A DNA stretch of 64,000 bases from Uloborus plumipes (Eukaryota; Arthropoda; Arachnida; Araneae; Uloboridae), in NCBI GenBank assembly GCA_038373865.1, contig JAXGGA010003038.1:45958-109957 (forward strand). The letters run 5' to 3'. The translations under genes were made by a program, and so were the position numbers. Of this stretch, positions 1 to 64,000 are shown in pieces (position 1 is the stretch's first letter; every line of letters begins with the position of its first letter). Under the pieces are notes generated by a model. That model made no database searches. It worked only from the letters and a program-made list of their open reading frames with translations, and was not told where the DNA came from.

Positions 1-3000
1 AAGAAGACGTGTATATCATTTTAATTTTTAATACTCCGATGTTTTACCGTTTGTATTTTTAAACACTAATAAAGCATTTAACACATGAGCTTGGAAAATA
101 TTTCTGACTTGAAAATAATAAACTTTTTTCGGGTACCACGAATAAGTTTCATAAGTCCTGACTCTAGATAGCCTCTATAAATTCCTTCGATATTTGTAAA
201 TATTTTGTAGTACATGGTGTTGATACTTTCAATATACAGTGAAACATGTTAACGATTTTTAGAATATTAATATTTTGACTGAAAATTAAAATACTCATAT
301 GCTTCACATTACCTTTAACTTTCTTTAGTGTTTGAATGATTAAATGAATGCTTTAATTTTAAGTGAGTCCATCTGTTTAAATCTACCCTATAGGTTTCCG
401 AAACAAGGAAATTGACAATGCGGGGATATCAAAAGCGGCTGATCTAAGCTATTTTCTATTCAAATAGCTATTAGTGCCTAGTTTCTCGAACTTAATTCAT
501 TCTCACGTGTTGAGTCCCCTTTTCTTTTTCTTTTTCTTTAGTGCTACTAAGTATGGACAATCAAGAAAACTTTCCATGCATTTCCTAGCACCACTACAAT
601 TTTAAAACATGTGTATTCAATTTTAATTGTACATTTGGGACAAATGATTTTCCTTTCAAGATGCACAGTTTTATTTCTTTGACTTGCACCAGTTGTGTGA
701 TGAAAAGTTTTATTAAGAGCAAAAAAAAAATGGATTTTTTCTCGCTCCCCCCCCCCCCCCTCCCAAGAGAATGTAAAGAGAAGCTGTATCTATCACGAAA
801 AGAAAATTAGCATCAAAGAAAAGCAAAAGAAGATGCCCATTGAAATCTTGAATTAAAGTTTCCAGTAAGGTGAACTTTCAGTGACTATATAAAAAACAGC
901 ATGATAATTAATACTCAAGACTGAATAAACAAAAGTTTAAGCATATCTTAAGTATGTTTAAAGAGCAGCTAAATGTTTCAAAATCATTTTCATTTATTTT
1001 AAATTAAGAAGTTTGTCCAACTAAATAAGTTTTTTTTCTCATGATCCTACCAAAAAAATGTTAAGCGTGTTCCACTGTCTAAAGAGCAAAGACTTCATAT
1101 TAGTGTGATTCTTTTTTTTTTTTTGGTTGTTGTTTCCTTTTTCTTTTCTAAGCAAAAAGTGATATGCAATGTGATTATAGTAGACAAAATGAGCGCTCAT
1201 CTTGGCCCGAGAGTGATAGCACACCCCCACAAAGGATACGAAGCACGCCCCCCCCCCCTCCGGAAAAGAAAGCCCCCTCACGAAAAAAGTAAACGAATAT
1301 TAAACCTTTCATAAGATTTTCAAGGATGCAATTTGTGCGATAACCTCCTCCCGCCCCCCCAAACAAAGGGCACTTATGGGTCAAATTCTTTTTCTTTTTT
1401 TACGAAAAAACAAAACTTGAAAAGTTCAAAAACGCCACTTTAAGTACAAAATGAGCAACATTAAAAGAAGCAATAAATTTGCAAAAGCTGATACACGTTT
1501 TTCCGAGTTCAAAAAACCTCTTTTTCTATGCAAAAATATGTGAGCTAACGGATGTAAATACAGCAACAAAAGCATTGGCCAACGAAAAGCGAGAGGGGGG
1601 GGGGCACTATGGGAAATTGCTAGATAAAATTCTTTTTTGCATGAAATTTATGAGACAGCAACAGTGCAAATATATATCTATGCACAAAATTTATAACCAA
1701 AAAACCCAAACCAATTAATTAGAAATGTATGGGAACAGCAACATTTTCTACAATCTAAGTCGAGAACAGGGGGAGGGGGCAGAAAACAGCGTAATTATCA
1801 TTCATCCATAAATAAGATAGCTGATCATCATGTCCGATAAATATTATGAGAATAAAGGTATGGATACATATGAAGGACACATGAAGGAATGTTAGAATCT
1901 CTCCGTCTTTCATCAAAAAAGAAAAAAGAAAAGAAAAGAAAAGAAAAAGAAAAACTACCCCTTAATCGAAGAGGCGAATCACGCGCCATTTTGATGCGTA
2001 ACGCATCACGTGACGCTTGCTTGGAATGTCAAATGTCTCTTCTATTTTATAACTTTTTTTTTCGTATGATGGGATTAATGTGGTAGTATGATATCCTCAT
2101 CTGGCATTTACAGCTGTTTACGAACGAATTCGGAATAAGCTATAGCTTCTATCCAATTTTAAAATTCTGTACACAAAAACCTTTCTTGTTTTGTGTTATG
2201 AAGATGTATAATATCGTTTATGGAGTAAAACTGTAACTCTATTTTTATATCTCTTCGTACTCGGCAGAAGTTCTCATCTTTCGGAGCAAACGTTTGGTTT
2301 TCTCTTTTATCTGTCTATTTATTCATCTGTATATTTATTTATTACTAATATAACCATCTCTATTTAACTTTCTAGGTACCGTAAAATGGGGTTAATCGGA
2401 ACACTTTTCAGCTTTGATTGTAAAAAAAGCAGTTAAAAGATTTTTTTTTAATTTGATTTTTTGGGTAAAAACTTCGGTCTTGCTTTACTTTTGATATTCC
2501 AAGCAAAGACAAAAGATTTTGAGCAATTATTATTAAAATATATAGCAAATTATGGGTGTTCCGAATCACCCCGCTGATAGGGGTCAATCGGAACACTTGT
2601 TAAAATTTTTATTTTTTTCAATTTAATCTGTAATAGGTCTCACAAACATGAGTAATATTGATGGGGGAGAATAAGAACAGATAATTACTGTCAAATAAAT
2701 GTATAATTTCAGTACCAGTAAACGTTTATAATTTGTGAAAATTCAAAATAATTTTGAACTTATGAAAAATGAAAAGTAATTTTAAGAAAAGCTTTTGAAT
2801 TGAAATGCAAAGATTTAACATGAATGGAAGTCACTCAATGTCGTCCACAAATATGTACTTGTCCTTAAAACTAGCAATTGTGACTTGGCTTAAGTTTTTT
2901 CATAACATCTCCTGGGATGAACTCTGCCTTTTCTTTAGTTTTTTGAAATTTCTGGGTTTCGGGGATTGTCCTGAAAGATTTTTTCGCTCTTTCATCACTG

Positions 3001-4196
3001 TCTGTGTGCTGGACGTTTACTACATAAAGTCTATGTGACTTTCTCCCTTTTATTTTAAGTAAAAAAAAGTCTCCTGGAGAAAAAATCTTTTGAAATCTGT
3101 AACTTTTGTCATTCTAAGATCTAGTTGCTCACGAGAAGGGATAAACAGTAATAAATCCTTGTCCCTGTCTTGATTAGAAGATTTGGGGTTAGAATCTTGA
3201 TTTTTCAAACAATTTCCTTCAAATAAGTTTGAATTCGAACAACAGAACTAAGTGTTCCGATTCACCCCGCAAATTTTTTTCCCATGGCATTTTTCAGAAT
3301 TCTTCACTTTTATGACACAATTTATAAAAAATGTAAATTCTAATGTGGTATTCTGTTGTTCAGATACATGTATAATTGAAACATACCACTCATAGTTTTT
3401 AAATATAAGAAGGTTTGTTCTTGCATATGAAGTTTTGCAGTCTATGAAATTGTGATGTTTTCTAGCATTCAACGTGCAGCCCTCTTTAGAATCCAGTAGC
3501 GTTGCCAGATTGACAAAAGTATTTTTTTCCTACTTCCTATGATCTTACCTTTCTAAAAAAAAATTCATGGCGAAAAATACCCAATAGTATATTTATGAAG
3601 AATTTCTTTGTACGGTTGGGAAGTTTTGTTCCGATTGACCCCGCTGTTCCTATACACCCCATTTTACGGTATTAAGTTATGATTTCATTTGTTTGTTTTG
3701 AAATTAATTTATCACGTTTTACTAAACTATCTTACATTTTACGTGTGCTCATTCATACTTTCATCTCTGTACCTAATGTCTATTGATTTTAGCAACCTAT
3801 TATTTAGCCTATTTTATTACAAAACTTTATCCTAAATTTCTGCGTATCTATTTCTACATCTGGCATGTAACTAATGTGTCTATGTGCTGATAACTTTTAT
3901 TTGTAGCTATCCATTTTTATAATTTATATACATAGTTATTCTATCTCATAGATTGAGAAGGGCAGAATAGGCCTTGATCCTCATGGGCTGTCGCACCACT
4001 GAGTAGCGCAATCAATAAAACAGCGTTTTTGTGCATCTGTGCAATTTTCTATTCATTTACTGATATATCCATTGAATATTTTATATATTTATTTTAACTG
4101 CGCAAATCCTGAAGCTGTGCTACTATATTTCATGCACTAATTGCATCAAAAGATGAAATCGAGAAATTTTGTAAAACTAGCAAGCAAACTACTTAC
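1..4196 (-). other. start of unc-5 intron 5
   Basis: This begins at the donor of the first TSP1 exon and runs off the window. It holds the 1.29-kb inverted-repeat element (2379-3669), several G/C homopolymers (C14 near 747-760, C-runs near 1247, G-runs near 1593), and a (GAAAA)n stretch near 1917-1952. No second TSP1 exon, tRNA or other gene was recognised on either strand. Confidence 0.85.
2379..3669. mobile_element. 1.29-kb inverted-repeat DNA element, TA-flanked
   Basis: The ends are perfect 14-bp inverted repeats, ccgtaaaatggggt, each flanked by TA as in Tc1/mariner-type insertions. A second motif, ggggtYaatcggaaca, occurs at least five times inside: forward at 2388 and 2580, and reverse at 2556, 3252 and 3628. 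Such subterminal repeats often bind transposase. No transposase frame is present, so it is non-autonomous. The superfamily is inferred from the TA flank only. Confidence 0.75.
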
Positions 4197-4364
4197 CAGG
4201 ACAAAGTGAAGTACAATCAGTCTTCTGCAATGGATCCCCAGAACAAGGTTTCCCTCCGTTTAGTGGAGCTGGGTTCGTGCACAACCGCGATCTTTGCTGA
4301 CCTCCGCGACCACACCTGGCGGTGCACTCTGACCATGGGCTCCACGTTGACCAACCTCCATTCA
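4197..4364 (-). CDS. unc5: unc-5 exon 5: thrombospondin type-1 repeat 1
   Basis: Residues 250-305 plus one base. The acceptor is a polypyrimidine run plus cag at 4367-4365; the donor is gtaagt from 4196 (phase 1, again a 1-1 module). It encodes one complete TSP1 repeat: tryptophans 254, 257 and 260 in [10 protein letters not shown], the WxxW pattern that is C-mannosylated in the family, then [20 protein letters not shown] and the closing TSLCP. All six cysteines are present (263, 267, 278, 290, 300, 304). The position before Cys267 is Arg rather than Ser/Thr, so the usual O-fucose site is absent. The second TSP1 repeat should follow directly in the mRNA but is not found within the remaining 4.2 kb. 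Confidence 0.97.
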
Positions 4365-5207
4365 CTGAAAAAAAATCAGAAATGATTTTTTTGTTCTTTA
4401 ACTCGTGTACTTTTCAACTATCTCGAATCATATCTCGTAAAATTAACGTGCTGTCGTATCACTGATTTGTTGAAAAGGTAAACATTCTGTCTCTACGCGA
4501 AAACGAATGAGTCTCTTAGTTGTTTAGAGTATATGCTTTAGCTTCATAAGTTTTAATTCCGCTATAAATAAAATGCTTACAATAAAATAACTTCAAAATG
4601 ATTGATTCTCGTTCCAGCATTTTTTTTTCTTTGTAAAATTAAAAGTTTGCAAAAGAGGTTTTTTTTCATTTCACAAACAAGCGTGTTATCATATTTACTG
4701 ATGCTAGACAAGGTTCTTTTTTTTTTACTTCTACTGGCCGTTTGCCAATATCCATGCAAAATCCAAAACCATACTGATCACTATTATAGCTAAATGTTTC
4801 CCTTTTTTAATTCTCGAAAATATCATAACGCTTCATTAGCAAATGAGTAAAGGTTGCAATAGATTTTTCTTTTAAACATGAAATTAACTTCTAGTCAGAT
4901 GCGTAAATCAAAAAACGGAGAATTATATTGTTACTCGAATTGCAATCAGTCTGAGTTTATATAAATTTTAGTTTTTCTGTTTTCTAGAGGAGGGGCATAC
5001 ACATGAACAATAAAGATCATAATGGTAAATTGAAAGAAAGTTACTTTCCAAGGTTGAAGACCAGGAGGCTGATCAAAAAAAAAAGAGTTGTACTCTCTTA
5101 ATTGTTTACAATACATTATAAACAATTGATATTTTTTGATTAAAATGTAACAAAAAATTCACATGTAACATTTAAAAAGTTTTAATTGCGTTTTTCTTAT
5201 TTTAAGT

Positions 5208-5325
5208 GATTATTTATTCATTATTCATTTATTATGCAAATGAATAAATAATTGCAAATAAATAAATAAATGAAATATATGCAAATAAATAAAAAAGATT
5301 ATTTATTTATTTATTTGCATACATA
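5208..5325. repeat. ATTT/AAAT foldback low-complexity repeat
   Basis: Runs of attt and aaat units with the word atttgcat/atgcaaat on both strands form an imperfect A/T-rich inverted repeat. It could extrude as a hairpin; no element ends are visible. Confidence 0.5.
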
Positions 5326-6969
5326 ATTTCACAAATTTAAAACTAAACTCTCAACATATAGCAATGAAAAAAAAAGAAGTGTCCTCCTATAAATACATTC
5401 AAGCCTTATAAAGTTTCAAAGATACTCGAAAATAGAACATTGTATTTACGTTCATTTGCATCTAGTTGAAAAAAAAAGGTGAAAAAAAAGGCAACACACC
5501 CTTCAATCAATAATGCAATAATCAATACGGCGGGAACCAAATAACTGGAAATCTCTTTCAAACTCGCATTTGAGATACAAAACTTGCAAAATTCAATGAA
5601 AATCGATTTTAAATAGAAGCTTTTGACATGGAGTGCCAATAACAGAGAAGTTTTACGATACAAAACGAGGATAAGAGGAGAAGGTGAAATAAAAAAAGTA
5701 AAAAATAAAAAATTCGCGAAAGATTCAGATTATTGAATTGCGATGCTAAACTGAAAGTAGGATCTTGGAAGTATCAAAGAGATAAGAATTTATCTTTACA
5801 TTTGTGTCAAGTACCATTCGGGCGCTTGAATTTAAATACACCTTTATATTAAAAATGCAAGGCATTTTCTTTAAATCATAATGGTGTTACAAAGAGTTTA
5901 TTTAATATTAAATTTCGGTTTGGTGTTTCTCAAGATCTTAAATTAAATTCGGGAATATTAATTGCATTCCAAATATGCAGCAAATTATAAAACAATTATT
6001 AATAAAACGAATAGTTTAAAAAACAACACTTATCATATTCAAGAATACTTTGAAGATAAACTTTTCTCCACTCTTTAAAACTTAAACAAATTTCATTACA
6101 TGAAGAATTTTCATTTCAAGCAAAGCATTTGGTATGCGTTCTCATTATCGTTTTCGAATTAGCCGAAAAATGTACGCATTCCTAATTTTAGTGTTAATTA
6201 CTGTAACTGTAACTGATAAAATAAGTAAATAAAATATTGGAACATATGTATAACAAAGTTTTCTAAGAAACCGCAACCCAAAGTATTGTACTGATGATAT
6301 ATACTTGATACAGACTAGCTAAAGAATGTGCCCTTTACTATTTAAAGGAAGAAGTTTGTTTAGAACTAAGCCAGCCTATTTCCCCATAGATCACAATTGA
6401 TTTTCTATCAGAAGCAGTATTTATCTGTCTTGTTTATCTTACAGTTACCAATAACAAATTCACTAAAAAATCGATCCCTAAAAGTCAGTTGCACTGAACT
6501 TCTTACGTTTCAAGATAAAATTAATTTTCACTTATTAATAAGGAGTACTTCTTTGCTTTCATTAAGAGCAAACATGCCGTTAAACTCACTTTTGAGTCTA
6601 ATATAAATAAGCATTTTATCTTTAAGCATTTGACATTGTAAATTCAGAAAAAAGTAATCGCAACTTAATTTCTTTGTAAGTTTGTTTAACGGAACCACAC
6701 GGAAATTACAGAAACAATTATTTATGTCGTCGTCTTTTTTTCTTTGTTTTTAACGAAAGAAAAACCTTTTTTATTTATTAATAAGAAATACTTCTTTGCA
6801 TTTGGAGCAAAAATGGAGGGTAACTTTTTTTTTTGTGTCTTAGAATAGAAATAATAATTTTGTCAATAACTATGTGCATAGGTCATTGTAAGTCAAGAAA
6901 AAAGAATTAAAACTTTATCTTTCTTTGGTCGTTTATTATTATAATTAGGGGAACAATTTCTTTGATGCC

Positions 6970-7155
6970 TCTAAAATAAAAAAAAAAAAAAAAAAAAAAC
7001 AGCTCTCATCTGTAAGCTTTTTTTTTTTTTTGAGAGAGAGAGAGAGAGAGAGAGAGTTTGCTGTTAGAATTGCGAGGAAAAAAAAAACTATTTTGACATG
7101 TCTAAAAAGCAGCCCTCATATGTCTGTTTTTTTTTTTTTTTTTTTTTTTTTTTGA
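6970..7155. repeat. duplicated poly-A / poly-T unit with (GA)n
   Basis: A unit of poly-A, then cagcYctcatNtgt, then poly-T followed by gag occurs twice (near 6978-7058 and 7077-7157). The first copy is followed by about 14 GA dinucleotides. Confidence 0.6.
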
Positions 7156-9160
7156 GTAAAAGAATCCCTACTGTATATACTTTCTCAGAATCTTATTTTC
7201 CCCAACTATTTTACGAATATTTTTAAAAAATGATTCTCTAGAGCACTCAGCAATCGATGCGTCAAGAATGTAACGAAAAGTATACATTCTATAAAAGCAA
7301 ACGTAGGGAAAGTTATCCCTTCAGATCGGGAGCGGGAGTTCATCAATCATATTGCTTACAATTCGTAGGAATAAATCTCAAGCCTCTGCCACCGCGTTCA
7401 CCTCCTCTTTTCCCTACTCCAAATCTGCACTAAAAATAGCTCTAAAAAACTTGACGAAGACGAAAAAGAAACTCAAAGAATTTCAAGAATTCCCTGAAGA
7501 TATATTTTTTAATCCTTTGAATTCTCCTATGTGTTTTTAAGGATCCGTTTTTAACGATCTGACATAGCATTCAGATCTGAGTCGTAGCTCTGCTACTTGA
7601 GTTACGTGGCAAATTTGGAATTTGTAGGTATTTGCAACAGAAGCGGCTTTTTTTTTTTTTTGTACACATGGGGAGAAAGGAGAGGGAAGTGAGCTAGAAA
7701 AATACCTAGAAATTTTACTGAAGTATTAGGGTATTAGTATTAAGAATGAAATGAGAAATTACAAAAAGGCTTTACATGTCACGCAGAACTATTTTTATTT
7801 ACTCTTCTCTTTGAAGTCAGGTCTACATTCTCGTTTTTTAAAGGCTCGGGAGAATACACATACTGCTTTTCAGTTAAAATCAAAGAACATAGAGTTATAA
7901 AAATGTGCAAGTGAAAGAATTAAGAATCCTCGGCGGGTAACAGAAGTAAATGAAAAAAGTGTTAAAAAAAAACTTCTAAAAATAAATAAAAAAATGAATA
8001 AATACATAAATTAATAAAGAAAAGAAGCAACTGATCAATTAGACAAATTTAATTACTTATGTAATTACTTTGAAACAATTTCCCTTTAAGTTCTGACAGA
8101 AGCAAGCTATTCAATTTACAAGGGAATTACCCCCCTTATGCACCAACACAATAAAAAAAAAATGCTTCATCTTCATCTGTTGTGCAAATGCATACGTTTT
8201 TTGAAATGAGTACTTATAAAATTTACGTTTTTCTTATGATACCTGTCTTTAATTTTATCTATTTGTTGATTTATTTAGCTTTGTGATAAAAGTTAACGAA
8301 GGCACTCAACATTTGTGTTTTCATGACAAAATGATAACAGTAATACTACTAAAAAAATAGTTTAAAAATCAGCCCCTAACTTCGCGAATTTGTTTTTTCT
8401 TTTTGCCTTTTTTTAAATTTTATTTTCCATACTACACTTATCAACAAATCTATATTCCTTCTGTGAAAAAGATATAAAAAAGGGGGAAAAAAGGAAATAG
8501 ATTGATTTCTAAGCTTATCTTTGGACCAGAGAACAACAAAACAATGTTGTTTACATCTAAGAGCAAAGCGACTTCTTTTCTCATAAAACTTGACAAATGA
8601 AAGTAATGAAAAAAATGGCCAAGTCCGAAACAAAATTAATGCTCCGAACGTAAGTGGTGAAAAAAATGCCAGTCTTCCCAAGCGCGTGCCATCCATGATG
8701 TGCATATTAATGCAGATCCGATTCGGCTACCTAAGAGAATTTGAAAACCTAATAAAAACTAAACTTTATGCGGGGGAAAATAATCTACTGAAACAATCTT
8801 TCCCTGATTACAAACTTTGGCGGCATTCATAAGATTCTTGGCGATATTTTTTATGCCTTCATTTCTCTGGAGGTAATCAAATGTTATAAAAGAAAATTAA
8901 GAACATATATTGTATTGTATATCTATGATTATGACTTCAAGTTTTTTTTTTAATCTATTGATTAAACTGTATTCGACATATATATGTTGGAAGAATATTT
9001 TTGGGTATAAATTTTCTTTCATTTAAACTTATTAATTGTTTTTTTTTTTCTCATTTTCGAACATGAGGTGCTCATAGCTTCGAAATCTGAATTAGATCCT
9101 AATACATACAACATGTAGTCAATTACTTATTTTAAAATCAATTCAAATAAACTCTATTAA

Positions 9161-9381
9161 CCCATCAATGCCTGACATTTTTCCCCCAAAGGTATTTTGT
9201 ATACTGGTTACACGGCTACAGAACACACTTTACAATGGTTATGTGCTGCAATCGGTTAATACTGAATTGAAATAATACCAAAGTAATAATTGAACACTAT
9301 TATTTGGTTGAAATGTTCATTTTTGGTCAATTCAAACACTTTTTGAACCGTCCCTAAATAGGGACGCTAGGCATTAATGGG
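9161..9381. mobile_element. small inverted-repeat element, possibly piggyBac-like
   Basis: Ends cccatcaatgcct and its imperfect inverse aggcattaatggg enclose 221 bp. TTAA precedes the left end; the right flank is ctga, so the TTAA duplication typical of piggyBac is not intact. An internal palindrome gtccctaaatagggac lies near the right end. The superfamily is uncertain. Confidence 0.4.
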
Positions 9382-11605
9382 CTGATTTTCCCTCCTTGCA
9401 AAGAAAACATAAAATATCAGTATTTGCCAAGCCTGGCAAAAGGAATAATTCGTGGCAATAATTCCTGTTCAGTTTACTTTTAAGTTTTCTGATAGTCTGA
9501 TATCTTTAAATTTGTGCGGACCTTGTGTCCCTAACCATTAAAATTATACCTTTTACTGGTATGACCGGAGATTTGATTACTGCACGTATTTTGAACGAAT
9601 TTAAATTTATTTAAAAAAATTTCAACTTTCAAATTAAAGAAGAACAGGAATGGAATGGGGCAGTTGAGTTAATGTTTCAGGAGTAAAATGGGAAAAGTAT
9701 TTATAGCATAATAGCATTACATGTAACAGCAAACTGTTACATCTACTGAACAAGGTTGAAATAATGGTTCACATTTTATTTCATCATACAAATGCAATTG
9801 TACCGTTCGCCTCGGATCCTCCCCTATGTAGAATATGAGAAAATTGTGAGACTTTTTTTAAATGCCACCATAGAAAAAATTCTTAAAAACGAAATTAAGA
9901 AAAAAAAAAATTAAATCGTCCTTAACTCAACTGAATTTTCAAGAAAACTGGATTTGTTTAAGGTTTGAAGAAACAATCACATAAACAAACAAAATGATAG
10001 TGAGACCATGGTGCCGAAGAAACAGTACCATATTACGGTAAAGCATCAGACCATATGTCCCCCCCTCTCCACACACACACACACACACACACAACTTTTT
10101 TTTTATTTCGTAGATCAAACATTCCAATTTATTAAAACATCTCAGCCATAAACATATACATAAAACATTATCTGTATAAAAAGACATACGAAGGGAGTAC
10201 GAGAGTGTGAAAGCTAAAAACTTTGCGGTCCAGAACCTAAACATTTATTTTTTGAAAAATTTACCCTCTACCATTATTTCTTCCAGCATCAAAGAACAGT
10301 TCCATCATTCAACGACTGAAACGTAAAGCTCTCAAAGATACCGCTATTATGGAACGAAAGCAAAAGAAATAACAAGCGATTTCACAGATTAATATACTTG
10401 GCGATTTTGTTTCAAGCACTGGAAGTTCTACAAGACAAGAGCACGCATTCGTACTGTAATAAATCATCTCACGTGACTGTAGCAATTGTGTAATCCGACA
10501 CAGGTCGGTGTGTCACACGGGAAAGTTAATAACGTCCGTGTTTGAGATTAGGGATAATTAATTCCTTTTATGTAATTATGATTTTCATCTATTTCTGATG
10601 TCATTTTGCGGAAGAAACCCGATCTTTGTTCACGAGTCAGATTAGAAAGCATTATTGTGTAATGAAGATGTTTTTCGCACAGAAAAGTTTTTCAAAGTCG
10701 AACAATATAAAAAGTGTTTTGGCAAAAAATATTTACATTATACAACTGTTTAAGAAGTGCTTACTTTTGAGATTAATTGATTTGTTAAACGGGGGGGGGG
10801 GGGGAGGAAACAAGTCCAAAAAAAAGTGATTTAATTTAATAACGGCACTATTTAGATCAGTAATAATTAGAAAGGGAGGCGTATGCATTACTGAAGACAA
10901 TAAATGTGTTTTTTGCAAATTGCAGTAAGAGCAAGTAAAATAATATACTCGATAAATAGTATAATTTTTATTTTCTTCTTTTAACTGTGTTAAGATCCCA
11001 ACTTTAGAGTTCATAAATTAGGTGCTTTCCCATTCCTTTAGCGCAAACATTTTTATCCGAATTTCATCTAATCTTTTCAAACTGCAAATTATAATTTCAA
11101 AAGAAAACAAAAGTTTTTCAATTAAACTGCTTTCCTTACAAAAAAATTGCACAAAAATTTTTAATCCGCGTTTTTGCACTTTTATTTTGTTTTAAATTTG
11201 ACAACTGGACGGCCTCTGAATTTGTTGGACACTATTTTAGTTTTGATGCTCAGATTTTCAGGTGAGATAGTTTTTATTTGCTTTGCAAGTACGTCTTGTG
11301 GGTGACATTTTTTTTTTTGAATCTTATTCCTAATTAGTCGAGGTGAAACCCTGATTTTAGTTTCAGGTTTTTATTCTTAGGTACAATTTGCAGACTGGCA
11401 TTTGGTACTATTTGCCCAATGCAGATCTCCAGATTGTATATTTTGAACTTAAACATCCTCTTCATTGTTTGAATTTAAATGTTTTGGTTTTTTGACCACT
11501 CTTGAATCCCCCACGGCTGATGAGCTCTGGATTCAATCTTTCTTAATTCACTCCTCCTTATTTGCCGAATTCCATTTCATATTTGTTTATTGTATTACTT
11601 GTTTG

Positions 11606-11608
<3 letters not shown>

Positions 11609-11667
<59 letters not shown>
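11609..11667. repeat. (TA)n microsatellite
   Basis: An uninterrupted TA run of about 59 bp. It creates a spurious Ile-Tyr open frame. Confidence 0.95.
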
Positions 11668-11673
<6 letters not shown>

Positions 11674-12542
11674 CGTGATTGTTCGTTGCCGGCCACTCTT
11701 CAAGAATATATTTTGGATAAGATGTCTAAAATAAAAGCAATAAAGAGCCAAGTATAGAATCCCGACTTCACCTGGCGCGTTCCATGCTCATCTCATCTAT
11801 CTTCAATGAGGCAGAAGACGGACGATGAGGTAATGAGCAAGCGGCACGATCATCTTTGACCTCAAAAAATATTGAACATCATCCTTTAAGCAAAAAAGGG
11901 GGGACACAAAAAAATTGCCAGTATTTAGCGAGGGGGAGAGATGGATTTCTTTTCTACCCCTGGCGATTTTCCCCAAGAAACTGAAAGGGTTGGCGTCCAT
12001 TATTAAATGGGAGGGAACAGGAAAGTTGGGGTAATTTCAGCTGCACGATGGCTTGGGAAATAGATTGATGGGAAGGTAACAAAAGAAAAGTCGAGTTTAG
12101 GTCAGTGCTGCTTTTCTGCTGTAGCTCAAGGTTTCCGACGCTTGTAACGTGCCGAGGCCTAAGTAGGGGTTAGTGATAACAAACATTAAGGCTTTTTCGG
12201 TAGGAGAAAAAGAAAATTAAGCTGATGGTGTGCGTGATAAGGAGAGTGAGATCAAGAAAAAAACTCATTTATACACGAAATAATATATCCAGTTTTTAAT
12301 ATGAAAGACATGGAAAGCATAACGAAGAAAAACCACGAGTTGATTGCTTAAAAATATTCTACAAGAGGATTGCGATATACAAGTATCATTTGTTAATTTA
12401 TTTTGCTTGTTGGCTTTTTTTTAAAAATAATTTTAAAACATCTTTTAAGGGAATCAAATTCACAGTTTCATGGTTTTGATTTTCTCATTCAACTATTTTT
12501 AGCTAGCTGTTTATTTATTTTATAGAGAAATCTTCGTCTGCA

Positions 12543-12567
12543 GCACACACACACACACACACACACC

Positions 12568-12626
<59 letters not shown>
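12543..12626. repeat. (CA)n then (TA)n compound microsatellite
   Basis: About 36 bp of CA repeats run directly into about 46 bp of TA repeats. It abuts the tRNA-derived SINE on its right. Confidence 0.95.
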
Positions 12627-12631
<5 letters not shown>

Positions 12632-12639
12632 ACGTGTTT

Positions 12640-12990
12640 TAAGCGTTTTACACCGGCCATCTTGTCTAATGATCAGAGAAGTTTGACTGACACGCGGAGG
12701 TCCCGGGTCCGAATCCCGGTTCGGGCATGGTTGCACTTTCTCTCTTTCCTGTTTTCATTCTTTCTCTGTGTGATTGTGTGTTGTGAATGGGGTCCTACCC
12801 TATAAATGGGTTTTTTTGGCAAGTGTGTTGAGTTAAAATGGACTTGTAAAACTGGAAGTCGTTCTTGTTCTGCCTTAAACCGAGTAGATTTGTCTAATCG
12901 GGCTCGGGTACCCACGTTGCATAAGCAACAACAACAACATGCGTTTGACACTAGGGATGTGGCCAGCAAAGGAGCGAATTTGAGGGTATA
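12640..12990 (+). mobile_element. tRNA-derived SINE
   Basis: The head resembles a tRNA. An A-box-like tgtctaatgatcag lies at about 12663 and a B-box-like ggtccgaatccc at 12706-12717, set in a T-arm-like cccgggtccgaatcccgg. A unique body follows, then a short caacaacaacaa tail near 12930. SINEs of this type are transcribed by RNA polymerase III from these internal boxes and mobilised by a LINE. The head is too diverged to be a functional tRNA, and no cloverleaf acceptor stem was confirmed. Confidence 0.65.
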
Positions 12991-14047
12991 GTCGCTTCAA
13001 TTCTCAGGGATTTATCACATGTTTAAATCCCATGTCTTTCTAATACTATCTGAAGGTGTCACAGCAATTTCGAATGAAAGTCAAAATATTTTATGATGGA
13101 GAAACTTCCCGTATTGCTCTTTTCTTAATTGACATTTAATCTCACTAATAATTTGAAAATTTTATTATTATTTTTCTTTTCGCCTGAGCAATATCATATC
13201 TATTCACTTTCATCCCATGCTTACAATAAATATGAAAGGGAAAAAATTGTCGTAGTGTTTTTTACTTAGCATTCACTCACCATCTAATTAAAAAATGCTT
13301 CTGTTTGGTTATCAAACTTCGTGCGTACAAAGAGACTCTCAAATACGAGCAAGGGAAAATTAGTCGTTTTTCTCTTGACATTCCTCAACATAAACCATTA
13401 GAACTGTAGGAAAGTATGCGAAATGAAACGAAAGAGGAATAAAATATAAATGGGTGACTGTTTAAATTAAATACTGGTTGCATTTTGATGGTTAATTAAC
13501 TTCTCATTAAAATCAAAAACAAAAATTAGAATTTCTAAATTACTTCTTTAATTCTTTCCTCTTTCTCTGAAGAAACACTCGACAAAAAATTTGCAACGCT
13601 CATTTGGAGATTGAAATTACACATATCAGTTTTTAGACATATAAATCAGCGTAATTTTGTAGTCAAAGCTCAAATATGTGTTGAATGAAAATTAAAAATA
13701 AATCAGAAGCAGTTACTATGAAGTATGTCATAATTATAAAGTTGGCTCTCGACTGAGGAAAGAAATGAAAGCCAAAAGTAAATAGGACTTAATTTATGAA
13801 TCATACCAAAGTTGTATGACACATTAATTCTAAACTTCTAATTTTTTGCTAAACAAGAAAGGCTACATATAAATGCAACTCTCCGTGCAAAAATAACAAT
13901 TCCTCCTTTTCGTTTCGTTTCGTTTGGGGCTATATGCCCAGGTTTTTGATGAGGACTGCAATCTAGTGTCTTGGATTTTTATTACATATATCTTGTACAG
14001 ACAATGTATGAAGGAGCTACATCACAACGGAAGGAAAGTACATCCGG

Positions 14048-14290
14048 AGCCGATTAAAGATCCACCGTCGTTACTTATGATGGCTGGGCAACTTAAAGTA
14101 AAGGTCGTGGTCACAAAGTTCTCCAAGTGAAACGATACCTCTGGGGGTACAAGACCAGAGGTTTGTTCTTCCCTTGGTCTGGATCAAAAGAACAGGGCGC
14201 TCTTCAGGGCCCCATCCCGGTTAAACCACGAGTTGTGGTAGGTACGGTGGACCCTGGGGAGTGAAGCAGGGTTGGTAAATAAGAGGGGAA
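14048..14290 (+). mobile_element. SINE body, copy 1 (truncated head)
   Basis: Shares a long, diverged match with the body of the SINE at 28395-28700. Common strings include cgtggtcacaaagt, ctccaagtga, cgatacctct, caaaagaaca, gctcttcaggg and ttgtggtaggtacgg. Here the tRNA-like head is missing or unrecognisable, so it is probably 5' truncated. The two copies define one dispersed family within the gene. Confidence 0.7.
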
Positions 14291-14906
14291 AGAGAGGGGG
14301 TCACACCCCCAAATGTTTTTTGCAGAATCTTAAAAACTGGTAAATTCAATTTATGCATAATACAAATCAGTAATCACGTTCTACAGGAGCTCAAACAGTT
14401 CATTTTCAACAAAAATTGATAAAGCTTATCCTTAAACATATTATCAAGATTATTTCTAATAAGACAGGAATCCGGAAAATATGCTCTGAAACAAGTATAA
14501 CGGGACAAGAAAGGATTTTCAACTTTAGCTGCTTGGGAAATAGCACAAGACAATGGGAATCGATGGAAAAAAAACTCTTTTTTTTTGTCTCCAAACATTG
14601 CAGATTATAACTTGACTGAAAGTTTAAAACTAATTACTAATCAAGACATTTTGTGTGATAAATAATTACAAAATAGTTTTTCGCTTTGGTCGTAAAAATT
14701 TAAACTGTTTCGTAACTCCAATTTTTCTAAATATTAAATCCATTTTAAGATGTTTTTCTTTTTACCAATATGTATTTTGTTCCATTCTGAGTTACTTCAT
14801 ATTTATGAAACTCACCCCCTTAAACGGAATGCTGAAATGCCGCCCCTGGAGTGAAGTGAAGTAATTTTACCGAGTAGTAATAGAAAAATATACATAATGT
14901 ACGTAC

Positions 14907-15191
14907 CATAGACTGTAAGAGTAGCTGTCTCACTATACCGACTGCCAGCCGGATTTCTCGCCACACACGTATAATTTCCCATGTCCGCAAGCCGTACTAC
15001 ACTAATTAACAAGTTGCCTTCATTGGAAATAATGAAGTTGGGATCTTTGGCGGTGTCTATCTTTTCGCCGTTCTTCAGCCAGAGCACTTCTGGAAGAGGA
15101 ACGCCTTCTGGTGGAAGACACTGCAGAGAAATCTGACCTTCGATTTCCACATGGGTGCTTAGTGGTTGGTTTTCGAAATGCTTTTTCAAAT
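14907..15191 (-). CDS. unc5: unc-5 exon 4: Ig domain 2
   Basis: Residues 155-250. The acceptor is tcatttcag and the donor is gtacgt (phase 1), so the exon is a 1-1 symmetric domain module. It opens LKKHFENQPL, the inter-Ig linker typical of UNC5. A C2-type Ig follows: Cys179 in LQCLPPEGVP, Trp192 in VLWLKNGEKID, then RLADMGNYTCVARNPAG with Cys230. Asn227 in NYT is an N-glycosylation sequon conserved in family members. In UNC5 the two Ig domains together form the ligand-binding arm. All core Ig residues are present and the length (95 residues) is normal. Confidence 0.97.
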
Positions 15192-15399
15192 CTGAAATGA
15201 AAAAATTGATGCTATCACAAAACGGTTACTGAATGCGCAACAAAAAAAATCTAACAAACATTTTAAAAGAACTATCAAAATGTGGTGAACTTTGCAAATA
15301 TCTGAGTCGTATTTTTTAACTTTGGAAATATGATGGAGTCAGGAGTACATTTTTAAGGGTAGTTTTGAATCGCATAACGATTGACTTAAAACTGAAGTA

Positions 15400-15695
15400 A
15401 AAAAACTCTCCACGTCAAGGGAGGATCTAGAAATGTTTCAAGGTAGGGGCGATATTTTTTAATACGTATCCATTACTACACATCTTGGTTTAATCTTGAA
15501 CTCATGTGTTTGGACTTCAATTGCGAAAGGGATCCTGAGAAGAACCCTAAACCTTCCTTCAACCAGCGTCGGAGACAGTCTAAAAAGGAGTTTTTTGAGC
15601 TTCAATATTGAAAGTTTAGCAATGCTGAGTCGCTTAAGGGAAAGAAAGGTAGTACCCATCGTCCCTCCCTTGTATCCGTCCCTGCTTTCCGTATT
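15400..15695. mobile_element. hAT-like MITE remnant (same family as 41630-42296)
   Basis: Aligns by eye with the host element at 41630-42296: both begin near aaatgtttcaagg followed by aggggcga, carry ttggacttcaa, an accctaaacctt/ccccaaacctt segment and gcttcaatat/acttcaatat, and end ttgtatccg-ccctgc. End sequences are diverged and a target duplication is not convincing (5 of 8 bases). Confidence 0.55.
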
Positions 15696-15710
15696 ATATG
15701 TAACAGACCG

Positions 15711-15880
15711 ACAGCATAGTTATGACATCCGTAGACTTCAGTTTCTTTTTTTTTTTTTTTTGTATGATACAATCAGTTCGACGGCATCTGCCGCCAGCTC
15801 CGTTTTTGACTGCTCCAGACTGCTGAGTCCATAGCAAGGTCGAAACTGCAGTCTCCGGATGTCGTAACCGAGCTGTGCAT
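15711..15880. repeat. foldback element with about 34-bp inverted arms
   Basis: Left arm tatgacatccgtagacttca and right arm, read on the minus strand, tacgacatccggagactgca continue on both sides for about 34 bp with few mismatches. A third copy of the arm and its adjoining 40 bp lies at 34781-34855. No target duplication was identified. Confidence 0.6.
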
Positions 15881-17306
15881 ATAGTTCTGCCTTAGCGCTG
15901 GCTTAAGGGAGGTAACGTACTGCGTATTCCTTACGAACTGCTCAGTCAGACAAAATTAAGAAATAAAAACTAAAAACTTTTTTTCTGGTTGAAAATTGTC
16001 CTGCTAATTAGGAGCACATTGAGAGGGAAAAAAATTAATTTGACAACATTAATGTAACTTGAAACCAAAATAGTAAAGGATATAAATATTTGAAAAGTCT
16101 CAATTTTTATTTCCTTTGTATTATAACATTTCTGTAATCTACTCTACAGCGTTGAATGTTACAATGTAGGTCGAAATAATTCGACCACTTCAAATTAATT
16201 TATCATTTCAATTGAATAGTCGCGCAATTTTATTGGAGTTGAAAGCTTTTCGTTATGGTACGCGAAGGCGTTATTTTTCCAAATCCTTTTAATTACTCTC
16301 AAATATTTATTTGGTGTTGAAACCAGCTGCCAAAAGTTACTCGGCTTGAATCAAATAGCTCACGTATGTTCGTGTTCCAAAATCACGCACTTGAACTTTA
16401 ATCTGCAAAAGCTCAAAATATATCAATCCGCTGTGCCGTTGGAATTCATTTAATTAAGCATTCTCAAAACGATTTCCAATTTTACCATAAAACACGAATA
16501 CGTACCCCGGCAAGTCCAGAGCACTATTTGCACAATACCCACCACAACCAGCGAGAAAAAGCATTCCCGCTGAAGAGGAAAAGCATTAAATTGCTCCGAG
16601 GACACCCTATTATCTTCTTTGTTTACATCCAGAGAACTACATGTTCTAATATCTGTCGGAAATGTATGAATAAATTATAGCAGAGGAGGCTTTATCAGAG
16701 GCATCCGAATTATCTGCTACGGGAGGGCATTTCAATTTCAGCCACTGGATTATTGCTATTACCATTTAGATAAGCATTGTTGAAAGGGATGAATTGTTCG
16801 GAGCGGAACTTATAAAGAAAGATTTGCATGCAGAGGGACTTGAATTGTTAAGTGCGGAACTAAAATATCGAGATCATCACGTATGCATGCAGATATAAAT
16901 ATTTATAACGTACTTTATGTATGAAGAGGAATTTCTCTCTATAAACCCTTTTTTAAAAGCTTTTGAGATACTTTCTCTGTCCTGGTGTCAGGTTGGGTGG
17001 GACAATCTTTTTAATCGTTTCACAAAGCGAAAACGAGTACTTGTAACTACAAAAGTATTTGTTCATGACGATAATATATTAATTTCATGGTTGAGCCTTA
17101 GTAAGCATATAGCTGTGAATTTATAGTTTTAGGTTTAAAAAAAACACGTTTTCAAGGAAAATACTTTGATATACAAATTTCTGCTGCACATTTCATGGAA
17201 GTTTTCCAACTTTATTCTTTCGTATGTGTGCATATATTTTCATAGTTTAATAACTGAAAATGTCTATAGTGTTTCATCAGCTTAAACAAATCACTGCAGA
17301 TTGGAA

Positions 17307-17500
17307 AAAATCTCACTTTAACGAAATTTAGTGAATAAATTATTAAACATTCCCTCCAAAAATACTATGGGCAAACATAAATGAATAATTGAAACATTCA
17401 CTTTAATTTCAAGGGACATTCAACCAGATACTAAATTGAGCTTAATTAGACAAATTTTAAATTAAACAAAATTTTGTATTCAGAACAGAAACAAATTTAA
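17307..17500. repeat. direct duplication, copy 1 of 2
   Basis: Paired with 18464-18660. Shared strings include cactttaacg, a variant of aaaatactatNgNcgaacat, agcttaattagaca and aaacaaaattttgtatt. The copies are about 1.15 kb apart in the same orientation with moderate divergence. Confidence 0.7.
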
Positions 17501-18463
17501 TTAAAACGGGATTGAGAAACGTTAAACATTATAATACAATTTCAAATTGAAGAATAGACATTCTACAAAACCTTATTTCTCAGTTTTCACAAATCAAATA
17601 AATCATTTATTTGAAGTAAAATTAAATTAGCAGTTTAATTTGGATTTCACTCCGCAGCTTTGATGTATCCGTCGCACAATACCCAATATCGAGCGAAATA
17701 AATTCGGCAAAAAAACATTCCGCATTAACTCAAACCTGAATTCAATTACAGCAACAAATCCCGGCGTGTCTCTGGGAAGTCATTACTGGGATTCGGTAAT
17801 CTTATCTTTAATGATAATAACACGCAGGTAGTGGAAAATAACAAAACGTTCTGTTAAAGACGCTTCGCAAATTATACAAAGCAGTCATTTGAAAAACATT
17901 CCTGTATCATTAATTTGTGAGCGGATAGGAAGTTTCCATTCGTCGATTCGAGGCTCTCGTTTGCATAATCATTAACATAAAATAAATATTAAGCTGCTGG
18001 GGAAGATGAATATAGAAATAAATTAAGCGTTTAGGCTTTTTTTTTTAAGTCGGTCACTTTAATGTTCTAGATGAGAATCAGAAGATATGATTAGTTCGGG
18101 ATGTTGTTTCAGATTCAGTTGGAAATCCCGATTCGGAGGTTTTTAAGGTTCTCAATTGAATTCGTTTATTCATTTAAATTTTGTTCTTTCGGGATGACAA
18201 TGTCTCTGGGGAGGTAGAAGTTTGCTTTGGAAATAAAAATAAATCGAGCACGAAATAAAATGTTTGAATATCCGCGACTTTGTTTGCATGCTGTAGTGAT
18301 TTCTTTTCTGAGTGACATTAAGCAAAAAAGTCAAAGAAATTTTGGATATATCTGTGTTTGTAGATTTTATTTATTTTGTATGTTTTTTCATTTTTATTTC
18401 ATGAAATTTTTAACTTTCGTAATTTATTTATTTGCTTATTTCTTCTATTTTATTTTATTTAAA

Positions 18464-18660
18464 AATATCACTTTAACGCAGTTTAGTAGTTCAAATACAA
18501 AACATTTCCTCTCAAAATACTATAGACGAACATAAGTAAAGAATTTAAACATTCACTTTTTTTAATCTTCCGGGACAAGCAAAAAGCTAAATGGAGCTTA
18601 ATTAGACATTTTTTAAGTGAAACAAAATTTTGTATTTGGAACAGAAGCAAATTTGATAGT
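18464..18660. repeat. direct duplication, copy 2 of 2
   Basis: Second copy of the 17307-17500 segment, sharing agcttaattagaca, aaacaaaattttgtatt and cagaagcaaattt. It may be an old local duplication or two members of an unrecognised dispersed family. Confidence 0.7.
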
Positions 18661-20010
18661 TGATTTAACTTAAAAATATTCGTTTGGCTGATTTAGTGAA
18701 AAATATTATTTGATAGCCGAAAACAATCCAATAGTTCATTGTGTTATCGAGGATTTGGTATCAGTAATTTGAGTTCTCCTGGTGAACATCTTTCAGTTTA
18801 TTCCTGAGCAGAGAGAGAGAAGGGGGAAGGTTGTTAGGGGAACATACGGACAGACAAAAAGGCCACAGAATTCCTCATAATCTTTCAATTTTGTATCTCT
18901 TGACCTTTATTTATTTTTTTACAACCAAATGAAGTAAGAAAAGACGAAGTATAATAATATTAATGTAAAAAAATAATATAAATAAGTGTCAATATTTTAA
19001 GAAGAACCAGTAGCAGTAATAGAAGCGGAAATTTATTAATAAACGTTATTCTCCCTTAATTCATCGTGCTCACTCTAGCGATACTAATTATACACATTTT
19101 GAGCAACTTCTAAGAAAAGCCGTGTAACTAAATCTGGCTTGGCTTTTTAATAATTGTTTTACTTGATGATAATGAATAAAGAACACAAAACTAAAATAAA
19201 ACTGTTATCTTTGATGCATTTTAATTACTCCTTTTTTAAGAAAATTTCGAGCCTTTTTTTTTTCTTTGCGAGGAAAATTCAATGACGTTTAACCTTCCTT
19301 AGTAACGAAGTTATGCCTCTTTTGATGCATCCATCTTTTTCTTTTTCATTCATAACTCTTACATAGTTTACATTATTAAGAGAGAAGCTTTTCAGTGTTT
19401 TATAGGTTAAAAATATTTAATGTTCAAGGAACATTTTTCTTGCTGAAATAATAAAATACGCATGAGATTTTTATCATGTTTAATTTGTTATTTTTTGCAT
19501 AAAAATATGAAATTTGACTTAATTGATTTTCGATTATTTTGTAGGGATGAAAACGAAACGAATGAGAAAAGATGTTCTGCTAAAAAATCCAGATTGAGGA
19601 CTTTGCTTGCAGATCATTATGAAATTTGCTCTTTACATTATTTTGTGTTTTGACTTGAAGTAATTTAATTTCCGATTTAGATTTTGTTTAAATATTTCTG
19701 TTCAAAAGGGCTAAGTTTTCTAACATAAACTATTGTTCCTTCCATGCTTGAATCACTAATATTTAATTTCATTTTCTAATATGTAGGTGGCAGTTTTGTT
19801 GCTTACTCTCCTCCCCCCCCCCTTCCCTCCATGTGATTTCAAATTGTGTCTGAACTCAGAGTCTTCTGAGGCAATATAATTTGTAGGAACTTCCATGAGC
19901 TATTCATTTTCCAATAAGTTATTCGTAGCAATATGAATTTCTGGTAATAATAATACAAATCTCTACATTCTATTTACTGCTTTTCCTGAAAATTCGTTTT
20001 TTTCATCTAC

Positions 20011-20310
20011 AACTCAAATAATAATGCCCTGATTATCAACTTAATTCTACTGAAAAAACTATCAAGTTGATCGAAATACGTTTGAATCGTAATTCTTCCA
20101 GACATATCATTTAACCTAAAAGTTAATAATGACTATCGAATAGTAAAAGTTCTTGTTTTTTTTTCACCATCCCTGCAAGCGATAAAGCTCTAATTATCCA
20201 CTTCATTCTACAGAGAAAACTAACAATTTGATGGAAATGCGATTAATTCTTAATTATTCCATGCATATCGTTAAACCTAAAAATGAATAATGAATGTAGA
20301 ATAGTAAAAA
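20011..20310. repeat. two-copy tandem duplication, about 150-bp unit
   Basis: Unit 1 (20011-20155) and unit 2 (20165-20310) share the order: cttNattctac, aaaact, tgatNgaaat, gcatatcNtt, aacctaaaa, aataatga, gaatagtaaaa. They are diverged but colinear. Confidence 0.7.
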
Positions 20311-22699
20311 AACGTATTCAAAAATAACAAGAAATAAGCACACGTTGCCCAATGCTTTTTCTCGGCGGTTTTCTCGGTGGTTAGCTATCGTAATTTATGC
20401 ATCAACATAAATTTCCCTTTTATTTAACAAAAAATGTTTAGTTAGCTTATTAGAGAAAATAATTTCAAGCTACACTTAGAATTGTGAAAAATGAATGTTA
20501 ATAAAAAGCAAAGCGATTAATTTTTTCTTATCTTAAAAACACGTTAATTTAATTTAAAATACGAAAATTCAAGGAAAAATGGATTAAGTATCAAAACAGC
20601 ACTTTTTTAAAAACTTTCACATCGAAGATAAAAAGTACTTAAGAAATAAAATAAACCTTATAATGTGCAAAAGCATTATTAGGAACAAAACCACATTCTG
20701 GGGATGGTTATATCCTTTTACCTCAAATTAACTTAATTTTTTCAAAAGCAGAAATCCATTTTGTTAAACGTGCAGCTTACATGATATTTATTTAAAACAT
20801 TTTCTTTAATGAAATCTCCCTCGTGTGAACGAGTTTTTGTATAAAATCGAAGAAACAAAAAGACAAAAGAATAACCTCATTTATTCGTAATTTGTATTTA
20901 TGTACGTTGTGAACTAGTGACTAGATCGTAGTAGAAGTGCAAATATTAAATATTAAAAACAAGAATAGAATTAATTATTAAAAAGAAACAAATAAAAAGA
21001 GAGAAAAATTAAACTGAAAGTTAAACAACTTGAAAAACAAGCATTTTCAAGCAAACACAAAAAAAGCGAGATGGGGAAAAAAGTAACTACATGCAGGTAG
21101 TTGGAAACACTTGAGATTCATAAGAAAAATCTACCGTTCATCGTAAAATAAGCGATCATATTGTTCTTTAACTTTAGTCATACAAAATATAGACTTCAGC
21201 GGACATTTCCACATTGAAATTAAATCACCCATGCGTTTGGGGGACGACAAAAAGGGGGGTCAGAAGAAAAACCGCTTTTTGACCATAACTCTTTGAAAAT
21301 AGCTCGGAATAAGCTATAAATTTCAGTAATTAATCAGTATACTATGTATAATTGCTGTGCAAATTTTTATGAACGTACCACTCTTACTTCCGAAGATATG
21401 AAATTTTTTTTAAAAAACGGCAATTTTTTTTGTAGGGTTTTTGCTCATAACACGCATAGTTTTTGATTAAACCTTATCAAAACTTCAGGAAAGATGAAAA
21501 AATACAAGAGAAAAAATATACTAAAACGGTAAATAAAAGTATTAAAAATCCGATGAGATATGAACGTTAAAAGGAAATAATTTTTCACGGTGCATGCGCA
21601 AACGACAAAAATTTATAACTGCAAAAATATTGTATCCTGATTTGTACTGCGTCTTATAAAAAAAAGTTCAAGTTGAATATCGTGAAAATTGAAAAGGATA
21701 TCAGCGATCTAGTGAGCTGTATTTCATTCATTCATCATTTTCCTAGACATAATTCGTTCTGAGACATTTTCCAAATAATTTCACCGGTAACAAGAACTAA
21801 AGAACTGTTTCGAGAGCAACCATAATAACTTGCATGCCCTCTTACCATTATCAAATTATTCCTCCTAAACAGTAATCCCTGTCCCCGGTGCGAAAGCAGG
21901 CGTGTTTTAATTGAAATACCATCGTGCATGCCGAGTAATTAAGCCCGCAGCATAATGCGAAGAAACCCTTTTAATTTATTCATGAATGTGCTGCTTTCTT
22001 TTTGTTGTTCTCACATAACAAAAGCGTTTGCAAAAGCTTAGTCTGAGACGTAATTTTTTTGTTGCTGGTAGCCTATTAGGTTTAGTTGTTAATGTGCTTA
22101 TTATAAATAAGACCAAGGTTGTTTTCGGTGAAGATCGTGAACATTTCCTACATATATTCTGCTTCTTGAAACAAAAAGGTTGGTAAACATATCTGATGAA
22201 TGTTGCATCGATTTATTGAGATCAAACAGTTTGGAAATTAAAGAGCAGCTATTATGCCATTCATCATTTCTCGGATCCCGGAGATCGATTTTGCATACGT
22301 AATGCGATCGAACAAATTCAGGCATTGAGGAAAACGAATCTTGATTTTCCCGCGGCATGAAACTTTGATCATTTCATCAGTTGCAGAAAGGAAATCGTAG
22401 CCAATTACAGATATCCGAACTTGGAATTCGGGCATTTGTTTCTGGACAAAATTATGGTCTTACATGCACTTCCTCATACCTAATATCCTCAATGCACTCT
22501 ATATTTTCTTTAAACTTGTCCTTCTGTGGAACTTTATCCTTAACCAACCGAAATCATTATAGTGTATTTATTTATTCCCTTATTTATTTATTCATTTATT
22601 CCCTTTATTTATTTATTTATTAACTTAATTTCGTAACCACGAAATTCCAGGGTAGATACAATTCGAAATAGATTTAAGACAAAATTTCAGGGTCAATTT

Positions 22700-23780
22700 C
22701 CATACCGTGCATCAAATTTTACTCATCTTTTTCATATGTACAAAAACTGATTTATGGAACAAATTGCTCCATAAGCTACAAGATTTGCTTTCTTTTCGAT
22801 GTTTTTTTTTTATTCAGACGAAATAAAAGTTTCTTTAATGTTTCTGCAAAAGAAAGCGATGTGTTGTTAAGTTGCAATTTCTACAGTACAATTTCTGCTA
22901 CTAGGAAGTAAGTGTTTAAAAAATCAATTAACAATTTTGTTTTTTCTTTAGTTCCGCTTCTACATAATTTCACTCATTCCTTTTCATATATACAGATTTA
23001 TGGAGCAAATTGCTCCATAAGCTTACAAGTAAGTGTTTAAAAAATCAATTAGCAATTTTTTTTTTTTTTAGTTCCGCTTCTACATAATGACGATCAGAGT
23101 TGGCTCCTTGAAATATTGAAAAAGGCTTTTTCAAGTTCCACTGAAAAATATTTTTAATTTCTAGTGTAACCGTGATAGGTATGAAAGCTATGTTCTGCTT
23201 TCCACATTGATTATTCTAAGAACGGTTCTCGAAAATCAAATACAGGAATCAATCTCGAAAACTCGGCCTAGAGTGGGCCGAAAAAAGATCGAGTTAATGA
23301 AAGTGCCGTACTATCGGGAATGTGCGCAACAGGTGCTTTCCACTGGATTTTTTGTCCTAACAGAATGTAGCAGAGTATTCTAGATTCGACCGAGTTGTCG
23401 ATTACCGAATTATCGAGATTCTACTGTAGTATTTCTCTTCTATTCACTTAGTTCCGTTTTTAAGCTTGGGGAACATTACTCACTCTCTGACATATTGATA
23501 TAAGCTATTTTTAAGTTTCAGTGAAAAAGTATTTTTATTTCTTGTTTAACTTTTAAGGTTACAAAAGCAATCCTCTACATTCTATATTGTTTCTTGAAGC
23601 CATAAATTAAGAACGGATTGCGAAAGTCAATTAGTAATTTCCTTTTTCTTTTAATCATAGTTCTTTTTCAACGTATGGATGAAAAGATCTTACCCCTTGA
23701 AGCACTAAAACAAGCTTTTTTAAGTTTCACTGAAAAAGTATTAAAATATCGTGCAACTCCTGACAAATACAAATACAATC
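22700..23780. repeat. complex tandem array beside exon 3
   Basis: Several short modules recur in order. Module a, taagtgtttaaaaaatcaat then ttagttccgcttctacataat, occurs at 22908 and 23030. Module b, atttatggagcaaattgctc (with an internal palindrome), occurs near 22750 and 22990. Module c, tttcactgaaaaagtatt followed by ataggNt-aNaaagc, occurs near 23137, 23517 and 23722. A Tigger-like MITE lies inside. The array ends about 50 bp from the exon 3 donor. Confidence 0.65.
23243..23426. mobile_element. Tigger/pogo-like MITE, 184 bp, TA-flanked
   Basis: Left end caggaatcaatctcgaaaac and right end, inverted, cagtagaatctcgataattc are imperfect inverted repeats, each flanked by TA (23241-23242 and 23427-23428). 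CAGT-type ends with a TA duplication are typical of pogo/Tigger elements. No coding capacity. Confidence 0.65.
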
Positions 23781-23829
23781 TTCACCGTCTCATACTGTTT
23801 CAAGGTATGCAACATAAATTTTTACTTAC

Positions 23830-24011
23830 ATGCCGTCTTGACAATGGCGCTTCTACTTTTCGTTGTGCCGCTCGATGACCAAGCGACACAACCGCAGGTG
23901 AAGCCATTGGGACCGAAATATTCCTCCACCTCTTTCCTGGTGATGTCCACGCTCACCTCCAGATGCCTGACACCAGTTTGTGGATCAACGAATTCCTGTT
24001 GACTGTGATGC
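23830..24011 (-). CDS. unc5: unc-5 exon 3: second half of Ig domain 1
   Basis: Residues 94-155: the first G completes Arg94, and the final T starts the Tyr155 codon completed by the next exon. The acceptor is ctcacacag and the donor is gtaagt (phase 1). The segment contains DPQTGVRHLEVSVDITR, then EEYFGPNGFTCGCVAW with Cys133 and Cys135, then SSSGTTKS. These are the D-to-G strands of the UNC5 Ig1, and the CxC pair plus SSSGTTKS is the most diagnostic string in the gene. It lies between intron 3, whose donor-proximal end is a tandem repeat array (22.7-23.8 kb), and intron 2, which carries a foldback element beginning 121 bp upstream of the acceptor. Confidence 0.96.
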
Positions 24012-24131
24012 CTGTGTGAGAAACAAGGGAAAAATAATAATAAAAAAAAAAAAAAAAGAAAGAGTCTCGATGAACACTACCTGATAGGAAAAAAATAGAT
24101 GGAATCCAGACTTTTTGCAAGGGTTAAACAG

Positions 24132-24756
24132 TAGGGTGGGCAAAAATGACTTTTTTTTTTTTTTTTTAATTTTGATGATGGGTATTGCGGAAAAGGTGCA
24201 CAGAAAAAATTTGAAATTTTTTGGTTAATTTCTTGATTTGCCGCCATCGCGTTGAAGTTTGGAAAAAATGCAGTTTTTTGATATTTTTAGGATATTATTT
24301 TGAAAAACTTTTTAGCACCTATCATCTACAAATGCATCATACATGACAAACAATGTAATTATTTTGAGACAAATGCCCCGAAAACAGCATTTTAACGCTT
24401 TGACAAAATTTATTAAAAAGATATTGAAAAACAGGAAATTTCCAAATGTTCTACATATTTCTGGAAAAAGAAAGAACTATACTACAGACCTCAAATTTTT
24501 TATGTTATTTCTAGGCCTCCAATGGCATTTTTTTTGCCCTATCCGTTATCGAAAATGGAAGAATTTTTTTTTAAATAATTTACTAAAAATCTCGAAAAAA
24601 ACTACATTTTTTCCAAACTTCAACGCGATTGCGGCAGATCAAGAAATTGACCAAAAAATTTCAAATTTTTTCTGCACACTTTGCACGGCCAATGGCATCT
24701 TTTCCGCAATACCCATCATCGAAATAATAAAAAAAAGTCATTTTCGGCCCACCCTA
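24132..24756. mobile_element. 625-bp long-inverted-repeat (foldback) element
   Basis: Ends tagggtgggc and gcccaccctaa-type inverse. The inverted similarity extends roughly 200 bp inward on each side, including gaaaaaatttgaaatttttt, atttcttgat and cgcgttgaagtttggaaaa. Flanks ttaaacag (24124-24131) and ctaaacag (24757-24764) match at 7 of 8 positions, a probable 8-bp target duplication as in hAT elements. Its left end is only 121 bp upstream of the exon 3 acceptor. Confidence 0.75.
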
Positions 24757-24855
24757 CTAAACAGGGCTTAATTTGAAAAGAGCTCAAGGGGACTCATCTC
24801 TTGCACTATTTATCAATTTCCTGAGAATTTTCACATTTTGGACGGATCCAAACTA

Positions 24856-25008
24856 CAGTCAAACCTTGTTAATGAACCAATTCGTCTTAACCGTAGTTCA
24901 TCTTATCCGACAAACACTACACAACCAGCTATGGAAAGGGGATCAGAAATGTAATTCATTTTAGAAGGAATTTGTTTTATGCCTGTTCGGATTAACGAGG
25001 TTTGACTG
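24856..25008. mobile_element. Tigger/pogo-like MITE, 153 bp, TA-flanked
   Basis: Inverted ends cagtcaaaccttgttaat and cagtcaaacctcgttaat (one mismatch), flanked by TA on both sides. This is the classical Tigger/pogo MITE end sequence. It lies 99 bp from the foldback element and has no coding capacity. Confidence 0.85.
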
Positions 25009-26928
25009 TATTTAAGCATTGAAAGGAGCTCTAAAGACTATAGGGCTCCCACTTCTTGCGCAAGAATTAACTATTCGTAAGAAATCGAACATGTGGGGCT
25101 AAAGACTAAAAAGACTTAAAACTGAAGACATTCTAGAAATCACTGCTACTTACATGAAAAATCGAAAGATATGTTGGTAGAAATAGTGCAATAATATCCG
25201 ACATTATTTGTAGTGGAAATAGATGGAAAAAAAACTTGGAAAAAAATATCTACATTAAATATAATCTATTGTACTGCCGTGGGTTCTAAAGGGACAGTAA
25301 CTGCAATGTTTTCCTTATTTCTTAATTTTTGTCGTACATTGTACTTAAGCTTTTTCTGCTCAAAATAAAGCGTACAAAAAACGTATAAGTTCAACATTTT
25401 TCTATCCTTTGTATGAAATTCAACATGTATTTCTTCAATTACCTCAAAATTCATTTCTGCAAATACTGCTTTTATAATCCCACAGCAAATTACATTTATA
25501 GCTTCTTCTTATGCTAGTATTTTTACTCTCTTATTAAGTCTGGTTACAACAAAACGTCCATCGAAACGATAATTTTCAGTATTTTGAAGATATAGTTACT
25601 GTAAAAGTAATTAATATATACTGTGTTTAGTTAAATACTTTAACAGTCAATCGAAGTTAAATTATATTCTCCACTATTCAATTTTAAGCAACCGTAAGCA
25701 ATCGTGCACGAAGGATATAACTTACAACGATTTCAAATATCCATAATATTAAATGCATATCACGAAGTGTTTAAAATAAAGTTTTCAGAAAAGTGTGTCA
25801 CTTTCGTGACTATAAAAAGGTTAACAACTCACATCATACAACGCAGCAAATCCAGAACTTTCAGCAACCTTGCAATAGATTTTATCATTTTGGAGTTGAA
25901 ATCGTTTTACCTGAGGTTTTTAAAAAACATTATCGTCAAAAAAAAAAAAAGAAACTATAAAAGCTAAGAAGTTTTTTTTTTTCTTTTTGTCTCGCTCTTT
26001 CTCTCTTAAGCTACTATTAAATCTTTCGATTTTTATTTCCAGAAAATTTCCCTTGTTCACTGAAGATAATTTAATGTGACGGACCACTTAGGGAGTGAAT
26101 CACTGCAATGAGAAACAGATTAGTTCTTCTCCGAAGAGTATAAAGCATTTCGAGAATATAGGACTGTATGTAATATGTTTGTTTATGGATAAGATAAAAT
26201 AATGCTTATCTTTGCAGAAAGCAGATTACTGGTTGTTGTTTATGGATGCGAGAAGCACAGTTCAAAAATTTGTCAATATTTGATTTTTTTTCAAGTTTTT
26301 TTTAAGTTTTAGCGGGGGGAGGGGGTGAAATGGGAAGTAAAGAAAATCTGAAATACTTTCCCCAGCTTTCTAAAAGAGAAAAATAATGGTAAAAAAAGAA
26401 CATTAACTAAAGCAAATGAATGCCTGTCTGTTTTAATTTGGAGTATTTTTTTAATTATATCCTCCTGTTATTGTAAATTTTCAAGGGAAACTAAATTTTA
26501 ACGTGCATATATTTTTTACATAATTTGATCGATTTCAATTTCTAAAATTTTCAATTCCTTCTCGTCAATTCATTTCTGTTCTCCTTTAGGTAGGTTGATT
26601 GATTTAAAAAAAATAAATAAACAATAATAATTCAAATAATATTTTTTTTTTCGAATTTGACCCCTCCCCCCCCCCCCTTTTTTTTAACATGCTCAGTGGC
26701 ATTTCTTCTTTCGGAGCAAGTTATCATTCTTAGTTATTTGTTAGTATTTCGAAAGGCTACAGCTCTTTTTCTTCTTCTCTAAGTTTATAATTCTTATTCA
26801 ACACCAGTCTATAGTCATAATTATAATCCTAATCAGTGCAGCATACTTGTAATTGCTTGTATTCTTCTACCTACTACAATCATAAGTCCTTCTTTGTTGA
26901 AGATTATAACCGTAATCATGATTGTAAC

Positions 26929-27691
26929 TAGGGATGCACCGATTAATCGGCAGTACCGATTAATCGGCCATTATCGGCCACTTTACCGATTATTAATAAT
27001 CGGCAAAATTGTGCCGATTAATCGGCGGATAAAATATTTTCTAACATTATTTTAAAAAGTATACTTTCAGTGTGAAACTTTGATGAATAATTTTTTGAAT
27101 AGTAATAATAATAATCACAGTTGATATAAAGTTTTTAATAAATTAATTTTCTTATTTTGAATAAATGTACACATAGACAATAATGCAACATTTTTCATTT
27201 GGCGATAGTTTTCTCTTTAGCACAGTGCTTTTAGATAACCTCTTATTTTCACAAAGAATAAAAGTCTTGATTGAAATGGCTACTAATATTGAATTATTTC
27301 AATTAAATGCACTCCTAAATTAGAGTGCTCAAAACAAATCTCCCCCCCCCTTTTTAATTTTTATGTCTAGTAACATAGTTAACAATGTGTTAATAAAATA
27401 TTATTGACAATAATATGGAAATTGGTTTTAAATAGGATAAAATTTTGAAACTATTTTTGAGAAATTAGGAAAATGGAAAAATAAATAATAGTATATATTT
27501 TCTCTCATAAATAGATTACAATTTCTAAAATCACAATTGTAAACGAGAGAAAAAAGCGGTGATAGTGAAATTGTCAGTATTAAAAAAATCATCCTGATCA
27601 TTAATCGGCTTGGCCGATTAATCGGCCGATTATTAACAACCGATTAATCGGTAATCGGTAATCGGCCAATTTGCTTATCGGTGCATCCCTA
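26929..27691. mobile_element. complete hAT-type MITE with 8-bp target duplication
   Basis: Perfect 15-bp terminal inverted repeats tagggatgcaccgat are flanked by an identical 8-bp duplication attgtaac (26921-26928 and 27692-27699), the hAT signature. Both subterminal regions are packed with the self-complementary motif ccgattaatcgg and variants, and the centre is A/T-rich with no transposase. The perfect duplication implies a fairly recent or well-preserved insertion. Confidence 0.92.
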
Positions 27692-27816
27692 ATTGTAACT
27701 TCTCATTTTTTCCTGCTATTAATTATAAACGCAATGGATTTTAACCTCTAAAAAAGAAATATATTTTCAAAGTATATATTTGCACTCATTCTCCAATTGA
27801 TCATAAATCTGCTCAC

Positions 27817-27997
27817 CTGTGGTGGATAGCTTTCCCATTACAGGAGAAGTGCAGCTGTAATGCATTCTTCACTTTACAGGATAATGTGGCAGGTCGACTC
27901 CTCACTACGTAAGTGTCTCTTGGCTCTTCTAGAAACACTGGACGTCCAGAAGTGTCGACATCGTCGGTGGGAAATGGGTCCAAGAGTAAGCCTCCAT
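27817..27997 (-). CDS. unc5: unc-5 exon 2: first half of Ig domain 1
   Basis: Residues 34-94. The acceptor is tttcttttacag at 28009-27998 and the donor is gtgagc (phase 2). After an acidic linker (DPFPTDDVD) the Ig1 domain starts near FLEEPRDTYVV. It continues through LSCKVKNALQLHFSCNGK, with Cys74 and Cys86. UNC5 Ig1 characteristically has a pair of cysteines here, matched by a pair in the second half of the domain, forming two disulfides. Human paralogues have the same spacing (as remembered from the family). In UNC5 proteins this N-terminal Ig contributes to netrin binding. Splitting of Ig1 by an intron between the C and D strands is seen here directly. Confidence 0.95.
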
Positions 27998-28097
27998 CTG
28001 TAAAAGAAAGATGGAATTGTAACTCAAATACCTTATCGACGTACATAATATTTATTGAACATGATAGCCACTAAAAGTTTTTGAGTCATAGTAGTTT

Positions 28098-28700
28098 GGT
28101 CAGGCCGTGGTGGTCCGATCAGTAAGCAGTGGCGCACCCAGGATTTTTTCCTGGGAGGAGCTAAGTGATCCTCCTTCGGAAAGTTCTCGAATTTGAAGTC
28201 CTAAAGAAAAAACTGCAGTCGTTTTTGGTGAAATGAAAAAGGGGGTTGGGGGCTATGTCTTACTAAATTTCCAAAAAATCAAGCCCAAAAAACGCATTTC
28301 AAAGAGTTTTGTTCAATCAAGGGAGTTCATCTTGACACTTCTGGGAGGGTCTTAAGCCCTTTAGCTACCCTGTGGGTGCGCCATTGTCAGTAAGTCGACG
28401 GACTCGTAACCTTAGGGTCCCGCGTTTGATCCTAGCCAATCAAAGATCTACCGTCTTCATTAATGGTGACTGGGGGACGTTTAAAATGTTCGTGGTCACA
28501 AAGTCCTCCAAGTGAATCGATACCTCTAGGAGTACTGGACCAGGGCTTTACTCGACACCTGTTCTGGTTCAAAAGAACATAACGCTCTTCAGGGCACCAT
28601 TTAACTGGTTGAACCACATGTTGTGGTAGGTACGGCAGACCCTGGAGTTTAAAAGCGACAAGTGAAAAGCTTGGTCGGATGAGCAGGAGGCTTATATCAG
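28098..28700 (+). mobile_element. tRNA-derived SINE interrupted by a hAT MITE
   Basis: The head is ggccgtggtggtccgatcag (A-box region). After removal of the inserted element it continues tcgacggactcgtaacctta and then the B-box-like gcgtttgatcc at 28422-28432. The body matches the copy at 14048-14290. The 3' end is not sharply defined. Reading across the insertion restores a tRNA-like head, which is why the two parts are treated as one element. Confidence 0.75.
28127..28386. mobile_element. 260-bp hAT-type MITE inside a SINE
   Basis: Ends cagtggcgcaccca and its inverse tgggtgcgccattg (14 bp, one mismatch) are flanked by an identical 8-bp duplication tcagtaag (28119-28126 and 28387-28394). The insertion site is within the tRNA-like head of the SINE, so the MITE is younger than the SINE. 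No open frame of note. Confidence 0.9.
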
Positions 28701-29186
28701 AGAATTGAGAATTCTGACCTCGACCTGACCGAACCCGTTTATGTGCTAAAGGTGACTGATTCACCTAAAATCGATCGTGGTTACAAAAGCATCCTTTTGT
28801 GACTGTTTCAGAAGAGCTATCCCCTAAGAAGCTATCCCTTGTTATACTTGGGACTAAGTGGCAATAAGTAAATTCAACCTCACAATGCATACATAGCATC
28901 CTGGTGTCGACTTTGGAACCATCAACAACAGCAACAACTTGAGTTTTTTTTTTTTTTTTAATAAAAGGCATTGTAATTAACTTTTGAACAATATTTACTG
29001 GCAGATCAGATGAACAGAAACAAATCTTTTGGACAACAGATCATAACATGTGGTTGCAAACATAAGCAGAAACCAATACAAAGTAAATCGAGCTTCCCAC
29101 GAGGGATTATTTGGAAGTGCACATTAGTAATGCCCAATAAATACATCCACACAGAGAAGGAAAGATTCGTTTTATTTTCAGGGAAC

Positions 29187-29352
29187 CAGGCCCGTAATTT
29201 ATGGGGGTCAATTCCCCACTTCCCTCACGGCTTTACAAATATTTTCACATATAAGTGGGTACTTCGTTGTTTTCCAAAAAATTTGTACTTATCATAAACT
29301 TTTTACATACCCACTCCCCATCCGCACCTGGAAAATTCGAAACGACGAGCCT
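29187..29352. mobile_element. possible degenerate hAT-like MITE
   Basis: Left end caggcccgtaattt and inverted right end aggctcgtcgttt are similar. The flanks agggaac and aaggaac differ at one base. It is small and non-coding. The evidence is weaker than for neighbouring elements. Confidence 0.35.
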
Positions 29353-29907
29353 AAGGAACCCCATATCAAAAAAACAACAAAAATTAGTTCGACAAGGCAG
29401 CTTCAAAGCAGAGTCAGATTATCACTCTAAAAAACTCACGGTGATAATTAATCACTCTAAAAAGTAACGGTGATGTGATGACTTTGCAACGTGCGAATAG
29501 TTTCATACAGCACGTAAAAAATAGTTTAACTCCCTTGCATTTTTCAGAAATGGGTTTTCATGGTTGTGAAGCGTGATATGAAAATGATGTATGTGTCTTA
29601 TTTTTCAATTCATAATTCAAATGACAAAAATCCCGACACTGTGTTATGTTATTTTCACATCAGGTAGCTAAAAATGAGAAAAAAGGTTTCGGATCATCAA
29701 AAACTAAAGTACTTTAAATAGGTGTGTTGTTTCGTTATAAAACTTGAGTTGCGTTATGTGTGCAGCTAAGCAGGACATTACATTAATAGTAAATTAAAAG
29801 ATAATTCTCACAAAAGAAGGTGTGTAGTTTGGATTGTATATTTTCAAAGAGGGCAGGCGGTTTTGCGTCAACGTTATTTTCCATATTATTAAGGGCACTT
29901 GATGGCT

Positions 29908-29985
29908 TACAGCAACGTCTCCTAAATCTTGTGGTTAGGGTCGCAGTCTTACACCAAGATGGTCAGTGTTCGATTTCCTACATGG
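29908..29985 (+). mobile_element. tRNA-like SINE head or tRNA pseudogene
   Basis: A-box-like tcttgtggttaggg and B-box-like gtgttcgatttcc have near-tRNA spacing, and an anticodon-arm-like gtcttacacc lies between them. No matching acceptor stem is evident, so it is not a functional tRNA; it is probably the head of a diverged SINE. Confidence 0.4.
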
Positions 29986-31229
29986 GTCATGTGAAAACCA
30001 CGAGAAGCTTTTCCATGCATAAGAGAACATAACATTTCTATCGTACTTTATGGCTCAAACTAAAATGGCTCAAACCTACTTTATGTACTCAAAGGCTTTA
30101 AACTAAAAAGTAGGAAGATGGTGGGGAAAAAGGATCCCGGAAAAAAATACTGACATGTGGGACTCACCATAAATGCAATTTTATCTACCTTTGGCTATCA
30201 GGGTAGCAGGGTTGGTAATCACAAAATAATCACAATGTTGTTAACTATGAATGCTTATTAGGAAGTCTTAAATGCAGTTGATACTTGTACGTCAAAAGGC
30301 AACTTCAATCCTCAAACACTCAACTAGCAAAGACCTTAACCACTTGAAGGTTATAAGCTTTGCGATAGACGTGCAAGTGTAAAGTTTTGAAAATAAATAA
30401 ACATAAAGCATATTTTTAAACAATAACTTTATTTTAATTTTGTTCTTTTCAATAATAAGATTCCGATAACTCAGTAACATGTGATTAAATAATTTCTAAA
30501 ATGAATTTTGCACATTGGAGACTCATATGCTCCACAACGGTCCTAAAAGGTTAATCAGTCAATGCCACATTTCATTATTCTTCGACAACAGTACAATCTC
30601 ATTCTCTGAACTCATGATAAAGGTGATTTGCAAGTGGACATTTGATAAAATTGTCTTTTCTATGAACATGGCTAAAAACAATTTTCCGTTTGTCCCAAAG
30701 GTGCTGATGGCGAAATGTCACCCCAGTATTTGCTTCAATGCTTGGTATTTTCCTTGGAGGGTGTTTCTAAGACATCCTCCCCCTTTGATCATGAACTTCC
30801 TGAATGCCTCTGGACTCGTAGAACTGATCTAGTATTAATAGACCAGGTGGATGAGTACCAGTACCACAACCTCATTCACTGAAGTTTTTACTGATCGTTG
30901 ATTTATGGACCGACAAACTCGTTCAACTCATCTCTTGAATGAAACAGGATACATACGCAAAGGTAAAGATAACACTAAATGTCATATAAATTGCACAAAA
31001 GTATGTGTTAAGACACAAATATCTCAGCATAAAAGTTCAAAGACTTGTTTTTCCAAGATCGCCAATCACTGGGCAGAATTCGTAATAATCTCTCCTCTTT
31101 TTTTCGTCCGTCACTTATCATCCGTCCAAAGGAAAGGTGACGGAAAAATTCCTCTAAATCCTCACTCTGCAATCCGCGACGTGCGATGCAAAGCAAACGA
31201 AGGCGCATCCCCTCTCGACCCGGCTTTTT

Positions 31230-31575
31230 GGCTGAAATCGCGGGGGTGAATCGGGGTGAATCTGCATTTTCGACACGTTATGCATACCGCATCGATCAAG
31301 AACTGCGGGCGAAAAGCCGATTTCGCGTATTCGCACGAACTCGGAAATGGCGAAAAGACCCGGATGAGGGAAGAAAATAAAAATGTTGGCGCTTAGCTCA
31401 AAATTGAAAATGGAATTTAGAGGTAAAAATGTTTTCCTTTCGCTTATTTATTATCTCTTTTCGATTTTTCCCCCTCCATTTTAAATATTTTTCGCGAGTA
31501 AATGGGATCTTGGTAATGAAATTCCGGCCTAAATTTAACTGGAAATACTTTGCGTGAAAATGATTCTGTTAAGTT
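31230..31575. repeat. GC-richer duplicated module, copy A
   Basis: Paired with 33415-33790. Shared strings in order include gaatctgc, tttttcgaca/attttcgaca, gcataccgcatNgatcaa, gatttcg, attcgc, aaaattgaaaatgg, gNgtaaaaat and cttatttatta. It has a higher CpG content than the surrounding intron. Possibly an old segmental duplication carrying a regulatory sequence. Confidence 0.65.
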
Positions 31576-32071
31576 TTTTCTCGGAGAAATTTTACGGAGA
31601 AATGTAAATACAAATATGTACGGTATTCATTTATTCTAGAAAGTGAACCTTTTTTTACTTTTTACTTTCTTCTTAGCGTTTTCATTTGAACTTTCGAGAC
31701 AAATTATGATTGGGTACAATAATTTTTAAAACGTGTCTGGCTTTTTATTAATGTGGTATTTGGAACCGGAAGATAAAAAGGTTGCTAAGGCAAAAACAGA
31801 CAAATTTCACTTGTAAGAAATTTATTTTCGTATCTATAGGTAAATGTACACCAGTCGGGAAAAAACGTTTTCTCCATTTAATAAATAAAAAAAGAAAGAA
31901 AAAGGAAAGAAAAAATATATAAGTAAAATTACTTTGAATGAAAAAAATTGTAAAAAAAAGTTGTGAGTAATTTTAAATTTTAAACAAATTTATCATTATT
32001 GAAAGATTTATCATTATTAATCGAATTTTGTTACAAAATGCAATTTTTTTTAAACCACCGTTTCTTTTGAT

Positions 32072-32109
32072 GCCCTTTCCCCCAAGCCTTAAGGCTTGGG
32101 GGAAAGGGC
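32072..32109. repeat. 38-bp perfect palindrome
   Basis: The arm gccctttcccccaagcctt is followed immediately, with no spacer, by its exact reverse complement. It could be a collapsed inverted-repeat element, a cruciform-forming site or a fold-back sequencing artefact. In minus-strand transcripts it would form a 19-bp hairpin stem, minus the tip. Confidence 0.95.
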
Positions 32110-32917
32110 TTTTATAACTACAGCACAGTGCGCCATTTTTGACCCCCAAAACTATCCAAAAAATATTGATTTAAATTTCATTGTGTTTACAGAGTATTGA
32201 AGCTAAATTTGTCGATCTTTGTAAAAAAAAATGTGTAAAACATTCTTTTCTGTATCGGTTTGCATCAGTCCAGGGTTGTATTTATTTACAATGCTTTAAT
32301 CACTCAAAGTCACGTTTTGTATTTTTGTTCTTTAAATCCATTACCTATAATTTTCGTCAATAAAAATTCAGATATCTGACTCTAAAAAAAACTGCCACCT
32401 TTTTTTCACATTCGAAAGCGCCGTTCTTCATTGTTTAACATCCTTTTCTAGGTGTAGGTAATTGTTCAAAAAAGCAACACTTCTAACGCATGCCTTATGC
32501 CTTTGTGCTTTTGAGTTATTAAAAAACATTAGTTACCTAATGGGCGTACTGGGAAGTAGTGTGGGGTGTACATCTGATTTTCAATTTTTGGAGTGTATAG
32601 ATGTGCCAAAATGTCATTTGAAATTAAATGATTCTCACTTCTTAAAATTGCGTTTACTTAAGTCCGTAGTCCTTGCAGCATCATTATGAAAACAATGCTA
32701 GTTAAAACATACAAGATATTTTATAGTTTTTAAGTTGTCTCATGCAAGACTCTTCTATATATTGTGAAATAATTTGATATACTTTCAGCACTTAGAGTTT
32801 AACATGTAGTTTTAGTCTGCGCATCCCTTTTGGCACACAAATTCAGAAGTTAGTCTTTCAAATAAATCTTAAGAAGACTTTCCATGTCTACTTTTCGAAA
32901 CATTCGCTCTCATCCGA

Positions 32918-33457
32918 TAAAAAAAAAATCTTCTTGCGCCAATTGTTGATGTTTGTTTTAAAATAGTTAAAAATTCTTGAAACCAAATAACGATAAGAAT
33001 AATTTAAAAAAAACTTAACGTTTTACTTTGCATGCCTTTACAATTGACTTCTGAATTTTCGCAAAACTTTCTCAAATCTTCACTTAGCTAGTGCGAGAGG
33101 TAAAAAACGCGAAGAAAAAATTTTCTTCTCCAATCTCGGTTAAGTTCCTGAGATTCACATCGTCGAGGGAATCTGCATCCGTTAAAAAAATCCTCTAGCG
33201 CCAATTTGTTGATGTTTGTTTTCAAATTGTTAAAAGAATTCTTGAAACTAAATAATGCTAAGAATAATTAAAAGAAAAATCTTAACGTTTTACTCTCCTG
33301 CATGCATATACAATCGACTTTTGAATTTTCTCAAAACTTTCTCAAATCTCTACTTAGCTACTGCGAGAGGGAGAAAACGTGGAGAAAAATTTTTCTCCTC
33401 CAATCCCGCCCGGTTAAGTCTCTGAGATTCACATCGAGGGAATCTGCTTTTTCGACA
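32918..33457. repeat. two-copy tandem duplication, about 270-bp unit
   Basis: Unit 1 (32918-33189) and unit 2 (33190-33457) share gcgccaatt, gttgatgtttgtttt, aagaataatt, cttaacgttttact, aaaactttctcaaatct, cttagctaNtgcgagagg and gagattcacatcg. They are colinear with a few indels. Confidence 0.85.
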
Positions 33458-33790
33458 ACTCCTGCATACCGCATTGATCAAAAACTGAAAGAAACCCGAT
33501 TTCGTGCACATTCGCGCATCTAAATATATACGATTATAGGACGCAACTGATGTGCAAAAAAAAATACTTAAAGGAAACTCGGTAGCTGGAAGAAACTGAA
33601 AATTGAAAATGGCGTAGAAGTAAAAATATTTTCTTCTGCTTATTTATTGTATTTTTTCCTTTCTTTTTCGATTATGTTTTGCACCTTTTTTTTCTTTTAC
33701 ATTTTCCCGAGGAGAAAATGCGACTTCGAGAATAAAATACCGTCAGAAGACAAATGGAAATATTTGCTTTTAAAGTAATTCTTGCTTTTG
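33415..33790. repeat. GC-richer duplicated module, copy B
   Basis: Second copy of the 31230-31575 module, in the same orientation 2.2 kb away. Its left part overlaps the end of the tandem duplication at 32918-33457. Confidence 0.65.
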
Positions 33791-34780
33791 AATCATTTTT
33801 TAGAATGACAAAGTAAAATAAACACAACTTGTGTGAAATTGAATTTTCAGAGGATGTTATTTTCAGGAGGAGGGCTCTGGTCCAGGGGTTTTAATGCATT
33901 GTCATTTGGTGGAAGACTTTGTTATTAATTGCAATAATTTTGAAGTGCAAGCTGCAAAGATTACTTCACCTAGAAAAGTTTTCAGAATTTTAATATTTCT
34001 TTTCTTCTATGTATCATTTTAAAGGAAAAGAAAATTAAAATTTGAGTTTTTCAAATGAAGGGCAAAAACATAACAGGTCGGAAAATTAGTAGTGATATCC
34101 TTGACATTTTTTTTTTTTTTTCGGAAGAAGACTCAAAAAACAGATCCCGAGTTTTACAGGTGGTAATTCATTAATATTTGTTATTGAACCTCAAAAATGC
34201 ATTTTCCTATGATTTTCGGTGCATGAATATTTTAAAAATACACCTTAAACATAGAACTTACACAGATTTTAAATACTGACGCAGAAAGCGCTTATCAATT
34301 TTTTGTTTTCAGTTGAATTTTTAACGTAAAATATTGTTACATGATTAAATATATTGAAAATTTCATACATAATCTAATAAATAATATTAGAAATGAGTAT
34401 GATGCATCATACACCAAGAAAGTGATCATGTTGTGGAGTTTGTGACTTTACAAATATTTTACAAATTAAGATCGAAATTTCGTCTTAGCTATAATTCCAA
34501 TAGTAACGATACTCCCAAATTGGTGGTGACTTGTACCATATGTTACAGGCATTGTGCTGTCCAAAATATTGAATCTGATTAAAGGGTAAAAAATATTCTC
34601 AGCAAGTTTTGAGAATTTTGTAAATTTTATCTTCGAAGTTTTGCGAACTAAATAAATAAATAAAAAGTGAAGAACAAAAAAAAAAAAAAAAAATCCAAAA
34701 CCTGTTTTGATTCTGCATTTTGCATACTTTCTTTTTTATTCCTCATTCGATGGTAAATATATTTATCAACCAATATTTCC

Positions 34781-34855
34781 CGATTATGACATCCAGAGAT
34801 TGCAGTTTCACGCTTGTAATGATCATCAATCTAGAATAGACTGTTATAAGCTAGT
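34781..34855. repeat. third copy of the 15.7-kb foldback arm
   Basis: Contains tatgacatcc, agagattgcagtttc and the following diverged 40 bp seen in the right arm of 15711-15880, read in the opposite orientation. It is single-armed here, so a fragment. Confidence 0.5.
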
Positions 34856-34873
34856 CAAGGTTAGACATGGACA

Positions 34874-35139
34874 CAGGTACGAACACAAGGAGAGATGAGG
34901 GGGCAACGACCCCTCCTTTGGGGACTCTTCACTGGTAAATTTTTTATATTGAAGCTCAAAAAATGCAGTTTTATATGAGTTTTAATGAAACTGAGTGAAG
35001 AAAGTTTTTAGCTCTCCCCCAGAAATACTTCGGAATTGAAGTCTGAAACCATTATGCTCAGTATGTAAAATAATGTTTAAAAAGTAAATTTTAAAAAATC
35101 ACTCGCCCTTCTTTTGAAATATTTCTGGATCCGCCCTTG
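34874..35139. mobile_element. 266-bp hAT-type MITE with 8-bp target duplication
   Basis: An identical 8-bp duplication catggaca lies at 34866-34873 and 35140-35147. The right end ctggatccgcccttg, inverted, begins caagggcggatcc like the right end of 41630-42296; the left end starts caggtacgaacac and is diverged. It has an internal ggggcaacgacccc hairpin and is non-coding. Confidence 0.75.
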
Positions 35140-38100
35140 CATGGACATTAGACAGCTATTCCAGATTGAAGAACCTAAGAAGAGTGCTCAAACAACCGTT
35201 AACACAATTTTTCTTTTTTATATATAAATTTTAATTTTCGAGTACGATTTTTCTCTCCTCCCTTATCTGGATGATATTGGCGATAGTCCTTTATTACTAT
35301 TTTATTTTTTATACTGCAGAAAGCATTTTGTAAATGTACCGCAGATTACAATATGTGCAAAACAAAAATAATTCGTAAATAGCCCTAAAACGAAACAACG
35401 ATACATCGAATACTTCCCTTTATTTTTTATACATCATTTACGGAGCAATGCTTCCGGAGAAATTGAATTGGAACCTTCATTCACATAACTCATGACTTTA
35501 TTAATTCAAATTCCTCCTCCTTATACGCCCATCAATTATTTCACCAAAAAAAAAAAAAAAGCGCGGCAAGTGCAGAGCTAAACGAACAGGCTCTACGGTC
35601 TTCCGTTACCTGTTTTTTCCCCTTTCATAAGTAGCTGATTATAATAACAGGCAGCAATTTTGAATCTACATTACAGATGAGATGTGCCGAATTACCCACG
35701 TGTTTGAATTTGACAGCAATAGTGAGACTTTCGGCCATTATGTATTTATGGTACCGGTTACGGTCGATATATTTTCCGCAGCATTTTATTCATAGAATTT
35801 GCATAATTAGGCACATTTTGGATTCCGTTGTAGAGATATGCATTTGAATGTTTCTTAAAAGATCTATAGGCTTGTGTTTTGAGCCTAATCAACATAAGTT
35901 AGCCATTTCTAGTATTTTATAAAAATATATAACAGTTGTAGTGTGTAGTCCCTCTCCTCTTTTGCTTATTTTTGACCCACTCTTACGCTTCTTTCAATGG
36001 ACTGACGTCAAACGAAGTATAAATGAAAACGACGTAAATCGGAACAATAACAAACCACATTCATTTTTGCTAATTTAGTCCTACTAATTCAAATGCTGTG
36101 CAAATATCACAATTCTAACGTTATAATAAAATTTTTATGTTGTTAATAAAACTAGTCTGCAATAGTTTTACATTCAAATTAATTCAAGTAAGTACAATTT
36201 TTGTGTGAAATAAATCATACCTTTATTGCAGTATAGCTTAAAAACGTATTGTAGCTAGCATATCTCCCGTTTTGATGTAATTATATCATTAGTATGCTTA
36301 ATTTACAAGAAGGCAATTAATTTTTGAAAAAAATCATTACACATATTTTCTGGCGCCAATTTTCCACGCATAAAGATATATTACTTTCTTTTTCAAGGCG
36401 TAAAAATACTCGTTAATAGTTTTATAAAGAGCTAAATTTATTTTGAAGGGTGAAAATAAATAAATATCGTAAAAGGCGGAACAATGGAATCTATCATTAC
36501 CAATCATAATAGCTATCAATTCCATAAAAAAGTCGTCAAATTCATCTAAGAAACGTCATTTCTACAAGAAAATAAAAAAAAGAATAATAATATTTATAAG
36601 AAATTATGCGCATACATCTTTAAGTTGCGTTATGTTTAAGGCCAAAAAAGCGAAGTAGTATTTGCTTTGACAATGATGTTTAAATCTAAGATTTCGCACT
36701 ATGTACTTTTATAGTTCAAAATACATATAAGTGTGCATAAAACACTATTGTTTAAAATTTCAATCAACGAATTCTTTATTTACCTTCCTTCTTTAAAAAG
36801 GAAAATTCCTTCTTTAAATAATTGACAACAGCATGGAGAGAATTCATTCTTGTTCTTTTCGTCTGTTTAATCAAAATAGAAGTGCTCCGCAATAAAAGAA
36901 GCTTAAAATATGTTACAAGATGTTTACATCGTGCCTCAACTCCATCTGCAAAGACAGATTTAAAGTTCAAAGCAGAAGAAAGGAGGAAATGTACAGAGAA
37001 AATATTTAAACTAATACGACTGAAATTAAAAAGGAGAAGACTTTTCCAAAGGAAACATTGAAAGCTATTAGTCAAACATAGCGCATTTATAATTCTCTCC
37101 CTCTGTTTAAGATGAGAAAGGAGAAAATCTTTAAATATTTATTTAACGAAAGGAACGGACTTAACAACAACTGGCAGTCAAAACCAATAACCCGGCTCTC
37201 CTCCAGCAGCACAATATGCAAATGAAAATCAATCGAACACGAGTCAATGGGTAGAAAGTCTCGTCAACAAACTCACACGGCAAGTGTCAACTTAACCCGA
37301 ATCCATTCGCAGGAGTCAAAAGAAGAAAATTTAATCTTGTAGTTGAGAACCCGAGAACATTTCAACAGCCCATAAGCAACAACTTGTATACGTAATTCAA
37401 TCGATTCCAAAGAAGCGTTCCTTCACACTAAACAACACGCCTGTGACGTCACATGGAACAACTGTCGGTGTTTCTTCAGAACTTGCGGGCACAAAACCTG
37501 GAACAGGAGGAGAAATCGGATTCTGGAACAGCTGATTCTGTTGTCGGGAGCGAAAAGAAATACTTCCGAGGCCCCTGAAGTTGTTCTATTTGTCGTTGTT
37601 TGTTGTTCGGTCGTCGATTTTTCCAGAGCATTTTTTAAAAAAGAATGTATCGGCTTTTGTTCCCGCCTAGGCAAATGCTCTCGAAGGAGGAAAATTTGTC
37701 AGTGTTCGTTTGAATTTTTCTGACAGAGCTTAGGGACAAATTTCGTTTCCTTTACATTGAGCATTGTTCGATTCTGTGTTTTGTCTTGATATAATTCACG
37801 CGGGTTCTCCCGGAAAATAAAAAATAGGAAAAGAAATTCCAGGGAAGAAACTTTTAAAAGAGGAAAATGTTTCCGAAACATTTAAGACTGTTCGTATTTT
37901 TATCTCGGTAGACAGGAAATAAAATACTTTCTTTCTAAAAAGTAAAATAAAATAGATGTTTAGGGAAGAGAAGTTGCAGTTTCGAAAACTTTACTTTTGT
38001 AGAATGAAAAGTTATTCTAAAGAAAGTGAACTGTGGCATTTTATAGGAAAAAAAGTATTGTGTTCAATTAAATAGGTGATTCAATATATTTTATTCATAT

Positions 38101-38769
38101 ACTATTTATTTTCTCCATAAAAAAATGGAGTTTAATTGAATGTTAACATATGCCTTGATATTTTAAATCATAGCTTTTTTGTTTTTATTATTATTTTTTT
38201 TTTAATCATAGTCTTCGCTCTTTATTTCCGAAAAGAAATTGACAGCTCTATACCTAGCAGTGACAATATGCAGTAAAACGTATTATCCTATAATTATGAA
38301 ATTTGTTTGGAAGTGATTTTTGAATTTCTTCCTAAATTTTAGTATTCTACGCACGACGTCGTAACTTATAGACGTCTTGTGATGTCTATAATTTATGATG
38401 AGATGAATACATGATAAATTGTAATGAAATAAAACTTTTTTCAAATTTTCGAATACTTAGAAATTCATTTTTCTGGTTAAAAAATGCAATGCATTTATTA
38501 ATTTTTATCATTAACATCATATTTCTCTAACATAGCTCAAAGTTACTCTCTAGATATTATTCCTTAAATTTGGAAAACTTAAAAATACTTCATAAGTTTT
38601 CCGCAATTTTATGCCAATAGATACAGCAACTTCATCAAAATACGAGAGTGAAATTTTAAACTAGAAAATTAGAGGGCAAAACTAACCTAAATGACCACTC
38701 AAATAATTACCTTGTCCAACTATATCATCACCATTTAATAACTGCATTTCCTACAAAAAAATAGACCAA

Positions 38770-39230
38770 AGAGGCGAAAAACGAAACTGTGACGGATTTT
38801 CGCACCCAACATCACCTGCACAGCCAACTATAAGACAGGTGCTGCGACCACTGGCAAGCCATCTGCCATCTCAGAGGATCGCCCCTCCCCCCTCCTCCGA
38901 AACTGCTTTCACCTGAGCCCTATCTCCATATATATGCAACAACGCTGAGAATATCGTCTGCGGATGAGGGACGGGGGGAGGTGGGCGGAGAGAACAATGG
39001 GGTCCGTAATGGATCCCAAACCATTTCGAACACGCGAATCGGTCGTTGATGGATACCGACGGATGCCGATATAAGACGCTAAAGCATTTCACATAAATGC
39101 AGATATGTGATGACTCATAACCACGCGTGAGAGCACTCTGGGATGCTGAAGATCGTGTATGATGTTATGGACTCAGCTGGGATGGGCAAGCAATCGTGTT
39201 TGCGTCTTATTAATTGATTTGCATTGAAGG
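38770..39230. other. GC-richer repeat-poor block in intron 1
   Basis: Stands out from the A+T-rich intron by CpG content and lack of repeats, for example cgaacacgcgaatcggtcg and accacgcgtgagagc. It has no coding potential of note. It could be an intronic enhancer or alternative promoter, but no specific factor site is claimed. Confidence 0.3.
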
Positions 39231-40057
39231 AATATCTTGGGAGAAAGCTTAGAGGTAAATGTGCTCTTTGGGATGATTTTTTTCCATCTTTTCTATTCTT
39301 TTGGGTACGTACAAATGCGGTTGAACAGAAAGGTAGTGATTTCTATTCCCAATATAAAGTTCTGCTTTAAACTATTTATACGAGCAGTAAAACTAGTTTT
39401 TCTTTGTAGCAAGAAACAGTTACGAGAAAACGAGAATTAAATCATTCTACTGAGCGAATTTAGATTAAATCCAAGTTGATTTTTGTGGCGCACGTGTGTG
39501 CACCCAAACTCAAGTTAAGAAACTTTACTTATAGGAGAAAAAATAAAATTTCCAGTATCATCCGTGTACTAAGTAAATTCACTCCGTTGTTGTTTTGATA
39601 AACAACCAAGGCAGACTGATTTGGGATACATCCCCCTCCCCTCTAAAAATTAAAATTTTTCCTTCTTTTAACCATATGACCACAGAACACGACAAAAACT
39701 AACCCTCTCCTCCCCCCTCCCCCCCCCAAAAAAAAAGAGAGGGAAAAAATCTTACTACGCTACTGACTTAAACCACGCAAGAAACAAAGCCCGAGTAGTT
39801 AAAATGCTGCTTTCCGACTTTGAGTGGAAGATTCCGACTTCGAATTTATCGAACTCCATTTTGGTGGAAGTCCGATTGGGATCAAAGAAGAAAGCATTTT
39901 CTACCGACATTTAATGTTTTGATCCACATTAGGAGTCGAACAGCCCTTGCTGCAATAACCCCGGAGACATTGATTTGCAACAAGAAAACGGTAGACTTTA
40001 TTTTCATAACAGTTTAAGCATGAATCAGCCTAAATTAGCATAAACGCAGTGTCTTTG

Positions 40058-40128
40058 ATTGTCCAGTATCGAACCAGAGACCCTTCGGGTCATGAGCTTG
40101 GCACCGAACCAATTTGTCTACATCGTCT
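40058..40128 (-). mobile_element. tRNA-like SINE head, minus strand
   Basis: On the minus strand an A-box-like tagacaaattggtt (40120-40107) and a B-box-like ggttcgatact (40075-40065) flank an anticodon-arm-like ctcatgacccgaagg. The order and spacing match a tRNA. The 3' body would lie toward lower coordinates (to about 39780). It is not a functional tRNA, because the acceptor stem does not pair convincingly. Confidence 0.6.
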
Positions 40129-41629
40129 CAAATTTCCTATTATTTTTCTACTATGTAGCAATACATTTAAAACCTCAATAATATAATAAATTTGCTTCAT
40201 TTACCGTCAAAAAAAAAGTTACTGTGTTTTTCTATTGTATTTAAAGACAACAAAGCTCGATTACTAATGATATTGGTGAGATCTAAACCCGACGATCGAT
40301 ACGATTATTTTTAAAATCCTTCCGAATCCGTTATTCGAGGTCACTTTGTTTGCGTGCAATTGTCCATTAACGAAAAGAAAAATACAGAGCGGATAGAGAT
40401 GAGCTTAAGAAAACAAAGTCAACACATAGATTAACAATTTATTTTTGCTTCTTCGGAGTAAATTCATTATCTTACTTTCAGTGTGTAAAAATAAAATACG
40501 AGTAGCCGGAGAAATAGCTAGTTTTCAAAAGCGTGAAAATGCCCCTTAGCATTTTTTATAGGAGTAGAATTCATTTTGGAGGAGTGAAATATTAAAATGT
40601 ATGAAAACGATGTTGCTAATTAATTTTATCTAAAAACATTTAACTTCTGACCAGAGAAATACCCAAATAATCTGATAATGAAAAAAGTACCCCCGTTATC
40701 AGAATCTTCGGTCTTAAAGTATATCAAAATTTCAAAAAAGCACATTTAAATACTTGATGAGAAACTTAAGGTCTCAGATTTCACCGTCTGCATATTGAAG
40801 GACATGCATCTTCAAACCGTGTGACAGACATCTCTTATTACTCATCAAAACTCGCTAGATTTGGCGAATTTCCTTAAAATTTTGACAGTCCAAATTTCTC
40901 TACGTAGTGGGTAGAATTTTTCCTTAATCACTTAAATATATGCACATCATTAAATACTACTATTATTATCTAGAATCCTCTAATGCAAATCTAAAATTAA
41001 AAAAAAAAAAAAAAACTCTTTTCTTTTCAATTATTAATCTTTTCGTACAGCGTTGAAAATAAATTTTTGATCAGATGCAGCATACAGTTTCTTTCGCTAA
41101 TATGACACTTCAGGGAGGAAAAAAACCTTAAGCCAGGAATAAGTCAATTATTAATTTCTTCCTAAAACTTCGGGAAATCAGTAAAATAAGAGCCAAAAAA
41201 CTAATCCCTCAGACAACGCAGAAATTTAATCTCCGCCGCCTTTTCCCTGTACATGATGTTTGCTTTTAATATCCTGAAAATCCTAGATAATTAAAAATTT
41301 CGACAGAAGTTTCGGAAATTACCTACTAAAGGCTTTCTGTCGCTGATTATATGCTTTGCATTTTTAACATAATTACTTTTCGCATTTCATTAAAATTTTA
41401 TTGTTATTTCGCGTGAGCACGCCTGGGAAGAGCTTTTCTAATCGGATTATAAATCCCTGTATTACGCTCTTGTAAAAGATCGCAAGAAAATGCACTCATA
41501 ATCAGTCATTTGGTATAAAATATGCATGCAATCATGTTTTTAGCAAGTGTGTATTTCGATAACGTATTGTCACGGGATCCAATATTTTGTATGAGGATGA
41601 GGACATAAAAAATGAAGGTAACTCAATAG

Positions 41630-42296
41630 CAGGGCGAATGAAGAAATGTTTCAAGGGAGGGGCGATTGAATTTTGTTACTTCCCTAGCAGCATCATCTCA
41701 TCGGCCGATGATCGGCCATTCATCGAAACCCGATGAAATTCTCATCGGCCGATGATCCAATATGTCTCATCGGCCGAGCAGAATCCGAGCAGCAAAATCC
41801 GATGAGAATACGATGAGATTTGGAGCAATTTACGAGCAGAACAATCCCGTGCCGCGGAATTTCATCGAGAAACTTGATCGGAAGGATATCGTTTTCCGAT
41901 GGAATTTAGCTCATCTTATTTTCATCGGGAAAGTTGATCGGAAGGATATCGCTTTTCGATGAAAAGTAGCTCATCGAAAACCGTGCTCGGATACTGATCG
42001 GAACGATGTCATCGTGCGTTGCAGGATCAGTTTACGAGGAGTTTGTTGATCGGCCGAGCAAAATCCGATGAGTTGATGCTACTTGGGTTACTTTTTCTAT
42101 GCATACTGGTTTGCAAATATCGATCACAAAGGATTTGGACTTCAAATTCCAGGGAGAGCCCCAAACCTTCTTTCTCAACTTCATTTGAATTCGTATGAAG
42201 TTGCATTTTTAGAACTTCAATATCGAAAAATTACCGATTAAGTGTTCCCAAGGGAGGGGCGATCGCCCCATCGCATTTCCGTTGTATCCGCCCCTG
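41630..42296. mobile_element. hAT-type MITE hosting a nested transposon
   Basis: Flanked by an identical 8-bp duplication ctcaatag (41622-41629 and 42297-42304). Ends cagggcgaatg and, inverted, caggggcggatac are similar. It is interrupted at 41692-42087 by a second inverted-repeat element. The outer parts match the remnant at 15400-15695. Confidence 0.88.
41692..42087. mobile_element. nested inverted-repeat element rich in CATCGG/CCGATG
   Basis: Inverted ends agcagcatcatctcatcgg and agtagcatcaactcatcgg. Flanks gttactt on both sides suggest a 7-8-bp target duplication. The interior has many catcgg, gatgag and ctcatcgg words, and two imperfect 65-bp tandem units sharing ttgatcggaaggatatcg (near 41873 and 41933). 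No transposase. The superfamily is uncertain (8-bp duplications fit hAT or P). Confidence 0.75.
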
Positions 42297-42680
42297 CTCA
42301 ATAGAAGTCAGTAACTCAGTTGAAAGAGAACTTCACAAGTGTTTACATTAATAGCTGCGGTCGCGGCTTTAGGTAAGTTCTTTAGCATTAATGTCTAAGC
42401 CAAGTATTGTAAAAACAAAAAATATGAAGCGTGTACGTCAAACAATGTAAAACCTAAAAAATCTTGAGCTTGTAGTTGTGGCAAATAATATAAGAACAAG
42501 GAAATGTAAAGCAGGAAAAAAAAACTACGTCAAGCGCTTCTCCTTGAGAAGAATTGTAAATTTTTTCACAGTAGTGAATAATTTTATCTTAACAATCAGG
42601 ACTAGATTTCTTTTCAAAAAAAAACTTTATTTTTGAAATAAAATCATTATTTTCTCGTAATGAATCAAATTCAGACATTT

Positions 42681-43220
42681 TTTGACTACCACACACAAAA
42701 CAGTTCCTAATGCAGACATCTACGTATTTAAAGTAATACTACTTTTCCGCAATAATTCATAATTAGTTTATCTTTGTTAAGAAGAAAGAAAGATCACACT
42801 AAATTATTTTCAAAAATCGATAATGCATTAAATATGCCCTAAAACGGACACCCTAAAAAAACAGTTCCTAAAACTGACATCGATAAAAGAAAAAGAAATA
42901 CTTAAAGCATAATTAATTTTCAAAATAATTTAGAAAAAAATTTTGTTTCTTAAGAAAAACGAAGAAATCAAAACTGGCACTAAATTATTTTTAAAAAATC
43001 ATAGTGCTTTAAATGTACATTAACGCTGACACACCAAAAGAGGTCCCTATAGCTGAGAGCATTACCAAGTTCCTATTGTTTTTCAAAATTCGTAATTTAA
43101 ACTATGTCCAAAGCAGACACCCTAAAATAACTCCCTATAACTGACATCGTCAAGTAAAACAAATGCTTACAGCAATACCAGTTCTTCAAAAAAAAATTAA
43201 CTGCTTTAAATTTAAATATT
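42681..43220. repeat. degenerate four-copy tandem array
   Basis: Recurring motif gccctaaa-c-gacaccctaaaa followed by agttcctaaaactgacatcg, with variants near 42700, 42833, 43030 and 43108. Spacing is irregular (about 90-180 bp). A single copy also occurs at 53914-53985, so the unit is dispersed as well as tandem. Confidence 0.6.
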
Positions 43221-43644
43221 GGTTTCACTTAAATATATCAGCTTTAAGGCCTTTTACCTTAAATACTTTTTGATGCATGAAAAAAGTGCAGGAAATTTCT
43301 CAAATTTCATCCAACTAACTCATGCCTTAAAATTTTCATAAATACATTCATTTGCTTTAATCACTTAACCTTACATTAAAACTTTTTCTAGAGCTCACAT
43401 CAGTGAAAGTGAATGATTAATTATCCAAATAGCGCCTTGTGTCAAATTGCAACGTAGAAATGAAATATCGACCACGTGAAAGCGAAATATCATACCTGGA
43501 TATGAAAACATTTACACACAATTGCTATATGATCGTCCACGGCGTTTTGGACAATCTGAAATAGAATCATTTCTTGAAACTCAATTCCCCATTTTCGCTT
43601 AATATATAACAATTATCCGGTGTCAATATTGAAAAAGATCTTTC

Positions 43645-43710
43645 ATTCTCTCGGTGGATAAGTTGTCACCGGTGAGTGTTTTAGGTCATCACGTCAAGGT
43701 GTTCTCAGTG
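43645..43710. repeat. short repeat paired with 44768-44835
   Basis: Both copies contain cg-tggata-g-tgtca, then ttNaggNcatNacgtcaa and g-tgttct. They are about 65 bp long, in the same orientation, 1.1 kb apart. Origin unknown. Confidence 0.5.
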
Positions 43711-45260
43711 GAATCTAATTGGTCGTAATGTAATGATTGTTTTTTCTTTGTTTCATGCATTTTTTTGTGTATGTTACTTTAATTGTTTATTTATCGTTGA
43801 ATTATTGGTGTTTATTTTACTATATTGTATCATCTATTTTTTTTAAAAGAAAAAAATAAAAGCTGAATGCGCTGTTTGACATTCTTATCTCCATAACTCT
43901 AAAAGTTAAAAAAAGTTTATCCTTCTTTTTTTCCTTAATGAAACCATTAAAGAAGGCAATTGAAGAGATGTATCTTTAAATTATCTCCGAAACGAAAATA
44001 AACTAAAAAAAAGGTAAATACTAGTTAAATAAAAACTAAGAAATAAAAAATTAGAAAGTAGGGTTTTGAGATGGAGAACTGTCTGTCTGCCGTTACCCCC
44101 TCCCTCTTCATCCAGATTCTGAGGGTTTTTTTTGATTCCAACATTTTTTTTTCTTTCCCTCGAGACATCTCGGGCATGACACTTAATTCCCACATTTTAT
44201 TATATGATTTGAATAATGCTTCGTTTAATTTTAAACATTTCAAAAACTCAACGTTAGTACCTAAGTTAAATTTAAGGCTCACATAAAACATGAATAGCAT
44301 TGGTTTCAAATGTTGAGACCGATTGTGCCTTAATCGGAAAAAAAAGTTCTTAAAGTTACGTTACTTTTGGGTCAAAAATACAGGGAAGAAAGCTCAGACA
44401 GTAGAATATTTTATTATAGACTTCATAGAAATCAGAAACAAAGCAAGTAGCACATGTTTTAAACAGCCTTAAAGTAACAATTTCAGCATTTTTTCTCAAA
44501 AAATTTTTTTTACGATATAGGTGATACTACTTTAATTTAATTCATCCACACATTTTTTGAAAACTAATTGCACCTTTTGTGTTTTTTCGTGTTCGTGTTA
44601 TTTAAGTCATGAATGAATCTGATTTTTTTAATATTGTGAGATTATGAATGAATTTTATAAGCCATGCACTGAAGCAAAAGCAGTTAGCAAACGAAGAATT
44701 TCATACGTTGGAGCATTATGTATGATAATTATTCAAATACAAGATAGGAAAAGATTTTTAGCTATTAGTCGATGGATAGGCTGTCAACACCCCTAAATTT
44801 AGGCCATTACGTCAAGATGTTCTGGCGGAAGCAAGGCAGTTGAAGTTACAGTGTGTATAAATAAAACGTCAATATCCGCAAAATAACAGACTTAGGGGAA
44901 CAGTAAGTCCTTGTCTTAAGAGCTTAGTCCAGTGACGGTGGGCTTTGTTTAAGACCCAGATGCTTTACGGCGGCACGGGCTGTTTAATGGCAATCTCGCA
45001 TTTCTTTTCTATTTAAAACAGTCGGAGGAGTGAACTGAAGCAGCTGATAAAAGTGAAGTCTGCTGAGATTGTGATTTTATGGGAGTGTTAGACTCTGATC
45101 CGTGAAAGTAGCAAATTGAACAACTTGAAGCTTGTATGAAGACAAATAAAATCCCGAGAAAGAAAGAAAAGTAAAAACCTCACCTCTCCCCGTGCACAGG
45201 TGAATGAACGTGAAATAATAAATAAGCGACATGCGTCGTAATACACTAGGTCACTAGATA

Positions 45261-45434
45261 CAGTCGAGCCCGCTTATTAGAATATCGGTTAAAAGAGCAT
45301 CCCGCTTAATGTAATGCATATCCAATATACCAAACTGTTGAAATGCATTATTGTGGTCCCGGATAATAGAGTATCCCAACTTGTTGGAATATTTTTTCGT
45401 GACAAAGTGGCTATTCCTTAAATCGGGCTCGATG
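45261..45434. mobile_element. pogo/Tigger-like MITE, 174 bp, TA-flanked
   Basis: Ends cagtcgagcccgctt and, inverted, catcgagcccgattt (one indel) are flanked by TA (45259-45260 and 45435-45436). It belongs to a different subfamily from the MITEs at 23.2 and 24.9 kb and is non-coding. Confidence 0.75.
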
Positions 45435-45908
45435 TAGTTAAATTTTAACTAAAAATATGAACGATAAAGTGATTATGAACTATAAATTTTGTACCTCATA
45501 ATCAGACTAACGTAAGTTCATTTTCGTAACTTTTCAGGAGATGGTGAAAACGATTGTCGGAAGCATGCAAAGGCTCGCGTCTTTTCATAAAGCTAAATAA
45601 TTGTGAAGGAATTTCTTTTGTGGAATAAAGTTCTTATGGGTTGACGTGGAAAAAGTATCCCGCATACAATGCTATAATAAAGTGAAAATAGCCAGTTTTC
45701 GTCTTCGTCGTTCTGGTTCTGAGGTGCAGAATTATTGAAGGTAAAGTAAATAGATGCAAATTAAAACACAAATTTCGAAAAATTAAGGATTATTTGCGAA
45801 GTACACAAACAAAAAACGAATTAAATTTTGTAAACAGATGTAAATTAAAAAAAACAAAACAAATAATCAAAAGGACGGTAGTTTAAAAATATACAATTAG
45901 TCCACCTG

Positions 45909-47700
45909 AAAAAAAAAAATCAAACACACACCTCTCCCTACTCAACCCACTCACCCCTTAAATACTAATCAACCACAAAACTCCACAAACACAATATATT
46001 CCTATCCACCCCAACAACTAATCAAATCCCCACCTTCTCATTCCCCCACCCATCCACTCACTTTACTCCAAAACCCCTTATACCATCTACCCACCACACC
46101 CCTTCCCCTCTTCCTCAACAAATCCAAAAACCTCCCCTCCTCCTAACATTATACCCCAACATAAAAACCACAACCTCAATAATCCAACTAAAACTTCTCC
46201 AACAACCCAATCATCCCACCCCCACACCCCAAATAATACCCAACTCTAATAACCCCCCTAAAAACAAATATCCTACCCCAAAAATAAACAATAAACCAAA
46301 ACCCCTCTTCTAAAAAACCCCACAACTCAAAAAAAAAAAAAAAAATTCCATCCCCCCCAACCTCATCCCAACCCCACCCACTATCCCCTTAAAACAAAAT
46401 CTCAACAATCTACCGACCAAATCCCTCCTTAAAACAAAAAACAACAAAACCTAAAAATACCAATACTAATCCCAACACAACCTACCCACCCCCAATATAG
46501 AGGATAAGAATATATACCCCCCCCCCTCTTCAAAAAAAACACCTCCCATCCACCTATCAACACCCCCACAACCCATACACTCCCTCTCCCACTCCACTCC
46601 CCTCACACCACCAGAGAGAGTGAGAGAGAGAGTGAGAGAGAGAGTATATCATCCCCCATATCAAAACCTCCCTAGACTATAGATCTATAGAGATCCTAAC
46701 TACCACACCCCCAATAAAACTCTCTCGTAAGACTCTCAGCGCTCACGTCCAACAATCAAACACTCTCACTCGCATCATCGCACACAATAAAAACAAAACC
46801 ACTCCCCCTTATACCCCAACCCAAAATCTACTGACACTACTTCACACACGCTCTACTTCCCCATTCCAAAATAACCCACTAAACCCCAAAGAGAGTAATC
46901 CCCCCCCAAACTCTAATAACATACATCACTAAAAACCCCCCCCACCTCACACCCATCCCCCAACACACCACAAACCATCCATACCCAACTACCCCCAACC
47001 AAACAAACCTCCTATATATATCACAACACACCACTCGCACACTACGCACCCTCCCCACTATTTTACTTTAATAAACCTATCCATCTCCATACACTATTTT
47101 TCTTTTTCTTCTTTAATCTCCACATATCACTCATTAGAGATATTCTAGATATAACAAAACCAACCAACACCCACCCATATAAAAACAATTTTACCTTCCC
47201 AACTCACCCCCCCCCTCCAAACATATATTAAACACACGCCCATTAAATATATATATAGAGAGATATCTCTCTAGTCTACATGTGTAACTACCCCCCTCTC
47301 ACTCATCACTCTAATCCACCCCCCCCCTCTCCCACACACACACGCTCTCTCACTACACTCTCACTCTCCAAAACCCACCCAAATTCCCCATCAATTTTCC
47401 TTAAACCCACCTCACCCCCAAAACCCCCACCTCCTCACACCACGCTCTCTCACACAGATCAACCACCTACCAACCTCAAAACCCACCAACACGCACACAC
47501 ACTCTCTCTCTCACTCTTCTATCACTCTCTCTAACACTCATCTATCTCCCCTCAACAGCCCCATAGAGCAACCACCCTACCTTAAAAACAACAAAACTAT
47601 CTATTCCCCACCACACTCCATCAGCAACCAACCACAAAATAAAAATAAATTTCCGACCCGCCATCGAGTAAATAATAATAACCCGCATCTATTCACTCTA
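45909..47700. repeat. G-depleted, strand-asymmetric low-complexity block
   Basis: From 45909 to 46414 there are 506 consecutive bases with no G at all, then two more long G-free runs (46416-46499 and 46509-46613). From 46612 on, short GA, CT, CA, TA and C-run tracts alternate, with G slowly returning by about 48100 (a CG run sits near 48103). The sequence is not a simple tandem repeat. It lies 1.2-3 kb downstream of exon 1; the unc-5 transcript (minus strand) would be C-free and G/U/A-rich there. It could be real skewed satellite-like DNA or a consensus error over a difficult repeat. Confidence 0.85.
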
Positions 47701-48542
47701 TCACTCTTGTGTATGTGTGATTCTCCACATCAACGAAAAACTTAACTGACTCTTCAGCAGACCCACTCCTCCCCCTTACCCGCACGCACTGCACACCAAT
47801 CAGAAGCATACATGGAACTTTATTACATATCTATTTTCTCCCTACCCAAAATGTTACAACAAAATGTCCTGACAAAAACCCCCTCTCATCTCCGTGCCAA
47901 TGGCGTCAACACGACAAGCTTCACCAAACATTGTCAGATAGAGTCAGAGAGTCGACGCTCGCACACAATATCGCACGCGCACCCACTCCCTTCCCATTAC
48001 GCTCGCTATTACGTTGCCAACACACCTCACACTTTACACCTTAACCTATCATACAAAACCGATTTAATTATATTAACACTAACTCTATCAAATATTTCAC
48101 TCTCGCGCGCGCGCAGATTAGAGGAATCGAAATATGCTCACTCAATTGACATCCCGGTATTCATGTAATTACACTCGATTTTACCCCGCATGACTATATA
48201 CTAATAGCCAACACTGCACTGATACTAATTTATTATAGCACCCCTGCTCTAGCTTTTATTCCTCATCACAGAAATAGTCACGGGGGAGTGTTTCAAGGGT
48301 CTTTGGGGCGTGTGTGTGATTCGTGATATACTTGGGGGATCAGATCTTTTGGTATTTCCCAGTCTGGTATGCGGGTATGCAACATACGTGGGGCGGAGCG
48401 GGGGAGATGGCACGAACACTTACGAGATCCAAGTTATTGAAAACCGCTTGTATTTGCAGCCTCCATATTTTCTAACATACGATTTTCTCTTCGTGAAGAT
48501 GCATTTGTTTGTATAATAGCAGGCCAGCTAAAGTATTTTTTT

Positions 48543-48815
48543 AGTGAACTAAAATTTAGATTCTTAATGAAGAGTAAGGTGGTAAAAATGTAGTTGTCAG
48601 TAATCCATCACTGACGGGATCTCTGAAGGGCACTGTTAGCAAACTAAACAGACATCTGATGAAGAGTAAAATAGTAAAAATGTTATTGTCAGTAATCCAA
48701 TACTAACAGGATTTCTGAAATTGTTTTCAGCGAACTAAAATTTGGATTCTTAATGAAGAGTAAGATGAAAAAAATGTTGTTGTCAACAATCCAAAATAGT
48801 CTCTCTGAAAGCACA
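48543..48815. repeat. three-copy tandem repeat next to exon 1
   Basis: Copies at 48543-48637, 48638-48728 and 48729-48815 share aactaaa, gatgaagagtaa/aatgaagagtaa, aaaaatgtNgttgtca, aatcca and tctgaa. The array ends about 45 bp from the exon 1 donor, inside intron 1. Confidence 0.85.
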
Positions 48816-48861
48816 TATGATATTATCTCAGTGAAAGAAGCTAAATGATTAATGAACTCAC

Positions 48862-48961
48862 CGTCATGTCTTGTTGATCTTCCTGCTCCAGAACTGACAA
48901 GTGACACTCCAGTTAAAATAAATATCAACACAACACAAGTCCTATCCATGACGAAATGCAT
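48862..48961 (-). CDS. unc5: unc-5 exon 1: signal peptide and N-terminus
   Basis: Encodes residues 1-33 plus the first base of codon 34. The chosen ATG (48961-48959) is the first in this frame after an in-frame TGA at 49081-49079. A second ATG four codons later (48949-48947) is equally plausible. After MDRT comes a hydrophobic stretch, CVVLIFILTGVSLV, ending in small residues SSGAG, which is a textbook secretory signal with cleavage near Ser-Ser/Gly. The exon ends GAC G before donor gtgagt (phase 1). The next exon supplies AT to complete Asp34. There is no domain homology in so short a segment; the call depends on the signal peptide, the donor and the in-frame join to the Ig1 exon 20.9 kb away. 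An intervening exon in intron 1 cannot be excluded. Confidence 0.8.
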
Positions 48962-49025
48962 GGAATGGTCAGTCTCAAACAGAGGGGGGTATCGGACCCC
49001 AGAAAAAGAAAAAATCACTCCCACT

Positions 49026-49082
49026 TCACGTGACAACAATAATCCTCGCGGACAATACCGTTCCGCAGTTGTTGACACTCAT
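49026..49082 (-). CDS. upstream ORF in the putative unc-5 leader (18 codons)
   Basis: ATG at 49082-49080 has A at -3. The frame runs MSVNNCGTVLSARIIVVT and stops at TGA (49028-49026), 64 bases before the main ATG. It is out of frame with unc-5. If the transcript starts upstream of 49082, this would be a short uORF able to reduce translation of the receptor. No homology is recognised, and it may be chance. Confidence 0.25.
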   Translation of the reverse strand: MSVNNCGTVLSARIIVVT

Positions 49083-49263
49083 CTTCTAAATACACTTGGT
49101 CAATGCACCGACTCGAGTTGGTTTATTTGGTATTGACACTTGCGCGACACAACTACCACAACAACAGAGCTCCCCGGCCTGATGTGGACTGGAGGAATGT
49201 TCGGCGTGATTTTTTGGCTCACTCGTGTGCCGCAGGCTAGCTAGCGCAGTGCCGGGCTGCTGC

Positions 49264-49278
49264 AGCGCCATCTACCGG
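49264..49278 (+). promoter_or_regulatory. CTCF-like motif near the unc-5 start
   Basis: The string agcgccatctaccgg fits the AGYGCCMYCTRSTGG core of the CTCF zinc-finger site with one mismatch (C for T near the end). CTCF binds as an architectural or insulator factor and often sits close to promoters. The site lies about 300 bp upstream of the start codon in the CpG-richer region. A single 15-bp match is weak statistically; position and context support it. Confidence 0.4.
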
Positions 49279-51586
49279 CAGGAGGAGAGGAGAAAAGGGT
49301 GGAGACGATCTTCTCTCTGTGTGGCGGCGGGAGGGGATTTTGAAGGAAGCACATGTGGCTTTGTTTTTCAGGTGAAACGCGGGGACGAGATTCCTGCGTG
49401 AGATACGGGCTTTCTTCGGGGAAAGTAGAACGGGAGTTGCAGACTTTGGGATAAGTGAATTATGAGGCAGGAACCGGTTGTTTTTCTTATTATTCCTTTA
49501 GAAATTTTAGGGATTTTACACATAAATTAGAGAAGCCTTTCTTCGGTAGATAGTAACTTTCGTAATGGATTAGGTGAAGGTGGCAATCGCTTTTGAGGTA
49601 GCTGCCGTAAAATGTGCCTCAACAAAATTACTTCTGTTTTTCTTTTATCATCTCGGAAACTTTGAGTTGAACTATTTTTGTCCAAAAACTTAATTTTCGC
49701 AAGGAGATGGGAAAGGTATTCCATGAGAGAGGTGTGAAAAATATATATATCTTTTTTTTTTTTCGTAAAATTACTTAAATATTATCAATTACAAAATGCA
49801 AAATCAGAAAAAGTTGTTTTGATACTAAACATTCAACTTTTCATAATAGCGATTGTGTTTGTTTTATCCGTGAATTACCATTTTCATTGCGCTTTGTTAT
49901 ATTTTTAGTTTACTGGAATAAGCATATTGGAATTTCAAGAAAATTCAAATGAGTCTTCCAGAAAATATCTCCAACTTAGAATTTGTTTCTAAAAATAACT
50001 AAACGCTCTAGTTTTCTTTGTTTCAGTAATCTAATGAAATATTGATAGATAAGAAAACAAAATCACCCTCCTTCTCTATTTCTCTATCTCTCTACCTCCC
50101 ATTCCGCTTTCTTCTTTACAGGATTACCTGATTACATGTGATAACTTTCATTAATTTGGTTGAACAGCAAATTTAATTGAATTACTATAGGTAAGAGAAC
50201 GTAGAACCAATTTCCTTTGAAATTATTTACTCTTAATAAGCCGAAAAATTATGCATATTATACCTTGTGGGGTGCATCAAATCTACGCGAATGCTTATGA
50301 AACTCATCCTAATAATTTTCCCTTTTAGAAATTCAGCAAATCAGCCGTAGAAGACAATTTTTTAATTAAACTTGAGTGTGTACTGAGTTCAATTAATCAA
50401 ATTAACTGAATTCGCTTATAAATTGTACTTGTTTTTTAATTTTTGTAGTTTATAAATTATTTATGGAAATTCGCGGCATTATTTATGAAAAAAAGTATTG
50501 CAGAAGTTAGAAAAGCAGCAAAAGATTTTTATCCAGCAGCAGATCGATGAAACGATTGAAAATCATAATCATAGCGATCATCACAGTTGAAATAATGAAT
50601 GTGATCAGAAAAAAGGAAAGATCTTTTTAACTGTCACTAACATCTTTAGATTAATTAAACAAGAATACTTTAGAGAGTGGGAAAATATCAAAAAATGCAA
50701 ACTTATACATTTCGTGTCCCTTCGAAATATTATTTTACTTCAGAGGAACAGCGTGAAACTTCAAAAATAAATAAATCAGATAAGTTTCAAGAAAAAAATC
50801 AAAGTTTGTTTAAGGAGCGGAAATAAAACAAATTTTGAAATGGTTCAAATTGTAAGATTGATCATAAATTACTAGCTTAATGTGTAAAAATTTAATGATA
50901 CAAGTAAAGATAAATGTTCGCAAATTCAATACATATATCAAGAAAGGTTGTTGTTTACCAAAAACTTTAAAATTTACCTACATTTGTTTATTTTTCTCTA
51001 TTTTTTTTTCTTTATTAATTTGTTGCTCTTAAAAAATGAATTATAGCGAGAAAAACTTTTATGAGGACTTTTGATTTCCCTTCTTCCTCTTCATTTCACT
51101 TATCACCTGTAGATGTCTTCATATTGGCGAGTATCTATTCACATACATCATCATTGAGATAAAATCTGAAGGAGGGGGAAAAAACAGCAGTTTTTGTGAT
51201 AAAATCAAAAATGGCAGCGCAAAAATCCTAAACGATGCTACCGCATTTACGACTGAGACAAAACTAGGAAAAACTTTTCTAAACACGGTGCGGCAGCAAA
51301 ATATAACTCGGCAAAACCAGAACCTCAAAGAAACCCAGCATTAAAGAAGAGCAGCAGGCAACAGACGTGCTCCAACCACACAAAAGAAAAAAAAGATAAA
51401 CTTAGAGCGGCAAAAAAGAAAGGTAATTACGGACCCATCATCGGGGAGGGGGGCGGCTTTGGGAGAGAGCTGCACGAAATTCGAGGTGAGGAGCTGGGGA
51501 ACCGAAGTAAGAAAAAAACGAGCGAAGATGATGATGATGGTTTCTGCAAATGCTGGTACTGCTTTGGTTTTTTCGCGAAAACCCAC

Positions 51587-51638
51587 CTGGTTGATGCGGC
51601 CTGAGGCTTTCACACATAGGAGTTGACTTGTCAGCCAT
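51587..51638 (-). CDS. speculative first-exon-like segment (MADKSTPMCESL...)
   Basis: On the minus strand an ATG in good context (aagATGG) opens 17 codons, MADKSTPMCESLRPHQP, ending CCAG before a consensus-like donor gtgggt. The surrounding 51150-51650 is GC-richer than its flanks, as at a promoter. It lies 2.6 kb upstream of unc-5 exon 1 on the same strand, so it could be an alternative or leader exon of unc-5 or part of an unrelated transcript. No homology is recognised and no acceptor partner was proven. It may equally be chance. Confidence 0.15.
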
Positions 51639-52589
51639 CTTTATTCCCAATAAATTCTCCGTCTAACTTGTGTGTTTAGCGAAATTAATGGTTTATAAGA
51701 CTGGAAGAAAACTTAGGGGTTTGGAAAAAAAAAAAGTCGTTAGTTGTTTTTGCAACTAAAAAAATTCAGTGTGACGATCACGATTTAAAACCTTTTGTCA
51801 TTTTTGAAGTCAAAATTTAAAATAAATAAATAAATAAATAACTACGTCTACGATTACAATTTTACTCCTAGCCGTCATTGTTTACTAGCTTTATAGGTTC
51901 TATGTTGAAACATTTACTCAAGCAACGTGAATTATTTTGAATTACGCCGAAGCTAAGCACAGCATTTTGGCAACTTAAATAAAAAAGCTGGGAGTCAATG
52001 ATTGCAACGAACACGACTGAATATAAGTCGTCACTTTTGACGCAAAATGTTTCAGAAAAAATAATTGTTTACGATTGTAGTTCTCCGTCCATTCATCAGT
52101 TTTTACTGGTTTTATAGATTATGACGAAAAATTTGCTTTGAATTATTTAAAATTGCGCCCAAGCTGAACACTTTAGCAACTTAAACAAAAAAGCTAGGTG
52201 CTAATAAAGCCAAATTTTGGACACTGAGGAAGAGTGATTTTACATATCGTCGAGTCGGAGCAACAGTTAGACATCTAGAATTTAAAACAACAGTAAGTTG
52301 TCCTTCTCTTACCAATGTCGGTTCATATTGCACTCCCAATTTGTAATTAGTATTATAACTTCCAGAATAACATATTTCTGTATTGTCGCATATTTATTTA
52401 TTTATTATTACTATTATTTAAACCTATCGTGTAAATTCTTGCTGATTTGTGATGCCAACGCTTACTTTAACTATGTGCCATATAGTTCAATTTGAAAAGA
52501 AGTTTTTATTAATGCTGCAGTGTCGGAAGGAAATATAAACAGCTCCTAGAATTTTAAAGCTGTTCTATTCAAAACTACTTTATCCCAAA

Positions 52590-52710
52590 ATCATACCGAG
52601 TCCGCCACCTTGACGATGTTGCAAATTAGGAGGGGAAAATGGCAGACACTGACTCCTGCTCGGTTACCCAAAAATGGATCCGACTCCAAGACTCAAACTC
52701 CGTCTTGTTT
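52590..52710. repeat. diverged GAGTCGGA-type repeat
   Basis: Minus-strand words such as gagtctt, gagtcgga and gagtcag resemble the repeat at 62780-63030. A fragment only. Confidence 0.35.
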
Positions 52711-52726
52711 TTGTCACATTAAAATA

Positions 52727-52753
52727 TAAATAAATAAATAAATAAATAATAAC

Positions 52754-52845
<92 letters not shown>

Positions 52846-52849
52846 CAAC

Positions 52850-52905
<56 letters not shown>

Positions 52906-52909
52906 CAAC

Positions 52910-52965
<56 letters not shown>

Positions 52966-52981
52966 CAACAGCAATAATAAC

Positions 52982-53074
<93 letters not shown>
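52727..53074. repeat. (TAA)n array with 60-bp higher-order period
   Basis: About 350 bp of TAA repeats. Interruptions aacaacaaca begin at 52841, 52901 and 52961, exactly 60 bp apart, so three blocks were duplicated as 60-mers. The minus strand gives a spurious poly-Leu frame. Confidence 0.95.
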
Positions 53075-53075
<1 letters not shown>

Positions 53076-53293
53076 GAAAATATTTATAAAAAAGAAACCT
53101 TTATCCTCGAAAATATCAGTTCCACACTCTTAACTAAGAATAAAATAAATTGAAATTTCTGCTAAAAATATCTGCATAATTAACGCAGCAAACCGAGACC
53201 CAAGTAAATCGACCTCAATGGATGATTTTCAATGATTGCAAAACTTAGATGCCCCAGAGTCTAGATGCGCTTTGTGTTCCTATGAGGTAAAAA

Positions 53294-53398
53294 ATGGCGG
53301 ATCTTCCAAGCTGCCTTGCATCTGGAGAGGATGGAATAGCCCCTGTTGAGGCCTCGGGTAGGCTGGGAAAGGCTCGTCTACCCCCCATCAAGTTTCAG
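53294..53398 (+). CDS. speculative exon-like ORF segment (MADLPSCLASGEDG...)
   Basis: A plus-strand ATG in good context (aaaATGG) opens 35 codons with balanced, non-repetitive composition, MADLPSCLASGEDGIAP then VEASGRLGKARLPPIKFQ, ending CAG before gtatgg. The segment is clearly GC-richer than its surroundings. Downstream the frame becomes poly-Phe, as expected beyond a splice donor. I recognise no family. It could be a first exon of a gene diverging from unc-5, a gene fragment or part of a repeat. Confidence 0.17.
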
Positions 53399-53913
53399 GT
53401 ATGGGTCCTGTTGAAATGGCAAGAGTTTTTTTTTTTTCTTTTCTTTTCTTGCTCATCCTCTTTCCTTTTACGCTCGAGCTGCCCGTCAGTGCTATTTGAG
53501 CTTTCGTTTTTCTTCACGCACGCTTAGGTAAATGGGATGAAAATGCATTGGCCATCCTTCAGGGAAGCATTAGAAATAAATAAGTAAATATGCGGCTCTC
53601 CAGAAAGAGCGGTTTATTTGTACAAATATTTATATCGGGGTTTTGAATAAATTTTCCAGGCGCTCTCTTCTGGGGCTCTGGAAACGGTGGGGAAATAAAC
53701 TCAGAGTTGCAAGTACTCTGCTGTGCTGATTTACATAATGACCAAGTAGTATGAGTTGAGTATACACAGTTTTATAAAAATCAAGAGAGTGTGACACCTG
53801 TAATAGCGGGCTATTTTTTTTTTTGAAAAATTAAAAATTTTCCACAGTTAAATCGATGCAAGCTCATATCATTATAAGAATAGTATTAAATATAAAAATA
53901 ATACAAAAGCGTA

Positions 53914-53985
53914 AGGTAAAGTGCCCTAAAGCTGACACACAAAAGATCGTTCCTAAAAATGGTATTTGAAAATTAAACAAATACA
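53914..53985. repeat. single copy of the 42.7-kb array unit
   Basis: Contains gccctaaagctgacacac and cgttcctaaaaatgg, matching the motif pair of the intron 1 array. Confidence 0.55.
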
Positions 53986-56569
53986 GTGGTCGTCACTTAT
54001 ATGCAGAACGTTTGTTGTAAACAGTTTTTATTCAATAAAGCGGCGAATTTAATAAAGCTGGATTTTGTTCCATTTTAGTCGATTTGATTCTTTCAACCAC
54101 TTATTCGATTATTTGCCTTAAGTGACTATCTGAAATTACTTTTAAAGCCCATGAATCATACATAAATTTACGTATGATACAAACTGAGGATGACCGCTTA
54201 CAGAGGTAGCAAAATTATGTTTTTAATGTACGAAAAATTAAGATTATCTTAAACGTTTTTCACTAATCGTATGCAGTTGTGGATAAATATTGACTTTATT
54301 TCCAGTAAAATATCCATTGTCCAGCAATACTTTCTCTTTTGCGACAAAAAAGTTTTCCCATGCGTCAACTAGCTCTTTCTCTACAGTTAAGTTCGATTTC
54401 AGTTTTTTTTTTTAACTTAAAACGTACTCTGTGGTATATATATTACTTTTAAAGAGTAAAATTCTTTCAGTCAATGAACTTTTTCCAAAAATTCCATTAT
54501 TTTTCATTTTTCCATCGATACTATCATTATCGATCAATTTTCCAAACTGAAAACATGACAAGAATACCATTTAATGTTTTTGATTTCTGTGGAATTAAAT
54601 GTGTAAATTTAATTGCTTTTATGTCATTTTCAATCCGCCGCTGTCACAAAATTTCGTTGAACCTGGAAAATTTTTTTCGATAGTCAATTCCATTACCAAA
54701 GCTCGACGAAGTGTAAAATACGATAAGGGTCGATTTTAGTTTAATTTGTATGAGTTTTCAAAAAATTTGTCTCATCCATTGAAGTTGCCTCTTATAAGAA
54801 AACGGGAAAAAACATTAGTTTATTTCTGTTTTTAGACCTTTTTGAAATTGTTTACATTTCTTAAATTTGTAAGCTAAAAATATAACGACGAAATCTATAA
54901 GTATAAATCAGACGATGTGAGCTAGTTTGTGTGTGCTTTTTTGTCCGTAAGCGATAAAAAGAAGACCCTGTTGGAACTGCAGTCTTTTATTGCAAAATTA
55001 CTTTTTAACCTGGTGGAATGCACCTCGTACTATTTTTTTTTTTTTTTTCAGAATAAGTTTCATTGTAGATAACTCCTTGTAACAAAATATTTACATGTAT
55101 TTTGCCAAATAAGGATGAACACCCTCACATTATAAATCAAAAGAAAGAGCTTTTTCCCCCTCACACATTATGATGTTTCTAGCTTAGTTGGAACATGAGA
55201 TGTAAGCGCAAAAAACTTGGCGAAAATCCTGGGCTAAACTCAATCCATAAATCTATTTAGCATGCATTTTAACTAGCCAGCACTTGCTTGGTTTTGGATA
55301 TTCTAAAAGGCGTAACGAATATCGCGGATAACTAACTGTTCATAGATAATACTTATTGAGTAAAGTAACTGTATAGATTAGAAGGATTACGCAGCACAGA
55401 TTCATTTATTTAATATTTGAGAGTACGTAAACCTTGTTTTCTATTCACATTATGCAAATCATAAGGCATTCGTTTGGTGCTGTCAGAAAAAAAAAACGAC
55501 TGCTAGTTCTATTAATAATTTCTTTCGGCAAACAGCAATAAAATTTGATTTTCCATTCTTACGAGAATTATAAAGGTTTTGTTTTCTGGTGTCAAAAGCC
55601 TAACGCTCACAATTTTATGCACTGACCAGAGGGCTCTTGAGACAAGCATCAGCAATTTTATTTCATATTTGTGCCTTTAATTACTTTGCTTCCTTATGTT
55701 ATTATTTCTGTGCAAAGAAAAGTATCCTCCCTTAATAGAGTCCCTACTTTGAATAAAATACTATCTGATGTTATTTCTATGGAAGAATTTTGTACCTAAA
55801 AATATAAGAGTCTTCGACAGTGCAGTTTGTTCAAACCTTAGTTCGCTGAAGAGGCTCAAGTGGCGATCTATTTTTAAAGGAACGCGCAGCCACTTTGCAT
55901 CTCGGCATTGTTATTAGCTCTCAAGTGTTAAATATGGCAAGTCAAAAGAGCTAAAATTAGAATATGAAGCTGAAAGACAAAAAGTAAAGGGCAAAAGTTG
56001 GGAAATTCTTTAGCCGCCACTGGCCGGTAGCATTGATTTCATCAATAGTCACTTTTTTTGAAATATAAAGTGCAAAACGATATTTTTTTTTAAATTTAAT
56101 TTAGAAAAGTTTAGAAGCCAAAAGTTTTATTTAATGCAAATAATAAATTTTGATAAATTAAACCATAAGAGCTGCGTCTTGATTTTGGTAGAAAATATTT
56201 TATCTATTACTTTATGCCTTTTGCACGCTTTCAGATCAATAGTTCATTTTTTTAAGAGACGATTGATAGATGATGTTTTAGCACTATTTTTCCCGTGTAA
56301 TTGCACTGTATCAGGTTGTGACTCTAACTTACGCCTTTATTATTTAAGGTGAAAAAAGCCCAAAGAATGTATCAGGATTATCAAATTTTTAGTGGACTCT
56401 GAAAATTAGCAGCTGTTGCATAAATATCAATCTCATTTAAGAGATGTCTTAACTAAAAAGTTCTGATTTAGTTGGTAGAGAAATTTTTCTAGTAGCAAAT
56501 GGCTTTTAATATATGATGAAAAAGTCTACCTTTTAGTGCTGTTTCTAATTTTAATGTGTATACTTGTAC

Positions 56570-56571
<2 letters not shown>

Positions 56572-56607
<36 letters not shown>
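56572..56607. repeat. poly-A run of 36 bases
   Basis: Uninterrupted A run. No retrogene or LINE body was recognised on its left side, so its origin is unclear. Confidence 0.95.
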
Positions 56608-56608
<1 letters not shown>

Positions 56609-57859
56609 ATTTCACTTACTTTTGTGCAATTAATGATCTCTACGCTTATGTTCACGTTAAATAATTATGCATCGACATCTAATTTTGAAATTGTACAACT
56701 GTATCTATCTAAAGTGCTGCATGTATATATAGTAGCAGAGTGACGAAAAAATATATATATATGCATTTGTATATAACTGTATAAATTAGTTATATACTTA
56801 AACAGGGGGAGGGGGTAGAAAAATGAAATGAATTTTTCTTTTTTGTGTGTCGAGGAAGTGATCAAGTTTATTTTATTAATTTATTTGTCTAAAACAAAAC
56901 TTATACAGGTAAAAATAATTTTTTTCTTTGTCTCACTTCTTTAAATTGAGCAGTTTATTACTTAAATTGCAACTCCTGTAACAGCATTGATCGATATTGA
57001 TTTCCGTTCTTAAAACAACATCTATAGCTCGATATCGTTTGCAACATCAAAAACGCGTATGGTGTATCAAATAAACTAAAAGTTAAAATAATCTAACCTT
57101 TACTTCCTTTTCCTTTTTTTTTTTTTTTGGATTTTGATCAGAAAACGATTCCGAAAGCCAACAAAATATATATACCATATTTGCAAACTCGAATGGAATT
57201 GACAGCTGCTCTGTTTCTGTAGGTAAATTGAAGTGACAGCAAGATGGAACTAGATAATTTCGATGCTTATCAAATAATTACATCTACTTATTGGAATCCA
57301 TTCCAATAAATTGAAATTATAATGCGTTACTATTTCAGATAGTAACATACGAAACTTATTGGTCGCCTATGCAATTGGAAGCAGATAAATAGATTCCTTG
57401 GAAAGATGAGGCGAGAAATGTGAAAGGTAGGAAATATGGGAGAAATAATGAAGATGAGAAACCTCGATAAGAATATTAGACATTAAGGAGGGATAACATA
57501 GAAAGGAATGTATTTGTTTCTTTAATTATTTTTCTTATTTTTTTTATAGTTTTTGGGAAATATATTTAGTTATTTATTTGTTCATTTTATTTTTCTTATT
57601 TTTATTTGATAGTTTTTAGGAGAAAATCCAATACATGACGAAAAAAAAGAGTAAACATTAAAAGTATGGTCTGTAAAGAATTCAAAAAATATAATAATAA
57701 TAAATGAACAGCACATTTTTATACACTGTAACTTTGAACTTTATGTTATACATCATGAAAATGCATTTCCGTAACTATGGATTATTGCTATGTAGATCAA
57801 ATTATTTTGTTAAGTTTCTTGTTTTAGGTACATTATTGTGCAAACCATGTATCAGAGGC

Positions 57860-59546
57860 GGGTGATTCTCCAAAATCCGAACAATATGATGTCCCCGTAG
57901 GACAGCACAAAAATTATTTGACCTAGAAAGTTTTTTTTTTTTTTTAATTGTTAGAAATACTTATTCTGATGTTATTCAATCCATATCAAAGCAATTTTTC
58001 ATTTATTTTTTTCTACAAAAATTTTTGAATAGCCAAAAAGTCATCTTTTTTGCGTGTCCCACCCTGTTTTTAAAATGTAAAAAAATTATTTTAAAATTTT
58101 ACGTGAACATTGCATAAATTCCACTTGTAGTGTTGAATTATGTATAGTTATGAGTGTAATATAGTGTTGTTTTAGCTTATTTAAATGGTTATATAATCAG
58201 GTACATCATTTTGAAGTTTGTTCCCAGATTGCATGTCCCTCTTTTGACCTACAAATTGGTTCAATTATTAAAGGCAAAAAGAAGGAATTTTGAATCTGCA
58301 GTACTATAACACTGTTTATTCTCATCACTTCTTTGGACTCATAGAGTATTTTGTCTATAGAATGTGTCTGCTGTTCGTATTATTTTTCCTTAGTTCAAAA
58401 TGAGGTATGTAACATTTTCGATGTCCCTCTCCTGGCCAACATTTCTGTTCTAAATAAAATAAAAATAATAATTCTGCCTGCAGTGTGTAATTGAGTTAAG
58501 AGGATAAAAGAGAAAAATACCATTATTTACCTTCTATATAATTCCGGGTAGAAATATCAGCCTTTTTTGATTAAAATGTCCCTCTCCTGGCGCAAAAAAA
58601 AAAATGTCACTCTAGCATTACTTTTAAAGCACTGGTAAAACATCCGGTAGAATAGATGGATTTATTTACCAAACATTAGTTTAGAACTAAGATTATGATA
58701 AAAAGTTGGCAGACGATAAATTAAAAAATGTAACTGTAAAATAATTCTTTTATTTAGTTGTTTGTTTCTTGTTTTCAGACGAATTTTTCAAAACAAATCT
58801 GTCGGTTAGACATTTTTTAACTTTAACGCTGCTCGAATAGGTGAGTGAAGTTACATTAAATTTTGTTGTAGATTCATTTTAGAGAACAGCTTTTTTGCCT
58901 GAAGTAAATTATCTTTCTGAACTGGATAATTTAAATTAACAAACCTGGTACTTACTCTGAAAATTGTTATTAACTATTTTGGTTTAGAATTAAGCTCTAG
59001 TTGAATTCTATTTTGAAACTGATGCTAACAATGGTAGTGATAGAGGCAACAATAATTATTGTGACAGCTTAATTTAATTAATTATACCAATTAGAAATAA
59101 AACACTTAGAGAATTACATTAAAAGTAATAGCTATACATGTTCGAATATTGATGAATTAATTTATATAAATATTAAATTTGTCGGATGCTGCATCTCTTA
59201 AAACAATGTTCGTTTAAGGAGGTCGTAAATTAGTAATGTTTGTCAACAATAAACATAGTTTTTCATTAATGTTGAAGTTATTTCTTTGTTATTGTTGTAA
59301 AATTTCTGATAATCCTTGATAAAATTCATTTGTTTGCTCGCTTAGTGCTTCTTGTCACTCTCTCGGTTTGAAAAAATTGACCCCCCCCCTTTTGGGGGGT
59401 GTAGCATACTTAAAGTGAGTTCCCTCTATTTTTCTCCTAATAAGCTCCTAACAAAGAGTAAGTATGATTTTTTTTAGATTTTTTGAAGCATTTTTATTTT
59501 TATAGAGTTTGTGAGTCGAAAATACCAGGTTTTTGGAGAATCACCC
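57860..59546. mobile_element. 1.69-kb inverted-repeat element with internal repeats
   Basis: Terminal inverted repeats gggtgattctccaaaa are perfect over 16 bp. The flank aggc occurs on both sides (57856-57859 and 59547-59550), a possible 4-bp target duplication. A motif related to atgtccctctcctggc recurs at 57889, 58054, 58233, 58421 and 58576, about 155-190 bp apart. No transposase frame was seen, so it is non-autonomous. The superfamily is unknown. Confidence 0.75.
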
Positions 59547-62279
59547 AGGCACATCAATGAGGTTGTGGTGCACCCTCATCAGAACCATTGGTTTAACATC
59601 CTATTTTCAACTATAGTGTGGACTGTTGCATGAACTACTGTATCATTGTAAGGACAGTTTTGACAAACCACCTACCCTCAGAAAGTAAGTTTTTGTAAAT
59701 TGCCTTAATACTTCATAAAACTACAAAAGCAATTCATGATTTCATTTTTCTTTTTTTAATTAGCCAAAAATAACAATTTATTCTGGGTCTGTTTTCCGAA
59801 ATATTACCGTTAAAAAAAATCGAATTTTTGAATTACTGATGTCAAGCGCGAAAGCTTCCTGAGGGTCAGCTCGAATTTTATTTTTTAGTACAAAAACACA
59901 ATCGCCCAAAATTAGGATCTTTCGCCTCATTATAGAAAAATCACTGCTCATTGAGCGGAAAAACGGTAGAAAAAGGTACTTGTAGAATGGTATTGTTGGA
60001 GAAATAATGAACTCTCGATGTTCGTAATGAAATCGAGACGATAATTGATGTGCATATAAGAAAGGAAATCAATGATGTGCAGCCACGTGAGGAAGCCAAT
60101 TATGGATACAGGTGCGTATACATGCTTGGGAAAAAGAAGATACGAAAGATTGTATGAATGAATGAGAGAAGAAAGATACTAAGTATAGATAAGGATTATT
60201 ATGTGTAGAGATTTTTTTTTTGTTTAATTTCCTGTTATTGAATTTTACTGGTTTAATTCCACTTTTTGTCGAAATATTCGTATTGTTATTTATTACTTAA
60301 AGTTAAGATCTTTTGGTTACTAGTTTTTCAGTTGATTTTGCTTTCTTCAATTTAGTTAGTATCGTTGAAAGAAAATGATTGCAGTTTCTTATATCGGCTT
60401 CTTTAGAAGGTAGTCTCCTCAAAAGTTATAATATTTAGCGCTTTAATACAATAACTGTCGAGAATAATTGCATATTACCGGACAGGTACTGCTGCTGCAT
60501 GTTAACATAGATACCATACATCCATACATACATACATATATATGTTTGTATCAGTGAATGTGAGTATGAGAAATGAGCTTCTCCTTCTCCCGTGAGGAAA
60601 ATTGCTCTCTACACCACTGTCTGAGAGTAAATATCAAAAAAGAAGGGGGAACCTTTATTTGCATACTTGCATAAAAATCAAAATCTTTAAAAAATTGGAG
60701 GGGATATACTGTTGAGTGCATGCGTTACTAATCCTAAGTTTTGTAGCACAACTCCAAATACTCAAAAGTATTCATCATTAGCGAAGATCAAACGCTTAGG
60801 AAAGAAAACTTATTAGTCAACCCTACCCCCAAAAGTGTTTTTTTACCACTTAAACTCAAATGTTTTATTTTTAAAAAATCCTTAAATACAACAAGGGCAA
60901 GTGGATAAAGGTGATGTGCGACAATTGTTGAAACTTACTTTTTACCATGGATGAAGGTAATAAGTCCATCAGTATCATGTCCCCTTAGTCACAGAAAAGG
61001 TTGGTAATTAAGAATATGACCCCATTTTATCCGTTGAAAAAAATCCATTAAAAAATAAACACAACATTTTTTTTGAAAGCTTTTTCTTGAAATTAAAAAA
61101 AGTCACATATCAACTTTATCCATTTGCCCTTTCAACTTTCCTATCGTTTTTTTTCGATTTTAGACTTTTTCATTAACATGTGCAGAAGCTTAAAATAAGA
61201 AAACTTAACTAAAAATAGCTTGAAGAAATGAATTCAGCTGCAAGCAGCAATGGAAGAGATTTGATTAGCATATCTAAATAAAAGTTCCGAAATCATAAAT
61301 GTTTGAAATAAGTATTTGAAAGTGCCATGTTTATTTTCCCGTACTAGAAAATTAACAAACTGAAATTCGGATAACGTTCTCCTTCATGCAATGACAAAAT
61401 GAATATTTACGTTTGACTTTCGAATTTTCGTCTATTGATATTTCTAGATTAAAAAGACGAAAACATGCTACCTCGAGAAATCTTTTCTGCAAAGAGAACT
61501 GAAATTAAATCAGAAATCTATTAAATCTTGCATATGCGATAGGAATCAATAAGAGAAAATGGTTAATTCAGATTTCCGAGCTACACATTTCCATGATTAA
61601 AACTTCCCCAATTGAGAAAAGCAAAACCATTTTCTGGGCGGAAGGTTTATGAGAAACCTTTATTTGAATGCTAAGATTAGAAGATTCAAATTCAGCGGGG
61701 TAAGAAAATATGTTCTTAACATTCCAGTTGAAAATATGTTTGAAATTACAAAGGTCATTTTCTAGACTTTAATGTTTCATTTCATAACCTCATTTTGTAA
61801 TCTCTTCCTATAATGAGAGTAGACTGAATTGCTCTTGAGATGATGAATTTTCATTTTAGAGCTATTTCTTTTGTTTATTCAACTGAAATGGCATTAAAGC
61901 ATGCTGAAGGAATGCTCAGTCAACGAAAGATCAGAGCTTCCGTAGTGGGCATTGTAGTACAGTTTATCTTTTATTTTAACAATTAAACCGATTTAATTGA
62001 TTTTTTGTGAAATCTTTGTAAATATTACGGAACAGCTGCGAAATGTTTTTGAAATAAACTCTCTAAAAGCTAGTTTAGACTACCTGAAAAAGAAATGTTT
62101 CATTGCAATCTGATTCATTATTAAATTTAATGCTCAAATTTTCCTGCTGAAAACAGTTGCATTCTTCCCACTCATACAAGGCAGTTCAATATATTTGCTC
62201 TGAACCAAGTACCCATAAGTACTGTTCATTGTTATGTATTGAATAAGTTTTACAAAGAATTTAGCAGATGTTCATGTAT

Positions 62280-62425
62280 TCTTATTGTTATTATTATTGT
62301 TATTATTATTATTATTTTTTGTAATTATTATTATTATTGTTATTATTATTTATTTATTTATTTTTATTAATTTATTTTTTTATTTTTCTCGTCATCATCG
62401 TTATTGTATTATTATTATTATTAAT
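62280..62425. repeat. imperfect (TTA)n microsatellite
   Basis: Runs of ttattattatt with interspersed tttattta and one cgtcatcatcgtta interruption. Confidence 0.85.
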
Positions 62426-62779
62426 GTTCGAAACTCTGTTTAATCGTTGAACAAAATCAGCTGTTCTGTCTTTTGCGGTTCTGGCCTTTCGAGAAAATTC
62501 TAAAATTTATTTTTTTAGCGATTGTATGTTTTCGTATTTGTGAGTATCGTTTAAACTGTGGATCTGGTTGGAGGAATGCCTACTGATCATTCGTCACCTC
62601 TGAATCCATCGTCTATTTACTGTACATATCGCTTCCCTGCGTTTGTATATCTGTGTAGGAGAAAACAAAAAAGCTACTTCAAGCCTCCTTCCTTATGCGC
62701 TAGCTTCGCGGATCCAAGTCAAAGGTATGACTGAAAATCATCAAGGATTCAAATAAATAGTTTTTTTTTTTCAGAGGGG

Positions 62780-63030
62780 AGAGGGGCAGAGTCAGAGTCA
62801 AACCGATTTCGGCGCAAAGAAGTCGGAGTCTGGAGTCGAAGGTTTCAAAAATTCGGACCGTTTCCCTCCGATTCCGCAACTTTGGCATTGCTGCTGAGTC
62901 AGAGCCGGAATCGCCGAGTCGGGCTGATTTTGAATAAATAAGTCGGAGTCAAAGGCTCTAAAACTCTATAAGTCGGAGTAGGAAAAGAAGCCAGAGCCGG
63001 TCATTTTTCAGTGCGACTCTGCAGCACCAG
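62780..63030. repeat. GTCGGAGTC-type interspersed repeat
   Basis: Words agtcggagtc, gagtcagag, cggagtctggagtcg and agccggaatcgccgagtcg recur irregularly. It is GC-richer than its flanks. It gives a spurious minus-strand frame. It may be part of a degenerate DNA element. Confidence 0.6.
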
Positions 63031-63215
63031 ATTATTTCAAAAAGGTAAAATCTCTATATTGAATCTCATGTGTCTCATTTAAAAAATTGATAACTCAGAT
63101 TTAAATTCCTGTTTTTATGGCATTACCGTTTAAATACACTACTCTTATTGAAATCACCTGCTGAAATAAAAGAGTAAAAAGACATGATCTCAGCAACGTT
63201 TTCCAAACTGTTTTA

Positions 63216-63219
<4 letters not shown>

Positions 63220-63266
<47 letters not shown>
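63220..63266. repeat. poly-T run of 47 bases
   Basis: Uninterrupted T run; on the minus strand a poly-A tail-like tract. No upstream retroelement body was recognised. Confidence 0.95.
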
Positions 63267-63267
<1 letters not shown>

Positions 63268-64000
63268 TTAGTACATAATTTCGCGACCATTTGAAATACT
63301 TGTGGGAAATGCATCATGATGGTTAGGAGGTAGCTGCGTAAAAAGAACGCTAAATTTCATAATCTTATTCACTGTTTCGATACGTAAATTTTACCTATCA
63401 AATGCAGTATGTAAATGTTGTACACTAACTGGATCACAACTCCATTTTATTTTAACACATATTTCCTACGAAAAAAATATCAATAAGCTTATAAAAATGA
63501 TATTGTATAAGATTTTAAGAACAATCCTTCCCTTAACAAGCGCTGTTGTAGCTATCCTCTTCTTAGCGTAATATTTATTACATCTTTACATTTATCTTTA
63601 CTAAAAGACTCTGATGGCAAAACATTTTTTAATGCATTTATTTTATTAGTTTTGCAGTTATCGAAATGCTTCTATTGAAATAATGTGTGGACTATTTTTC
63701 AAGTTAGTTTTTAGAACTTAAATCTTAAGCGTTTTCGGACTAGAATCATGCACGTGTACACATTTTTAAAAACTAAACAACGAAATAAATTGCCGTAAAA
63801 AGGAGGGGGGGGGGGGTTGCACTTGCACGAATACAGGAGAAAAGAATCATATAATAAGCACGGCAAGAGCTCCATAAAATTAATCTCTGGCAACGAATAT
63901 TGCAGGCCTTTTTTCCATCAATATCTACTTTTATTCCTTTGTTCTCATAAGCATGAATTTACAGACTATAAGCGAAAAAACATCAAAAACAAAATTATCT

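What the first reader, a model, noticed from the sequence alone, without database searches (positions are those of the whole stretch)
45909..48200. 506 consecutive bases without a single G, inside a 2-kb skewed block at the start of intron 1
Direct count shows no G from 45909 to 46414 on the plus strand, although C is abundant. At a background G frequency near 0.17 (assumed) the chance is of order 10 to the minus 41. The block is not a simple repeat. The unc-5 transcript would be C-free and G-rich here, 1-3 kb downstream of its start: the geometry associated with stable R-loops and G-quadruplexes. The alternative is a failed consensus over a long GA/GT-type repeat, supported by the patchwork of short dinucleotide runs to its right. 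Either answer matters: unusual biology or a misassembled segment.
Basis: partly seen in the sequence, partly recalled or inferred. Interest (0 to 1): 0.75.

Follow-up and report, generated by a model that had tools for sequence, protein, structure and literature searches.

The report
Sequencing noise inside unc-5 intron
The 506-base stretch without any G is really in the assembly, but similar scrambled, G-free text occurs at other unrelated places in the same assembly, so it is most likely sequencing noise rather than a genetic feature.

Summary
The count is right: 45909-46414 holds no G, and G stays scarce to about 48.2 kb. Chance is excluded. The gene is unc-5 on the minus strand; the tract lies in its presumed intron 1.

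The window's own 1.42-Gb assembly explains it. A G-free, C-rich 35-place pattern expected 5-18 times (Markov estimate) matched 406,335 times; a stricter one expected about once matched 47 times in 46 contigs, 26 forward and 21 reverse. Of 20 places fetched, 14 hold a G-free run of at least 500 nt, two are long G-poor tracts, four are short or chance hits. One further tract has 1648 G-free bases with 282 C in a row. Ten tracts compared share essentially no homology beyond local composition. A C/A/T repeat decaying by simulated substitution gained Gs long before losing order.

Best reading (0.93): base-calling or consensus noise built into the contig. R-loop and G4 rules do match the letters, but cannot tell noise from DNA. 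No reads were available; platform and trigger are unproven.

The parts
45909..46414 (.). G-free core of the tract: C 210, A 206, T 90, aperiodic text; left edge abrupt at an A11 run
46415..48250 (.). G-poor graded zone: patchwork of short CA, CT, AG, TA, TG and CG dinucleotide runs; G returns from left to right
   Evidence: 29 dinucleotide runs of at least 6 nt against 4.1 expected from the rest of the window per 1836 nt
48285..48415 (.). short G-rich patch with opposite skew (51 G, 19 C); whether it belongs to the noise is unknown
45476..45735 (.). about 260-bp interspersed repeat in the left flank (context, genuine DNA)
   Evidence: nearly all of the 40 matches other than itself fall here, best 80-83% identity; 5655 candidates at first look, 40 scored
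48861..48961 (-). presumed unc-5 exon 1: ATG at 48961 or 48949, signal-peptide-like start, donor GTGAGT at 48861 (inferred from sequence, no domain match)
27816..28070 (-). open frame holding an unc-5 exon, N-terminal half of the first immunoglobulin domain
   Evidence: PF25609 Unc5_NetrinR_N E 3e-16; UNC5D and UNC5B chains
23825..24076 (-). open frame holding the following unc-5 exon
   Evidence: PF25609 E 2.8e-20
14815..15225 (-). open frame holding the second immunoglobulin domain
   Evidence: I-set E 3.7e-14; (best match Roundabout, UNC5 also among matches)
4192..4413 (-). open frame holding a thrombospondin type 1 domain
   Evidence: TSP_1 E 1.3e-10

Best explanation
The block is not DNA of the animal as written. 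It is base-calling or consensus noise that was carried from the long-read data into the contig, in place of, or inserted into, ordinary intron sequence. Shown: the tract belongs to a class of G-free (on one strand), aperiodic, mutually unrelated tracts scattered through this assembly, in both orientations and in grades from mild C/A/T text to near-pure C. Inferred: while a read passed this place (or no good read covered it) the base caller emitted almost only C and A with some T, the consensus step had too few good reads to correct it, and the signal recovered patchily, which would give the dinucleotide patchwork of 46.4-48.2 kb. The platform, the trigger and the true length of the missing sequence are not known. 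A lead from memory, not tested: if the platform was one that puts A with C and G with T in shared dye channels, noise confined to one channel would give such an alphabet.
For: A pattern for G-free C-rich text matched 218,383 + 187,952 times in the 1.42-Gb assembly (overlapping matches, many per tract) against 5-18 expected from Markov chains of order 1-4; a stricter pattern matched 47 times in 46 contigs against 1.0-1.4. Of the first 20 of these 47 places, all fetched, 14 hold a G-free run of at least 500 nt (539 to 2998, seven cut by the end of the stretch or contig), 7 in each orientation. L042 has 1648 G-free bases, with 282 C in a row, which no ordinary nuclear sequence explains. L050 and the right part of L053 repeat the anatomy of the window tract: abrupt left edge, G-free core, graded patchwork to the right. 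Ten random stretches (95,957 bases) had no such tract; their only G- or C-free run over 100 nt with more than 25% of the partner base was a clean TA/TG array. Tracts are unrelated: best blastn score among 10 of 16 tracts 189 bits, against 146-187 in ten shuffles that keep composition in 24-nt steps. The 506-nt core and its near flanks occur once. Substitution of a C/A/T array gives many Gs before it destroys the order: at 5% change 0 of 300 simulated arrays were G-free while lag-2 identity was still 0.90, against 0.41 observed. In L049 a 92% identical copy matches up to the exact base where the tract begins and then runs on as ordinary sequence.
Against: No reads, qualities or coverage were available, so the artefact is inferred from the assembly alone. 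The L051-L059 score (189) is 2 bits above the highest of ten local shuffles, far above a first-order Markov null (53-67), and the longest shared word (21) is above the one shuffle scored (19); I read this as local composition. The reversed-pattern control (28 and 34 matches) is no lower than the pattern, because it too is a G-free C-rich pattern, so only the Markov estimate serves as a null. The window tract itself is not among the 47 matches. Edge shape is not uniform: of 8 tracts with both edges seen, five have the wider graded zone on the right and three (L049, L055, L061) on the left. In L049 the repeat could by chance end at that base.
Confidence: 0.93

Rival explanations
1. Template-triggered failure: the true sequence is a long compound CA/CT/TA (GT/GA on the other strand) array, and the reads or their consensus fell apart over it. 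This is a special case of the artefact.
For: Dinucleotide patches at 46.4-48.2 kb are about seven times denser than in the rest of the window (29 in 1836 nt against 4.1). G-free text needs only C, A and T, the letters of such arrays. The genome has long clean arrays of this kind. Loss of HiFi coverage over GA-rich sequence is reported for the human genome (PMC9186530, passages read), and PacBio errors at G4-rich repeats for avian genes (PMC6792250, passages read).
Against: Arrays of about 190-240 nt come out clean (L004). No array sits at any of the 14 left edges printed (L057 has a CT run about 100 nt before the edge). The core has no lag-2 signal above z 2. Near-pure C text (L042) does not look like a damaged dinucleotide array. 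The L049 copy continues past the tract edge as ordinary sequence.
Confidence: 0.3
2. Real G-free DNA kept by selection in unc-5 intron 1, acting through R-loops or G-quadruplexes on the nascent transcript.
For: Orientation and position fit: the minus-strand transcript would be C-free and G-rich about 0.6-3 kb after the presumed exon 1 donor. The QmRLFS rule as I coded it fires only in this block. Three G4 motifs lie there.
Against: The same kind of text occurs at many unrelated places in both contig orientations and in near-pure-C form. G-quadruplex or R-loop function does not need the total absence of one letter over 506 nt, nor disorder. The strongest 25-nt G4Hunter windows are elsewhere.
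Confidence: 0.03
3. An old C/A/T microsatellite scrambled by mutation.
For: Dinucleotide patches on the right.
Against: Simulated substitution yields a mean of 9 Gs at 5% and 35 at 20% change, with 0 of 300 arrays G-free from 5% up, and still leaves higher lag-2 identity (0.90 and 0.65) than observed (0.41). Slippage was not simulated, but Tandem Repeats Finder finds little in the core.
Confidence: 0.01

Closest known systems
Coverage loss and consensus errors of long reads at GA-rich or G4-rich sequence (PMC9186530 and PMC6792250, passages read)
   Same: Local failure of long-read sequencing or assembly that leaves a defect in an otherwise good contig.
   Different: Those reports, in the passages I saw, speak of missing coverage and high error rates; here kilobases of fabricated-looking, letter-depleted text stand in the contig. 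Six paper searches on this kind of defect and one on poly-G with HiFi or Revio listed no paper whose title or listed abstract describes it; I opened only four papers, at passages.
R-loop forming sequences (QmRLFS model, PMC4489302, passages read)
   Same: G clusters followed by a long zone of at least 40% G on the transcript strand.
   Different: Composition alone; no evidence that the DNA exists, is transcribed or forms a hybrid.
Compound dinucleotide microsatellites of the same genome (L004, L011)
   Same: Letters C, A, T (or G, T, A) and short dinucleotide patches.
   Different: Those are clean, periodic arrays; the tract core is aperiodic.

Membership tests
Noise tracts of this assembly | Long run without G on one strand, C-rich, far beyond chance | tested here: met
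   506 nt; 14 of 20 fetched places 539-2998 nt; L042 1648 nt
Noise tracts of this assembly | Aperiodic text unrelated between tracts | tested here: met
   (L064 is an exception with strong lag 1-3 correlation); on 10 of 16 tracts, top score at the upper edge of the shuffle range
Noise tracts of this assembly | Disagreement with raw reads or low coverage | not testable with these tools
   no reads held
Noise tracts of this assembly | Tract replaces or interrupts sequence known from another copy | tested here: inconclusive
   window: no second copy of the left flank among 41 scored matches, right flank search did not complete; L049: homology ends exactly at the tract edge
R-loop forming sequence (QmRLFS) | Initiation zone of G clusters with at least 50% G, then 100-2000 nt with at least 40% G | tested here: met
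   20 zones on the minus strand, all in this block, my own code of the published rule
R-loop forming sequence (QmRLFS) | RNA-DNA hybrid in cells | not testable with these tools
   needs DRIP or similar
Simple repeat or microsatellite | Periodicity | tested here: not met
   core 45909-46414: no lag above 1 exceeds z 2.4 in 200 lags; met only in patches of 46415-48250

The most novel reading that the evidence does not exclude
The tracts are real: the animal carries many kilobase-long, non-repetitive, G-free filler tracts made by untemplated DNA synthesis (a terminal-transferase-like or damaged-repair process restricted to C, A and T on one strand), one of which sits in unc-5 intron 1.
Probability: 0.03. 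Interest if true: 0.9.

Novelty: not a real feature. Interest (0 to 1): 0.15.

Why it matters
As biology, probably nothing. As data hygiene it matters: this assembly holds letter-depleted text in contigs without any N, which would mislead skew, G-quadruplex, R-loop, open-frame and transposon searches. The tract alone contributes false open frames (for example 45969-46313 and 47275-47745 on the plus strand). A 35-place pattern is enough to flag many such places.

Tried and rejected
R-loop or G4 function: the rules match, but they match composition and the class argues against real DNA. Decayed microsatellite: rejected by simulation of substitutions. A shared transposon or satellite: rejected, the window tract has one match in the genome and tracts are unrelated. 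An allelic contig that would show the true sequence: none among the 41 scored matches of the left flank; the right flank did not complete. A fixed polarity (abrupt left, graded right): at first suggested by the window, L042 and L050, but three of eight tracts with both edges seen go the other way, so not claimed. GG scarcity in the graded zones: seen in the window (5 against 8.9 expected), L053, L060 and L067 but not in L050 and L057, so not claimed. Share of Gs with equal neighbours is raised in all six zones measured (0.43-0.75 against 0.28). A G-rich two-copy look at C1 and C2 loci gave only one further tract. Papers: PMC12923665 was opened at passages because a listing joined poly-G and artifact; it is irrelevant. 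PMC6280752 is not held.

Full report
The observation. The plus strand has no G from 45909 to 46414, 506 bases, with C 210, A 206 and T 90. G is then rare and returns gradually up to about 48.2 kb. Under the G frequency of the rest of the window a G-free 506-mer has a probability of 10^-38.7 at a fixed place, and 200 shuffles of 59 kb gave no run above 76. The core is aperiodic: of 200 lags only lag 1 exceeds z 2.4. The zone 46415-48250 has lag-2 correlation and 29 dinucleotide runs of at least six bases, against 4.1 expected from the rest of the window.

The setting. The gene is unc-5 on the minus strand: two open frames match Pfam's Unc5_NetrinR_N (E 3e-16 and 2.8e-20), others an immunoglobulin and a thrombospondin domain, and solved UNC5 chains match. 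A presumed first exon with a signal-peptide-like start has its ATG at 48961 or 48949 and a GTGAGT donor at 48861; it has no domain match, so 'intron 1' is an inference. The window is the right-hand 64 kb of a 109,957-base contig in an assembly of 1,424,420,891 bases and 25,906 contigs.

The class. The assembly itself gives the answer. Among the first 100 matches listed for a C-cluster pattern was a second tract. Read on the minus strand, this tract (L042) has 1648 bases without G, most of it random C and A, with 282 C in a row. A G-free C-rich 35-place pattern then matched 218,383 times forward and 187,952 times reverse. Expected numbers from Markov chains of order 1 to 4 are 5 to 18. These matches overlap heavily, so they are not a count of tracts; up to the L042 tract, which lies about 1.18 Mb into the listing, there was only one other match. 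A stricter pattern matched 47 times in 46 contigs (26 forward, 21 reverse) against 1.0-1.4 expected. The tool's own control, the pattern read backwards, gave 28 and 34; it too is G-free and C-rich, so it is no null.

Anatomy of relatives. I fetched the first 20 of the 47 places in list order. Fourteen have a G-free run of 500 nt or more: 539, 823, 843, 898, 1037, 1127, 1455, 1739, 1764, 1781, 1951, 1960, 2050 and 2998, seven of them cut by the end of the stretch or contig, seven in each orientation. Two more (L057, L067) are long C-rich, G-poor tracts with G-free runs of only 74 and 89. Four (L054, L058, L062, L066) are short or chance matches. L050 is a near twin of the window tract in anatomy, with an abrupt left edge, an 898-nt core and about 0.9 kb of patchwork with runs of C; L053's right side shows the same mix of CG, CA, CT, TA and AG patches. 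A rough inference, not a count: at 0.05-0.1 stricter-pattern matches per tract, the assembly would hold several hundred.

Tests. Tracts are not a repeat family: among 10 of 16 tracts (those under 60% C) the best blastn score was 189 bits; ten shuffles that keep composition in 24-nt steps gave 146-187 for the same pair, while a first-order Markov null gave 53-67, so the excess is local composition, with a 2-bit remainder. The window tract has one match in its genome, itself (the tool skips simple repeats and common words). Simulated substitution in a C/A/T array brings Gs in long before order is lost. In L049 the left neighbour of the tract is 92% identical to another place in the same contig up to the exact edge base; beyond it the other copy runs on as ordinary sequence, then a tandem array, and the tract does not match it. 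That fits replacement, though the repeat might end there by chance. Ten random stretches, 95,957 bases, held no such tract.

Interpretation. I take the tract as base-calling or consensus noise in the contig (0.93). Shown: the class, its scatter, both orientations, lack of homology, near-pure-C extremes. Inferred: the mechanism. Whether a difficult template triggers it is open: a long dinucleotide array would explain the patchwork, but clean arrays exist and no array lies at the 14 left edges printed. A fixed direction of onset and recovery is not supported: five of eight tracts with both edges seen are wider on the right, three on the left. From memory only, not from any call: a platform that pairs A with C and G with T in shared channels could give such an alphabet.

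R-loops and quadruplexes. Read as real DNA the tract meets the published QmRLFS rule (passages of PMC4489302): 20 initiation zones on the minus strand, all here, none elsewhere in the window and none on the plus strand. It has 3 G4 motifs, as many as the other 59 kb examined on that strand; the top 25-nt G4Hunter windows lie elsewhere. These rules only score letters.

Limits. No reads, no depth, no species name, no second assembly. The search engine was busy for most calls, so the window's right flank was never compared with the rest of the genome.

Noticed in passing
L042 1740-3387 (contig 2, about 509.7-511.4 kb): A 1648-base tract with no G on the minus strand, including 282 C in a row: an obvious defect in a 649-kb contig.
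   Followed up: yes
L064 1-539 (contig 2370, bases 1-539): A G-free tract of another flavour (runs of A, T and C, strong lag 1-3 correlation) that reaches the very end of its contig.
   Followed up: partly
window 45476-45735: A repeat of about 260 bp with thousands of candidate copies in the genome (5655 at first look, 40 scored at 80-83% for the best).
   Followed up: no
window 48538-48794: A 92-bp tandem repeat, 2.7 copies, between the tract and the presumed exon 1.
   Followed up: no
L071 (contig 141, 24602-27601): Next to an ordinary stretch that continues the L049 repeat lies a long tandem array with units near 60 bp.
   Followed up: no
window 52745-53075: AAT array of about 110 copies, clean, showing that long simple repeats are otherwise assembled without noise.
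   Followed up: no
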